Part shown: piece by piece, positions 1 through 51,934 of the stretch
Layout of the letters: every line of letters begins with the position of its first letter
Numbering within the stretch: the stretch's first letter is position 1
Origin: Agathobacter sp.
Lineage (GTDB): Bacteria; Bacillota; Clostridia; Lachnospirales; Lachnospiraceae
DNA: 51,934 nt
Reading direction: 5' to 3'
Assembly: GCA_017481285.1 (NCBI GenBank)
Contig: JAFUPI010000030.1
Span: forward strand, 1 to 51,934
Program-made: the position numbers and the translations under genes
The notes under the pieces: model-generated
What the model saw: only the letters and a program-made list of their open reading frames with translations
Told to the model about the DNA's origin: nothing
The model's database searches: none

Positions 1-92
1 TTCATTACCTTGGCATTTTCCTTGGCAATGGCACGGATTTCTTTTCCTGAGAGATAATTCCCGCCTGATTTCTTTTTCTTAAATATACTCAT
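1..92 (-). CDS. Peptide ABC transporter ATP-binding protein, N-terminal fragment
   Basis: Only the first 30 codons lie in the window; the gene runs off the left edge. The protein begins MSIFKKKKSGGNYLSG and then a basic stretch, with no diagnostic motif yet. An AGGAG ribosome site sits about 8 nt before the ATG, inside the end of the upstream permease gene, and only 3 nt separate the two genes. By position, last after the substrate-binding protein and two permeases of an Opp/Dpp operon, it should be an OppD/DppD-type ATPase that powers peptide import. That function is inferred from gene order, since no Walker motif is visible here. Confidence 0.6.
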   Translation of the reverse strand, partial: MSIFKKKKSGGNYLSGKEIRAIAKENAKVM

Positions 93-95
93 CGC

Positions 96-1136
96 TTATC
101 TCCTTGCTTTTGGATCAAGGGCATCACGCAGACCATCACCTACGAAGTTGAAGCCGAGTACCGCAATAACGATACATACACCGGCTGGAACCCATACGTT
201 TAAGTGGTTCTGCAAAATGTCTTGGTTGGTAGAAATGATATTAATCATTGTTCCCCATGCAGCATATGGTGCTTTAACACCGAGATTCAAGTAAGACAAT
301 GTTGCCTCATAAAGAATCATACTACCAAGGCTCAAACTCATCTGCACGATTAACTGTGGCATAACGTTTGGAACCAAGTGTTTAAAAATCTTTCTTCCTG
401 TTGAGTAACCCATCGCTTCTGCTGCTACCATGTATTCCTGCTCACGAAGAGAAAGAATCTGTCCACGTACAAGACGTGCGGTACCAGGCCAAGAAATAAA
501 TGTTAAATAGGTCATCAACAAGTAAATTCGATATTTCGCATCGATATCAGAAGCATCCAGAATCGTACTGATAATCAGTAAGATTGGAATACCTGGCAGA
601 CACATAAGCACGTCACAGAGACGCATGATTACGTTATCAATCCAGCCTCCGAAGAAACCTGCGATACCACCAAGGAATACTCCGAGAAGAGTAATCAAAA
701 ATACCGCCAGGAAACTTACGGTAAGGGAAATTCTTCCGCCATACATAAGTCTTACGAAAATATCATAACCTTCATTGTCCGTTCCTAAGATATGTTCTTC
801 GGAAGGTGGAGCAAGGAAGTTATCTTTTAATTCCTTTTCCGTGGTCTGACGAAGTGTGTATTTCACACCGTTTACTTCATAAGTGGTTTCTGCGATTGCA
901 TACTCTGTCTTACCACTTTCATCTAATTCGATTTCTCCCCACTGGTCATAAATTTCTGGACCAGCAAAGCTAAAAATAAAGAGTCCGATTACCATTATCA
1001 AACCAACAATACTCAGTTTGGAACGGAAAAATCTACGAACTACCATCATAGTAGGAGACATCAAACGTACATTTTTATCAAGTGGTTCTTCTGTATCTAC
1101 TACTTCCGTACCAAGCTTGCTTGTATTTTCTTCCAT
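96..1136 (-). CDS. oppC: Oligopeptide ABC transporter permease, OppC/DppC type
   Basis: Integral membrane subunit of a peptide importer, 346 aa. It shows the family layout: one N-terminal membrane segment (about residues 40-60), an external loop ending in the OppC signature HILGTDNEGYD, then five membrane segments. The EAA coupling loop that contacts the ATPase reads EYMVAAEAMGYSTGRKIFKH, and the C-terminus reads NFVGDGLRDALDPKARR, both typical of OppC/DppC. The external loop between the first helix and the GTD signature is about 55 residues and acidic. The gene follows oppB by 13 nt with an AAGGAGG ribosome site, so the two are cotranscribed. Substrate (di- or oligopeptide) cannot be read from the sequence. 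Confidence 0.93.
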   Translation of the reverse strand: MEENTSKLGTEVVDTEEPLDKNVRLMSPTMMVVRRFFRSKLSIVGLIMVIGLFIFSFAGPEIYDQWGEIELDESGKTEYAIAETTYEVNGVKYTLRQTTEKELKDNFLAPPSEEHILGTDNEGYDIFVRLMYGGRISLTVSFLAVFLITLLGVFLGGIAGFFGGWIDNVIMRLCDVLMCLPGIPILLIISTILDASDIDAKYRIYLLMTYLTFISWPGTARLVRGQILSLREQEYMVAAEAMGYSTGRKIFKHLVPNVMPQLIVQMSLSLGSMILYEATLSYLNLGVKAPYAAWGTMINIISTNQDILQNHLNVWVPAGVCIVIAVLGFNFVGDGLRDALDPKARR

Positions 1137-1149
1137 AGTACGCGCCTCC

Positions 1150-2142
1150 TTACTCTAATTTTACTCTAGGGTCTACGATACCGTACATAAGATCGGCAAG
1201 CAGAACGCCTAAAACACTAAGTACTGCCAAGAACATGTTATATCCCATGATAAATGGAATATCACCACGGTTCATAGCATCTAACGCAACATTACCAATA
1301 CCAGGTAAGTCGAATACCTGCTCTGTAATGATAGCACCAGAGAACAGGGATGGAATTAAACCTGCCATAGAGGTTACGAGTGGGATTAATGTGTTACGGA
1401 AAGCGTGTTTGTTGATAACTACGTTTTCTTCACATCCCTTAGCACGTGCTGTACGAATATAGTCAGAGTTCATAACTTCGAGCATATTGGTACGGGTCAT
1501 TCTCATTCGAGCACCGATACTTAAGATAACGATGGTCAGAATTGGAATAAATACGTGTCTTGCATAGTCAATTAAAAGCTCTACTCCTGTATAGGAAGCA
1601 GTCGCATCAATTAAGCCTGAGGCTGGGAATAATCCCAGCTTCAAAGCTAAAAAGTCTTTCAACATGTTTCCGAAGAAGAATGATGGTAAAGAAATACCAA
1701 TCATTACGAGGATTGTTACCAAGTAATCACGGAAACTATACTGATGTGTTGCAGCTGTAATACCAAGTGGAATTGCAATCATAAACTCAAAAATAGTTGC
1801 AATCAGGGAAATCGCGAAGGAAATTCCCATGTGCTGCACGATTACATCAGCTACTGGAATACCGTATACAAAGCTTGTTCCAAGATCAAACTGGAATAAT
1901 GCTGTCAGCCAGCTGAAATATCCACCAAGGATACCCATAAAGCTGTCATCGCCCAAGCCGTACATCTGGTACATTGCATCTACGGTTTCCTGACTAACAG
2001 TTGCCCCACCCTGATTGATGGCATTGATTTTATCCTGGATAAAGTCAACTGGCATCAAACGGATTAGGAAATAGATAATCATGGATACACCTATAAGGAT
2101 GAACACTGATTGTACTAATCGTTTTAAAATATACTTAAACAT
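1150..2142 (-). CDS. oppB: Oligopeptide ABC transporter permease, OppB/DppB type
   Basis: First permease subunit of the peptide importer, 330 aa, the usual OppB length. It starts MFKYILKRLVQSVFILIGVS, the classic OppB first helix. The conserved RMTRTNMLEVMNSDYIRTAR segment leads into the EAA loop ARAKGCEENVVINKHAFRNT, and the C-terminus reads LMYGIVDPRVKLE. About six membrane segments are visible. It should pair with OppC to form the translocation channel for peptides delivered by the lipoprotein encoded 15 nt upstream. The ribosome site is GGGAG, 7 nt before the ATG. Nothing is missing or unusual. Confidence 0.94.
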   Translation of the reverse strand: MFKYILKRLVQSVFILIGVSMIIYFLIRLMPVDFIQDKINAINQGGATVSQETVDAMYQMYGLGDDSFMGILGGYFSWLTALFQFDLGTSFVYGIPVADVIVQHMGISFAISLIATIFEFMIAIPLGITAATHQYSFRDYLVTILVMIGISLPSFFFGNMLKDFLALKLGLFPASGLIDATASYTGVELLIDYARHVFIPILTIVILSIGARMRMTRTNMLEVMNSDYIRTARAKGCEENVVINKHAFRNTLIPLVTSMAGLIPSLFSGAIITEQVFDLPGIGNVALDAMNRGDIPFIMGYNMFLAVLSVLGVLLADLMYGIVDPRVKLE

Positions 2143-2157
2143 AAATTCACTCCCGAA

Positions 2158-4725
2158 TTATTTCGCGAATTCAACTTCCCAGATTCTATCCAATGGAGAT
2201 GAATATGGGTTTACTTCCTTAGGAAGGCTGTCTTCACTAATAACATTTGAATTGTAAGCGTATAATACACTTCTCTGGTAAACTGGAAGTTCGATTGCAA
2301 GGTCAAGGATGTATTCCATTGCTTCTTCGTAAAGTTCTGTACGTTCTTCCTGATCGTTTGTTTCACGAGCTTCGTCAATTACGTCACTAAGGTCATCTAA
2401 GAGATCTAATTCTTCTGATGAACCATTTGTCTTTAAGTAGTTATAGCCCCAAGCAAGAGTACTTGTTGCTGTAGAATCTTTGTGGTAAACCTGATAAAGG
2501 TCTGGGTCAAGTGCAGAAGACCAAGCAGCTGCCCATACTTCAAGGGAACCTGTGTTGATCTTTGTAAGAGCCTGTGTATCACAAACTACTTCTACATCCC
2601 ATCCAAGGTCATTTAAGAGAGCTGCTGCATCTCTAAATACTTTGTAAGTTGGGTGATCCTGTAATGAAGAACCAGCAATTGTAAATGTTACAGATAATTC
2701 GCTATCTCCAGCACTTACGCCAGCTTCTTCCATGTATTTTTCTACGTTAGCGATAGCTACTTCTTTATCAAACATATTATCAAACTGTGGATAATCAAAT
2801 CCATTGTCGGTTGCTCTATCTACTGGATATGCCCATGATACTTTTGACATTGGCCAGTAAATCTGTTCTGCTGTACCTGAACGGTAGTAGTCAAGTGCTA
2901 ATGTAGTATTCATTGCACACATAATCGCTTTACGAAGGTTCTGGTCATTAATCTTAGCTGCGTTTACACCAATGTAACCATAACCAAGCTGTTTGCTGGA
3001 AAGGGTAATCATACCGTCTTTCTTTAAGCTTTCTAACTTATCGTAGTTCTGAGTTGTAAGAGCAGGTGAGATGTAGTGTACACTACCATCTTCTAATGCA
3101 GCGATAGCATTCTGTGAACTTACAACCTGATAACGAATCTTATCAATTTTCGCATTTTCAAGACCTTCGCCTACTGTTTCAAAGTTTTCGTTTGCTTTGA
3201 AGTAAACTACGTTGTCTACATAGAATGTGCTTTCTGATGGGGAATCTGAATTATTTTTGTCTGTAACTTTGTAAGCACCAGCACCCATTGGAAGCTTAAT
3301 GTTTCTTGTTGACTGAATCTTTTCTGTCATGAATTCGAAGCTTGCGAATTCAACACCGAATTTGTTGTTTTCGATATCTACTTCTACATCAGAACCTTCA
3401 CCATAGTAGTGCTGTGGAGCAACTGTAAGTGAGAAGTTCCAGATTGCTTTAGGGTCGATACCATCAATTGTAATCTGAAGAACGTCATATTCGTCTTCGT
3501 TTGTTACTGTTCCGTCTTCGTTATGGCCAGAAGCGATTGTGTATTCTGTACCATTTACTTCGATAGTTTCACCAGCCATATCTGTGTGGCCTAATGAAAC
3601 GATACCAGAAATGCTTTCTACTGCTAAATCACCATCCTCAGAAGAGTTTTCATGAAGGATAACTTCTTTTGCTTTTGCAGCATATTCTGTAGCTAATTCA
3701 TTTGCAGTTGCCCAGTATGAAAGAATAATATCTAATTCTGTAGCAATCTTATCATTGTATACATAGTCAATTGCAGCTGATTTTGATTTTACTGAGTTTG
3801 GATACTGAGGTGTTAATTTTTTAATCTTTGTACGGTCTACTTTACCGTCGTCACCTTCTTCATACTCTACTTCTACATAGCCTTCTGAGAACATGAAGCA
3901 GAATACTTCGTCTTCAAATTCTTCGAAATCTTTGTATGGAGCATCTTTATAAGATTCCTGTGCTGATGTGTAGTCTGTTTCTAATTCTTCTTTGAAGAGT
4001 TTTAATGCATATTCATAGTCTTCTAAGAGATTCTTTTCATCTACTTCGTCAGCATCTGTAGAAATTGCTGATGCATAACCAGAGCTTACTTTGTGATTTT
4101 CGATTGCTTCTTTCATTGCGTCATAACCAACTTCTTTGGTAGATGAAGCTTTTACTTCCTGCTGGAAAAGGCTGATAAGTTCCATGATACGGTTAGAAGC
4201 TCTGTTGTTTGCTTCGCTAGTAATCATGTTATCGCCATCTTCCGCGCCAGAACCTACAGTCTGGGTTCTGTATTCCGCAAGACCAAGGATATCTGTTGAG
4301 TAAAGTGTGTTTGAACCTGTATATACAGGGTCAAGGTATACATAATAGTTGAATAATACGTCTTCCATTGTTAATGGATGTCCGTCAGAGAATTTGATAC
4401 CGTTCTTTAATACGAATGTATATGTAACTGTATCATCATCGTTTTCTGTGATGTCATAGTCTTTTGTTACTACTGCTTCATCTTCGCCGTAAGCAACCTG
4501 TACTTTGCCATCTACATACTTAGCACCTAACATGCTAATCTGTGTCATTGATACGATAGTTCCGTCTGGTGCCGCTGTGTAGAAGAATGGATTGAACAAT
4601 CCATCTAACTGTTCTGTCATGATAACGAAAGCATCTTTTTTGCCACCAGCGTTTCCACCACAGCCTACCAACAATCCAACGCACATTGCAATGCTAAGAA
4701 CAAGGGCTAAAATTCTTCTTTTCAT
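2158..4725 (-). CDS. Peptide-binding lipoprotein of an ABC importer, with a long internal insertion
   Basis: Extracytoplasmic solute-binding protein of the OppA/DppA class (SBP family 5), 855 aa. The signal peptide ends in LLVGCGG with lipidated Cys22. Family landmarks include FSDGHPLTMEDVLFNYY and, far downstream, LTVAPQHYYGEG, then the lobe-closing region with YGYIGVNAAKINDQNLRKAI. OppA proteins are usually 530-600 aa. Here roughly 250 acidic, helix-prone residues (about 155-420) separate two blocks that normally lie close together. The gene sits directly upstream of oppB and downstream of a surface protease operon, so it probably captures peptides released by that protease. Start is supported by AAAGGAG nine nt before the ATG. 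Substrate is not predictable. Confidence 0.88.
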   Translation of the reverse strand: MKRRILALVLSIAMCVGLLVGCGGNAGGKKDAFVIMTEQLDGLFNPFFYTAAPDGTIVSMTQISMLGAKYVDGKVQVAYGEDEAVVTKDYDITENDDDTVTYTFVLKNGIKFSDGHPLTMEDVLFNYYVYLDPVYTGSNTLYSTDILGLAEYRTQTVGSGAEDGDNMITSEANNRASNRIMELISLFQQEVKASSTKEVGYDAMKEAIENHKVSSGYASAISTDADEVDEKNLLEDYEYALKLFKEELETDYTSAQESYKDAPYKDFEEFEDEVFCFMFSEGYVEVEYEEGDDGKVDRTKIKKLTPQYPNSVKSKSAAIDYVYNDKIATELDIILSYWATANELATEYAAKAKEVILHENSSEDGDLAVESISGIVSLGHTDMAGETIEVNGTEYTIASGHNEDGTVTNEDEYDVLQITIDGIDPKAIWNFSLTVAPQHYYGEGSDVEVDIENNKFGVEFASFEFMTEKIQSTRNIKLPMGAGAYKVTDKNNSDSPSESTFYVDNVVYFKANENFETVGEGLENAKIDKIRYQVVSSQNAIAALEDGSVHYISPALTTQNYDKLESLKKDGMITLSSKQLGYGYIGVNAAKINDQNLRKAIMCAMNTTLALDYYRSGTAEQIYWPMSKVSWAYPVDRATDNGFDYPQFDNMFDKEVAIANVEKYMEEAGVSAGDSELSVTFTIAGSSLQDHPTYKVFRDAAALLNDLGWDVEVVCDTQALTKINTGSLEVWAAAWSSALDPDLYQVYHKDSTATSTLAWGYNYLKTNGSSEELDLLDDLSDVIDEARETNDQEERTELYEEAMEYILDLAIELPVYQRSVLYAYNSNVISEDSLPKEVNPYSSPLDRIWEVEFAK

Positions 4726-4741
4726 TGTGTTCTACTCCTTT

Positions 4742-6067
4742 TTATTTTGAAATTTCTACGGTTACGTCATTTCCTTCTACGGTAATCTGAACAAGTTCTG
4801 GATTATCGCCAGTTGGAACGCAGGTAATCTGAGCATTTGAAACAACTGCTGCATTGCCTGAGCCACAAACTAAACCGATAGAATAATCACTTGCACCAAA
4901 GTAACAGTTAGAATCAATCTGAATTACACCATTTGTAATATTAACATTTGAAATGGTTGCTTCATCATCAATCGTTCCTGCAAATAAGCCATAAGCAGTA
5001 CCTGTCACACGTGTACCCTTTTCAATTGTAAAGGTTACATTTTCGAATGTAAGGTCTGTAATGCTTGCTTTTTTGGTAATGTTACCAAAAAGACCTGCAT
5101 TTGCTTTTGAGTTATTCGTCTGTTTAAATTCGATGTTTGTAAATTTATGTCCATTACCTTTGATGGTTCCGGTGAATTTTCCGTACATCAAAGAACTAGG
5201 CCAAGTTTCGCCTGAGAAATCTAAGTCAGCATGGATTTCGTAATTACCCTTGATACTAGCGTTTTCAAGGAACTGCTCAACTGTATAAATGTGATACCAT
5301 TCACCTTCCATCCAGTCTACATAAACCTTCATTACAGTATCTTCTGCTGTACCTGTCTTTCTGTCCACGTCACCATAGTGCTCTACAATAGAGGCAATAG
5401 GTTCTGTACCTTCTTCATCATAATAAGCACCCTGGTATGTATATCCATCTCTTTCTGGGAAGTTATACAGTTTCATCGCACCTGTTTTCTCATCTAATGC
5501 AGGAGCTTTGATTTCCTTTACAACCGTTGGATCATATACATAAGTGTCTATTAATTTACCATCTTCTAAAGAATAAAATTCAATTTCAAATAATGGAACC
5601 CAGGCTGCATAAAGTGTAAGCACTGGTTCCTGTGAGGAGTATTCTTTATCTACTACTACCTCTAAATAATCATCTTCAAAATCCCACTTTTCGCCATAGG
5701 TATAAAGTGTATTTCCATCCTCATCCTTGCCATTTTCGCTACGCTCTGCGTACCATCCAGCAAGGAAATATCCACTCTTTGTTGCTTTGAATGCATCATT
5801 TCCTCTTGCCTCATCATCTGGAGTAATGAGTGGAATCTCTACATAGCCATCTTCGTCTGCCTGCATATCTGAGATATTATAGGAGTCTAGGATAACGGAT
5901 GTATTTGTGGTGAATACTCCACCGTTAGCGTCAAATTTGACGCTAACCGTGTAGTTTTTTTCATCATTAACTTCATATGGTGTCTTATCACCGCCACAAG
6001 CAGTGAGCCAACACATAGAACCTACTACCAATAAAGTGAGAAGTACTGTTTTAATTCTCAGTTTCAT
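4742..6067 (-). CDS. Surface lipoprotein with an InlB-type repeat and a beta-helix-like region
   Basis: Predicted lipoprotein of 441 aa; the signal peptide ends CWLTACGG with lipidated Cys24. Residues about 45-155 resemble the Listeria-Bacteroides (InlB B-type) repeat, with VKFDANGG and GYFLAGWYAE. A second partial repeat follows (YNFPERDGYTYQGAYYDEEG). Residues about 265-400 look like a short right-handed beta-helix of GLUG character (GTIKGNGHKFTNIEF, NAGLFGNITKKASI). Such regions usually bind ligands or extend proteins from the surface; no catalytic motif is seen. I chose ATG at 6067 over an in-frame GTG at 6073 because the AGAGG ribosome site is 9 nt from the ATG but only 3 nt from the GTG. 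The start overlaps the end of the protease gene by 17 nt, suggesting translational coupling. Its role in the peptide-uptake operon is unknown. Confidence 0.75.
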   Translation of the reverse strand: MKLRIKTVLLTLLVVGSMCWLTACGGDKTPYEVNDEKNYTVSVKFDANGGVFTTNTSVILDSYNISDMQADEDGYVEIPLITPDDEARGNDAFKATKSGYFLAGWYAERSENGKDEDGNTLYTYGEKWDFEDDYLEVVVDKEYSSQEPVLTLYAAWVPLFEIEFYSLEDGKLIDTYVYDPTVVKEIKAPALDEKTGAMKLYNFPERDGYTYQGAYYDEEGTEPIASIVEHYGDVDRKTGTAEDTVMKVYVDWMEGEWYHIYTVEQFLENASIKGNYEIHADLDFSGETWPSSLMYGKFTGTIKGNGHKFTNIEFKQTNNSKANAGLFGNITKKASITDLTFENVTFTIEKGTRVTGTAYGLFAGTIDDEATISNVNITNGVIQIDSNCYFGASDYSIGLVCGSGNAAVVSNAQITCVPTGDNPELVQITVEGNDVTVEISK

Positions 6068-9000
6068 CTTCACTTACCTCTTTCGCTGCCATTTTTTCTG
6101 CGAGTTCTTTTTCCACTGCAGCTTTCTGCGCTTCAAACTTTGCAACTGCCTTCTTTGTTACTGCATCCTGAGTTTTTCTTGCAGTCTTTTTCGCAAAATC
6201 TTTTGCTTTGCCAGCAAGAGCAACTAATGCTTTACCAGCCTTCGCACACATTTCTTTTACTTTTGCCCAAACTGGAGCAAGTTTTTCACCAATTTTCGCG
6301 AAAACAGGTGCCAGCTTATCTGTCACTGGTTTCAACTTGTCAGTTACAGGTTTAAGCGTTTCTTTAATGGCTTCACGAATCTCTACTAATTCATCTGAAG
6401 TCCAGATTTCTTTTACTTCTTTCTTGAAGAAAAGAGCAATTGCTGCCATAACTGCAAAAAGAATAAGAGCTACAAGTCCTACATTTGGACCGCTTGGTTC
6501 TTCTGGTGTAGCAACAACATCTTTATCTTCTTCTTTCTCCTGGTTTGCAGGATCAAGCAATTTGATACGCTGTTCTGCAGATACTAAATCACTATAGTTG
6601 CTTACAAGTCCCTGCTGAAGTGTAGTAGCTACTTTGTTGTATGCGGCACGAGCTGCATCAACGAGTGCCTTATCTTCCCATTTTACTCGTTCAGGAATCA
6701 GTTTGATTGCACGAATTGCAGCTGCGGCTGCTTCATCTGGAGCCTGTGGTCCATCAATTCTTACATCAAAGTACTGATTCATGATATAGCTATCATAGTG
6801 TTCGCCATTTACTGGACGAATTAATGTAAGCTTATCTTCTACATAACCTACATAATCAACGAAGTTTGCACCATAGAATACGTTGTGGTATAAGCCACCA
6901 GTTACGTTCCACATGAAGTATGGAATTAATCCCATACCATAAATTGCCACTTCATTTCCGTCATAGTCTGTGTATGTACCATAATCACCAGAACCTGGAA
7001 CATGTTCTAATGAATCATAATAGGTTGGGTCATACTCTTCTTCTAAAATAGGAGCATTGTAGCTTCCAAGGGATACGGTATGTAATCCGTTACAATCGAA
7101 GAATGCTTTGTGACCGATTGCTTCCACAGTAAATGGAGTCTGAACCATTTCTACATTACTTCCTGCAAATGCCATTGAAGTAATACGAACGGTATCTTCT
7201 GGAATCTTAACATCTTCTGGATTTAATCCAGTGTAAATGATAAGTTCCCATCCCATAGGTACTTTAGAGTAAAGGGAGCCATCTACAACTTTTACTGTAT
7301 CGCTGATTTCGTATGTATATACTGGAACTTCAACTTTTACGTCATTGATTTCTTCTTCACCCTTTGTGCTAAATGGTGCTACTTGACACATTGCAAATGG
7401 GTTATCACCAAGACTTACAAGTTCCTCTCCTAACGTTACAGTAACTGGTGTCATGCTTTCTTTCATGAACGCCTGAGTACCAACTGTTTCTGTTTCAGAA
7501 AGATCAATATTCACAATAGAGGTATATGCAAATGCATAATCACCGATATTCTTTGCTTTTCCGAGGTTTTCTACGTTTGCAAGTGTTGCTGCATATGCAA
7601 ATGCACCTTCTGCAATATCAGTACCTTTTTCGTTCAATTTAACATTTGTAAGATGCTTATTGTTTACGAATGCGTATTCACCGATATTTTCTGCTTTTGA
7701 TAAATCAACTGTAAGCAAATCATCTTCCATGAATGCGTAATCGCCAATTGTTTCGATCTTGTCAAGATTGATATTCTGTAATGCGATACAACCTGCAAAC
7801 GCATATTCAGGAATTGCTTCAATCTCTTCACCTAAGTTTACATTTACTAATTCTCTACAGTAAGCAAATGCATATGCTCCTACAGATTCAGCAGATGTCA
7901 AATCTACCGCTGTAAGGTTTGGAGCATGGTAAGTATAAATATATGTACCTTCTGAACTTACGGCAGCATATGCCATAGCATCATCCAGACATACATTATA
8001 TACGTCACCAGAGAATGCATAGTCACCAACTGATTTTGCTTTGGAAAGATCAATGTTTGCCAAAGAATCACAGTTGTAGAATGCCATGTATCCGATTTCT
8101 GCATTTGCACCTAATGTTACATCTACGAGACTTGCTGCATTAACGAAAGCATTTTCGCCAATTACTACATTCTTTCCGATTGTTAATGAAGTAAGAGCAG
8201 TTGCAAATGTATAGTAGAAACGCTTCTTACCATTTTCATCATAACTCTTGATTTCAAATGATTCGTCTTTGTTTGTACCAAATGCATATTTACCCAGTGT
8301 TACGTCGTTTCCGATTACTACTGTTGTAAGTTTGTCACATTCACTAAACACACCTTCTGCAATATCCATTCTGTTTGGAATGGTAACAGATGTGATATCT
8401 GTGTAAGCAAATGCATATTTGCCAATGTCAGTTCCTTTATTAAATTCAGGAAGAACTGTAATAGGAACTTCGAAGAATGCATATTCTCCAATGTATTCCA
8501 ATTTGCCTAACTGTACATTTGACAAGCTTTCGCTCTGTGCAAATGCATTGTCACCAACTTCATAAACATTTGGTAATACTACAGAATTGATCTGAGTATT
8601 ATGTGAGAATGCACCGTTTCCAACTACTTCAATTTTATCTTTTCCGCCCATGTTGGCTGCAGAAAATTCACCAGTAAGTGTTGGAACTACAGCAACTAAC
8701 TCTTTTCCTTTATCTGCTACGATATACTCACCTGTAGGAGATTCAAACGTTCTATTGCCTTTTGCGATTTCAAATTTAGAAATCTTGGTATCTCTAAATG
8801 CAAACGCACCAATTTCATTTACTTCTTTACCAATAATAACTTTTTCCAGGTTATCACATTCATAGAACATGCCTTCTGGAAGTACTGTTGCATTTACTGT
8901 GAATTCCTTGATTGATTCACAGCCTGTAAATGCGTAAGTGCCATATTTTACTCGATCTGCTGTAATTGTGATGTCAGAAAGCTTCTTACATCCAGCAAAT

Positions 9001-12000
9001 GCGTAGCTGCCGATGGAAATTAATGTATCTCCAGTCTTAACGCCTTCTAATTTCTGGTTTCCAGCAAATGCATAATCCGAAATCATATGGATTGAAGATA
9101 AATCAAGTGTACCTTCTAAAGCACAGTTTTCAAATGCATTCTGGTTGATAACCTTTAAGTTATTCTCATCACTGAAGGAAATCTTCTTCAGAGATGTACA
9201 GTTGTAGAATGCGCCATACTCGATAAATTCCAAAGTAGAAGGAAGTACGATTTCTTCTAATGCAGTCAGGTTCGCAAATGCATACGCACCAATCTTTTCT
9301 ACACCTTCTGGAATAATAACTTTGGTAATTGTAGAATCACCAATAAACCACTGCTTTGTAGCTTCTGCATCATCAAACGCAAGCTCTTCTGCTGTTTTCG
9401 CAACATAATCAAAGTTCGCAAATGCAAAGTTACCGATTTCTGTGAGGCGAAGGTCTTCTGGAATCGTTACCAAACCACCAAGACCATAGTAGTGAGTCAG
9501 GCTGGAACCTGTCTTTACATAAGGATCTTTTACTTCTACAGAAACGTTTTCTGAGTAATATGTACTCTTGCCGTCCATTAATACCTTAACAGAAATAGAA
9601 GCAAAACCTTCCTTCTGTGCGGTTACATGTCCAGATGCATCTACTGTAACGATAGCTTCGTTACTTGATTCAAATACTACTTCTGTATCATTAGGGAAGT
9701 AAGCATCTAAATCATAAGTCAAATACAAGGATTCGGATGGATACAAGGTAAGTGAATAGTTTCCTTCAAAGAAGTTTGTACTACCTGTATCACCGATTTT
9801 TTTGTCATTACTATCCAGCATGTAATATGCTTTTGAGGTATAGAAGCCTGTCAAACGGAATACATCCGCTACTGGTTTGTCGTAGCGTCTGTAACCATCA
9901 TCGCCTTTTTCAAGAACGGTTACAGGGAATGTAATACTCTTGTCTGAGGTAGGATCCTGTACCTTAATAATTGCACTACCACTTCTAACTGCTACCAGCT
10001 TGTTGTTTACAACACGAACAACATTTGGTCTGGAAGAGGTATATTCTAACAATTCATCCCATTCTGTAAGTGGACTTACGATTGGGTCTAATGAATATAC
10101 TTCGTTTGGACTAAGGGTAAGACCTTCTGCCAAGCCTTCAAAATAGAAGTCTGTATAATCATCTGGTAAACCGATTTCGTATGTCGCATAGTTTAATGCA
10201 TAGTCATAAACAGACAATACGAAAGAGTTACCGTTCATTGCATTTTCTTTAATTTCCTGAATGTAATCGGTCAATTCATATTTTACATATGTTGTGCCGT
10301 TACGTTCTGAATAAATAGGTGTCATGTACTGTTCGAAGAGTTTGATTTCTGGTGTTGCATTACCATTCTCATCTTCGCCCATCATTACATAACCGAGCTG
10401 ACCTGACATTGCATAGTGGTTGTCATATACACCAACTTCTGCATAAAGACGATTCTTCTTTAATGATTTGTCATACTCATAATAATATTTTACATCTGTT
10501 ACGGTAGGAGCTTCAAAGTCGATGGTAAGTGGGAACTCGAAAACATTCTTCTCGTTGGTTGACTTACCACCATCTTCACTATAATCCAAATATCCTTCTA
10601 AGCGAACGATATATTCGCTGTTGTTTGGAAGGTTGTATTCCGTGGTATCGAATTCGATTTCGATATTGGCAGGATAAATCGAACCTCCATCACCATAGGA
10701 TTTACGTACATCGGTATCCGTTGTCTGGAAAACAACTTCACCTGTTGTTTTATTAATAATAGAAACATCAACTCTCTGCGCATTACGAAGGAGACCTGCC
10801 CAAACGTATCTCAGTGAGTGGATGGTGCCATCCTGGTTAGAAAGTGAGATATGTTCCATATTTGCTGGAATATCCATATCATCTTCGTCCTGAAGGAAGT
10901 AGTAAGAACCAAGGTAGCTTACGTAGTCTTCGCTTACGCCACCGATAGGACGTGTTGCATATGCGTCAGCTTTTGTCTTGTCTTCTTCATCAATACCTTC
11001 ATCTAACTCATCCGCATTGGTATCATAATAACTTAAGTCGAATAATGGAGCTTCTGTCCAATCACCATAGAATGCAAGGTAAGGAACATTCAAATCTACC
11101 TTAGTACCTGATTTTGCATCTAAGGTAATGAAACCTTCTACATACATACCGTTTTCAAAGGATTCATTCAAATATTTCTTATCCTCTTTGCTCAGTGTAA
11201 TTTTAACTGTAACTTCTGCAGCCTCACCAGCCTTAACTGTTACTTTCTTTCCACTTAACTTACCATTTTCTACCTTTGTTACTTCGAATTTTGCACCTTC
11301 TAAGATGTATGCTTCTTCTGTAACAGTAGTTTCACCAGCGTTCGTCTTTGTATCACTTACGCCTTCTGTAAATATATGTGCACCAAGTTCATAAGAGAGA
11401 GTTTTCTTTCCAAAGTTGTTGATGGTAAATGTCATTTCGTATTTACCAGTCTTGTCTGGGTCATCACCAAGCTCAATCTTGGTTTTGTCCATTTCGTTGC
11501 CATCTGCATCCTTTGTCGTAATGTAAGCAGTGGTTGCAAGTGCATTTGCTAAGTTAGCAAGACCAGCACCCTGTTTACGAACTGCATAAGGAGAACCATT
11601 TGTATTGAGCGCGATATCAGCGGTAGACATAAGGAGCTGATATACTAAAGCTGTTACTTTCACTTCGTCCTTTGCAACTTCTGGGAAGTTTTCTACTACA
11701 TACTGTCTTAAGAGAACTACTACACCAGCAAGGTTAGGACATGCCATGGAAGTACCAGAAAGTCTGTCATAAGAACCACCTGTTACAGCAGAAAGAATGT
11801 TTCCACCGTGCGCAGTGATTTCTGGTTTGATTCCAAGGTCAGGAGTAGGACCCCATGAGGAGAAGTCAGAAATGAAAGGACCAGAAGTCTGCTTACGAGC
11901 AATTTCCAATGTGCCCTTTTCTTTTGCTGCTAATACTTCACCATCATCCTGGGAAATAGAACATACTGCAAGTGTCGCATCACCAACGTTCATCTTGATA

Positions 12001-13571
12001 TCACCAGATACATTGTTGTAAATGATAATACCAGCAGCGCCCTGTTCCTGTGCGATAATCGCTTTTTCTTCGAAGGTGTTAGAACCACGACGAACTAAAA
12101 CGATTTTGCCTTCTACATCCAAGCCTGTGTAGTCAGCCGAACGACCAACACCAGGGATTGTCACGTATTCGATTTTAATTTTGTCCTGATCACCAAGTAA
12201 TGTATCGAAGAAGTTATTTTCTTCTGTTCCACCGTCCGTAGACTCTGTGAAGTAAATAATTTCTCCATTATATAACATGTAAGGTGTCTTAGTACCACTG
12301 ATAGAAGCAACAGACATGGTTCCTTCGTATGTACCAGGAGAACCAACTGTACCTGTATCTGGGTTTGAAGTTAAACCTAAGTTACCATTTGCATCTGAAC
12401 CATAAGCTGAGCTGTAGCTGTTCGAAGCAGCAACGATAACACTGATACCAGCTTCTCTAATCTTGTCATAAACACCATTTAAGATTTCTTCGTCAGATTC
12501 ACGACTGAAACCACAAGCAGTACCTAAAGACATGTTAATAACGTCAACGCCAAGTACGACGCAGTCTTCCAATGCTGCAAGAATCCATTCTGAACGTGCT
12601 GTGTCCATAACGTCAGAGAAAATCTTCATTGCTACTAACTGAGCATTTGGAGCAACACCTGTAATAGTATCATCCTTACCAACGATAACACCAGATACGT
12701 GAGTACCATGGTTGTTATGTGTTGAGTATGGATCTGGATCTTCATCTGCGTAGTCAAATCCGAAAGGAACTTTTTCATTAATATATACATCATCTACCGA
12801 AAGACCTTCTACCATTGTGCTGGCAACCGTATCTTTCAAAACCTTCTTAACTTCATCATAAGTAAGACCAAGTGTTTTTGATGTAAAGTTCTCTACCGAA
12901 AATGCAGAGTGATTTGAATCCAAACCTGTATCCAAAACAGCTACTACCATGCCGGAACCATCGTATCCAGAATCCGAGCTGTCAAAGATACCTGTATCTT
13001 CGTAAATACTTACGGAGTTTTCTACAAGTTCTGTTTTGCAGGATTCGTACTCTTCACCAACGATTGCACTTTCACCGTCCTTTAATACAGAACAGGTAGA
13101 AGCGAAATCACCAGCTTTGATGGTTACTGCAAAACCACTCAGCAATGTATTGTAATCTTCGCCAACAGTATACTCTATTCCAAGTTCATCTAATCTTGAA
13201 AGAATATCTGCTTTCTTTTCATTAATATCTGCAGTAATTTCTGCAGCGTCCTCACTTTCAAGAGCATAATCCTTAAAGCTCATACTCTTGTCTGTGCCTT
13301 CATAAGCTTCCATGATGGTGATGTTATCTACCGTAATAATAACTGAGATTTCATCATCATTGGTCACACCATCTGGCAAATGAAGCACAACGGAATTATC
13401 CAAATAGTCGGTATAATCCACTTTCAGATCCTCAAGCTTTTCAATGAAGGAAGCCGAGAATTCTGAATCTGCAGCAATAGCTGTCGTAGGCAGCATCTGT
13501 GCTACAAGTCCGAAGATTAAAAGATATGCAAACGCAGATCTCATAACCTTTGCAAATGTGTTTCTTTTCAT
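6051..13571 (-). CDS. Giant surface subtilisin-like protease with PA domain, Ig-like domains and BspA-type leucine-rich repeats
   Basis: Secreted serine protease of the S8 (subtilase, lactocepin-like) family, 2506 aa. After a signal peptide ending near TTAIAADS comes a propeptide, then the catalytic triad: Asp214 in VAVLDTGLDSNH, His288 in NNHGTHVSG, Ser608 in GTSMACPN. A protease-associated domain interrupts the catalytic domain at about 480-540 (GKIVLVRRGSNTFEEKA). Fn3-like and two bacterial Ig-like segments follow (about 1170-1220 and 1290-1340). Residues about 1375-2160 hold many LRR_5 units with the recurring IGxYAFAxC core. One membrane helix (about 2363-2385) anchors the C-terminus, followed by a 120-residue Lys/Ala-rich tail. 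There is no LPXTG signal. It heads an operon with a peptide importer, so it probably supplies peptides by degrading host or dietary protein. An AGAGG site precedes the ATG by 10 nt. Confidence 0.92.
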   Translation of the reverse strand: MKRNTFAKVMRSAFAYLLIFGLVAQMLPTTAIAADSEFSASFIEKLEDLKVDYTDYLDNSVVLHLPDGVTNDDEISVIITVDNITIMEAYEGTDKSMSFKDYALESEDAAEITADINEKKADILSRLDELGIEYTVGEDYNTLLSGFAVTIKAGDFASTCSVLKDGESAIVGEEYESCKTELVENSVSIYEDTGIFDSSDSGYDGSGMVVAVLDTGLDSNHSAFSVENFTSKTLGLTYDEVKKVLKDTVASTMVEGLSVDDVYINEKVPFGFDYADEDPDPYSTHNNHGTHVSGVIVGKDDTITGVAPNAQLVAMKIFSDVMDTARSEWILAALEDCVVLGVDVINMSLGTACGFSRESDEEILNGVYDKIREAGISVIVAASNSYSSAYGSDANGNLGLTSNPDTGTVGSPGTYEGTMSVASISGTKTPYMLYNGEIIYFTESTDGGTEENNFFDTLLGDQDKIKIEYVTIPGVGRSADYTGLDVEGKIVLVRRGSNTFEEKAIIAQEQGAAGIIIYNNVSGDIKMNVGDATLAVCSISQDDGEVLAAKEKGTLEIARKQTSGPFISDFSSWGPTPDLGIKPEITAHGGNILSAVTGGSYDRLSGTSMACPNLAGVVVLLRQYVVENFPEVAKDEVKVTALVYQLLMSTADIALNTNGSPYAVRKQGAGLANLANALATTAYITTKDADGNEMDKTKIELGDDPDKTGKYEMTFTINNFGKKTLSYELGAHIFTEGVSDTKTNAGETTVTEEAYILEGAKFEVTKVENGKLSGKKVTVKAGEAAEVTVKITLSKEDKKYLNESFENGMYVEGFITLDAKSGTKVDLNVPYLAFYGDWTEAPLFDLSYYDTNADELDEGIDEEDKTKADAYATRPIGGVSEDYVSYLGSYYFLQDEDDMDIPANMEHISLSNQDGTIHSLRYVWAGLLRNAQRVDVSIINKTTGEVVFQTTDTDVRKSYGDGGSIYPANIEIEFDTTEYNLPNNSEYIVRLEGYLDYSEDGGKSTNEKNVFEFPLTIDFEAPTVTDVKYYYEYDKSLKKNRLYAEVGVYDNHYAMSGQLGYVMMGEDENGNATPEIKLFEQYMTPIYSERNGTTYVKYELTDYIQEIKENAMNGNSFVLSVYDYALNYATYEIGLPDDYTDFYFEGLAEGLTLSPNEVYSLDPIVSPLTEWDELLEYTSSRPNVVRVVNNKLVAVRSGSAIIKVQDPTSDKSITFPVTVLEKGDDGYRRYDKPVADVFRLTGFYTSKAYYMLDSNDKKIGDTGSTNFFEGNYSLTLYPSESLYLTYDLDAYFPNDTEVVFESSNEAIVTVDASGHVTAQKEGFASISVKVLMDGKSTYYSENVSVEVKDPYVKTGSSLTHYYGLGGLVTIPEDLRLTEIGNFAFANFDYVAKTAEELAFDDAEATKQWFIGDSTITKVIIPEGVEKIGAYAFANLTALEEIVLPSTLEFIEYGAFYNCTSLKKISFSDENNLKVINQNAFENCALEGTLDLSSIHMISDYAFAGNQKLEGVKTGDTLISIGSYAFAGCKKLSDITITADRVKYGTYAFTGCESIKEFTVNATVLPEGMFYECDNLEKVIIGKEVNEIGAFAFRDTKISKFEIAKGNRTFESPTGEYIVADKGKELVAVVPTLTGEFSAANMGGKDKIEVVGNGAFSHNTQINSVVLPNVYEVGDNAFAQSESLSNVQLGKLEYIGEYAFFEVPITVLPEFNKGTDIGKYAFAYTDITSVTIPNRMDIAEGVFSECDKLTTVVIGNDVTLGKYAFGTNKDESFEIKSYDENGKKRFYYTFATALTSLTIGKNVVIGENAFVNAASLVDVTLGANAEIGYMAFYNCDSLANIDLSKAKSVGDYAFSGDVYNVCLDDAMAYAAVSSEGTYIYTYHAPNLTAVDLTSAESVGAYAFAYCRELVNVNLGEEIEAIPEYAFAGCIALQNINLDKIETIGDYAFMEDDLLTVDLSKAENIGEYAFVNNKHLTNVKLNEKGTDIAEGAFAYAATLANVENLGKAKNIGDYAFAYTSIVNIDLSETETVGTQAFMKESMTPVTVTLGEELVSLGDNPFAMCQVAPFSTKGEEEINDVKVEVPVYTYEISDTVKVVDGSLYSKVPMGWELIIYTGLNPEDVKIPEDTVRITSMAFAGSNVEMVQTPFTVEAIGHKAFFDCNGLHTVSLGSYNAPILEEEYDPTYYDSLEHVPGSGDYGTYTDYDGNEVAIYGMGLIPYFMWNVTGGLYHNVFYGANFVDYVGYVEDKLTLIRPVNGEHYDSYIMNQYFDVRIDGPQAPDEAAAAAIRAIKLIPERVKWEDKALVDAARAAYNKVATTLQQGLVSNYSDLVSAEQRIKLLDPANQEKEEDKDVVATPEEPSGPNVGLVALILFAVMAAIALFFKKEVKEIWTSDELVEIREAIKETLKPVTDKLKPVTDKLAPVFAKIGEKLAPVWAKVKEMCAKAGKALVALAGKAKDFAKKTARKTQDAVTKKAVAKFEAQKAAVEKELAEKMAAKEVSEDETEN

Positions 13572-13623
13572 TTGAATGTACCTCTTTCTCTCCTATATTG
13601 GTCTCTATTCGTCCAAAATGTGC

Positions 13624-13632
13624 ATAATAGCA
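13624..13632 (-). promoter_or_regulatory. Candidate extended -10 promoter for the protease-opp operon
   Basis: On the minus strand TGCTATTAT matches an extended -10 element and would start a transcript with a leader of roughly 50 nt before the protease ATG. No good -35 lies at 16-18 nt, so the call is weak. It is the best candidate in the 168-bp divergent gap. Confidence 0.3.
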
Positions 13633-13678
13633 CACAGTACATTTTATATTACCTTATTTTGACAATTATTGCAAGCAA

Positions 13679-13707
13679 TTTACTTTCTTTCTTTCCTGTG
13701 ATATACT
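13679..13707 (+). promoter_or_regulatory. Promoter for the CXXC-tail / polyferredoxin operon
   Basis: TTTACT, a 17-nt spacer and TATACT preceded by TGA (extended -10). The predicted transcript would start about 26 nt before the ATG at 13740, leaving room for the GGAGGA ribosome site. Confidence 0.5.
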
Positions 13708-13739
13708 TACTAGACAAACTTCTACGGAGGAACATATTT

Positions 13740-14510
13740 ATGACGAAAGAATCTACGATGCGTCTGCATCGCATTTATAACGTTCTATTCAGTATTGTCA
13801 TTATCATCGCCGGCATTTGTCTCATCATCGGGGTATTGACGATATACAACTCTGGCGACCAGCCATTTTCGAGAGAAAGTGTTGCAGCCACCTTCTCTAC
13901 CATTGCATTTCCAGTGTATTTAACATTGGTAATGGCAGTAATCAGCTTTGTCTGGGAAATCATTTCTCCTTCTGATAAGGAAAAAACACCAAAAGCGAAA
14001 GATTACCCTGCGATGCTGGAAACCTTATATAATAAGAAAGACTTCTCTGCTGGAGAAAATTCGTTGCAGGAGGAAATTCGTTCCCTTTGGAAAAACCGCA
14101 AGATGCACACCACAATTCGTACCATTATATTAGTTGTATGTAGTGCAGTATTCCTCTTCTACGCATTAAATAGTGCTAACTTCCATCAAAGTGAAATCAA
14201 CAGCTCTATGATAAATGCTATGAAAGTTTTAGTGCCATGCTCACTCATTTCTTTCGCCTATGCTTTATTCGTTGCTATTCATAATGAAAAGAGCATTCAG
14301 AAGGAAATCGAACTTGCCAAGAAGCTCCCAGCGGTTTCAAATGAAGCAGAAAATGAAATTGTAACAGAAGAAAAACGCCTCAGCCCTTATCGCAACGCAA
14401 TCCTTACAGCAGCGATAATCCTGGTGGTTTATGGATTTTTAAACGGCGGTACCATCGATGTGTTAGCCAAGGCAATCAACATTTGTACCGAATGTATTGG
14501 ATTGGGGTGA
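13740..14510 (+). CDS. Membrane protein ending in a CXXC (CTECIGLG) tail
   Basis: A 256-aa protein with about five membrane segments: two near the N-terminus, two centrally and one at the end, with charged cytoplasmic loops (for example residues about 80-120). The last 45 residues, one membrane helix followed by KAINICTECIGLG, resemble the very small CD1871A-type CXXC proteins of Clostridia, known to me as short proteins often beside 4Fe-4S proteins. Here that tail is fused to a larger membrane domain I do not recognise. The next gene, 5 nt away, is a polyferredoxin, so the two cysteines may take part in membrane electron transfer or thiol exchange; this is inference. The frame is open upstream to 13572, but GGAGGA 8 nt before 13740 fixes the start. 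Confidence 0.7.
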   Translation: MTKESTMRLHRIYNVLFSIVIIIAGICLIIGVLTIYNSGDQPFSRESVAATFSTIAFPVYLTLVMAVISFVWEIISPSDKEKTPKAKDYPAMLETLYNKKDFSAGENSLQEEIRSLWKNRKMHTTIRTIILVVCSAVFLFYALNSANFHQSEINSSMINAMKVLVPCSLISFAYALFVAIHNEKSIQKEIELAKKLPAVSNEAENEIVTEEKRLSPYRNAILTAAIILVVYGFLNGGTIDVLAKAINICTECIGLG

Positions 14511-14515
14511 TATAA

Positions 14516-15991
14516 ATGGAAAAAATAGTTCAAAAGATAAAACGATTTATGCCAAGCAAGCGTAAATGGATTCAGCTATATACCGCCTTGCTCTACAATG
14601 CGAATCTAAAAGGCTTTATCCAAGGCAGTATATATAAAGGAAACTCTAAGATACTCTGCGCACCAGGAATCAACTGCTATTCCTGTCCAGGTGCTGTAGC
14701 AGCTTGTCCACTCGGTTCCCTGCAGGGCGCTATCAGTTCTGACAAGAGTACACTCTGGTACGTCGGTGGCATCCTTTTACTATACTCCATCTTATTTGGC
14801 CGAATGATTTGTGGATGGCTTTGTCCATTTGGTTTCATTCAGGAACTGGTATACAAAATCAAAACACCTAAGATGAAAAAGAATAAAGCAACACGATTAC
14901 TCTCATACTTGAAATATGTCATTCTCGTGTTCTTTGTATTTATCGTACCGATTACATACGCATTCAGAGACACACCGCTTCCAGCCTTTTGTAAGTACAT
15001 TTGTCCAGCGGGAACCTTAGAAGGCGGTATGTTACTTTTAGCAAACGAGGTAAATGCCAGCTACTTCTCCATGTTAGGACCAATCTTCACCTGGAAGTTC
15101 CTCCTTATGGTAAGTATTATGGTAGGATGTGTATTCATCTTCCGATTGTTCTGTCGTTTCCTTTGTCCGCTCGGTGCACTATACGGATTGTTCAATAAAC
15201 TCTCCTTCTTCGGTGTAAAAGTAGAGGAACACAAATGTGTCAACTGTAATCTTTGTGTCAACCACTGCAAAATGGACATTAAAAAGGTTGGCGACCAGGA
15301 ATGTATCAGCTGTGGCGAATGTATCAATGTTTGTCCAACAGAAGCTATTAAATGGAAAGGCTCCGGACTTCTTCGCAAATACAATGGTATCGACAACCAT
15401 CCAGAAGAAACCAAGAAAGCCCGCAATACCACTCGTGCTATCACAACAATCGCTATGATTGCTGTACTCATCGGCGTTATCGCTTACTACTGGCAGACCA
15501 CTCCAGACTACGTACAGCCTGCAGAAGGCAACGAAGTAGGCGACACCTGCTATAGCTACGATTTAACCCGTGTCGACGGCACAGGCATCCTGGAAGGCAC
15601 TACTATCAACCCAGTTGAAACTGGCAAAATCACCATCATCAACTTCTGGGGAACCTGGTGTACTCCATGTGTAAACGAATTACCATACTTCGATCAGATT
15701 GCAACAAACTATGCTGACGATGTAACTGTTATCGCAGTTCATACCGATATGATTGCAAACACAGCTCCTGAATATATTGCAGGACATTATCCAAACTCCA
15801 ACATCCTTTTTGCTAAGGATGATCCTAGCGAAAGCGGAACTGCAGAAGTATACTACTCTGCACTCGGTGGCCGCGACACCTATCCATACACCGTAGTTCT
15901 CGATGAGCACGGCGTTATCGTAAAAATCTTCTTTGAAGCATTACATTATGAGGATTTAGAAGCTGTTGTGGAACAGGAATTGAATAACTAA
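14516..15991 (+). CDS. Membrane polyferredoxin (NapH/CcoG-like) fused to a thioredoxin-like domain
   Basis: A 491-aa fusion. The first 300 residues form a membrane polyferredoxin with NapH/CcoG-type cysteine clusters: CYSCPGAVAACP, CGWLCPFG, CKYICPAG and CRFLCPLG near membrane helices, then two 4Fe-4S ferredoxin motifs (CVNCNLCVNHC and CISCGECINVCP). A further membrane helix (about 305-325) leads to a TlpA/ResA-like thioredoxin domain with WGTWCTPC (Cys382, Cys385) and a later TYPYTVVLDEHG cis-Pro region. The layout suggests electrons pass from cytoplasmic donors through iron-sulfur clusters to an external dithiol, a possible alternative to CcdA/DsbD. That role is inference. Likely partners are the CXXC-tail protein just upstream and the TlpA-like surface proteins at 23447 and 25352. 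A GGGGTGA site overlaps the stop of the upstream gene. Confidence 0.88.
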   Translation: MEKIVQKIKRFMPSKRKWIQLYTALLYNANLKGFIQGSIYKGNSKILCAPGINCYSCPGAVAACPLGSLQGAISSDKSTLWYVGGILLLYSILFGRMICGWLCPFGFIQELVYKIKTPKMKKNKATRLLSYLKYVILVFFVFIVPITYAFRDTPLPAFCKYICPAGTLEGGMLLLANEVNASYFSMLGPIFTWKFLLMVSIMVGCVFIFRLFCRFLCPLGALYGLFNKLSFFGVKVEEHKCVNCNLCVNHCKMDIKKVGDQECISCGECINVCPTEAIKWKGSGLLRKYNGIDNHPEETKKARNTTRAITTIAMIAVLIGVIAYYWQTTPDYVQPAEGNEVGDTCYSYDLTRVDGTGILEGTTINPVETGKITIINFWGTWCTPCVNELPYFDQIATNYADDVTVIAVHTDMIANTAPEYIAGHYPNSNILFAKDDPSESGTAEVYYSALGGRDTYPYTVVLDEHGVIVKIFFEALHYEDLEAVVEQELNN

Positions 15992-15996
15992 ATTTA

Positions 15997-16034
15997 AACC
16001 CCGGATACAGATTTAAAATCGTATTCGGGGTTTT
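15997..16034 (+). terminator. Intrinsic terminator after the polyferredoxin gene
   Basis: A 12-bp stem (AACCCCGGATAC with GTATTCGGGGTT, one G-T wobble) and a 12-nt loop run into TTTTG. It lies in the 49-bp gap between convergent genes and mainly serves the plus strand. Confidence 0.75.
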
Positions 16035-16040
16035 GTATTC

Positions 16041-16544
16041 TTAATGTTTGAAATCTGTTTTATCTGCTTGGTCATATACCTTTTCTAAAAGCGGAAGATT
16101 ACAAGTACGCCTTTTTATTGCTTTATCGTTGTAATTCAGGCTCTCATCTTTTGCGAAAGCAATAGAACGTAATTTTTCAGCCACTTTCATAATTTGTTTT
16201 TCATCAGCACGTATATATTTATATTGATTCTGTAATAATCGCTTATATTTCTCATCTTTTATTTTTTCGATATCAAATTCAATTAAAGCATCATCTATAA
16301 CTGGAATCATATTATTAAAATTTATCGCACCATACTTACCTTGATTAATTTTACGAAAATCTTTTGAGTTTTTCATTTTTAGGTGTTTCGGCTTAGGAGA
16401 AGAAAATGGTGCATAGTATTTTACACCATTAACTTCTAATACAATACCTACATAAGGCCTTGTTCCATTCTTATTCATTGCTATTTTATTGTCAAATTCT
16501 CTTAAATACTGTACGTATCCCTCTTTTATATTATAAAACCGCAT
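16041..16544 (-). CDS. toxN: Type III toxin, ToxN/AbiQ-family endoribonuclease
   Basis: A 167-aa endoribonuclease toxin. The N-terminal half carries the family signature: RPYVGIVLEVNGVKYYAP, then FSSPKPKH (the Ser region implicated in catalysis in ToxN) and KYGAINFNNMIPV. A helical C-terminal half holds LLQNQYKYI. Known ToxN/AbiQ enzymes cut A-rich RNA and are held inactive by repeats of their own antitoxin RNA; many protect against phage by abortive infection. The operon organisation is diagnostic: promoter, 37-nt tandem repeats, terminator and toxin gene lie in order just upstream. I start at 16544 because AAAGGAG lies directly before that ATG; an in-frame ATG at 16559 lies upstream of the ribosome site and abuts the terminator U-tract. 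Expression probably depends on read-through of that terminator. Confidence 0.92.
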   Translation of the reverse strand: MRFYNIKEGYVQYLREFDNKIAMNKNGTRPYVGIVLEVNGVKYYAPFSSPKPKHLKMKNSKDFRKINQGKYGAINFNNMIPVIDDALIEFDIEKIKDEKYKRLLQNQYKYIRADEKQIMKVAEKLRSIAFAKDESLNYNDKAIKRRTCNLPLLEKVYDQADKTDFKH

Positions 16545-16559
16545 ATTTCTCCTTTGCAT

Positions 16560-16593
16560 AAAAAAAGCGAGCGAATTTACTTCGCCCGCTTTT
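16560..16593 (-). terminator. Terminator between antitoxin RNA and toxN
   Basis: On the minus strand GCGGGCGAA pairs with TTCGCTCGC (one G-T wobble) around a 5-nt loop, flanked by AAAA/TTTT and ending in a run of seven T. It lies immediately upstream of toxN. In type III loci this leaky terminator sets excess antitoxin over toxin mRNA. Confidence 0.85.
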
Positions 16594-16697
16594 AGGTTCT
16601 CTCTTAATGGTGGAGACTCACCGCTTTTTTAGCATTTCTCTTAATGGTGGAAACTCACCGCTTTTTTAGGTTCTCTCTTAATGGTGGAGACTCACCT
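16594..16697 (-). repeat. Three tandem 37-nt antitoxin repeats
   Basis: Units begin at plus coordinates 16594, 16631 and 16668, an exact 37-nt period; the third is partial (about 30 nt), giving 2.8 copies. The first and third are near identical; the middle one differs at a few positions (AGCATTT for AGGTTCT, GAAAC for GAGAC). The layout matches the roughly 2.8 repeats described for AbiQ/antiQ. Confidence 0.95.
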
Positions 16698-16709
16698 ATT
16701 TATAACTAT

Positions 16710-16738
16710 ATTATATCCGAGCGTTTCAAAAAATTCAA
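16710..16738 (-). promoter_or_regulatory. Promoter of the toxin-antitoxin locus
   Basis: Minus-strand TTGAAT, a 17-nt spacer and a perfect TATAAT. The start point falls within about 6 nt of the first antitoxin repeat, so the transcript is almost wholly repeat RNA. Confidence 0.8.
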
Positions 16739-16811
16739 TTATTTTTTGTTTCTTATTGTTTTTTCTTAGGAAGTGTCACATTTTACAAAAACTATGAGTA
16801 ATTTTTCTTTT

Positions 16812-17510
16812 TTACCACTCTGAAGTTTCTATATGTCTTTCTGCTCTTTTCTTCAGTCTGAATCCATTTATCTCTGTAAAGTCTTCATTTGCTTCAACAA
16901 CAATCCAATGATCGAAATAATTTCTAATAGCTTGATGCTTACTTAGGAACTCATTTAGCACATCTGTTTTATTCTTATATTCTTGAAGTATCTGTTCATT
17001 GTCATATCCATTTATCTCTAAAAATGTTTTAAACTCAGAATTTTCTTCCCTATATTCATTCAATATATATGTAAAGATTTCTTTTTGTATTTTCTTTCTA
17101 TATTCAAATTCATAACCCCTATCATCAAGATTATTCTCTATCAATTCTAATGGAATTTTAATACAGATTATATGTGGGATAATATAATACCATCTGCCGT
17201 CTACATCATATAAATACCCATAATCTATAAATGCAATCTTGCTAAACATATCATCCTCACACAAACCTAGATAGTGTGGTTTTCCCGTTAAACTATGAGT
17301 TTCCATAAACGCAAAGCCGCCTTTTTCACTATTCGGAACACCTAAATAATTAAGTTGTCCTAAAGAAAAAAGATACTCTACCATTTCTGGCTCAACATAC
17401 CATTCCAACAATTTTTTTCCAACAATTTGGAAATAACCACCATTTCCGCTCCATCCATGTTGTACATGTCCATCCTTTAACCTTCTTGCAATTACACTGA
17501 CATCTCCCAT
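16812..17510 (-). CDS. Hypothetical protein, 232 aa, in the ToxIN island
   Basis: I do not recognise this family. The 232-aa protein is soluble with no signal peptide or membrane helix. It begins MGDVSVIARRLKDGHVQHGW with a glycine-rich stretch, and contains an aromatic, proline-containing centre (GRWYYIIPHIICIKIPLELI). The C-terminal half is charged and probably helical, ending HIETSEW. An AGGGGG ribosome site precedes the ATG. It lies between the type III toxin-antitoxin locus and a divergent XRE regulator, and is lower in GC than the operons around it, consistent with an acquired island. That context hints at a defence or mobile-element role, but nothing in the sequence shows an enzymatic activity. 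Confidence 0.7.
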   Translation of the reverse strand: MGDVSVIARRLKDGHVQHGWSGNGGYFQIVGKKLLEWYVEPEMVEYLFSLGQLNYLGVPNSEKGGFAFMETHSLTGKPHYLGLCEDDMFSKIAFIDYGYLYDVDGRWYYIIPHIICIKIPLELIENNLDDRGYEFEYRKKIQKEIFTYILNEYREENSEFKTFLEINGYDNEQILQEYKNKTDVLNEFLSKHQAIRNYFDHWIVVEANEDFTEINGFRLKKRAERHIETSEW

Positions 17511-17615
17511 ATAATCCCCCTTTCTTTTATGCCCTATGCTACATAAATAAATATGGAAAGTTTCAATTAATACTATTTACGATGTTTTTTCGCCCCAGGT
17601 ATTTGTATAGTATAT

Positions 17616-17644
17616 ATTATATATAATTAGTATATTTATATCAA
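17616..17644 (-). promoter_or_regulatory. Promoter for the 232-aa orphan gene
   Basis: Minus-strand TTGATA, a 17-nt spacer and TATAAT, giving a leader of about 100 nt. It overlaps the -35 region of the divergent regulator promoter, so the XRE protein could control both. Confidence 0.6.
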
Positions 17645-17663
17645 GCAATATTTATTGTATAAT
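17635..17663 (+). promoter_or_regulatory. Promoter for the XRE regulator gene
   Basis: Plus-strand TTTATA, a 17-nt spacer and TATAAT, about 38 nt before the start codon. The surrounding 17600-17690 stretch is almost pure A/T with several imperfect palindromes, a plausible operator zone. Confidence 0.45.
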
Positions 17664-17700
17664 TAATATATTATTAAAATACTTTCAAATGGAGACCTCT

Positions 17701-18030
17701 ATGATGAAAAATGAATTAAACGAAACCTACGGAGCACGTATAAAAGATTTGAGAATAGAAATCGGGATGACGCAGAACCAAGTTGCAGAAGCATTAAATG
17801 TAACCCCTGGTTACATCAGCAATGTAGAAAATAACCGAACTGCCATGTCACTTCGCGTGCTTACCTACTTTGCAAAACTAACGGGCAAAACCATCGATGA
17901 GCTGGTTGGTCAATTGGAGCCAGAATATCGAAGTGATTCTTTGGATAATGCACTTATGTCCAAAATCAAACAAATGGATAACATAAACAAACTTAAATTA
18001 CTAAGAACCATTGATTTATGGGAAAGCTAA
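17701..18030 (+). CDS. XRE-family helix-turn-helix transcriptional regulator
   Basis: A 109-aa DNA-binding protein. Residues about 8-65 form a Cro/C1-type helix-turn-helix: IKDLRIEIGMTQNQVAEALN, then VTPGYISNVENNRTAMSLRV as the recognition region, then a scaffold helix (LAKLTGKTIDELVGQ-like). The remaining 40 residues are a short helical tail likely used for dimerisation. The frame is open from 17689, but GGAG lies 6 nt before the ATG at 17701, so that start is used. It is transcribed divergently from the orphan gene at 16812 with overlapping promoters, so autoregulation and control of that neighbour are likely. It may instead be an orphan phage- or element-type repressor. Confidence 0.88.
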   Translation: MMKNELNETYGARIKDLRIEIGMTQNQVAEALNVTPGYISNVENNRTAMSLRVLTYFAKLTGKTIDELVGQLEPEYRSDSLDNALMSKIKQMDNINKLKLLRTIDLWES

Positions 18031-18048
18031 ACAATTCTGTTTATCAAA

Positions 18049-18079
18049 AAATCCGCTAAGGTCAAACCTTAGCGGATTT
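18049..18079. terminator. Bidirectional terminator between convergent genes
   Basis: A perfect 13-bp stem (AAATCCGCTAAGG with its complement) and a 5-nt loop. On the minus strand it runs into TTTTTGAT and serves the surface protein gene; on the plus strand it serves the XRE gene. Confidence 0.85.
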
Positions 18080-18108
18080 CATTTTGTCATCTAATATTCA
18101 ATTTACAA

Positions 18109-20289
18109 TTAGAATTCTCTTTTTTTCATTACAACGCTACCAGCGATTGCAGCTACGCCAAGTGCAAGAACTGCAAACCAAAGAGCGAAGTTTGTGTTAT
18201 CGCCTGTATCAGGTACAGGAGCTGTTCCTTCAACAACCATTACATAGTCAGAAGCATGTTCAAATTCGAATACTACTGTACCGATTTCATCACCGGCTTC
18301 TGCATCTACTTTACATTCACCCATCTTAACTAATGTACCATTGTTATCCCAGTATAATACTACATTCTTACCTGCAAATTCTGCTGGAACTGGTAAGATT
18401 AAGTTTGCTGTGAAATCGAATGGACCATCATGTACTAATGAGAACTGTGCATATTCGTTCTTGTTAGCAACTTCGTCAATAAGAGTTGTTTCAATATTTT
18501 CTGTATCTAATAATACTTCAAGGCTTACAGATGTAGCATCATCAGCGATTGTTGTTGGATCAATTACCCATCCGTAAAGTCCCATTAATACTTCAAGAAC
18601 AACGTTGTTTTCTTTAGCTGCTTCTAATACTTCTCCTGGAAGAACTGTTGTTGTAGCATCGCCTGTTTCTTCGTCATACCATTCAAGTACTACTTCACCA
18701 GCAGTTTCACCTTCTGTTACTGCTGCTTCGATATCAGCAACTGTATCTTCAACAGCTTCTTCATCCATTGTTGTACCTGGAACGAAAGCTACTGTTGTTG
18801 TAATTGTACATGCTGGAGCATAACCTAATTCTTCATCATATGAAGAGTTTACATAATAGATAAATGTGTCACCCTTTGAAACATTATATGTTACTGTAGG
18901 ATTTGGTACATATACCTGTTCTTCTTCTGGCAAGTCATAATCATGATCTTCTGAACCATCAGAGTAGAAGAATGCATCAAGTTCCTGTTCTTCACAGTTA
19001 AGTGCGTAGAACCAGTTTTCTGTAGAAGAAATTGCAAATGTTACTTCACCATCTGATGGTGCTGTCCATGTGTAGTAGTATGGCATATCGTCTTCTTCGA
19101 TTTCACATGAGTTTTCTTCTTTCATTTCAGCTGGATTGAAATCAAGACCTTCTTCAAACACAGAAGTAAATTCATATTCTGTAATACCAGCTTCTTCTAC
19201 ATCATTTACAATCTGTACATCAATATAAGAATATGAGTAATATTCACTATAAACAATTGTTTCAATTTCTGGAACAAATGTAACAGAACCATTTTCGAAT
19301 TCATATTCTTTGTCAGCTACTGCATCATATACATAACCAGCAGTACCTTTAATTGTTACAGATTTAAGTTCTTCTGGATAATAAGTTGAAAAATAATATG
19401 TTTCACCATTTCTAATTGGTGCTAAACCACCTTCCATATAATCTTCAAAGTAAATAGGTGCTTCAATTGAACCCAGAATTGTTCCATCAACAGTATAGCT
19501 TTCTACATCTGGAATATAAGCATCTGTGCCTTCTCCCTGCATAAGCTGATGTACACAGAAGTTAATAGTTTCACCTGCTACTACAGGAACTCTAACTGTA
19601 CCTAAAGCAACTTCTTCTACTTCTCCTGTATCCCAATTGTAAACATAGCCAGTTCCAAGTGTTCCATCTTCTGAAACATTGCGATAAATTGATGCTGAAG
19701 GAATCTGAATTTCAACATCTGCTAATAAATCATCTGTGTCAGTAGTAATATTGATTTCTAATAAGCCAGAGAAAGGAGCTTCAAAGGTATACCAAACACC
19801 TTCGCTATTGTCTGCATCTAAAGCACCTTCCATGTAAACATTACCTTCAAGTACAAATGGATCATCCATGCCACCTGTTGGTTCATTACTATCTTCGCCT
19901 TCACCTGTGTATAAATCCACTGTGAATACTGCATCAGTTTCTGCATAGTTAGTAATAACAATAAAACCAGCACCACCTGCATTATACTCGTTAACTTCTA
20001 CAACAGTTGAACTATTGTCGAGATCCACGTAAGTTACTTTACCAGTCTGTACTGTAAGTGCATCTTCTGTTGCGATTTCAACTTCCCAACCAATTAATCC
20101 TGTACCAAAGGTATAGAAATATGACGCACCTGCTTCAACAGTACCTGTCAGTTTTTCTCCCTGGTATACAATATACTTAGGATCTTCCATTGTACCTTCG
20201 GCATCAGTGATAGCCGCGGTTGCTGTTACATTGCTCATGCCTAATACCATGCATAATGCCATTAACAGCGCGAAAATTTTCTTTTTCAT
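18109..20289 (-). CDS. Wall-anchored surface protein with a VPDTGD sortase-type signal
   Basis: A 726-aa secreted protein. It has a signal peptide (residues about 1-26), a very acidic Tyr/Glu-rich ectodomain, and a C-terminal sorting signal: VPDTGD (near 690), a hydrophobic helix and KKREF. The first 400 residues contain two or three beta-rich segments resembling pre-peptidase C-terminal type domains (for example GVWYTFEAPFSGLLEINITT). A C-terminal module of about 80 residues ending FEHASDYVMVVEG recurs in the surface protein at 50986. No catalytic motif is visible, so a binding or structural role on the cell wall is most likely. An AAAGGAG site precedes the ATG, and a TTGCAA-N17-TATATT promoter leaves a leader of about 100 nt. 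It is monocistronic, with terminators on both sides. Confidence 0.82.
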   Translation of the reverse strand: MKKKIFALLMALCMVLGMSNVTATAAITDAEGTMEDPKYIVYQGEKLTGTVEAGASYFYTFGTGLIGWEVEIATEDALTVQTGKVTYVDLDNSSTVVEVNEYNAGGAGFIVITNYAETDAVFTVDLYTGEGEDSNEPTGGMDDPFVLEGNVYMEGALDADNSEGVWYTFEAPFSGLLEINITTDTDDLLADVEIQIPSASIYRNVSEDGTLGTGYVYNWDTGEVEEVALGTVRVPVVAGETINFCVHQLMQGEGTDAYIPDVESYTVDGTILGSIEAPIYFEDYMEGGLAPIRNGETYYFSTYYPEELKSVTIKGTAGYVYDAVADKEYEFENGSVTFVPEIETIVYSEYYSYSYIDVQIVNDVEEAGITEYEFTSVFEEGLDFNPAEMKEENSCEIEEDDMPYYYTWTAPSDGEVTFAISSTENWFYALNCEEQELDAFFYSDGSEDHDYDLPEEEQVYVPNPTVTYNVSKGDTFIYYVNSSYDEELGYAPACTITTTVAFVPGTTMDEEAVEDTVADIEAAVTEGETAGEVVLEWYDEETGDATTTVLPGEVLEAAKENNVVLEVLMGLYGWVIDPTTIADDATSVSLEVLLDTENIETTLIDEVANKNEYAQFSLVHDGPFDFTANLILPVPAEFAGKNVVLYWDNNGTLVKMGECKVDAEAGDEIGTVVFEFEHASDYVMVVEGTAPVPDTGDNTNFALWFAVLALGVAAIAGSVVMKKREF

Positions 20290-20396
20290 AAATTTTCTCT
20301 CCTTTATTAATATTTTATTACATCATCTTAGCTGCGCCGCTAAGTTAATGACTTGTATACAATGTCCTTTTGTATTTTTTTAGGAACATATGTAAT

Positions 20397-20425
20397 AATA
20401 TACACCCAAGTCAGGTGAATTGCAA
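20397..20425 (-). promoter_or_regulatory. Promoter of the wall-anchored surface protein gene
   Basis: Minus-strand TTGCAA, 17-nt spacer, TATATT. The roughly 100-nt leader holds a small hairpin (CTTAGC / GCTAAG near 20334-20343) of unknown function. Confidence 0.55.
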
Positions 20426-20470
20426 GATTTTTTGTCAATATTACCTATAAAATATAATAATAAAAGTAAT

Positions 20471-20499
20471 AAGGAGGTCACCACCTTGACGACCTCCTT
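20471..20499 (-). terminator. Terminator of the five-gene TlpA-associated operon
   Basis: AAGGAGGTC pairs with GACCTCCTT around an 11-nt loop; on the minus strand it runs into TATTACTTTTATTATT. It lies 11 bp after the stop of the last operon gene. Confidence 0.7.
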
Positions 20500-20509
20500 T
20501 TTTATCACA

Positions 20510-22933
20510 TTAATAACACAGCATAAACATCCATGCAATATCTTGGTTTATGTTTTCACCTTCGAATAAATAGAAGCCACCTTCCACAGTCTTGTCCCAC
20601 CAACCACGGTATTCTCCACCATTCTGTATCATATATTTTAAATCATCCGTCAATGGTATAAAGCCGTTTGTTTTAGTAGCTTGATTTGCGTACTCTTTCA
20701 TAAGAATTGTGTATTCTTCAATCTTCTGAATACTTCCATTTGAAGTGAAAAAATATTTCAAAAAACCTGTATGATCTACTAAATCTGCTATTGAAATATA
20801 TGGTGCTGTAGAACCTAAATTTGCATATACAATTGGACCTGTAGCGGAATCCTTATGATAATAACCATCACTACCTTTTACTAAATTGATACCAGAACCA
20901 GATACCTTTACATAAGTTACGCTACTTGGTGCTGTGTATCCACTTGGAACACTTCCACTCGCACTATAAATTGTTGGCTGAATCGTCTCACCTACTGAAC
21001 CATATCTCTCAACAATAAGCACACATTCCGATGCACCTGTAACAGTAATTATATAAGAACCTCCTATCATACCATCACTTATATCCGTAGTATATTGGTT
21101 TGTTGAATAATCTGGATTATCATAAAGCCAGAATTCTGTTCCACCATACGCGACCTTAGCATCTGCATTCGTTGTTCTAATTCGATATTTGCCTGAAGTT
21201 GATGGAGTAAACACAAAATAATTATTAGCATTTGCCTGAATTACTGTATGTACAGCACCAGAGGTAATATTATATGCTGATTTTTCTCCATTATAGAAAG
21301 AGGTTTTACTGCTTTCACTCATTTTTGCAGCAGCAATTACAGTAGTTGATGTCTTGCTTGCACTTACAGTTGCTGTAGATTTATCAAAACCATAATTCTT
21401 TCCTTTTGGAAAACTAATCTGTACATCATAGTTTCCTACTGGTAACGAAGCTGTAGCAACACCATTTGAGCCCACACTAACAGGTGTCGCATTACCTCCA
21501 CTTACAAACGAAACAACTGCATCCTTAATCGGATTACCTGCGTAGTCGACAACATTTACCGTATAAGTCTTATTATTACTTGATTCTGTACCAGATACTT
21601 TCTTTAAGGTAATTGTAACACTTGTTGAATTTCCAAACGCCTTGCTTGTGGTCTGATATCCACTATAGCTTGCTGTTGCAGTATAGTTATCTTCTACAAG
21701 TTTAAAGCTTACGCTACCATTACTATCTGTTTTCGCATAAGAATCACCTACAGTTACCAATACACCTGACATAGCTTTGCTGCTTTCGTTTACTACTTTT
21801 ACGGTGTAAGTCTTTTCAACTGTCGATTTCTTTTCTAATTTTACTTCTACAGATGCTTTATCTGGAGAAAGTTTGTATTCTGTAGCATCCATTTTGTAGC
21901 CGGTTGGAGCAGATACGATAGCTGTATATGTTCCAGCCGCCAATGTTGTCTTCGCTACACCATTTGCATCTGTTGTAATAGTAACTGCATCCATACCATT
22001 TCCACTGATATTTACAGTAACGCCTGCTACTGCTTTTCCAGCTTCGTCCTTAACGGTTACAGAGTATTCCACCTTCTGGTTTGGATCAATCGCACCTTCA
22101 CCTGCGATAAAGGATGCAGATAACTGGAATTCGCCTGCTGGATATTCGTTCTGTTCATTTGGAAGTGTACCTACAGAAATCTGTACAACATCGTCTTTAT
22201 TTACTTCAATAGAAACTGTCTTATTGCCATTTGCATTTTCAGAACCTTCTGTACTCATTGTACGCATTGCGTAGGTATTTAAATTATAAAGAGAATAATC
22301 ATACTGAATACCTTCTGTTACGCTAAGTAAAGTAACAGTAAGAAGACCTGTTTCTGTGGCTGTATATGTGTAATATACACCCTGGTCGTTTCCTGCTTCT
22401 ACCTTCACATTAAAGTCACCCAGTTCCAAAGCGATTGGATTGCCCTGTGTTCCCTCTGGGAAAGTAAGTTTTACGGTAAATGTTTTCTCTTCCTTAGATG
22501 TATTGCCAATTGCAAATGAAGCAGGTGTATATGTATCTGGAGTAACAAGTGGTACACTTACCACGCCATTTTCCGCTTTGTATTCTTTATCACCATATTT
22601 TACATAAGCATTTTCATCTTCAATAGAAAGAATCATGCCGTTTACTTTGTACATCTGGTAATACACCAGACCTTCTGCTGGTACTTTTGCTTCAAATTCT
22701 GTACCTGCCATAATAAATGGGTCCGCTTCAGTTCCGCTTCCTTCTGGAACGAAAACTTCCGAACCTGCCTCAGTACCTGCCTGGCTGTCATCCTGGGTGT
22801 TACCACCAGCAGTTTTATTTCCAAGACTGATTATTAAGGCAACGATAAGAATGATAACTACAGCTACGCCAATACCTGCACCGATCAAAATCTTCTTATC
22901 TAAACCTTTTAACTTTTCGATTAAGTTTTCCAT
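20510..22933 (-). CDS. Membrane-anchored surface protein with prealbumin-like repeats and a recurring C-terminal domain
   Basis: An 807-aa protein with a short cytoplasmic N-terminus, one membrane helix (about 15-38) and a long external part, i.e. an N-terminal anchor rather than a cleaved signal. About three carboxypeptidase-regulatory or prealbumin-like beta domains follow (about 280-550), each with a DANGVA-type turn (TTDANGVAKTTLAAGTYTAI; TDSNGSVSFKLVEDNYTA). Residues about 560-650 resemble a PPC-type domain (NYFVFTPSTSGKYRI). The last 145 residues, with DGYYHKDSATGPIVYANL, PLTDDLKYMI and GWWD, are shared with the proteins at 24091 and 25352. I do not recognise this C-terminal domain. It is the last gene of the operon; an AAAGGAG site precedes the ATG. 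A role in binding an external ligand is plausible but unproven. Confidence 0.8.
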   Translation of the reverse strand: MENLIEKLKGLDKKILIGAGIGVAVVIILIVALIISLGNKTAGGNTQDDSQAGTEAGSEVFVPEGSGTEADPFIMAGTEFEAKVPAEGLVYYQMYKVNGMILSIEDENAYVKYGDKEYKAENGVVSVPLVTPDTYTPASFAIGNTSKEEKTFTVKLTFPEGTQGNPIALELGDFNVKVEAGNDQGVYYTYTATETGLLTVTLLSVTEGIQYDYSLYNLNTYAMRTMSTEGSENANGNKTVSIEVNKDDVVQISVGTLPNEQNEYPAGEFQLSASFIAGEGAIDPNQKVEYSVTVKDEAGKAVAGVTVNISGNGMDAVTITTDANGVAKTTLAAGTYTAIVSAPTGYKMDATEYKLSPDKASVEVKLEKKSTVEKTYTVKVVNESSKAMSGVLVTVGDSYAKTDSNGSVSFKLVEDNYTATASYSGYQTTSKAFGNSTSVTITLKKVSGTESSNNKTYTVNVVDYAGNPIKDAVVSFVSGGNATPVSVGSNGVATASLPVGNYDVQISFPKGKNYGFDKSTATVSASKTSTTVIAAAKMSESSKTSFYNGEKSAYNITSGAVHTVIQANANNYFVFTPSTSGKYRIRTTNADAKVAYGGTEFWLYDNPDYSTNQYTTDISDGMIGGSYIITVTGASECVLIVERYGSVGETIQPTIYSASGSVPSGYTAPSSVTYVKVSGSGINLVKGSDGYYHKDSATGPIVYANLGSTAPYISIADLVDHTGFLKYFFTSNGSIQKIEEYTILMKEYANQATKTNGFIPLTDDLKYMIQNGGEYRGWWDKTVEGGFYLFEGENINQDIAWMFMLCY

Positions 22934-22967
22934 AATTACTCCTTTCTTAATCTTTTAAACATAGACA

Positions 22968-22984
22968 GGCGCTTATAAAGCGCC
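22968..22984 (-). promoter_or_regulatory. Intercistronic hairpin in the TlpA-associated operon
   Basis: GGCGCTT pairs with AAGCGCC around a 3-nt loop in the 72-bp gap between the 136-aa and 807-aa genes. No T-tract follows, so it may act in mRNA processing or as a weak attenuator rather than a full terminator. Confidence 0.45.
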
Positions 22985-23005
22985 CGCACGTTTTATTCCT
23001 TTTAA

Positions 23006-23416
23006 TTACTCTGCCATTGTAAGAGTAAGCTCTGTTGAACCTGCTTCAAAATATACATATGCATCATCGGCAGCAGTCAATAATTTTGCTTTGTATTCAT
23101 TCGATTCTTCCAAACGGAAAGTAGCTACACCATTCGCATCTGTTGCTACTGGTGCAAAACAGGTAGCTGCATTACATACCTGAATCATCTGTCCAGCTAC
23201 TGGATTACCATTTGCATCTACTAATGTTACTTTGTATTCGATTTTGCCATCGTCTACATTTTCAGATTCGCTTTCTTTTTCTGTATCTTTGTTTGCTTCG
23301 CTATTCTGTTCTGTATTGTTCTTCTGTGTGTCGTCTGTATTACCAGTACCGCCACATGCTACAAGGCTAAGTGCCATGCAAAGCATAAGAACTACTGTTA
23401 CAAGTCTCTTTTTCAT
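23006..23416 (-). CDS. Small lipoprotein with one prealbumin-like domain
   Basis: A 136-aa lipoprotein; signal peptide ending SLVACGG with Cys21 as the lipidation site. An acidic Glu/Asn/Asp-rich linker (about 25-55) leads to one beta domain of the carboxypeptidase-regulatory or prealbumin type: YKVTLVDANGNPVAGQMIQV, then ATDANGVATFRLEE. Similar domains occur in the larger proteins of this operon, so it may be a minimal partner or accessory of them. The frame is open to 23446, right next to the upstream stop, but AAAGGAG precedes the ATG at 23416 by 7 nt and the lipoprotein signal begins exactly there. A single CNAATC segment carries two cysteines that could form a disulfide, interesting beside a TlpA-like gene. 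Confidence 0.8.
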   Translation of the reverse strand: MKKRLVTVVLMLCMALSLVACGGTGNTDDTQKNNTEQNSEANKDTEKESESENVDDGKIEYKVTLVDANGNPVAGQMIQVCNAATCFAPVATDANGVATFRLEESNEYKAKLLTAADDAYVYFEAGSTELTLTMAE

Positions 23417-23446
23417 GAGTAATCTCCTTTCATTTCCTATATACAA

Positions 23447-24073
23447 TTATTCTATATCTGCAATATCGCGGATAATTGTCTGTTCATAATCGTCTGCCGT
23501 GAAGAATGCAAACAGTTTATTGAATTCTTCCACATCTGTAATCATTCCAGTATGTTTGAAGCTGACGATTCCATAACGGTCAATCACGATTGTGGTTGGG
23601 AAAGCAGAAAGTTCCATTCTCTGCTGCCACTCCTCATCACAAACCGCCATTGGGAAAGTAAGTTCAAACTTCTTCTGGAACTGAGATACTGTTTCATCGG
23701 TGCCGTCATATGGATTCAATGCGAGAATCTCGATGTCATCCTGATATGTTTCATAAGCATCCTGCATATATGGGAATTCCATCTGACATGGACCACAGTT
23801 GATATACCAGAAATTAAGCACTACTGCTTTCTTTTCTTTGAGAAGTTCTGAAATCTTGTAGGTTGTGCCATCTGGTGTAGTTACAGACATATCTGCAAAT
23901 ACATCTCCACGTTTAAAAGTCACACCTTCCAACTCATCTTCCGAAAGAAGCTGAAGTTCTGATTCCTGTTCGGTATCTTCACCGGTATTATTTCCACAAG
24001 CAACGAAGGTTCCCATTACGAGAACCATCGCTACTAAGCCTAACATCAATTTTTTTACAGTTAATTTTTTCAT
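23447..24073 (-). CDS. TlpA/ResA-like thiol-disulfide lipoprotein
   Basis: A 208-aa extracytoplasmic thioredoxin-fold lipoprotein: lipobox FVACGN with Cys26, then an AhpC/TSA-Redoxin-type domain (about 55-195). The redox motif is WYINCGPC (Cys93, Cys96), followed by EFPYMQDAYETY, the ILALNP strand and the cis-Pro loop SAFPTTIVIDRYG. Family members reduce or isomerise disulfides outside the membrane. The domain closely matches that of the 950-aa protein two genes upstream (both have TTPDG, SELLKEKK, EIEILAL-type strands and AEDYEQ/TADDYEQ ends). It lies 17 nt after the 410-aa lipoprotein gene in the same operon. A likely reductant is the polyferredoxin-thioredoxin fusion at 14516; this is inference. 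Confidence 0.9.
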   Translation of the reverse strand: MKKLTVKKLMLGLVAMVLVMGTFVACGNNTGEDTEQESELQLLSEDELEGVTFKRGDVFADMSVTTPDGTTYKISELLKEKKAVVLNFWYINCGPCQMEFPYMQDAYETYQDDIEILALNPYDGTDETVSQFQKKFELTFPMAVCDEEWQQRMELSAFPTTIVIDRYGIVSFKHTGMITDVEEFNKLFAFFTADDYEQTIIRDIADIE

Positions 24074-24090
24074 AAAAATGCCTTTCTATC

Positions 24091-25323
24091 TTACTGTACG
24101 TAAGCACACATAAACAACCAAGCATTTTCTGGGTTTAAACCTGCGATTGGGTTTCCTGCTGAATCTTTCATAATAAATTCAGGAGATTCAGAATCCCACC
24201 AGCCTACATAATTACCTCTTTCGATAATGATTGTTTTCAAATCTTCGGTAAGAGGATATACACCTGTATTTTTATCTGCAAATTCAATGTATTCTAAAAG
24301 ACATTCGCTGTAGCTTACTTTTTCTACAAAGTTTCCATCTGCATCAAATTCATATTTTGAGATACCAGAACGTTCCAAAATATTCTTGAAACATGGTAAA
24401 TATGCTGGTGTAGGGTCTTTTGCTAAATAAACTACTACCACTGGTCCATTTTCGCTATTTAAATGATAGAAACCATCTGCTTTGTTTAATACTAAGTTGT
24501 AAGCCGTGCTTGCTGTAATATCAAATGGTACTAAGTTTTTACCAGCTGGTAATGTATACTGTGAAAGTTCCACTGTCTTTTTGTAAATCGTCCATTCTTC
24601 GTCAGCCAATGTTTTCTGTGGATCACCAATACGGTTGATACAGAGAACTGCATTTACCTTCGCATCTGAATCGATACCTACAACTGCAACTGTTGTACCT
24701 GTATTGCCAGTACCAATCATGCTTTCGCTAACAGACAGTGTGAATTTGCCATCTTTTACTTCTGCTGCACTGTTTTCCTGCACGAAGTGTGGTGCACCAT
24801 AGTAACCGATTTCTGTTTTACTGTCTGCTACAACAGAGAATTCATATGTGCCAGCTTCTCTAGGAACGAAAAGGAAGTAGTTTCTTTCGCCTGCTGCCAG
24901 CTCCACATTTGTACAACCAGTATTTACGTAGTAAGCATCTGTTTCTTTACCACCTGCAAAAAGAATTTCTGGTTCTTCTCCTAATTTGTTTGAGATGATT
25001 ACTTCTGCTGTCGTATTGCTTTCTGTTACCTTTGTTTCTTCAAAATGATAAGAAACGTCTTTGTCTGTGGATGTTACTTTAAGTGTGTAGGTGCCTTTTG
25101 CTAATTTCTTAGTAGCAACACCGTTTTCGTCACAAATCTGCATACCCACTTTTTCTTCTCCATTGTAAAACTCTACAATGGTGTCTTTGCCGTAGGTGTT
25201 GCCGAGAGCATCTTTTACAGTTACCTTGTATTCTACTTCTTCGCCGCTGCCACCACATGCAACGAGTAACATTGCGCTGCACATAAGTGCAGCCACAATG
25301 ATAAGTTTTTTCATAGTTTTCAT
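24091..25323 (-). CDS. Lipoprotein with prealbumin-like, PPC-like and recurring C-terminal domains
   Basis: A 410-aa lipoprotein: signal ending LLVACGG with Cys23. Residues about 30-110 are a prealbumin-like beta domain (VKDALGNTYGKD; CDENGVATKKLAKGTYTLKV). Residues about 120-240 resemble a PPC-type domain (RNYFLFVPREAGTYEFSVVA). The final 145 residues hold the recurring motif set: ADGFYHLNSENGPVVVVYL, YPLTEDLKTI and YVGWWD, ending AWLFMCAYVQ. This order matches the 807-aa protein, of which it is effectively a short version with a lipid anchor instead of a membrane helix. The start at 25323 is chosen because AAAGGAG lies 8 nt before that ATG. Function unknown; a binding role beside the TlpA-like proteins is possible. 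Confidence 0.8.
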   Translation of the reverse strand: MKTMKKLIIVAALMCSAMLLVACGGSGEEVEYKVTVKDALGNTYGKDTIVEFYNGEEKVGMQICDENGVATKKLAKGTYTLKVTSTDKDVSYHFEETKVTESNTTAEVIISNKLGEEPEILFAGGKETDAYYVNTGCTNVELAAGERNYFLFVPREAGTYEFSVVADSKTEIGYYGAPHFVQENSAAEVKDGKFTLSVSESMIGTGNTGTTVAVVGIDSDAKVNAVLCINRIGDPQKTLADEEWTIYKKTVELSQYTLPAGKNLVPFDITASTAYNLVLNKADGFYHLNSENGPVVVVYLAKDPTPAYLPCFKNILERSGISKYEFDADGNFVEKVSYSECLLEYIEFADKNTGVYPLTEDLKTIIIERGNYVGWWDSESPEFIMKDSAGNPIAGLNPENAWLFMCAYVQ

Positions 25324-25351
25324 GATATTACTCCTTTCCAAAACAAACTAA

Positions 25352-28204
25352 TTAGTTTGCTGGTCCAAGATAATCATAGTAATAGCAAAGTTTTGTCCAA
25401 GCATGATCTACATTTTCAAATGTATATTTGTCCATAATCATCTGGAGAACTTCTGCTAATTCTTCTGTTACAACTACACAGCCGTTACGTTCTACACTGC
25501 CGGTTTCAATCTTGCTGCAGTAAGCACGAACTGTTTCGGTATAATCTTTTCCTGTACCATGGTATTTGCCAGCATAAACATCTTTCAACTGATATTCTTC
25601 TGCATAAGCATCATAATCTTCACCCCAAAGGTCTTTGAGATACTTATCTGCAGCATCTACACTACCCTGAGCCTCGATAATAGAAAGAACATACATATCG
25701 TTTTCTGTCTTGCTGAAGTCAAAGCCACCCATGTCAATCATACCTTTTACGCCCTGGTTGGTCATAATAGGATTGCTGAATACGCCTGTGATACCAGTAA
25801 AGTCACAGTAGAGCTTGCTGCCCTTCTTGCCATTGCCTAAATCTTCGTAGTAGATTCCGTCATCACCGAGAACTACATCAATACCACCAGCGATTACGTA
25901 GTACATTGCGTCGCCTGTAGCATCGCTATCGTATGTAAAGTAACCTGGTGAAGCCAAACGGAATAAGTTATATGTTGGAGCAACATATTCAATATCATAA
26001 GTAATAGTACCTACTTCATATACATCCCAGAATGCGATGTCGATGTAGTATGCTTTGCCAACTTCCATGTAGAATACCATAGAAACTTCGCCTTCTTCTG
26101 TAAACATTCTTTCATCGCGTTCATATACGAGGAGTTCTTCACGGTTTTCATTGAAAATCCATGCATCTACACCCTGCTGAGATTCGTTATGAGAAGTAAT
26201 GCGGTATACACCAGAGGTAGTTGGAACGAATTTTGCCATTAAACCTCTTGGTAAGATTGCTCTATCATAGTAGAAGCTGTTTCCGCTTCCCATATGTGCA
26301 GTATATGCTGAGAATGTAGCAAGACCTTTGATTGGATCTTCTAACTGAATGCCAGCACCATATGCATCATAGTATTTACAAATCTTTAACCATTCATTTT
26401 CATCGTCTTCAAAACCATATTTTTCAGCAAATGCCATCAACAATTCGCCTAATTCTTTGGTTACTGGACATGAACCTGTTAACTGAGAGTTTGAAGCATA
26501 GTTTGCATACTGTTCCAAATCTGCGAAACGGTCTACGCCATCTACTTCAAATTTTCCGTCGTCATATACAAGCTCGTATACAGTTCCTTCTTCATTGAAC
26601 TGTGTATAATTTAATAAGTCAGCTAAAAGAAGTGGACCATTTGCAGTGCCTACATGGTAGTAGCCGTCTGCTGGATTATAAACGATATCTGCATAAGTAT
26701 AAGAACCATCTTCCTGTTCTACTGCTGCATATCTTGGAATATGTACAGTTGCGTTTTTGTCAATTGCATTAGCATCAACCACGCGTAAGTTCTTGATGTA
26801 TGCTGTATCATCACCTTCATTGGTGCTTTCATCCTTTAAGAAGCAAAGTGCAAGTTCATAAGTACCATCTTCCACTGCTACCCATGGATAACATGTTTTC
26901 CATGTAGGATTTTCATCTGCACCAGAAATCTGATAAATATCTTCGTCATTTACGATTACAACAAGTGCATCGTTTGCTCTTTCACAAGATACGATATAAT
27001 CGAATGCAATTGCCTGACCTTTCTTTAATTCGATGTCTGCATAAATAATTGCATAAGAATCTTCAATTCCCTTGTTAGAAGCATAGATACAGTTTGCACC
27101 ATTCTTTTCACCAAGAACAAATGGCCATGTAAATTCTGCTGCATCGCCTTCTTCTGCACGGTAAGTAATGCCTTCTGTACCATTGATTGCTGCTTCAATA
27201 TCTTCTGATTTTGGCATTTCATAGGTTGGTTTAATCTGAGTTACCAAATCAGCGATACCATTTACACAAAGTTTCTGCTCGTAATCCTTTGCTGTAAAGT
27301 GTTCAAAAGCAGAATAAAATGGTCTAAGGCTGGTAATCGCACCAGATTCTACACAACAAATTACACCATACTGGTCAATCAATACGGAGGTTGGGTAACC
27401 CTGAATACTGAATACATTTGACCATGATGTAGGACATTCTGCCATAATGAATGGTAAATTGTTGTTTGTCTGGAATGCCTTAACTGCATCAGCACCTTCG
27501 TTCATTGGGTCAAGAGCAAGGATTTCGATATCATCCTTATAGTCGTTATAAGCTTCTGCCATAACTGGGAACTCTTTTACACACCATGAACAGTTGGTGT
27601 ACCAGAAGTTCAACATAACCATTTTCTTTTCTTTCAAGAGTTCAGAAAGCTGAACCTTTTCGCCATCTGGTGTTGTGATAGTAAAGTCATACATTACATC
27701 ACCTAAACCAAGCTGTGCAGTAGAGATGTCATCATCTGTAATAAGAGATGAGGTAAGTACGATTTTGGCTTTCTTGCCATCGAACTGATAGTAATCCTTT
27801 ACTTCATATCCCTTTGGTGCTCCATCGATTTCGATGTAGTAATTGTCACTTTCAGGAAGTTCGAGTTCTACTGTACCATCTTCTTCCAATTCAGCTGCAT
27901 CAGCTAAATCTGTTAATTTCTCGTCATTATACACACGTACGTCGATATCAGAGAGAATCATGCCTCCCTTTGTCTTAACACTTACGGTGTATGTAGTCTT
28001 TTTGCCGGAACCAATCCCTGTGTTTCCGCCACCACCTTGTGCACCACTTCCACTAATGCCTACAACCAATGCAACGATTAACGCTACAACAGCTACAGCA
28101 CCAACGATAAGAGCCGCAAGGAATTTCTTGTCTGTCTTAGCACGTTCTACAATTACATTAAAATTTTCTGCAATTGTAATGCCTAAGTTCTTCAACTTTT
28201 CCAT
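25352..28204 (-). CDS. Membrane-anchored TlpA-like protein with two recurring C-terminal-type domains
   Basis: A 950-aa first gene of the operon. A basic cytoplasmic N-terminus and membrane helix (about 29-50) anchor it, with a glycine-rich linker. A beta domain (about 70-150) is followed by a TlpA-like domain (about 168-310) with WYTNCSWC (Cys205, Cys208) and cis-Pro GYPTSVLID. Then come a jelly-roll-like region (about 340-470), the recurring domain (about 480-630; ADGYYHVGTANGPLLLADL, EWLKICKYYDAYG), a PPC-like region (about 650-740) and a second, diverged copy at the C-terminus (DGIYYED; AWTKLCYYYDYLG). The CSWC redox motif is unusual: Ser-Trp rather than Gly-Pro should alter the redox potential. 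Start is fixed by AGGAGG 5 nt before the ATG; a TTGACT-N17-TAGAAT promoter lies upstream. Substrate unknown. Confidence 0.85.
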   Translation of the reverse strand: MEKLKNLGITIAENFNVIVERAKTDKKFLAALIVGAVAVVALIVALVVGISGSGAQGGGGNTGIGSGKKTTYTVSVKTKGGMILSDIDVRVYNDEKLTDLADAAELEEDGTVELELPESDNYYIEIDGAPKGYEVKDYYQFDGKKAKIVLTSSLITDDDISTAQLGLGDVMYDFTITTPDGEKVQLSELLKEKKMVMLNFWYTNCSWCVKEFPVMAEAYNDYKDDIEILALDPMNEGADAVKAFQTNNNLPFIMAECPTSWSNVFSIQGYPTSVLIDQYGVICCVESGAITSLRPFYSAFEHFTAKDYEQKLCVNGIADLVTQIKPTYEMPKSEDIEAAINGTEGITYRAEEGDAAEFTWPFVLGEKNGANCIYASNKGIEDSYAIIYADIELKKGQAIAFDYIVSCERANDALVVIVNDEDIYQISGADENPTWKTCYPWVAVEDGTYELALCFLKDESTNEGDDTAYIKNLRVVDANAIDKNATVHIPRYAAVEQEDGSYTYADIVYNPADGYYHVGTANGPLLLADLLNYTQFNEEGTVYELVYDDGKFEVDGVDRFADLEQYANYASNSQLTGSCPVTKELGELLMAFAEKYGFEDDENEWLKICKYYDAYGAGIQLEDPIKGLATFSAYTAHMGSGNSFYYDRAILPRGLMAKFVPTTSGVYRITSHNESQQGVDAWIFNENREELLVYERDERMFTEEGEVSMVFYMEVGKAYYIDIAFWDVYEVGTITYDIEYVAPTYNLFRLASPGYFTYDSDATGDAMYYVIAGGIDVVLGDDGIYYEDLGNGKKGSKLYCDFTGITGVFSNPIMTNQGVKGMIDMGGFDFSKTENDMYVLSIIEAQGSVDAADKYLKDLWGEDYDAYAEEYQLKDVYAGKYHGTGKDYTETVRAYCSKIETGSVERNGCVVVTEELAEVLQMIMDKYTFENVDHAWTKLCYYYDYLGPAN

Positions 28205-28281
28205 TTTGTCCTCCTAACTTTTTCACTGCTTAAGTTAATACTCCTTTATAAATGGGTAGAATTTACCGCATTATCCAATAA

Positions 28282-28310
28282 ATTCTATCATAGGAAGATA
28301 ATTGAGTCAA
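28282..28310 (-). promoter_or_regulatory. Promoter of the TlpA-associated operon
   Basis: Minus-strand TTGACT, 17-nt spacer, TAGAAT preceded by TGA (extended -10). The leader is about 70 nt, and no other strong promoter is seen down to 20510. Confidence 0.75.
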
Positions 28311-28341
28311 CACAAAATCACTAGTATATTGTATACAATAC

Positions 28342-28891
28342 AAGGCTGTCGCAAATATACATTTGTGGCTGCCTTATTTAGAATTCGCAATAAATATGCC
28401 ACTGTCTCTTCTTGAAATTTTCTCACGTTAAGAAAAATGCTTATTTTCTAAGAAACACACTTCCGACTTTTGTGATTTTTTATGTCTTTCAAATATTTTA
28501 CAATCTGCGAAAGAATGTCCGTGTGAGAAAAGACACCTTTACAGACTTTTCGCGTGTCTCTTAGTACGACGGATTTATATAATGTCATATGCATGCTCGA
28601 CTGTTTGAGGTGCTGCTTTTGCACCGAGTTTCGAGCATGCATATGTAATATCAACTATATAAAGACGTCGTACTTAGAGACACTAGGAAAGGATGTACCA
28701 GTGTCTTTTTCACATCGGACATACTTCGCAGATTGTAAAATGGATGAAAGACACAAAACTTAAGTCGGAAGTGTGTTTCATGAAAATATAGCATTTTTCT
28801 CCAAGGCTCGAAAATCCCAAGAAGAGACAGCGGCATATTTTCTTGCAAAACAAAATTAAGGCTGCCACAAATGTATATTTGCGACAGCCTT
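28342..28891. repeat. 550-bp near-palindromic (foldback) element
   Basis: The left half and the reverse complement of the right half align along almost their full 270-nt length, meeting at a short apical hairpin (GGTGC, 7-nt loop, GCACC at 28609-28625). Outer 34-35 nt arms are nearly identical. Long exact internal matches occur at equal distance from the centre, for example 28452-28468 with 28763-28779 and 28586-28600 with 28631-28645. Mismatches and small indels are spread between. Each end is itself a 15-bp hairpin like a terminator. No convincing gene or transposase lies inside, and no clear target duplication flanks it. It may be a nonautonomous foldback (MITE-like) element, a long-hairpin RNA gene or an old inverted duplication. 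Confidence 0.9.
28858..28891 (-). terminator. Terminator of the chemoreceptor gene (outer arm of the palindrome)
   Basis: On the minus strand a 15-bp stem (AAGGCTGTCGCAAAT with ATTTGTGGCAGCCTT, G-T wobbles) closes a 4-nt loop and runs into AATTTTGTTTTG. It begins 6 nt after the chemoreceptor stop codon. Confidence 0.75.
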
Positions 28892-28896
28892 GGATG

Positions 28897-30324
28897 TTAT
28901 TCTTCAATTTCAGCTCGGCGAGTTGACTCAATAACTTTCTCGATATTTTCTTTGTATAAGTCCATGGCATCAATAATTGCACCAACGGATTTCTGGTTAT
29001 CTGCAGAATAGTTCTGCATCTCTGCAACCCTTGCACGAAGATCGTGGAAAATATTTCCAACTTCGTTGACATTGTTGTTCTGCGTAGCGATGTTTCCATA
29101 TAAGGCATCAAACTGCTTCGTCAAGCGTTCAAAGCTTTCCTGAAGCTCATCCATAGATGCTTTGGATTCTTCCAATGCTTTGGTACTATCCTGGAACTGA
29201 TGAGCCGTTTCACCAACCTCTTTTTCCAATTCTTTTACAACCTCAGATACCTGCTCTGAGAAGATATTGCTGTTATTTGAAAGCTGACGCATCTCAGATG
29301 CAACAACTTCAAAACCAGCTCCGCTCTCTCCTGCTCTGGCAGCTTCAATCGAAGCATTCAATGAAAGAATTGTGGTATTGAAAGAGATATCTCCTAACTG
29401 GTCTGCAATATCTGCAACCTCACCCATTTTCTGTTCCATCGCCTGGAACACTTCGTTGGCTTCGTTTACTGTTGAAGTAACTGCTGCTAGATGCTGTTCC
29501 ATATTTGCGATATTTTCCTGATTTTCCCTCAAAGCAATTTCAAATCGGGTCACCTGCTCGTTTAACTCGATGATGGACTGCTGTGAAATAATGATTCTAT
29601 CCTGTACGTCATCACAGCTTCCCTGCATGTTAATCGCGCTCTCTACGATCGATTTGGAACCTTTTTGAAGTTCTGCTGTGTTGTTATTGATATGTGCTGA
29701 GGATTTCGCAAAATCATGATCCAATTCCTCACCCATATCCTTCATCGATTCCACGAGGCCTTCGGCTTCTTTGGCTCGGTCTTCTCCGATACCAATGAAT
29801 GCCTTGCCACGTTTGATGGTCTGGATGAAAAGCACACCTGTCAATACAAACTCACCCACGCACTGTGCATACTGTCCGATTGGATCTGCTTTTTCTGGAT
29901 GAAGCACATACATTATAATGAGAAAACAGGTCGCCATAACAAGCTGTACAATAGAGTATTTAGGCTCCAAATACAAACCTGTCAAAGCAATAACTGCCAG
30001 GAACATAATGAAGTCATCACTAAAATATCCTCCACTGTTTAAGGCAATAATAAAAATCAATACCATTAAAGAAATTGCCAGCACAAACTGCTTGGTGGTT
30101 TCTTTCGCTTTTCTAAGATGTAAAATCAAAAAGAGAATACCGAATACCGCAATAGTTGCACCAATCATCAGTGCTTGTGAAATTGCGCCACCGAGCAAAT
30201 TCTTCAAAAAGAAGAAGGATGACACCGCTATTGTAAGTATTAACATAAACCTAAAAATCTTTTCCTGTGTAATCGGTGCCTTGTTATCTTTCTTTTCCTT
30301 ATCTTTCTTTTGTAATAATCCCAT
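28897..30324 (-). CDS. Methyl-accepting chemotaxis protein without an extracellular sensor domain
   Basis: A 475-aa chemoreceptor-like signal transducer. The N-terminal 180 residues form about six closely spaced membrane helices with only short loops, so there is no external ligand domain. No HAMP domain is apparent. Residues about 200-475 are a long coiled coil with the signalling-tip sequence SLNASIEAARAGESGAGFEV, followed by VASEMRQLS, the CheA/CheW contact region. It would sense something in the membrane or cytoplasm, such as redox or energy state, and feed the chemotaxis pathway; that is inference. A TTG at 30339 is in frame, but GGAGG 8 nt before the ATG at 30324 decides the start. The ribosome site lies in a perfect inverted repeat (30325-30340). 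It is monocistronic, ending at the palindrome hairpin. Confidence 0.88.
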   Translation of the reverse strand: MGLLQKKDKEKKDNKAPITQEKIFRFMLILTIAVSSFFFLKNLLGGAISQALMIGATIAVFGILFLILHLRKAKETTKQFVLAISLMVLIFIIALNSGGYFSDDFIMFLAVIALTGLYLEPKYSIVQLVMATCFLIIMYVLHPEKADPIGQYAQCVGEFVLTGVLFIQTIKRGKAFIGIGEDRAKEAEGLVESMKDMGEELDHDFAKSSAHINNNTAELQKGSKSIVESAINMQGSCDDVQDRIIISQQSIIELNEQVTRFEIALRENQENIANMEQHLAAVTSTVNEANEVFQAMEQKMGEVADIADQLGDISFNTTILSLNASIEAARAGESGAGFEVVASEMRQLSNNSNIFSEQVSEVVKELEKEVGETAHQFQDSTKALEESKASMDELQESFERLTKQFDALYGNIATQNNNVNEVGNIFHDLRARVAEMQNYSADNQKSVGAIIDAMDLYKENIEKVIESTRRAEIEE

Positions 30325-30362
30325 TTTGGAGTCCTCCAAATTTTATAAAATCCCTAACTTGT

Positions 30363-30391
30363 ATTGTACCACAAGATATATGGGTTTTCCA
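30363..30391 (-). promoter_or_regulatory. Promoter of the chemoreceptor gene
   Basis: Minus-strand TGGAAA, 17-nt spacer and TACAAT preceded by TGG (extended -10), with a leader of about 35 nt. The -35 match is weak. Confidence 0.4.
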
Positions 30392-30393
30392 CT

Positions 30394-30423
30394 AAAAAAA
30401 TGGCTATATAAGCCACTTTTTTA
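30394..30423 (-). terminator. Terminator overlapping the end of the fliB-type gene
   Basis: Minus-strand AAAAAAGTGGCT pairs with AGCCATTTTTTT around a 5-nt loop; the stop codon lies inside the stem region. It ends the metF operon. Confidence 0.7.
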
Positions 30424-31530
30424 TCATTATCTGGTCAATCGTTTCTAGATTCTCATCGGAATGTTCGATTTCTCTGGAGAATCGATATAATAACTCTGTC
30501 ATTTCCTCTAAATTTAGTTTTTTACCATTGGTAAGCCACTTTGCCATCCACAAAAGCTCTATCATCCAGGTACAGTAAACCGCCATCTGTGCCTTTGCAA
30601 AAAGCTGTCCATCATACACGCTGCCAGGAAAATAGGTATAAAGGAAATATACCATAATCTGTTCCAGATGAATCTCCATTTCCGGTTTCTCTGATTTCCA
30701 AAGGTCAAATTCCTTTTCAACTGAGCAAACTCTTCCTTCATAGAAAAGAACAGCATATTCTGACTCTTGTGAAGCAAATCATCCCATTCTTCACGTAATA
30801 ATTCCAGTTCATAAATAAGCGGAAACATTTCTTTCGTAAGAATCTCTTCTTCCTGCAGACTTTTCTGTTGCAGGTATTCCCTTACATACTCCTGGGATTT
30901 TTCTCTCTTATATTTGGCAATCACCTGGTCACAGGCGAAAAGCTCTCGATGATTGATGCGTCTTTGCATATCATGGGCCATCCCCAGTACGAGTACTGCA
31001 CGTTCCTTCATTGGAAGATTTCTATTTTGTAAGATATCCATCATCGCAGCTCTGCCATCTTCGATAATAGAATACAAAAATGGGTCGAAATCACCGAATT
31101 CCAAAGTTTCCTCTTCCTCCGGATGTTCCTCTGTCACAAATTTTACCGGTGTCATTCGTTCCATCAAAAGACGTGCTACCACAGGGCAGGAAACTGAAAG
31201 TGTCACTTCTCTCACACCATCAAATTCTTCTGTATGACGTGGGTAATCCCGACAGGTTTTGCAAAGACTTTCTTCCCCTGCATTCTTATATAAATCACAG
31301 AGATTATCCGGATTCAAAAAGGCACAACGTTTCTCATTATCCTGACGAAAACATCCTTCTTCCCAATCCACACAGGACATAACCTTCCAAATATAGTCAC
31401 CTTTTAGTTTTTTATATTTTTCCAACGATGCATCATCTATTACAATCTGCCAGCCTGCACAACAGGTATCCGGGCATTTGTCTGCGATACATTTAAATTC
31501 ATTGAAGTAATCTGGTCTTGTGTAAATCAT
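30404..31530 (-). pseudogene. fliB: FliB-type (flagellin lysine N-methylase family) gene with a frameshift
   Basis: FliB-family proteins methylate lysines of flagellin in some bacteria. The N-terminal part shows the Cys-rich family signature (CIADKCPDTCCAGWQI, then CAFLNPDNLCDLY, CKTCRDYPRH). After KEEFAQLKR the main frame degenerates, while the -1 frame continues in family style (EKEFDLWKSEKPEMEIHLEQ, then VYFLYTYFPGSVYDGQLFAK) to a stop at 30404. One extra A in the four-A run at 30714-30717 would give QLKKEFDLW and a normal 375-aa protein. So either the gene lost one base, or this is a sequencing error. It starts 4 nt after the Rrf2 gene, with an AAAGGTGA site, and shares that operon. A chemoreceptor is encoded next door, so motility is plausible. 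Confidence 0.82.
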
Positions 31531-31534
31531 ATGG

Positions 31535-31960
31535 TCACCTTTTCTCTAATGTTGTAGAATTCTGCATCAAATCTGCTAAAGTAATGCCGTCAAAATAATC
31601 ATTTACCATCTTGTAAAATTCTCTCCACATTGGAAGTGTAGGACATTGTTCAGCTCGTTCACATGGCTTTGCATCGCATCCCAGGCAAGCCACCGGAGCT
31701 AAATCTCCTTCTGCCAATCTCAAAATATCTCCTACACGATATTCCTTAGGTTCTTTGACAAGGCGATAACCTCCGCCCTTTCCATGTACCCCTTCTACCA
31801 ACTTGTTTTTGGTAAGAACTGGCATGATTTTTTCAATATATTTCAAAGATAATTCCTGACGTTTTGCCACATCTTTCATCGGAATATATCCGCCAGAATA
31901 ATTCTCTGCCAAATCGAGCAGCACACGCAGTGCATATCGACCTCTTGTTGAAATCATCAT
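31535..31960 (-). CDS. Rrf2-family transcriptional regulator with a cysteine cluster
   Basis: A 141-aa winged-helix regulator. It opens MMISTRGRYALRVLLDLAEN, the Rrf2 hallmark, with a recognition region (KRQELSLKYIEKIMPVL) and wing GVHGKGGGYRL. Cysteines in PVACLGCDAKPCERAEQCP sit where IscR-type members bind an iron-sulfur cluster; spacing here is C-x2-C-x4-C-x5-C, not the exact IscR pattern. Family members include IscR (Fe-S) and CymR (cysteine metabolism). Its ATG overlaps the metH stop (ATGA), which implies coupled translation. Within a methionine/cysteine gene cluster it is the obvious candidate to bind the inverted repeats over the metF and metY promoters; that is inference. Confidence 0.9.
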   Translation of the reverse strand: MMISTRGRYALRVLLDLAENYSGGYIPMKDVAKRQELSLKYIEKIMPVLTKNKLVEGVHGKGGGYRLVKEPKEYRVGDILRLAEGDLAPVACLGCDAKPCERAEQCPTLPMWREFYKMVNDYFDGITLADLMQNSTTLEKR

Positions 31961-34134
31961 TCGTGCATTCCTCCCCCGAGACCTTCCATAATACTCTCTG
32001 CATAGCGGACCGTTTCCATAGCATCCTTTGCATATTTGTCTGCACCAATCTTGTCTGCATATTCCTGGGTGAGTACAGCACCGCCTACTACCACCTTGCA
32101 CCAAGGGGCCTTTTCTCTAAGCTGGCGAATGGTCTCTTCCATAGCCGGTACAGTCGTTGTCATAAGTGCACTCAGCCCCACCAATGGTGCATGGAGCTCT
32201 ACCGTTCTCTCCACAATCGCTTCTGGTGGCACATCTTTGCCAAGGTCTTTCACATCAAAGCCGTAGTTTTCCAAAAGAAGTTTTACAATATTTTTGCCAA
32301 TGTCATGGATATCTCCATGAACCGTCGCAATAACCACCAATCCTTTTTCTGTAGCATTTTCTTTTCCGCAGACCGCCATATAGTCTTTGATTTTCTCGAA
32401 CGCACTCTTTGCAGCTTCCGCACTCATCAAAAGCTGTGGCAGGTAAACCTTCTTTTCTTCATAGCCCTTACCTACGATATCCAATGCTGGAATAATTTCA
32501 TTCTGAACGATACTCAATGGCTCGTTTGTCTGGAGCATACTCTGTGTCAGTTCTCCAGCTTTTTCCTTACGGCCTGAGATGATAGCTTTTTGGAGCTCTG
32601 ATACAGTGTTCATGTTTGGTTCTATTCTACTATCTATCTGGCTTGAAGCACCGCCCCCTGCATTTGCTACTGGTGCTGCTGGTATAAACTCTGATGCCTT
32701 TTCAATATACTGAGCACAGTTCTCATCCATGCCTTTTAATGCTTTGTAGGTATAAAACGTCTTCATCATTTCCACAGAAAATGGATTCATAATCGCCGCG
32801 GATAAACCATTTTCCAATGCCAACGCAAAAAAAGTACCATTGATTGCATCACGATTTGGAAGTCCAAAGGATACATTGGATACCCCCAATGAAGTATGGC
32901 ATCCTAAGGTTTCCTTTATATAATGAAGCGAATCCAAAGTCACTTTTGCCGAATGGATGTCGGAACTGATTGTCATAGCAAGCGTATCAAAAATGATGTC
33001 TTTCTTCTCAATGCCATACCCTTCTGCCGCGGCGAGAATTTTCTCTGCAATCGCAATTCTGCCCTGTACTGTATCAGGAATACCACTTTCATCCAGCGTT
33101 AGGGCTACCACAAGTCCACCATATTTCTTAACCAGTGGAAATACTGCTTCCATACTCTCCTGTTTTCCGTTTACAGAATTTATCATGGCTTTGCCATTGT
33201 AACGACGAAGGGCTGTTTCCATTGCTTTCGCATCGGAAGTATCTATCTGAAGTGGCAAATCGGTCACTGCCTGTAGTTCACATATGGCGGTTTTCAGCAT
33301 TTCCACTTCATCGATATCTGGCAATCCCACATTCACATCCAGAATGTGCACGCCTTTTTCTTCCTGACGAAGACCTTCACCCAAAATATAATCAATATCA
33401 CGCTCGATTAACGCCTGTTTGAAGCGTTTCTTTCCAGTTGGATTAATTCGTTCCCCAATAAGAATTGGCTCTTTCTCGAATTTCACTGCATGGGTATAAG
33501 AAGATACCATAGCGATATTCTTTGGCTGGATAGCTACTGGTGTCATCTTGTTGGTTTTCGCATATAGATTCTGGATATATTCCGGTGTCGTTCCACAGCA
33601 TCCGCCAACAACACGTACGCCTTTTTCTACTAAACCAGCTACTTCCTGGGCAAATTCATCTGGTGTAATATCAAAAAATGTCTTTCCATTTTCTGCTTTT
33701 GGAAGTCCTGCGTTTGGTTTCAAAATAACTGGAATAGATGCATTGGCAAGAAGCTCTTCCACCACGCCACTGAGCTGTTTTGGTCCAAGAGAACAGTTTG
33801 CACCGATTGCATCTGCTCCCATACCTTCTACCATAGCTACCATAGCTGTTGCGTTGGCACCTGTCATCAGTTTGCCGTCTTCCCCATAGGCATTGGAAAC
33901 CAGTACTGGCAAATCACTATTTTCCTTCGCCGCCAAAAGTGCAGCTTTTGTCTCATAGCTATCATTCATGGTTTCGATAAAAATAAGGTCTGCACCATAT
34001 TTCACACCTAATTTTACGGTCTCGGCAAACACTGCTACCGCATCCTCAAAATCTAAATCTCCCAATGGTTTTAAAAGCTTTCCCGTTGGTCCAATATCCA
34101 AAGCAATGAATTTCTGGGTGTTGCTGGCTTGCAT
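31957..34134 (-). CDS. metH: Cobalamin-dependent methionine synthase, C-terminal part of a split gene
   Basis: Carries most of MetH, 725 aa. MetH transfers a methyl group from methyltetrahydrofolate through cobalamin to homocysteine. Present here: the rest of the homocysteine-binding barrel with zinc ligands in GANCSLGP and GGCCGTTPEYI (up to about 200), the pterin-binding domain (about 220-480; PILIGERINPTGKKRF, LQIDTSDAKAM), the helical cap (about 510-600) and the cobalamin domain with VHGDIHDIGKNIV, whose His ligates cobalt. The AdoMet activation domain is absent, as in many Firmicutes, and is supplied by the gene at 34435. The first 95 residues lie in the preceding frame, separated only by an in-frame TAG. 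A GGAG site spans that stop, 9 nt before this ATG, so reinitiation is possible. Confidence 0.88.
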   Translation of the reverse strand: MQASNTQKFIALDIGPTGKLLKPLGDLDFEDAVAVFAETVKLGVKYGADLIFIETMNDSYETKAALLAAKENSDLPVLVSNAYGEDGKLMTGANATAMVAMVEGMGADAIGANCSLGPKQLSGVVEELLANASIPVILKPNAGLPKAENGKTFFDITPDEFAQEVAGLVEKGVRVVGGCCGTTPEYIQNLYAKTNKMTPVAIQPKNIAMVSSYTHAVKFEKEPILIGERINPTGKKRFKQALIERDIDYILGEGLRQEEKGVHILDVNVGLPDIDEVEMLKTAICELQAVTDLPLQIDTSDAKAMETALRRYNGKAMINSVNGKQESMEAVFPLVKKYGGLVVALTLDESGIPDTVQGRIAIAEKILAAAEGYGIEKKDIIFDTLAMTISSDIHSAKVTLDSLHYIKETLGCHTSLGVSNVSFGLPNRDAINGTFFALALENGLSAAIMNPFSVEMMKTFYTYKALKGMDENCAQYIEKASEFIPAAPVANAGGGASSQIDSRIEPNMNTVSELQKAIISGRKEKAGELTQSMLQTNEPLSIVQNEIIPALDIVGKGYEEKKVYLPQLLMSAEAAKSAFEKIKDYMAVCGKENATEKGLVVIATVHGDIHDIGKNIVKLLLENYGFDVKDLGKDVPPEAIVERTVELHAPLVGLSALMTTTVPAMEETIRQLREKAPWCKVVVGGAVLTQEYADKIGADKYAKDAMETVRYAESIMEGLGGGMHE

Positions 34135-34146
34135 CTGCTGGTGCTC

Positions 34147-34434
34147 CTACTCCCATTGATTGCGGGCTGCTTTTGCATTTTCAAATGCTGCTTTTATAAT
34201 TTCTTCCAGTTCTTCTGGTTGAAATTTCAGGCTATTTGCGCCAAAAGTATTCGTAGAAACCACATTGCTGCCTGCCTCATAATAAGCTTTATGTATATTG
34301 GCAATCACTTCTGGATGACTAAGATTCCAATGTTCTGGATGTTCCCCTGGCTTCAAGCCGTTTGCCTGAAGCAGTGTTCCCATTCCACCATCCAGGTAGA
34401 CGATATTATTTTCTAAGTAATTTCTAAAGTTCAT
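34147..34434 (-). CDS. metH: Methionine synthase, N-terminal 95 residues of a split gene
   Basis: The start of the MetH homocysteine-binding barrel: NNIVYLDGGMGTLLQANGLK, HPEHWNLSHPEVI and VVSTNTFGANSLKF are family motifs. Reading ends at an amber TAG (34147-34149) after ARNQWE. The same frame continues EHQQMQASNTQKFIALDIG into the rest of MetH with no base lost. The break falls in a poorly conserved loop that is several residues longer than usual here. Either metH is inactivated by a nonsense mutation, or the enzyme is made as two chains by stop and restart at 34134. The ATG directly follows the TAG of the activation gene, with AGAGGTG as ribosome site. Confidence 0.88.
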   Translation of the reverse strand: MNFRNYLENNIVYLDGGMGTLLQANGLKPGEHPEHWNLSHPEVIANIHKAYYEAGSNVVSTNTFGANSLKFQPEELEEIIKAAFENAKAARNQWE

Positions 34435-35100
34435 CTATACACCTCTGTATTGGCAGTCTGTTTTTTCACAGGCTGCACATTTATTTACACTTTTTTTCTC
34501 TGTTTCATCCAAATATGTCTTGATTCCCACAAAAGCCGTTACCGATTTCGATGGCGACATAAGCAGGCTATCATTTAACGATACTCCAATTCGTTTAAAA
34601 CAGTCTAATATCTGGAAAATGTCTTTTTGGCTTTCCAACGATAAATCTCCATAGCCTGGACTAAATCTCGGTTTTAATGCCACACCCTTTTCTTTTGCCA
34701 TATCTTCACAAAAGATATCACACAAAGCTTCGATTCGCTCCGCCCCGATGGCCTGAAACAGTAATGCTTTAGATGGAGAGATACGACCATACTTTGCAAT
34801 CAAACGATCGATTTCCACTCCCAAGGTTGCTGCAAAGAGAATCGCCGTCTTGCAGTCTTTTAGGTTTTTAGCAAGATTTTGAGACTGCATCGTCAAACAT
34901 CCAAAATCACAGGTTTCCTCTGTGATAGTCACAGGTAACTCTCGGTAACATACCTTATAGCTTAGCTTTCCTCGCACTTCCTTGATACAAGCACGCAAAA
35001 GCTGTAAGAGTTCTTCGTCGTAACTCTTACAGCCTGCATATCTTAAGATTTCTTTTTCACAAAAGGGTGGTTCTTGATAAGTTTTTAACATTACACTCAT
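34435..35100 (-). CDS. Methionine synthase activation protein (separate activation domain)
   Basis: A 221-aa stand-alone version of the MetH reactivation domain, which binds S-adenosylmethionine and remethylates oxidised cobalamin. Diagnostic segment: RFSPGYGDLSLESQKDIFQI, then LNDSLLMSPSKSVTAFVG. The C-terminus adds a Cys-rich tail, CAACEKTDCQYRGV, common in the stand-alone Firmicutes form. This complements the MetH encoded next, which lacks the domain. Its ATG begins 1 nt after the metF stop, and metH begins right at its own stop, so the three are tightly coupled in translation. Confidence 0.9.
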   Translation of the reverse strand: MSVMLKTYQEPPFCEKEILRYAGCKSYDEELLQLLRACIKEVRGKLSYKVCYRELPVTITEETCDFGCLTMQSQNLAKNLKDCKTAILFAATLGVEIDRLIAKYGRISPSKALLFQAIGAERIEALCDIFCEDMAKEKGVALKPRFSPGYGDLSLESQKDIFQILDCFKRIGVSLNDSLLMSPSKSVTAFVGIKTYLDETEKKSVNKCAACEKTDCQYRGV

Positions 35101-35101
35101 T

Positions 35102-35980
35102 TTATTTTCCTAAAATATCCGAAAGATTACTCTGAATCTTTTCTGCCACATCTGGTTTATTCATAGAGTACACATGCACGTTCATGATATTATTTGCATA
35201 CAAATCAATAATCTGATCCGTAGCATATGCAATTCCCGCCTGTTTCATTGCTGCAGGGTCGGAACCAAACTTGTCTACCAGGCTCTTAAATCTCTGTGGC
35301 ATAAAGGAGCCAGAAAGCTCAATCGACCTTTTTACTTGAGAAGCATTGGTAATTGGCATGATTCCTGGAATCACTGGAACTGTAATGCCTGCCTCACGAA
35401 TCTTGTATAAAAAGTTATAAAACAGATTGTTATCAAAAAACATCTGAGTGGTGAGGAAATCACAGCCTGCATCTACCTTTTCCTTCAGACGTTTGATATC
35501 CTCCTTCTGATTGATACTTTCAGGATGAATTTCAGGATAACATGCACCTCCAATACAAAAGTCTGCATCTGCTTCTTTCAACTCTCGTATCAGTTCAATA
35601 GCATGCTGGTAATCCCAATGGCTTCGATCTGCATCCTCAAGTCCTGCCGGAATATCCCCTCTTAAAGCCATGACATTTTTAATGCCCGCAGCTTGGATTT
35701 CTGCAATCTTCTGCTGAACCATTTCCTTGCTGGAAGAAACACAGGTAAGGTGTGCCAAAGTAGGAACATCATAAAGTTCCTTGATGTTTTTCGCAATATC
35801 CAGAGTATACTTGCTGGTTCCGCCACCTGCACCATAGGTCACGCTCATAAAGGCAGGGTGAAGCTTTGCAATTTCTTCTGTTGCGGTTTTCACACTTTCA
35901 AAGCTGGTTTCTGTTTTGGGTGGAAAAACCTCAAAGGATAGTGATAATTTTTCCTGAGTTAGCAAATCTATAATTTTCAT
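35102..35980 (-). CDS. metF: Methylenetetrahydrofolate reductase
   Basis: A 292-aa flavoenzyme that reduces methylenetetrahydrofolate to methyltetrahydrofolate, the methyl donor for MetH. Motifs: LSFEVFPPKT (catalytic Glu), FMSVTYGAGGGTSKYT, THLTC-like LAHLTCVSSSKEM, NVMALRGDIP and the flavin-site segment CDFLTTQMFFDN. It is of normal length and is the first gene of the metF, activation gene, metH, rrf2, fliB operon. The frame is open to 36013, but AAGGA lies just before the ATG at 35980, where homology to MetF begins. The promoter at 36013-36041 lies only 33 nt upstream and has an inverted repeat in its spacer, implying repression by a sulfur or cysteine regulator. Confidence 0.95.
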   Translation of the reverse strand: MKIIDLLTQEKLSLSFEVFPPKTETSFESVKTATEEIAKLHPAFMSVTYGAGGGTSKYTLDIAKNIKELYDVPTLAHLTCVSSSKEMVQQKIAEIQAAGIKNVMALRGDIPAGLEDADRSHWDYQHAIELIRELKEADADFCIGGACYPEIHPESINQKEDIKRLKEKVDAGCDFLTTQMFFDNNLFYNFLYKIREAGITVPVIPGIMPITNASQVKRSIELSGSFMPQRFKSLVDKFGSDPAAMKQAGIAYATDQIIDLYANNIMNVHVYSMNKPDVAEKIQSNLSDILGK

Positions 35981-36012
35981 CTTTTTTTCCTTCTTTTCGT
36001 AATTTCTAATCA

Positions 36013-36041
36013 ATTATACCCCTGTTGGGTAGGTAAATCAA
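36013..36041 (-). promoter_or_regulatory. metF operon promoter with an operator in the spacer
   Basis: Minus-strand TTGATT, 17-nt spacer, perfect TATAAT. A perfect inverted repeat, TACCC-N5-GGGTA (36017-36031), fills the spacer up to the -10. Binding there would block RNA polymerase. The half-site TTTACCTACC nearly matches TTTACCCACC at the metY promoter. Confidence 0.75.
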
Positions 36042-36075
36042 GTGTTTCACATGTGTTTTAGAATCACTTTTTTAA

Positions 36076-36109
36076 ATAAAATATCGACACCTGCATATAC
36101 AGGTGCCGA
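36076..36109 (-). terminator. Terminator after cysK
   Basis: TCGGCACCTG pairs with CAGGTGTCGA (one G-T wobble) around a 6-nt loop, followed on the minus strand by TATTTTATTT. It separates the metY-cysK operon from the metF operon. Confidence 0.75.
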
Positions 36110-36117
36110 CGTATTTT

Positions 36118-37050
36118 TTATTCAGCAAAGAGTTGTGTTGAAAGATATCTGTCGCCAGTATCTGGAAGTAAAACAACGATGGTTTTTCCTTCATTTTCTG
36201 GGCGTTTGGCAAGCTGAATGGCTGCACATGTGGCAGCACCAGAAGAAATGCCCACCAATACCCCTTCGCTTTTTCCAATTAATTTGCCAGTTTCAAATGC
36301 ATCTTCATTGGATACTGTGATGATTTCATCATAAATCTCTGTATTGAGGACCTCTGGAACAAAGCCTGCTCCAATTCCCTGAATCTTATGTGCCCCAGCT
36401 ACGCCTGTAGATAAAACAGCTGACGAAGCTGGCTCAACCGCTACAATCTTGATATCCGGATTCTTGGATTTGAGATATTCGCCTACACCAGTTACGGTGC
36501 CACCAGTACCAACACCAGCTACAAAGATATCTACCTTTCCGTCTGTATCCTCATATATTTCAGGGCCTGTGTTTTCTCTATGCGCTTTTGGATTAGCTGC
36601 ATTAACAAATTGTCCTGGTATAAAACTATCTGGAATCTCCGCAGCCAATTCTTCTGCTTTTGCAATGGCACCCTTCATACCTTTTGCTCCTTCAGTAAGT
36701 ACCAGTTCTGCCCCATACGCTTTCATCAACTGACGACGTTCCACCGACATGGTTTCAGGCATAACTATTATGATACGATAGCCTCTTGCTGCTGCGACTG
36801 CAGCAAGACCAATACCAGTATTTCCCGAGGTTGGTTCAATAATAACAGAATTTGATTTCAGTTTTCCTGTTCTTTCTGCGTCATCAATCATCGCTTTTGC
36901 AATACGATCCTTTACCGAACCTGCTGGATTGAAATATTCCAGTTTTGCAAGAATTGTTGCTTTTAACTCTAATGCTTTTTCTATATGTGAAAGTTCTAAA
37001 AGTGGCGTGCTTCCAATAAGCTGATCCGCCGAAGTATAAATTTTAGACAT
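36118..37050 (-). CDS. cysK: Cysteine synthase (O-acetylserine sulfhydrylase)
   Basis: A 310-aa PLP enzyme making cysteine from O-acetylserine and sulfide. The PLP lysine lies in [13 protein letters not shown]; the substrate loop is [12 protein letters not shown]; the phosphate-cradle loop is [22 protein letters not shown] closes the site. All are canonical for CysK. A GTG at 37068 overlaps the metY stop, but AGGGG 8 nt before the ATG at 37050 supports this start. It follows metY directly and ends at a terminator 8 bp downstream. The pair gives sulfide incorporation into either cysteine or homocysteine. Confidence 0.96.
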
Positions 37051-37067
37051 ATCAAAATCCCCTTTCA

Positions 37068-38351
37068 CTATTTGATTGCATCAAACCCTTTTTGCAAATC
37101 AGCAAGAATATCATCGATATGTTCGGTTCCAATCGAAAGACGAATCGTATTTGGTTTGATATCCTGTTCTTTTAGTTCCTCTTCTGTAAGCTGACTATGC
37201 GTTGTCGTTGCAGGATGGATGACAAGGCTCTTTACATCAGCAACATTTGCAAGCAATGAGAATATTTTTAAATTATCAATAAACTTGTGTGCTTCTGCCA
37301 CTCCTCCTTTAATTTCGAAGGTAAAGATGGAACCGCCACCATTTGGAAAATACTTTTCATACAGTGTGTGATCTGGATGATTTGGTAAAGATGGATGATT
37401 TACCTTTTCTACCAGTGGGTGTGCAGAAAGGAATTCGATTACCTTCTTTGTATTTTCCGCATGGCGGTCCAGTCTTAGGGAAAGGGTTTCAGTTCCCTGC
37501 AATAACAGGAAAGCTGCAAATGGAGAAATGGTTGCTCCCATATCACGAAGTAATATCGCACGAATATAGGTTACAAACGCTGCTGGTCCAGCGGCATCTA
37601 CAAAGGCTACACCATGATAGCTTGGGTTTGGTTTTGCAATAGCTGGATATTTGTCACTGGAAGTCCAGTCGAATTTGCCTGAGTCTACGATAACACCGCC
37701 AAGTGTTGTACCATGACCTCCGATAAATTTGGTCGCAGAATGTACTACAATATCAGCACCATGCTCAATCGGACGAATGAGATACGGAGTTCCAAATGTG
37801 TTGTCCACAACCAATGGGATATTATACTTATGTGCAAGTTCTGCTAACGCATCAATATCTGGAATATCACTATTCGGGTTTCCTAAGGTTTCGATATAGA
37901 TTGCTCTAGTGTTATCCTGAATCGCATTTTCTACTTCTGTTAAATCATGGATATTTACAAAGGTCGCAGTAATTCCATAGTTTTGAAGTGTGTGTGCTAA
38001 CAAATTATAACTACCACCATAAATACTCTTCTGTGAAACAAAATGTCCACCATTCTGACCAAGTGCCTGCAATGTATAGGAAATCGCTGCTGCACCAGAA
38101 GCAAGTGCTAATGCTGCTACACCTCCTTCTAAAGCTGCAATTCTCTTTTCAAATACGTCCTGTGTAGAATTTGTCAATCTACCATAAATATTTCCTGCGT
38201 CCTGCAGTCCAAAACGAGCCGCGGCATGAGCGGAATCATGAAATACATAAGAAGTAGTTGCGTAAATTGGTACTGCGCGAGCATCTGTTGCTGGATCTGG
38301 ATTTTCTTGTCCTACGTGTAGCTGAAGTGTTTCGAATTTATAATTAGACAT
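37068..38351 (-). CDS. metY: O-acetylhomoserine sulfhydrylase
   Basis: A 427-aa PLP enzyme of the Cys/Met metabolism family that makes homocysteine from O-acetylhomoserine and sulfide. Its length fits MetY rather than cystathionine synthase or lyase (about 380-400). Motifs include [30 protein letters not shown], the PLP lysine in [11 protein letters not shown], and [11 protein letters not shown]. The homocysteine it makes feeds MetH encoded in the neighbouring operon. An AGGAAG site precedes the ATG. The promoter region carries an inverted repeat that overlaps the transcription start. Confidence 0.94.
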
Positions 38352-38375
38352 AATTACACTTCCTTTCTTTTTATT

Positions 38376-38400
38376 TACCCACCTTCATAGTAGGTTGGTA
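38376..38400 (-). promoter_or_regulatory. Operator-like inverted repeat upstream of metY
   Basis: TACCCACCT, 7-nt spacer, AGGTTGGTA (8 of 9 positions pair). It begins 3 nt after the -10 box and so covers the start point. One half-site resembles that in the metF promoter. Confidence 0.55.
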
Positions 38401-38402
38401 GT

Positions 38403-38432
38403 ATTTTAACTCTTTTCTTACTTTTTTGTCAA
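38403..38432 (-). promoter_or_regulatory. Promoter of the metY-cysK operon
   Basis: Minus-strand TTGACA, 18-nt spacer, TAAAAT. The leader to metY is about 45 nt, too short for an S-box riboswitch, which argues for repressor control. Confidence 0.7.
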
Positions 38433-38454
38433 TATTTCTACCAAAATTTTCCGT

Positions 38455-38486
38455 AAAAAAAGAGACACCTTCTATGAAGTGTCTCT
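38455..38486 (-). terminator. Terminator of the coiled-coil protein gene
   Basis: Minus-strand AGAGACACTTC pairs with GAAGGTGTCTCT (one bulged base) around a 3-nt loop and runs into seven T residues. Confidence 0.85.
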
Positions 38487-38524
38487 CCAACTTTTTATAA
38501 ATTTACATAACCATGAAAAAATTC

Positions 38525-39460
38525 TTATCCTTCCACTACCACATCTTCCAGTCTTTCCTGCAATTCTGCACGATGTCGCATACGTTCATCCCGCATATCC
38601 TTTAACACATTAATCGTGCTGGTAATCTGTTCTCTGGTATCCACTGTCTGAGATATCGCATTCTCAATCTTCGTCTTAATATCCCAATCTGTAAAGATAT
38701 TGTCAAAGAACCAGTCTGCAAATTTAGAAAAATCATCCATTTCAATCTGAATATCACTTTCGATCTGTACGTCCGCCAACTCTGTTTTAAAACGACGAAG
38801 TTCATTTCGCAAATCCGAAATCATATCCTGTGCATGGTTCATATGTTCCTGTTTCTGCATATCTACGAATATACTGTCCATGAAAGTATCCAATTCCGCC
38901 ATCGTGTGTGCTTCGTTTAATTCTGCTGAAATCTTATCTGCCAAATCAAACGCCTTATATCCAACATCCAGTGCTTCTTCCAGTTCAACAATTTCATTAC
39001 CTAAGGTCGCTAAATCTTTTTCCATCAGCATAATATCATTGGCCTTCTGCGTCGCTTCTTTTTTCAATGCACCTTTTTTCTGCTCATACAAATGCTGATA
39101 CTCCGTTTCACAGTCTGCAAGCTTCTCCAATTCTTCCTGGCAATAACTCAAATCTGCCAGAATGCCCCCCAAATCACGACGTGCCGCATCATACTTCATC
39201 GCTGCCGTATAAGCCTCCTGACGTTCCTTAGAAAGTCTTTCTTCAATACTACCTGACAAAGTAAAAAACAATGCCTTAATTGTCTTGCCCTCCAGCTTAT
39301 CCACATCCATCTGTTCTTTTTTCTTCACTTCGGCCAGTTCCGCTACCTTTTTTGCCACTTCATTTTCCTGTTTGGAAAGTTCTTTTATCTGTGTCTCCAG
39401 ACGTTTTTTCTGTGCTCTCTGTCTATGTAATTCCTTTAATTTCTCATCAAAATATGTCAT
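38525..39460 (-). CDS. Coiled-coil protein of unknown function
   Basis: A 311-aa cytoplasmic protein, almost entirely coiled coil: charged heptads run from residue 5 to about 210, and a shorter helical part follows. One conserved-looking segment, LEGKTIKALFFTLSGSIEER, breaks the heptads near residue 65; I have seen similar segments in unnamed Firmicutes proteins. No signal peptide, membrane helix or catalytic motif. A WFFDNIFTDWDIKTKIENAI segment near 255 is aromatic and acidic. AAAGGAGGG precedes the ATG at 39460 by about 8 nt; the frame is open upstream to 39490. A weak promoter (TAGAAA-N17-TATAAT, 39512-39540) overlaps the divergent flavodoxin promoter. Function unknown. Confidence 0.75.
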   Translation of the reverse strand: MTYFDEKLKELHRQRAQKKRLETQIKELSKQENEVAKKVAELAEVKKKEQMDVDKLEGKTIKALFFTLSGSIEERLSKERQEAYTAAMKYDAARRDLGGILADLSYCQEELEKLADCETEYQHLYEQKKGALKKEATQKANDIMLMEKDLATLGNEIVELEEALDVGYKAFDLADKISAELNEAHTMAELDTFMDSIFVDMQKQEHMNHAQDMISDLRNELRRFKTELADVQIESDIQIEMDDFSKFADWFFDNIFTDWDIKTKIENAISQTVDTREQITSTINVLKDMRDERMRHRAELQERLEDVVVEG

Positions 39461-39522
39461 ATAAATTCCCTCCTTTGTGTTGAAGCCCATTACACAAATG
39501 TTCCTGTACTCATTATATTACA

Positions 39523-39552
39523 TTGACTTTCATTTTTCTACCGTGATATGAT
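39523..39552 (+). promoter_or_regulatory. Promoter of the flavodoxin-aldo/keto reductase operon
   Basis: TTGACT, 18-nt spacer, TATGAT preceded by TGA (extended -10). The start codon follows 43 nt later with a GGGAGG site. Confidence 0.65.
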
Positions 39553-39595
39553 TTCTTTAAGAAAACGTTAAGGTTACAAGGGAGGGACTTGTATT

Positions 39596-40954
39596 ATGAA
39601 TATTTTAGTATTAAATGGCAGCCCGAAGGGCGATTATAGTATTACATTACATACGGTTCTTTATCTAAAAGAGCTCTATCCGCAGGACAATTTTGAAATT
39701 CTCCACGTAGGACAAAAAATTCGCAGCTTTGAAAAAGATTTTTCCGAAGCGAAAGCGATGATAGAAAAAGCGGATGTACTGCTTTTCTCTTACCCTGTTT
39801 ATACATTTATCGCACCATATCAGATGCATCGTTTCGTAGAACTGATGAAAGAAAATGGCGTATCGGTTGAAGGCAAAATCGCCACACAAATCACTACTTC
39901 CAAGCACTTCTATGATGTAACCGCACATCGTTACATTCAGGACAATGTTCAGGAAATGGGAATGAAATTTATTCGCGGTCTGTCTGCAGATATGGAAGAC
40001 CTTCCTACCGAAAAAGGACAGACAGAGGCAAAAAAATACTGGGAACATTTTCACTGGTGTGTAGAACAAGGTATTTTTGAACCATGTTATTTGAAAAACA
40101 CCGAACCTGTGCATAAAACAGTAGAAATTCCTGCTGACGCATCAACTGCTACAAGCAAGAACGCCGGCAATGTAGTTATCGTTGCTGACCTGACGCCTGA
40201 CAACAAACAACTTGCAGATATGATAGCTCGTTTCCAAGCGAAATTATCTGTAGAAAGTCGCATCGTAAACATTCAGGAGTATCCGTTCAAAGGTGGATGT
40301 ATTGGCTGTTTCAACTGTGCGACTGACGGTATCTGCATTTATAAAGACGGCTTCGACAACTTTTTGCGTGAAGATATTCAAAAAGCGGATGCTATCATTT
40401 ATGCATTTTCCATCAAGGATCACTCCATGGGTACTCGCTTTAAGATGTACGATGACCGTCAGTTCTGTAATGGTCACCGCACCGTAACCATGGGCATGCC
40501 AATCGGCTATCTCATCAGTGGAAATTACTCGGAAGAACAGAACCTCCAGATGATTTTGGAAGGACGAGCACAGGTAGGCGGTAATATTCTGACTGGTATT
40601 GCAACAGATGAATTTGCACCAAATGAAACGATCGACCAGGTAGTTGCATCACTAGAATATGCTTTGGAACATAAAAACACGCAACCACAAAACTTCTATG
40701 GCGTAGGCGGTATGAAAATCTTCCGTGATTTGATTTATCAGATGCAGGGTATGATGAAGGCTGACTATAAGTTCTTCAAATCCCATGGACAGTTTGACTT
40801 CCCACAGAAGAAAAAGGGTACGATTATTGGCATGTATTTGGTAGGTGCAATGCTTTCTAACAAAACACTCAAGGCTAAAATGGGTAACAATATGAACGAA
40901 GGCATGGTTGCTCCATATCGAAAAGTAATTGAAGACTTGAAGAAATCAAAATAA
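39596..40954 (+). CDS. Tandem NADPH-dependent FMN reductase / flavodoxin-like protein
   Basis: A 452-aa protein with two flavodoxin-fold domains. The first (about 1-165) starts MNILVLNGSPKGDYS, the flavin phosphate loop of NADPH-dependent FMN reductases, with FSYPVYTFIAPYQ later. The second (about 190-370) has degenerate loop residues but holds GGCIGCFNCATDGICIYKD, a Cys-rich segment typical of iron-sulfur flavoprotein-like NAD(P)H reductases. The last 80 residues are a helical extension. It likely moves electrons between NAD(P)H, flavin and another carrier. The next gene, 15 nt downstream, is an aldo/keto reductase with 4Fe-4S motifs, so the pair may form one redox unit. Physiological substrate unknown. 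Confidence 0.82.
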   Translation: MNILVLNGSPKGDYSITLHTVLYLKELYPQDNFEILHVGQKIRSFEKDFSEAKAMIEKADVLLFSYPVYTFIAPYQMHRFVELMKENGVSVEGKIATQITTSKHFYDVTAHRYIQDNVQEMGMKFIRGLSADMEDLPTEKGQTEAKKYWEHFHWCVEQGIFEPCYLKNTEPVHKTVEIPADASTATSKNAGNVVIVADLTPDNKQLADMIARFQAKLSVESRIVNIQEYPFKGGCIGCFNCATDGICIYKDGFDNFLREDIQKADAIIYAFSIKDHSMGTRFKMYDDRQFCNGHRTVTMGMPIGYLISGNYSEEQNLQMILEGRAQVGGNILTGIATDEFAPNETIDQVVASLEYALEHKNTQPQNFYGVGGMKIFRDLIYQMQGMMKADYKFFKSHGQFDFPQKKKGTIIGMYLVGAMLSNKTLKAKMGNNMNEGMVAPYRKVIEDLKKSK

Positions 40955-40969
40955 TAGAAAGGTGATTTT

Positions 40970-41977
40970 ATGAAATACGTTACACTTGGAAAAACTGGAC
41001 TTAACATCTCCCGTCTCGGATTCGGTGGCATACCGATTCAAAAGGTTGACGCAGAAACTACCCGCACATTAATAAAAGCCATGGCAGACAAAGGCATCAA
41101 CTATATCGACACTGCCAGAGGATATACCGTCAGTGAAGAATTTTTAGGCTATGCATTAGAAGGCTTGCGTGACAAATTCGTCCTTGCTACCAAGAGCATG
41201 TCTCGTACCAAAGATGCCATGGCCACTGATATTGATATCAGCTTACATAACTTAAAAACAAATTACATTGATTTGTATCAGGTGCATAACCCTACACTGG
41301 AACAGTTAGAACAGGTTGTTGCTCCCGGTGGTGCTTTGGAAGCACTTATCGAAGCCAAAGCTACTGGAAAAATTGGCCATATTGGCCTCACTTGTCATAC
41401 GGTAGGCATCTTTGAAAAAGCACTTCAATACGACTGGGTGGAAACTATCATGTTTCCATACAATATCATCGAAAATCAGGGCGAAGAACTCATGCGTAAG
41501 TGTACCGAGAAAAACATTGGTTTTATCGTAATGAAGCCACTGGCTGGTGGTGCTATCGATGACCCGGAACTGGCACTTCGTTACATCTGTGCAAACACAG
41601 ACGTTTCTGTAGTCATTCCAGGGATGTATGATGTGAAAGAAATCGAGCAGAATCTCGCAGCCGTAGAAAATGATGCACCATTTACCGAAGCAGAGCTTCA
41701 GAAAATGGAAGACATCCGCCAATCCCTTGGCACGAATTTCTGTCGTCGCTGCAATTACTGTCAGCCTTGCTCCGCAGGTATCGGCATTTCCGCCTTCTTC
41801 ATTTTGGAAGGCTACTATGACCGTTACGGCTTACAGGATTGGGCCAAAACCCGCTACGATTCCACACCTATCAAAGCCAGTGCTTGTATCGACTGTGGTG
41901 CCTGCGAACCTAGATGTCCTTACAATCTGCCAATCCGCCAGATGTTGAAGGGAATTGTGGAGAAGTTTGAAAAATAA
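40970..41977 (+). CDS. Aldo/keto reductase with C-terminal 4Fe-4S ferredoxin motifs
   Basis: A 335-aa oxidoreductase. The first 260 residues form the aldo/keto reductase barrel: LGKTGLNISRLGFGG, then NYIDTARGYTVSE (Asp and Tyr), VLATKS (Lys) and LYQVHNP (His). The C-terminal 75 residues carry CRRCNYCQPC and CIDCGACEPRCP, expected to bind iron-sulfur clusters. This subclass is common in anaerobes; in vivo substrates are mostly unknown. It is cotranscribed with the tandem flavodoxin-like protein, which could supply electrons, and ends at a strong terminator. An AAAGGTGA site precedes the ATG. Confidence 0.9.
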   Translation: MKYVTLGKTGLNISRLGFGGIPIQKVDAETTRTLIKAMADKGINYIDTARGYTVSEEFLGYALEGLRDKFVLATKSMSRTKDAMATDIDISLHNLKTNYIDLYQVHNPTLEQLEQVVAPGGALEALIEAKATGKIGHIGLTCHTVGIFEKALQYDWVETIMFPYNIIENQGEELMRKCTEKNIGFIVMKPLAGGAIDDPELALRYICANTDVSVVIPGMYDVKEIEQNLAAVENDAPFTEAELQKMEDIRQSLGTNFCRRCNYCQPCSAGIGISAFFILEGYYDRYGLQDWAKTRYDSTPIKASACIDCGACEPRCPYNLPIRQMLKGIVEKFEK

Positions 41978-41989
41978 GTATTATTAACC

Positions 41990-42022
41990 AAAAGGAGAGA
42001 CTCTATATGAGCCTCTCCTTTT
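41990..42022. terminator. Bidirectional terminator between convergent operons
   Basis: AAAAGGAGAG pairs with CTCTCCTTTT, with further pairing inside (ACTC / TGAG). T-tracts flank both sides, so it can stop the reductase transcript on the plus strand and the GH3 transcript on the minus strand. Confidence 0.8.
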
Positions 42023-42030
42023 TCATTAAA

Positions 42031-44976
42031 CTATTTATTTGCTTTTGCAGCCTTCTTAGCTTCTTTTGCAGCTCTCTTCGCTACTTTTGCTTCTAATCTC
42101 TGTGCTTTGTTCATTCCTGTCCAAAGTCTGCGTACTGCCATAAATGCCAATACATCGAGAGCAAGGATTACTACAGCGATTACATAAAGTGCAATCTGCC
42201 AGCCTGCTAATACATTCTTAACTACAGTATCTTTGTCAACACCATTCATAGCATTAGAGTTTGCAATTACATATAAGTATCTATGCATTGCCTGTCTAGC
42301 ATTTGTCATAACTGTAGCGGTAAGTTCTTCATCAGATAACTGCCACATATCCTGGCCTGTACATAACCAGATATCGTTACCTGCTGCAAGACCTTCACGG
42401 ATATCACAGTAAGCAAAGGATGCGAAGGATGTCTGGTCTGTGATTACAAAGCCTTCATATCCCCATTCGTCACGAAGAATGTTTGTCATGATGCCTTCGT
42501 GTCCGCCAATCCAACGTCCGCCAACACGGTTCATACTGCTCATGATTCCCCAAGCATTGCCATCTTCTACACACATCTGGAATGGTAATAAGTAAAGTTC
42601 ACGAGCTGACTGTTCATTACAGAACATCGCTCCACCGATACGGTTGGTTTCCTGATCGTTAATTGCGAAGTGTTTGATTGTAACGATACCGCCCTTTGAC
42701 TGGAATGCCGCAGTTTCAGCAGCACCCATTACACCTGAGAGGAATCCGTCTTCAGAATAGTATTCGAAGTTTCGTCCACTCATCGCGGTTCTATGAATAT
42801 TCATCGCTGGTGCATACCAAACAGTTACATCACTGGAAAGAGAATCTTCCCCAACTAATTTACCTCTTGCTTCAGCCAAATCTACGTTCCATGTAGATGC
42901 CAAAACAACCGCTGGTGGATAACCCATACAGTTGATATTACCACCTGCTAATGTGCTGGAAATACCAGCAGGACCATCCTTGTGAACTACGCCTGGTACA
43001 CCTTCATCTTCGATGGCTGTTGTACCATATCCAGCATGACTGATATACTGGTATAATTCATTTTTGTCAAACTGATCTAAATATGCATCCCACTTTGGAT
43101 CATCATATGGAACGCCAATCATGTCTGCTAATTTGAGTTCGCCATATTCTTCGCTAACTACGTCAAATGCTGGCATCTGGGCATTTTCATCTTCTTCAAT
43201 AACAATCTTTAATGCCTCGATTAATGCTTCTGGAGCATCCCACTGTCCTTCTGCATAAACAGTTGGCCATGTTCCGGTCCAGTCACTTCTGCTTAAGTAT
43301 TTGAACTCAGTGTCATATGCTTTGATATCCACGTCTTCCATCTGATTTTCGATGGTGTTACCTGTATGTGCTGTAGCATATGTAGTTGTATCTAATTCCT
43401 TCTGCACATATGTATATACCATAGAACGATTACCAATGTTCATTGGAATCGGATTTATCTGAGAGCTAGTCGTAGCATCTCCCTCCACGATTAAACTCTT
43501 TGCTGCAAGAATATTATTCAACGCATCATGTGCATTTTCGCCTGCTGCCAAGTAGTAATTGCCAGCTTCTACGATATATGTACCATAGCCATATGCATCA
43601 TAAGATTTCATCAATTCCTTTGGAACTACTACTTCCACTACTTCTGATGCACCAGCTTCTAAAAGGTTTGTCTTTTCATATCCAACCAATTCAACGGCAG
43701 CTTTTTCTAACTGGTTTGCTTTGTCATAATCTGTGTATGGCTTCTGGATATAAATCTGAACAGTTTCCATACCAGCTACTTTACCAGTATTGGTTACTTT
43801 TACGGATACCGTAAAGCTATCTGCATTTTCTGTTACTGTATAGTCAGACCATTCGAAAGTGGTATAAGAAAGACCATAACCAAATGGGAACTGTACCTGC
43901 TCATCATAGTTAAAGTTTTCTACTTTTTCATTTCCTAAAACGACGTCTTCGTAACGTGTTTCATAATAGCGATAACCTACATAGATGCCTTCTTCGTAAA
44001 CAATGTATTTATTTCCAGCAAATTCATCACTATTGGTAATCGTATAATCACCAAGATTTACTGCCGATGGAGCTTCTGTTGGTTTGTAGCTCCATGTATC
44101 TACGGTATTACCAGATGGGCTTACGGTACCATTTAATACTTCACCGATGGCATACGCACCTTCCTGTCCAGTAGCACCTACCCAAAGACATGCATCAATC
44201 GCATAGTCATTTAATACAGACAAATTCATTGGGTTTGTTACATTCAACATAAGTACAACTGTTTCGAAATTGTCGCATGCGTACTTAATCAAGTCTTTTT
44301 CTTCTTTTGAAAATTCCAAATAATCTGGTGTTAAATCAACACTTTCACTACCACTACGACCAACCACAATAATCGCTGCGTCATTGTAGTCCTTCATACT
44401 TGCAAGTGCTTCCTCGGAATATACATTCATTGGAACTTCATTAACCGCGAAACCACCTTGACCAGTTACATCTGGTACTTTTTTACGATAGGCTGCACCG
44501 TCTCCTTCGGTATAGAATTTCCAAAGAGTTTCATTTACCTGGAAATCATTTTCTTCTAATACCGTCTTCAAATCATCTACCTGAGAGGTGTCGATAGAAC
44601 CAGCTCCAGCACCGCCGTATACCAGGTCAACTGAGCACTGTCCTAAAAGACTGATTTTGGCTCCTTTTGCAAGAGGTAGGGCATTGTTCTCATTTTTCAT
44701 AAGAACCATACCTTCTCTTTCAATCTGGATACTAAGTTCTGTTGCTGCTTTGTCTACCTCTTCTGCTGACTTATAGTCAGAGGTAAAATACTGTGGATTG
44801 CTTCCACCTTCTGCTGTAAACGTAGTCTGTCCCATGAACATGGATACCATGTTGGCATAGTTGTTTGCCAAAGGAATCGCTACTGCTACAACAACTGTCA
44901 GGAGTACCATAACAAATGCTAAAATGACTGCCACGAAACGTCTAGCTATGGTTCCTAAAATTTTTTTGATTTTCAT
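42031..44976 (-). CDS. Membrane-anchored GH3 beta-glucosidase with circularly permuted domain order
   Basis: A 981-aa GH3 enzyme with a membrane helix at each end (about 13-37 and 940-960). The external part starts with the alpha/beta sandwich (about 75-300; REGMVLMKNENNALPLAKGA) and Fn3-like domain (about 365-480; GYGLSYTTFEW). The TIM barrel comes last (about 660-900), with GRNFEYYSEDGFLSG, TIKHFAINDQETNR and the presumed nucleophile Asp847 in GFVITDQTSF. Ordinary GH3 enzymes have the barrel first, as in the gene at 45581. Inverted order is known from Butyrivibrio and Ruminococcus beta-glucosidases. The usual SDW is TDQ here, which may alter specificity. A Lys/Ala-rich cytoplasmic tail ends the protein. 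Probably cleaves beta-glucosides at the outer face of the membrane. Confidence 0.9.
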   Translation of the reverse strand: MKIKKILGTIARRFVAVILAFVMVLLTVVVAVAIPLANNYANMVSMFMGQTTFTAEGGSNPQYFTSDYKSAEEVDKAATELSIQIEREGMVLMKNENNALPLAKGAKISLLGQCSVDLVYGGAGAGSIDTSQVDDLKTVLEENDFQVNETLWKFYTEGDGAAYRKKVPDVTGQGGFAVNEVPMNVYSEEALASMKDYNDAAIIVVGRSGSESVDLTPDYLEFSKEEKDLIKYACDNFETVVLMLNVTNPMNLSVLNDYAIDACLWVGATGQEGAYAIGEVLNGTVSPSGNTVDTWSYKPTEAPSAVNLGDYTITNSDEFAGNKYIVYEEGIYVGYRYYETRYEDVVLGNEKVENFNYDEQVQFPFGYGLSYTTFEWSDYTVTENADSFTVSVKVTNTGKVAGMETVQIYIQKPYTDYDKANQLEKAAVELVGYEKTNLLEAGASEVVEVVVPKELMKSYDAYGYGTYIVEAGNYYLAAGENAHDALNNILAAKSLIVEGDATTSSQINPIPMNIGNRSMVYTYVQKELDTTTYATAHTGNTIENQMEDVDIKAYDTEFKYLSRSDWTGTWPTVYAEGQWDAPEALIEALKIVIEEDENAQMPAFDVVSEEYGELKLADMIGVPYDDPKWDAYLDQFDKNELYQYISHAGYGTTAIEDEGVPGVVHKDGPAGISSTLAGGNINCMGYPPAVVLASTWNVDLAEARGKLVGEDSLSSDVTVWYAPAMNIHRTAMSGRNFEYYSEDGFLSGVMGAAETAAFQSKGGIVTIKHFAINDQETNRIGGAMFCNEQSARELYLLPFQMCVEDGNAWGIMSSMNRVGGRWIGGHEGIMTNILRDEWGYEGFVITDQTSFASFAYCDIREGLAAGNDIWLCTGQDMWQLSDEELTATVMTNARQAMHRYLYVIANSNAMNGVDKDTVVKNVLAGWQIALYVIAVVILALDVLAFMAVRRLWTGMNKAQRLEAKVAKRAAKEAKKAAKANK

Positions 44977-44988
44977 AAAAACCCCCCT

Positions 44989-45579
44989 TTATTTTTGTTC
45001 CCCTTCTGGGAAAATAATTTTAAACACAAAGAAAAATACTACCATGGAAATACCACCCATAAGCACCGTAGTTCCGATGTTGTAAATCCAAGTAGGTAGC
45101 AAAACACTTGCTACTGCTACCCATACACAGTTGATTGAATTTACCACGAAAGTAATCACTACCCATGCGATAAAATACCACATAGCCTGGTAAAATACAT
45201 TTCCTTTACTGCGGAAGGTAATATTTCTCTGAAGTGGGAAATTGATGACCTGTGCTAGGAATGAACCTACCAGCATAGCGATAAGATAGCCTAAGCCACC
45301 ACCGATTGCTACATTTCCTGCTGCATCATAAACCACATCATACCCAATCGCATTCCATGTAAAGTCAATTCCAAACAAACTTACCGGAATAGCAGGCCAG
45401 CTCCATTCAGTTCCCGCCAATTCTAACCCAAGCATATTTGGAAGGAAAGCATATATAATATACTGAATCACTGTTACCAGGTTACTGAAGATGAAGAAAA
45501 GGCCGCCCTCACGCACCCATTTGGATGCCTTTGGGTGTGATTTTTCAAAATTAGTCCACCAATTTTTTAATGCTTCCAT
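44989..45579 (-). CDS. GtrA-like membrane protein
   Basis: A 196-aa protein with four membrane helices and the GtrA-family signature near the third helix, AQVINFPLQRNITFRSKGN. GtrA-like proteins are thought to help move or present polyprenyl-linked sugars in O-antigen or teichoic-acid glycosylation. The family core is about 120 residues; here a 40-residue loop rich in Trp, Gly and Pro sits between helices 1 and 2. It is placed between two GH3 genes, 1 nt after one and 12 nt before the other, so it belongs to that operon. Its part in glucoside use is unclear. Confidence 0.78.
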   Translation of the reverse strand: MEALKNWWTNFEKSHPKASKWVREGGLFFIFSNLVTVIQYIIYAFLPNMLGLELAGTEWSWPAIPVSLFGIDFTWNAIGYDVVYDAAGNVAIGGGLGYLIAMLVGSFLAQVINFPLQRNITFRSKGNVFYQAMWYFIAWVVITFVVNSINCVWVAVASVLLPTWIYNIGTTVLMGGISMVVFFFVFKIIFPEGEQK

Positions 45580-45580
45580 A

Positions 45581-48013
45581 CTACGCTCCTTTTATGAATC
45601 CGCTGATAACTTTTCCAAGTCCCTTAAAGAAATGACCATTTGCAATTTCTGTGATACCATACACCATCTTCATATTTACCATGCCGCCTGTCATACGGGA
45701 AATACCACGGATAGGCATATTGTAGATAAATAAAATGTCTAAGTTTGGTTCTCCCTTTGCCATAGCCTTGTCCAGCTGACCTTTTAACACCTTATATACC
45801 AATCTGCACAGACCACTCTTTGCATAATAGAACTGGCAAAAGGCATCGTTAATGCCTATTTCACCACTCCAACTACCATCTGGGATTTCTTTTCCATAGA
45901 GTGATTTAAATTCATCATCGCTTACATTTGCAATATTTCCTGCAAAATAAGTAGAAAGTGAAGCCTCACTATAAGGACCTTCTTTCACTGTACCAGCGAT
46001 ATTCACATCGGTCTCGAGTTCAATTTCATTTGCATTGCGTGCAACCATAAGACGATATGTTCCGCTTTCTACTTCCCATGTATTGGTACGCACATCAAAG
46101 AATCGGAAGGTCTTGTCATCAAATGGAATCACTACTTCCTTCTCTTCTCCTGCAGCAAGTTTTACACGTGCGAAGCCTTTTAACTCACGAACTGGACGGA
46201 ATACGGTGTCAGAGGTCATTCCAACATAGAGCTGTGGAACTTCTACACCATCTCTATCTCCAGTGTTTTTGATGGTGAAACGAACCTCCTGTTCATTTGC
46301 TGTGATATTGCTGTATGCAAAGGTTGTATAGCTTAAACCATATCCAAATGGATATGCGACTTCTTTTCCAACTGTGGTGTAATAACGATAGCCCACATAC
46401 AAGCTTTCACGGTATTCACTGCTACGCTCCTTGCTTGGATAATATGCGTAAGCTGGTGTATCTTCGTAATGAAGTGGATAGGTTTCGTTCAAACGACCGG
46501 ATGGATTTACTTTACCTGTCAATACGTTCAGCATTGCAGAGGCACCAGCCTGACCACCTAAATATCCCTGCACAATAGCCTTCACCTTATCAGCCCAAGG
46601 CATTTCGATTGGAGAGCCTGCGGATAAAACTACGATGACATTCTCATATTTTTCCGCCAAAGCATCGATGAGAACATTCTGTGCTTCTGCCATCTTCATA
46701 TTGGTTCTATCTAAGCCTTCTGCTTCGCCGATTTCATCCAAACCTGCAAACACAAGTACTGTTTCCGCTTCTTTTGCTGCTTTTATAGCTGTTTCAACAA
46801 GCTGTGCATCAGGCTTTGCATTACGTTTGTAGCCCTGTGCAAAGCTAACCATATGTAAACCAGAGTCCTCTATGCAAGTAAGGATACTTTCTGGTTCCTT
46901 GCTTGGATTTACCAAGGAAGATCCTGCCCCCTGATAACGTGGAGTCTGGGCAAAGTCTCCAATAATCGCTACTTTTGTTTTTTCTGCTAATGGAAGGATA
47001 TTTCCCTCATTCTTTAACAGAACGATGCCTTCTTCTGCTGCTTTTCTTGCAAGAGCATGGTGAGCCTCCACATCATATGCCTGATACTCCATAGAGCTGT
47101 CTTTGATGCCATACTGCTCTCTAGCTTTATTTGCACCTTCATGAGTAGTAAAAATCACATCCAAAAGCTCATCTAAACGCTGATCTAATTCCTCTTCTGT
47201 CAGCACACCTTCTGCAATTCCTTTGAGGATTTCCTTCTGTCCAGTTTTGGTGGTACCAGGCATTTCGAGATGCGAACCATGTTTTACCCCAAGTGCATGG
47301 TCATTACTTGCACCCCAGTCAGAAACCACGTAACCATCAAAGCCCCACTCATCTACGAGGATTTCCTGTAAAAGATGCTTATTTTCGTTGGCATATACAC
47401 CATTTACTTCATTATAGGAAGACATGATGGATTTCGCCTTGCCCTCTTTTACTGCGATTTCAAATCCAGTCAAATAGATTTCACGAAGGGTTCTTTCATC
47501 TACTACAGAGTTCATCGCCATACGACGAAGCTCCTGACTATTCACTGCAAAGTGCTTTGGACATGCGGAAATACCATAGCTTTGAATCCCTTTTACATAA
47601 GAAGCTGCCATTTTACCTGCATGGTATGGGTCTTCGGAAAAATATTCAAAGTTACGACCACAAAGAGGACTTCTCTTGATATTAAGTCCAGGTCCTAAAA
47701 TGACATGCACACCCATGGAAACGGCTTCTTCTGCCAAAGCTTTACCGATTTCTTCCCCCAGGCTTTCATCCCAGCTATTGGCAATTGTCGCTGCTGTTGG
47801 AAAACATGTAGCAGGCATACTTGCATTTAGTCCTAAATGATCGCCCACTCCCGATGGCTGGGTACGCATACCATGAGGGCCATCAGACATCATCATGGAT
47901 GGAATTCCATACTGTGGAAAATCCTGTGTCTGCCATGTGTTTTTTCCAGACATCATAAGGGCCTTATCCTCTAGTGACATCTTATTTATGATTTTTTCAT
48001 ATTTTAATCCCAT
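45581..48013 (-). CDS. GH3 beta-glucosidase, standard domain order
   Basis: An 810-aa cytoplasmic GH3 enzyme. The TIM barrel comes first (about 1-330) with PSMMMSDGPHGMR, GRNFEYFSEDPYHAGKMA, CPKHFAVNSQE and the catalytic nucleophile Asp232 in YVVSDWGASND. The alpha/beta sandwich (about 340-560) and Fn3-like domain (GYGLSYTTFAY onward) follow, then about 110 extra C-terminal residues (ETYAGNIANVSDDEF-like to SGFIKGA) of unclear role. No signal peptide is seen. It should hydrolyse beta-glucosides brought in by the GPH transporter encoded upstream. AAAGGAG lies 9 nt before the ATG at 48013; an earlier ATG at 48022 overlaps the ribosome site. It is the first gene of the operon with GtrA and the permuted GH3. 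Confidence 0.93.
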   Translation of the reverse strand: MGLKYEKIINKMSLEDKALMMSGKNTWQTQDFPQYGIPSMMMSDGPHGMRTQPSGVGDHLGLNASMPATCFPTAATIANSWDESLGEEIGKALAEEAVSMGVHVILGPGLNIKRSPLCGRNFEYFSEDPYHAGKMAASYVKGIQSYGISACPKHFAVNSQELRRMAMNSVVDERTLREIYLTGFEIAVKEGKAKSIMSSYNEVNGVYANENKHLLQEILVDEWGFDGYVVSDWGASNDHALGVKHGSHLEMPGTTKTGQKEILKGIAEGVLTEEELDQRLDELLDVIFTTHEGANKAREQYGIKDSSMEYQAYDVEAHHALARKAAEEGIVLLKNEGNILPLAEKTKVAIIGDFAQTPRYQGAGSSLVNPSKEPESILTCIEDSGLHMVSFAQGYKRNAKPDAQLVETAIKAAKEAETVLVFAGLDEIGEAEGLDRTNMKMAEAQNVLIDALAEKYENVIVVLSAGSPIEMPWADKVKAIVQGYLGGQAGASAMLNVLTGKVNPSGRLNETYPLHYEDTPAYAYYPSKERSSEYRESLYVGYRYYTTVGKEVAYPFGYGLSYTTFAYSNITANEQEVRFTIKNTGDRDGVEVPQLYVGMTSDTVFRPVRELKGFARVKLAAGEEKEVVIPFDDKTFRFFDVRTNTWEVESGTYRLMVARNANEIELETDVNIAGTVKEGPYSEASLSTYFAGNIANVSDDEFKSLYGKEIPDGSWSGEIGINDAFCQFYYAKSGLCRLVYKVLKGQLDKAMAKGEPNLDILFIYNMPIRGISRMTGGMVNMKMVYGITEIANGHFFKGLGKVISGFIKGA

Positions 48014-48125
48014 ATTGCCCATCTCCTTTTTCTATCTACTATATCCATTTTAACACAATTTTTCTTTCTTAAACTATCACAATATAACGATTTTTGTTTG
48101 ATTTGTTTTATTCTAACAAGAAAAA

Positions 48126-48160
48126 AACGACAAGTCATGACTTTTACATAACTCGTCGTT
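48126..48160 (-). terminator. Terminator of the sugar symporter gene
   Basis: Minus-strand AACGACGAGT pairs with ACTTGTCGTT (one G-T wobble) around a 15-nt loop, followed by a T-run. It separates the symporter from the GH3 operon. Confidence 0.75.
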
Positions 48161-48181
48161 TTTTTAACATAAATTGCAAAT

Positions 48182-49603
48182 TTATCCCTCAATTTCCCCT
48201 CTACGCTCTTTCAACTCCTTTGTTACCTGATCCTTAAGTTCCTGTGGATACTTGATGAAAAGAAGTGGAATGATGTAAAGTGCTGCACCGATTGCTGGTC
48301 CTAACATAAACAATGGCCAAATCCATGTGTTAAATGCGTCAGAAAGCGGTGCACCTGCTGCGATAGCTTCTGCGTCATATGCTAAGAACGTAAGTAATGC
48401 ACCGGCGATTACTGTATTTAATGCATTGGAAATCTTGTCACAGAAGGTCTGGGCTGCAAAAGTGATAGCCTCTGCTCGTTTGCCCGTCTTCCATTCCATG
48501 TAGTCGATGGAATCGCCCCAAAGTGCAGTTCTCGCAATACCAAACATACTGCCAGGAATACTACCGATACCGAATAATACCATAGAAATCCAAATACGGT
48601 TGCCTTCAAATCCAACCAAGAATGCTGCCACACGCATTACTACAGTAAGTACGTTTGCTGCAATAAGCACGTTTCTCATACCGCCGATTCTCTTTGAAAT
48701 CATCGTGGTAAAGAACATACCTGCACCAGTAAACATATATGCAAATGCATAGAACATGGTCATAATGGTAAGACCACCCATTTCCTGCCCGAAAAGGGTA
48801 GCGGTTACTTTATGTTCGAAGAAGTATGCGGCTGGCACTGTCAGTGATAAACCATTTAAGATATTTCCTAAAAGAACCAGCATAACGATTTTGTTCTCGA
48901 AAAGCATCTTCAAGTTTTCTTTAAAAGATGTGGCAGTAGCTTCCTCAGTTGCCTGAATACGTTCCTTTGCGTTGGCAGACAGCATAGAAAGTGCCATACC
49001 ACCGATACCAAAGATAACTGCTGCCCCAAAGTAAATATCCTTTTTCGCAACACCCTGCTGCATCAAAGCATCCATTACCGTTGGGAAGATACCTACCATA
49101 GCAAAACCGAAGGCTGCCACGATTCTACCCCACTGAGAAATCTTTTCACGTTCGTCTGGCACATCCGTCATAACAGAAGTCATACTCCACATGGATACGT
49201 CCTGTACGGTAAAAATCATATCGTATGCCAAATAGAAAATCAGTATGTAAATCGCTTTTGGAATATCTCCTTCAAATCCCCAATCGGTAAAGAGCATTAC
49301 GATGATAATACCAATAAAGATAGGTGTCGCACGTAACAGTGGACGGAATTTCTCGCCATTTTTGAAACGATGCCTGTCGATGACTGTACCGATGACTGGG
49401 TCATTCACGGAATCCCATACTCTCGCAATACCAAGCACCAAACCGATGATGATACCATCCACGTACAAAACATCGGTACAGAAATTCATAAACCAGTTCA
49501 TCATCAAAGCACATGCCAGGTTTTGTCCATAAATACCCATGCAGTAAAGCCAGGCTTCTTTTTGCCCTACGCGGCCACCCTGCATAAACATTTTCTTATT
49601 CAT
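48182..49603 (-). CDS. GPH-family sugar:cation symporter
   Basis: A 473-aa permease with about 12 membrane helices, of the glycoside-pentoside-hexuronide family (MelB, XynB-type). Family motifs: ARVWDSVNDPVIGTVIDRHR after helix 2, TPIFIGIII, and DSIDYMEWKTGKRAEAI in the central loop, a hallmark of this group. It likely imports a beta-linked disaccharide or glucoside together with Na+ or H+ for the GH3 enzymes encoded downstream. AGGAGGGGG precedes the ATG at 49603; the frame is open to 49633. It has its own promoter and terminator. Exact sugar not predictable. Confidence 0.9.
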   Translation of the reverse strand: MNKKMFMQGGRVGQKEAWLYCMGIYGQNLACALMMNWFMNFCTDVLYVDGIIIGLVLGIARVWDSVNDPVIGTVIDRHRFKNGEKFRPLLRATPIFIGIIIVMLFTDWGFEGDIPKAIYILIFYLAYDMIFTVQDVSMWSMTSVMTDVPDEREKISQWGRIVAAFGFAMVGIFPTVMDALMQQGVAKKDIYFGAAVIFGIGGMALSMLSANAKERIQATEEATATSFKENLKMLFENKIVMLVLLGNILNGLSLTVPAAYFFEHKVTATLFGQEMGGLTIMTMFYAFAYMFTGAGMFFTTMISKRIGGMRNVLIAANVLTVVMRVAAFLVGFEGNRIWISMVLFGIGSIPGSMFGIARTALWGDSIDYMEWKTGKRAEAITFAAQTFCDKISNALNTVIAGALLTFLAYDAEAIAAGAPLSDAFNTWIWPLFMLGPAIGAALYIIPLLFIKYPQELKDQVTKELKERRGEIEG

Positions 49604-49664
49604 AAAAATCCCCCTCCTAAAATCACGTCCCATCTGCCCCCACAGATGCGGAATATATATGTAT

Positions 49665-49692
49665 ATTATATCATAAAACCGCTTTTATACAA
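49665..49692 (-). promoter_or_regulatory. Promoter of the sugar symporter gene
   Basis: Minus-strand TTGTAT, 16-nt spacer, TATAAT with TGA before it (extended -10). A small hairpin (CATCTG / CAGATG, 49631-49648) lies in the leader. Confidence 0.6.
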
Positions 49693-49693
49693 T

Positions 49694-49724
49694 GAAAAAC
49701 CGGCCTGGATTTCTCCAAGCCGGT
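49694..49724 (-). terminator. Strong terminator with GAAA loop
   Basis: Minus-strand ACCGGCTTGGA pairs with TCCAGGCCGGT around a GAAA tetraloop, followed by TTTTT. It lies just upstream of the symporter promoter and ends transcripts from the small membrane protein genes. Confidence 0.85.
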
Positions 49725-49734
49725 CCTTCTATAT

Positions 49735-49802
49735 AAAAAACGTATGCTAAGGGATATTCGGGTCAACTGAATTTATCAGTGTCATGATTTCATACGTTTT
49801 TT
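49735..49802 (-). other. Structured intergenic element, probably a first terminator
   Basis: Outer arms AAAAAACGTATG and CATACGTTTTTT enclose a 44-nt loop, which contains an inner hairpin (ACTGA / TCAGT, 49766-49780). On the minus strand it begins 8 nt after the stop of the 130-aa gene and ends in TTTTTTAT, so it can stop transcription. The large, partly structured loop is more than a simple terminator needs; I do not recognise it as a known RNA class. Confidence 0.55.
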
Positions 49803-49810
49803 ATCGGATA

Positions 49811-50203
49811 CTACTGGTTGTCTTTCTTGCTATCTTTAAGACCAACACACATTGGGATTAAGAAAAGTAACATTACGATACCTACGACTCCCACGATGAT
49901 ACCAATCATCATCATTCCTTCAAAAGCCATAATCATAGCCATACCAGCACCAAGTACTAAGGATGAAAGTACACCATAAGCAACTTTTCCAACTACTTTT
50001 GCGTTTACTTTGATCGGAGCTGCACCAGACATTTTTCTATATACAAGAACTGTTATTAACAATACTACTAAACCGATTGCTGCACAGATAACACCTGTGT
50101 TAAACATATTCCATTCTGGAAGTAAGCACATGCACATTCCGAGTGAGAAGAATAATCCTCCAACTACACCTAAAACTAATGTAATAAAATTTTTCTTTTC
50201 CAT
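49811..50203 (-). CDS. Small four-helix membrane protein
   Basis: A 130-aa membrane protein with four helices in two pairs. The pairs look like an internal duplication: VVGGLFFSLGMCMCLLPEW and VLSSLVLGAGMAMIMAFEGM share the G-x-G-M pattern, each followed by a second helix rich in Gly, Val and Ile. The short basic loop between pairs (YRKMSGAAPIKVNAKVVGK) lies on the cytoplasmic side. AAAGGAG precedes the ATG. Function unknown. The gene at 50315 encodes a protein with one such helix pair, so the two are likely related and may act together. Confidence 0.72.
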   Translation of the reverse strand: MEKKNFITLVLGVVGGLFFSLGMCMCLLPEWNMFNTGVICAAIGLVVLLITVLVYRKMSGAAPIKVNAKVVGKVAYGVLSSLVLGAGMAMIMAFEGMMMIGIIVGVVGIVMLLFLIPMCVGLKDSKKDNQ

Positions 50204-50314
50204 GATTTTAATCTCCTTTATATATCTGTTTTCTTGTTACCTCTTTATAAATCTATACTAAATCAGTTATTTTTCTGAATTGTTTTTGAAATGTTTTTAT
50301 TTTGTTAAAATAAA

Positions 50315-50710
50315 TTAATTATCCAATGAAATCTCATTGCTGAGCGCGATAATTTGATTTGCGATTTTTGCTCTCTGGTTTTCCGTAATTTTCTTATATA
50401 ATGGGAACGCGATTCCTGCGATTACCATACCAATGAGCCCAATAATTACACCACCTACAAACATTCCCATACTGGTGTTCCAAACCATAGTGCAGCACAT
50501 GCCTACACCAAGAAGTAATGTTCCGATAATTCCTACAGAGATGGAAGCCATCTGCCCAGGCTTTTCTGCCTGCTTATCTAATTTGATAAGCTGCTCCATT
50601 TTGCTTTCCTGTTTTGGAAGGTATTTATTTCGAATTCGTGCTACTTCTTCCTGCTCTTTTGCGGAATAAGTAAACTCGAAGGTTTCATTATTTACTACAT
50701 AATCTGCCAT
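50315..50710 (-). CDS. Small membrane protein with an N-terminal soluble segment
   Basis: A 131-aa protein with a charged N-terminal region (about 1-52, with ARIRNKYLPKQESKMEQL) then two membrane helices: SVGIIGTLLLGVGMCCTMVW and FVGGVIIGLIGMVIAGIAF. A short helical tail follows. The N-terminal segment with a conserved-looking RNKYLPK motif recalls unnamed Firmicutes proteins encoded beside ABC or stress genes; I cannot assign a function. The ribosome site is AGAGG, 8 nt before the ATG. Its helix pair resembles the neighbouring 130-aa protein. Confidence 0.72.
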   Translation of the reverse strand: MADYVVNNETFEFTYSAKEQEEVARIRNKYLPKQESKMEQLIKLDKQAEKPGQMASISVGIIGTLLLGVGMCCTMVWNTSMGMFVGGVIIGLIGMVIAGIAFPLYKKITENQRAKIANQIIALSNEISLDN

Positions 50711-50985
50711 TTCTATTGCCTCTTTCTTTTTGTATTTCCTTTTGTTAAGCGGGGTTGTTTCCTCTTGATGATGCTATAATACAGGGGAGTTATTTGGGAA
50801 ATGTTCGTGAAATGTTAAAGTTTTGTTAAATAAGGGGAATTTTAACTAAAATGTACCCATAGATGTGGACACTCAAAAATGTACTTGTATGCTCCCTATT
50901 AGGACAAGATTGGCTCCTTCTTTAATATCTGGATGCAAAAAACCAGTGGCGTCACGCAAGTGATACCACTGGTCATTGATTTTCT
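50711..50985. other. Gene-free stretch, possible insertion-sequence remnant
   Basis: No gene fits in these 275 bp. Positions 50848-50890 hold two AAATGTAC direct repeats with GTGGACAC between them, a pattern that recalls the multiple terminal repeats of IS21-family elements. No transposase is present, so this is only a suggestion. A TGCTATAAT extended -10 faces the plus strand at 50772-50780, but no plus-strand gene follows. The terminator of the last gene lies at 50942-50973. Confidence 0.25.
50942..50973 (-). terminator. Terminator of the C-terminal surface protein gene
   Basis: Minus-strand ACCAGTGG and TCAC pair with GTGA and CCACTGGT (one mismatch pair between) around a 4-nt loop, followed by TTTTTT. 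Confidence 0.85.
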
Positions 50986-51934
50986 TTATGCTTTTTTATA
51001 CTTCTTTACGAAAAATGCTGCTATAAGTGCAATTACTCCACAAGCTAAGAGCCAACATGCCTTCCATGTATTATCTATATCGCCAGTTTCTGGTGCAGTT
51101 ACGCCATCAGAATCCGGTGTTTCCATTGCATTATCATCAATGATGATGACATATTCAGAAGCATGGCTAAAGGTAAGTTCTACTGTACCATCTGCTGCAA
51201 TTTTATCTTCACAAATAAATTCAAGCTCTCCTGTTGTTTCATTGTAGTAATATAAATTAGCAAACAGTCCGGCATTCTTTGCTTCCATGTTCAGAGAAAG
51301 AACTGCCTTAAATCCAAACTCTCCATCATATGACAGGCTTACATTCATAGAAGATTTTTCACCCGATACTTTATTGATTACATCAACTGGAATGGTATCA
51401 TTTGCTTCTGCTCCTACTTTAATTCCAAAGTCAATATCAGCTACATTATCCGATGTAATTTCCTTACCATTTACGCTCCATGTAATTCCATTACCCATAT
51501 CAAATACGATGGTTACATCTTTTCCTTTGATGTCATCAAATACATCGCCCGGAACTACAGTTGTACCGTTCATATCTACAGTAACAGTATCTCCGTCTTT
51601 TGCAGTTTCTACTTCATCACGAATGACATCCCAGCCTTCTTTTCCTTCATCGTCCTTGATAAATGGCTTATCGGAATCATCAACAAGTTTGTCAATCGCT
51701 TCTGTGTATGTGTCTCCACAACCAGAACAGGTATATGTCATTTCACCTTCTTCTGTTGTTGTAGGCTCTTTGGTTACTTTACCTGTATAGTTGTGTTTGC
51801 TGCTGTCTACAGAGCCATACTCTTTACCGCAGACACTACATACTGCTTTCTTTGTGCAGGTAGCCGTGCCGCCTTTATGGTCTGCTAATGGAATCTCCGT
51901 ACCGGTTTTAATACATTCTTCGCAGTCCGTACAA
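50986..51934 (-). CDS. Wall-anchored surface protein, C-terminal part (runs off the window)
   Basis: At least 315 residues are encoded; the frame stays open to the right edge, past the ATG at 51741, which is therefore not the start. The visible N-terminal part carries cysteine repeats of the type TATCTKKAVCSVCGKEYG and MTYTCSGCGDTYTEAI, paired CXXC knuckles common in clostridial surface proteins. A beta-rich domain follows. The module with DGEFGFKAVLSLNMEAKNAG, ending FSHASEYVIIIDD, matches the one in the 726-aa protein at 18109. The C-terminus has APETGD, a hydrophobic helix and KKYKKA, a sortase-type anchor. Function unknown; probably displayed on the cell wall. Confidence 0.82.
   Translation of the reverse strand, partial: CTDCEECIKTGTEIPLADHKGGTATCTKKAVCSVCGKEYGSVDSSKHNYTGKVTKEPTTTEEGEMTYTCSGCGDTYTEAIDKLVDDSDKPFIKDDEGKEGWDVIRDEVETAKDGDTVTVDMNGTTVVPGDVFDDIKGKDVTIVFDMGNGITWSVNGKEITSDNVADIDFGIKVGAEANDTIPVDVINKVSGEKSSMNVSLSYDGEFGFKAVLSLNMEAKNAGLFANLYYYNETTGELEFICEDKIAADGTVELTFSHASEYVIIIDDNAMETPDSDGVTAPETGDIDNTWKACWLLACGVIALIAAFFVKKYKKA

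Follow-up and report, generated by a model that had tools for sequence, protein, structure and literature searches.

The window analysed here, a stretch of 51,934 nucleotides of an Agathobacter sp. contig (JAFUPI010000030.1), was found to carry a giant imperfect palindrome at positions 28342..28891, which represents one copy of a family. We regard it as reasonably probable that the family consists of non-autonomous intergenic foldback elements of about 550–650 bp, each of which forms a single hairpin over its whole length, is tolerated at terminators and has arms that correct one another. The copies are dispersed and have both occupied and empty sites; their arms are complementary, the loop is conserved, the core has been inverted, and the terminator-like tips usually lie at gene 3′ ends.

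Structure and surroundings of the palindrome

Self-alignment identified a single palindrome over 28338-28895 (579 aligned columns, 77.5% complementary), with a GGTGC/GCACC stem-loop at its centre. RNA folding of the two strands gave −304 and −315 kcal/mol compared with shuffle means of −122 and −120 (z of −25 and −29), and none of 100 shuffles folded as low for either strand. The near-perfect palindrome proposed in an earlier, sequence-only reading is thus real, and its central stem-loop is as that reading had placed it.

The left tip (28342..28375, plus strand) is of the kind called A-type here, a terminator-like hairpin AAGGCTGTCGCAAAT...GCTGCCTT, while the right tip (28858..28891, minus strand), located 5 bp past the stop codon of a chemotaxis gene, is its inverted copy. 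The two 34-nt tips differ at one position, in keeping with the near-identity already remarked upon. Outside the tips and symmetric about them is an outer inverted repeat (83%) with halves at 28294..28311 (plus strand) and 28922..28939 (minus strand), the latter within the coding end of the chemotaxis gene. An inner hairpin which is conserved across genera occupies 28554..28683 of the plus strand and is described by a covariance model of 130 positions, R1. Its internal loop has conserved motifs on the same strand, TGTTTGAG on the 5′ side (28602..28609) and CGAGTT on the 3′ side (28625..28630), the plus strand being the one with the loop motif in this copy.

Both neighbouring genes are on the minus strand. 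On the right, the gene for a methyl-accepting chemotaxis protein (28897..30339) has its 3′ end abutting the tip; on the left, a gene for a 950-aa protein with a thioredoxin-like domain (25352..28204) has its 5′ end ~137 bp away from the tip. The longest ORF mostly within the palindrome is of 69 aa, in agreement with the earlier statement that no credible gene lies inside. A 133-aa ORF (28710-29111, minus strand) shares sequence with the right arm and, in a different frame, with the end of the chemotaxis gene.

Copies in the genome of the same organism

The assembly to which the window belongs (GCA_017481285.1, here G000) comprises 1.96 Mb and is 71% complete. BLAST with the 550-bp element returned 76 matches in it. 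Loci were fetched by BLAST match and by end motif prior to a scan with a profile built on 16 copies, which identified 53 element pieces at 52 of 66 loci; overlapping re-fetches (L027-L035, L101) had been left out before counting. A search for further copies in this genome and its relatives, as the sequence-only reading had recommended, therefore disclosed a dispersed family with dozens of members.

Thirteen complete copies inside contigs (L001-L003, L005, L006, L008-L011, L013, L014, L016, and L018) are palindromes of 553-641 bp with arms agreeing at 70-79%. Divergence from copy to copy reaches about 28%, and some arm mismatches are conserved in nearly all of a set of 16 copies. Shorter forms with a symmetrically missing centre were also found (L045, 386 bp; L050, 404 bp). 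Of 53 copies classed by their neighbouring genes, 24 are situated between convergent genes, 23 between tandem genes and six between divergent genes. In a set of 56 copies, ORFs of at least 100 aa are present in 24, and of at least 120 aa in 14, with varying frames and strands; a Pfam search with eight of the longer ones gave nothing at cut-off and one weak match (E 0.075). The element had no match in phage and plasmid collections, nor did its pattern match viral contigs. Further palindromes outside the family, mostly AT-rich, were observed in G000 (L072 922-1168, L016 694-916, and L041 2167-2387).

Thirty seven of the 53 pieces touch a contig end. Since the assembly breaks at the elements, the number of copies seen can be put at about 35 to 53. 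Palindromic sequence is known to be hazardous for assembly, and so many pieces at contig ends would be in line with the family being an artefact. We give this explanation virtually no credence, however, as complete copies lie inside contigs, the same sites are occupied in independent metagenome-assembled genomes (MAGs), and it is refuted by 14 copies in 340 kb of the single-contig chromosome of Roseburia hominis A2-183.

Occupied and empty sites in a sister species

The sister species is represented by the goat-colon MAG Agathobacter sp. RGIG2097 (JAFQRZ; G060, which is identical with G070). When the genome_contigs collection was scanned for the pattern, 11 stretches were returned, nine of them in G060 and one in each of two roe-deer MAGs. 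G060 gave 73 matches, and the element was present at all 42 of its loci, two of which duplicate others, giving about 40 copies. Flanks common to the two species are mostly 77-93% identical. At nine G000 sites, identified by one flank or both, G060 carries the element too. The window's own site is occupied there with both flanks matching; the possibility raised earlier, that the element might be an assembly artefact, is contradicted by this independent MAG of another species.

Eight G000 sites are empty in G060 with both flanks located, within about 1.2 Mb of that genome: L003, L006, L011, L014, L016, L018, L047/L074, and L062/L066, the last two each assembled from two contig ends. For L004, L017, L046, and L061 a single flank was found in G060, with no element beside it. 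The comparison with empty sites that the sequence-only reading had called for was thus productive as regards the sites themselves, but the target duplications at L018 (9 bp) and L006 (5 bp), each with an empty site, are only suggestive. A 9-base direct repeat adjoins the element at L095, and pooling of six copies with B-type ends (see below) gave a target duplication value of 34 against 30.3 ± 2.2, which was reached by 241 of 3000 shuffles and is not significant. The many dispersed copies, the empty sites in a relative and the absence of a credible gene support the nonautonomous foldback element that was among the interpretations first offered.

The inner ~400 bp of L010 and of its ortholog L087 have opposite orientations with respect to the outer arms, which lends support to the recombination-prone site also suggested at the outset. 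Of 158 pairs in the cores of the two copies, 11 have changed on both sides and 13 on one side only, where 1.9 two-sided changes would be expected. A ~115-bp miniature was observed in G060 (L178, about 1625-1740), which has kept both B-type tips and lost its arms almost wholly. Palindromes outside the family also occur in G060, e.g., L224 5409-5727 and L164 6952-7105; they account for five of at least 120 bp in 338 kb of contig C17 and for about 25 of 30 in another 852 kb.

The two roe-deer MAG contigs, which share a site with L013, are probably from the window's own species and mis-binned, and the same is probable for a G152 contig end at the site of L004. The element was observed at sites of the window's species within MAGs of other taxa, namely L229 (G152:C80), L082/L089 (G061), and L086/L088 (G062), and these contigs are probably binning errors.

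Tips and transcription terminators

Two main kinds of tip were distinguished. A-type tips (AGGGCTGTCGCAAAT..) form a hairpin; in G060 the majority (26 of 43 tips) are of the B-type (CTTCAATTCGTAAAG..). Among 110 tips with a called neighbour, the ratio of gene 3′ to 5′ ends was 42:14 for A-type and 16:38 for the others (Fisher p = 3e-6), counts which are based on simple longest-ORF calls and which omit L112, L157 and tips with <300 bases of flank. Where A-type tips face 3′ ends, the stop codon is no more than 41 bp away in 38 of 42 cases. Of 43 B-type tips, 30 are directed toward 5′ ends, and 26 of these 30 are located 37-139 bp from the start codon. On sequence grounds, tips adjoining the 3′ end of a gene look like intrinsic terminators, with a putative role in termination. 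In R. hominis the outermost bases vary by site yet are symmetric, and the ends are again terminator-like.

At the empty site of L011, G060 has a plain terminator hairpin with a loop matching the tips of L011 itself, and the tip sequence is therefore at least partly derived from the site. At the sites of L003, L014, and L062/L066, the G060 terminator is different from that of the element, which speaks against the foldback reading. Simple terminator-like hairpins that share the GGCTGTCGCAAA stem of the A-type tips but have no element were observed at L051 1520-1555, L055, G000:C89:1180-1214, and G000:C35:9261-9293; the L051 hairpin has a conserved counterpart at the corresponding G060 site.

The copies could be viewed as domesticated giant bidirectional terminators, in which tips and closing stem would stop transcription between converging genes. 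The A-type tips directed toward 3′ ends in 42 of 56 cases, mostly close to the stop codon, the 24 of 53 copies between convergent genes and the terminator-like ends in R. hominis are in accordance with this. However, most B-type tips are directed toward 5′ ends, the sister species manages with a short terminator at these sites, and the conserved central loop would be left unexplained, so that we find such a role as the basis of the family very doubtful.

Relatives detected by structure

A DNA search of 60 relatives yielded no homologues, which was misleading, since a structure search later found them; the DNA search of 397 genomes of the bacterial family found only the element's own genome and one G152 contig end. 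Covariance model R1, in comparison, matches 15 of 394 genomes of relatives at E ≤ 0.01, distributed over six genera, with ten of the genomes in the genus and five in other genera. Scoring was limited to eight candidates per genome, so that copy numbers are lower bounds, and stricter filters lose weak matches. As R1 was trained on G000, G060, and R. hominis A2-183 (G034), 12 of the 15 matched genomes are new. From these 12, 22 loci were inspected, with the weakest matches included, and 20 were palindromic (258-672 bp); of the remaining two, L288 is of 227 bp and L304 has no palindrome beyond the model.

The genome of R. hominis A2-183 is a single contig of 3,592,125 bp. Eight palindromes (513-684 bp) were found in 200 kb of spaced 20-kb samples and six more (495-669 bp) in a further 140 kb, i.e., 14 in 340 kb. 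Provided that the samples are representative, this density of about 41 per Mb would give about 150 for the whole chromosome. The loop motif is present in 13 of the 14, the exception being L278, which is without a centre. The R. hominis copies align with the window's family; their stems differ, and the TGTCTGAG..CGAGTT motif is common to both. Three other genomes of the genus, sampled at 200, 140, and 120 kb, had four, one, and one palindromes, respectively, and the motif pattern was absent from them. Palindromes free of the motif pattern were observed in two single-contig genomes of the genus, at L245 13755-14182 (G015, 428 bp) and L269 17367-17697 (G064, 331 bp).

Recurring stop-free frames were observed in the R. 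hominis copies, e.g., L255 8228-8617 (plus strand) and L280 12035-12592 (minus strand), one of them starting at the ATGTCTGAG of the loop motif. They occur on either strand and differ in length, with no Pfam match among those searched, and at most a short coding function is conceivable.

Covariation and the conserved loop

An alignment of 27 sequences from 12 genomes was examined for pairing. An initial alignment (A4) held opposite-strand rows and was replaced by one made at a stricter threshold (A5), which is without G185, G154, and G103. Pairing was retained in 98.2% of 717 cells, compared with 61.9% in shuffles and 31-49% in slid structures, and the covariation score was 0.908 vs 0.208, values to be read in the light of the alignment having been fitted to the covariance model, which biases it toward pairing. 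Changed cells were two-sided in 254 cases and one-sided in 20, of which 13 fall at one pair. The covariance analysis proposed in the sequence-only reading therefore revealed abundant compensatory changes, and other copies exist, so that neither of the two findings which would have left only an old inverted duplication was obtained. Its view that the duplication is not recent and that pairing persists was correct and even understated, as paired changes span whole stems across genera.

The motif TG[TC]YYGA..GAGTT was present in all 27 sequences. Outside the alignment, G185 and G103 conform to it; the sequence in G154 is TGTGTGA. When each genome is represented by a single copy, conservation is higher in the unpaired columns than in the paired columns (0.72 vs 0.61). 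Such a conserved loop asks for a putative binding partner, a point which we count against the foldback reading.

One explanation of these observations is a family of large structured non-coding RNAs, in which the transcribed loop strand would fold and a protein would bind the TGTYTGAG//CGAGTT loop, which has tandem G-A and may be kink-turn-like. The very strong covariation, the invariable presence of the internal loop and the strand-specific score of R1 (141.7 bits for L010, 45.3 on the other strand) all favour this explanation. If the loop strand acts as RNA, G.U pairs should exceed A.C. Over all arms (49 copies, 15 genomes, symmetric scoring) there is no such excess, with 292 G.U vs 314 A.C among 12,509 pairs; with one copy per genome the counts were 90 vs 75 (p = 0.28), and earlier counts were 85 vs 84 cells (16 copies) and 114 vs 105 (21 copies). 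The inner 130 nt lean to RNA (59 vs 29, p = 0.002), whereas the outer arms lean the opposite way (233 vs 285, p = 0.025). Acceptor stems of 14 tRNAs on the same stretches (98 pairs), in the register with most Watson-Crick pairs, served as control and gave eight G.U and one A.C.

Several further observations oppose a structured RNA. One-sided changes are few, the orientation of the loop strand to transcription in 23 tandem contexts is random (10 same, 13 opposite), the core is inverted between orthologs, and no Rfam 15 family reaches its cut-off (the best in the window is MIR1435, with 30.1 bits against a cut-off of 94). The structured RNA suggested from the sequence is consequently weakened by the lack of a G.U excess over all arms and by random orientation, and it retains some backing from the inner hairpin; for the family as a whole we judge it unlikely. 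Since there is no overall G.U excess, the loop orientation is random, paired changes are mostly transversions and the core can be inverted, the pairing of the arms is probably kept at the DNA level and not as the RNA of one strand, although selection of both strands as RNA would likewise be compatible with equal G.U and A.C.

Template switching has been reported to create and repair hairpins and to be a source of paired changes (PMC8794818). The palindromes could on that basis be a mutational by-product, that is, old inverted duplications with arms kept alike by replication template switching in the absence of selection or active spread. Besides the published process, the paired transversions (103 vs 62 transitions among paired changes) and the tips, which are site-specific yet symmetric on both sides, are in agreement with this. 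Against it are the sites that are empty in one of two sister species, the dozens of homologous copies per genome, the loop motif kept across genera and the arm mismatches that nearly all of the 16 copies share, and we hold an origin by mutation alone to be distinctly improbable.

A more tentative proposal, to which we would attach some though limited confidence, is that these are mobile elements conserved as a DNA shape and not as a sequence: a ~600-nt hairpin of single-stranded or cruciform DNA with its TGTYTGAG//CGAGTT loop recognised by a protein of transposition or maintenance, and with stems rewritten pair by pair through arm-to-arm templating, which may make up about 2-3% of some gut genomes.

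SbcCD and palindrome stability

Long palindromes are generally regarded as short-lived in bacterial genomes. In G000 and the sister genome, no SbcD above the model cut-off and only trivial SbcC matches were found. Of 62 genomes of the genus, 29 have an SbcD match exceeding the cut-off, and among 10 genomes searched for SbcC none attained the curated cut-off. In R. hominis, SbcD exceeds its cut-off and SbcC gives a match with an E of 3.5e-41, which is below the curated cut-off. Loss of the hairpin nuclease SbcCD as a precondition for the family was dropped, as R. hominis, with SbcD and this strong SbcC match, has the densest family sampled. A weaker Mre11-like match was observed in many genomes of the genus, and in G000 it is found beside clpX (L241 1886-2980).

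Comparison with known elements

Integron attC sites and REP/REPIN sequences are recognised as folded single-stranded DNA and have conserved unpaired bases. Both are far shorter than the present element, and the likeness is by description only.

Bacterial MITEs such as Correia/NEMIS, RUP and ERIC are similarly dispersed, non-coding and mostly intergenic, with inverted repeats and foldable transcripts, as portrayed in a review of them (PMC2229807). The element shares with MITEs terminal inverted repeats (arms pairing over nearly their full length in complete copies), the absence of an encoded transposase (longest ORF of the window's copy 69 aa) and dispersed copies with empty sites in relatives (eight empty, nine occupied). 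However, the same review gives MITEs about 100-200 bp and short TIRs (PMC2229807), whereas the element has about 550-650 bp and is nearly all inverted repeat; its loop motif is conserved across genera while stems change, and a limited search found no matching IS. The PATEs of Haloquadratum are likewise without transposase, palindrome-bearing and of high copy number, but their description (PMC3119063) gives them no TIRs or target duplications, short near-terminal palindromes and kinship to IS605 ends. The present element is in its entirety one palindrome, and its full-length inverted repeat sets it apart from the TIR-less PATEs.

Hairpin elements of sponge mitochondria (PMC2800124) are also intergenic and scattered and keep their shape while the sequence differs; they are mitochondrial, and the likeness is one of shape and distribution. 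Families of bacterial stem-loop repeats from a survey of 40 genomes have a common predicted fold and are two thirds intergenic (PMC2267715), and are likened here by description alone. A literature search, mostly of papers free of subscription, found no description of the present family. A term search of the R. hominis genome announcement found repeats mentioned only for its CRISPR array, and one of a paper on 104 candidate RNAs (PMC2864571) found nothing related.

Proposed mode of persistence and implications

Neither a transposase nor an autonomous relative came to light in a search confined to one transposase family and the motif of the B-type ends. The end motif gave no evident transposon in the two species and 62 genomes of the genus, and the search for an ISLre2 transposase returned no match, a result made uninformative by an equally silent control. 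As a foldback element, the palindrome would spread as DNA by means of a transposase acting in trans. It would survive best at transcription terminators, where a folding insert would keep both stem halves of the terminator in contact; copies would persist between genes, at terminators and in upstream regions. Complementarity of the arms would be maintained chiefly in the DNA, through recombination of one arm with the other or template switching between them, possibly aided by selection for a single-stranded or cruciform DNA fold with the conserved loop as its recognition site.

The element may explain the broken assemblies of these species, and it could serve as a marker of terminator-associated mobile DNA. 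The sampling suggests about 150 imperfect ~600-bp palindromes in the chromosome of a well-studied gut commensal which has SbcD and an SbcC-like protein. If a class of elements conserved by shape is indeed represented here, the family would be nearly invisible to cross-species sequence search. Near-perfect covariation without a clear wobble signature is also a warning not to take covariation by itself as proof of a structured RNA, and the family offers a natural system in which template switching can be tested as a source of paired changes.
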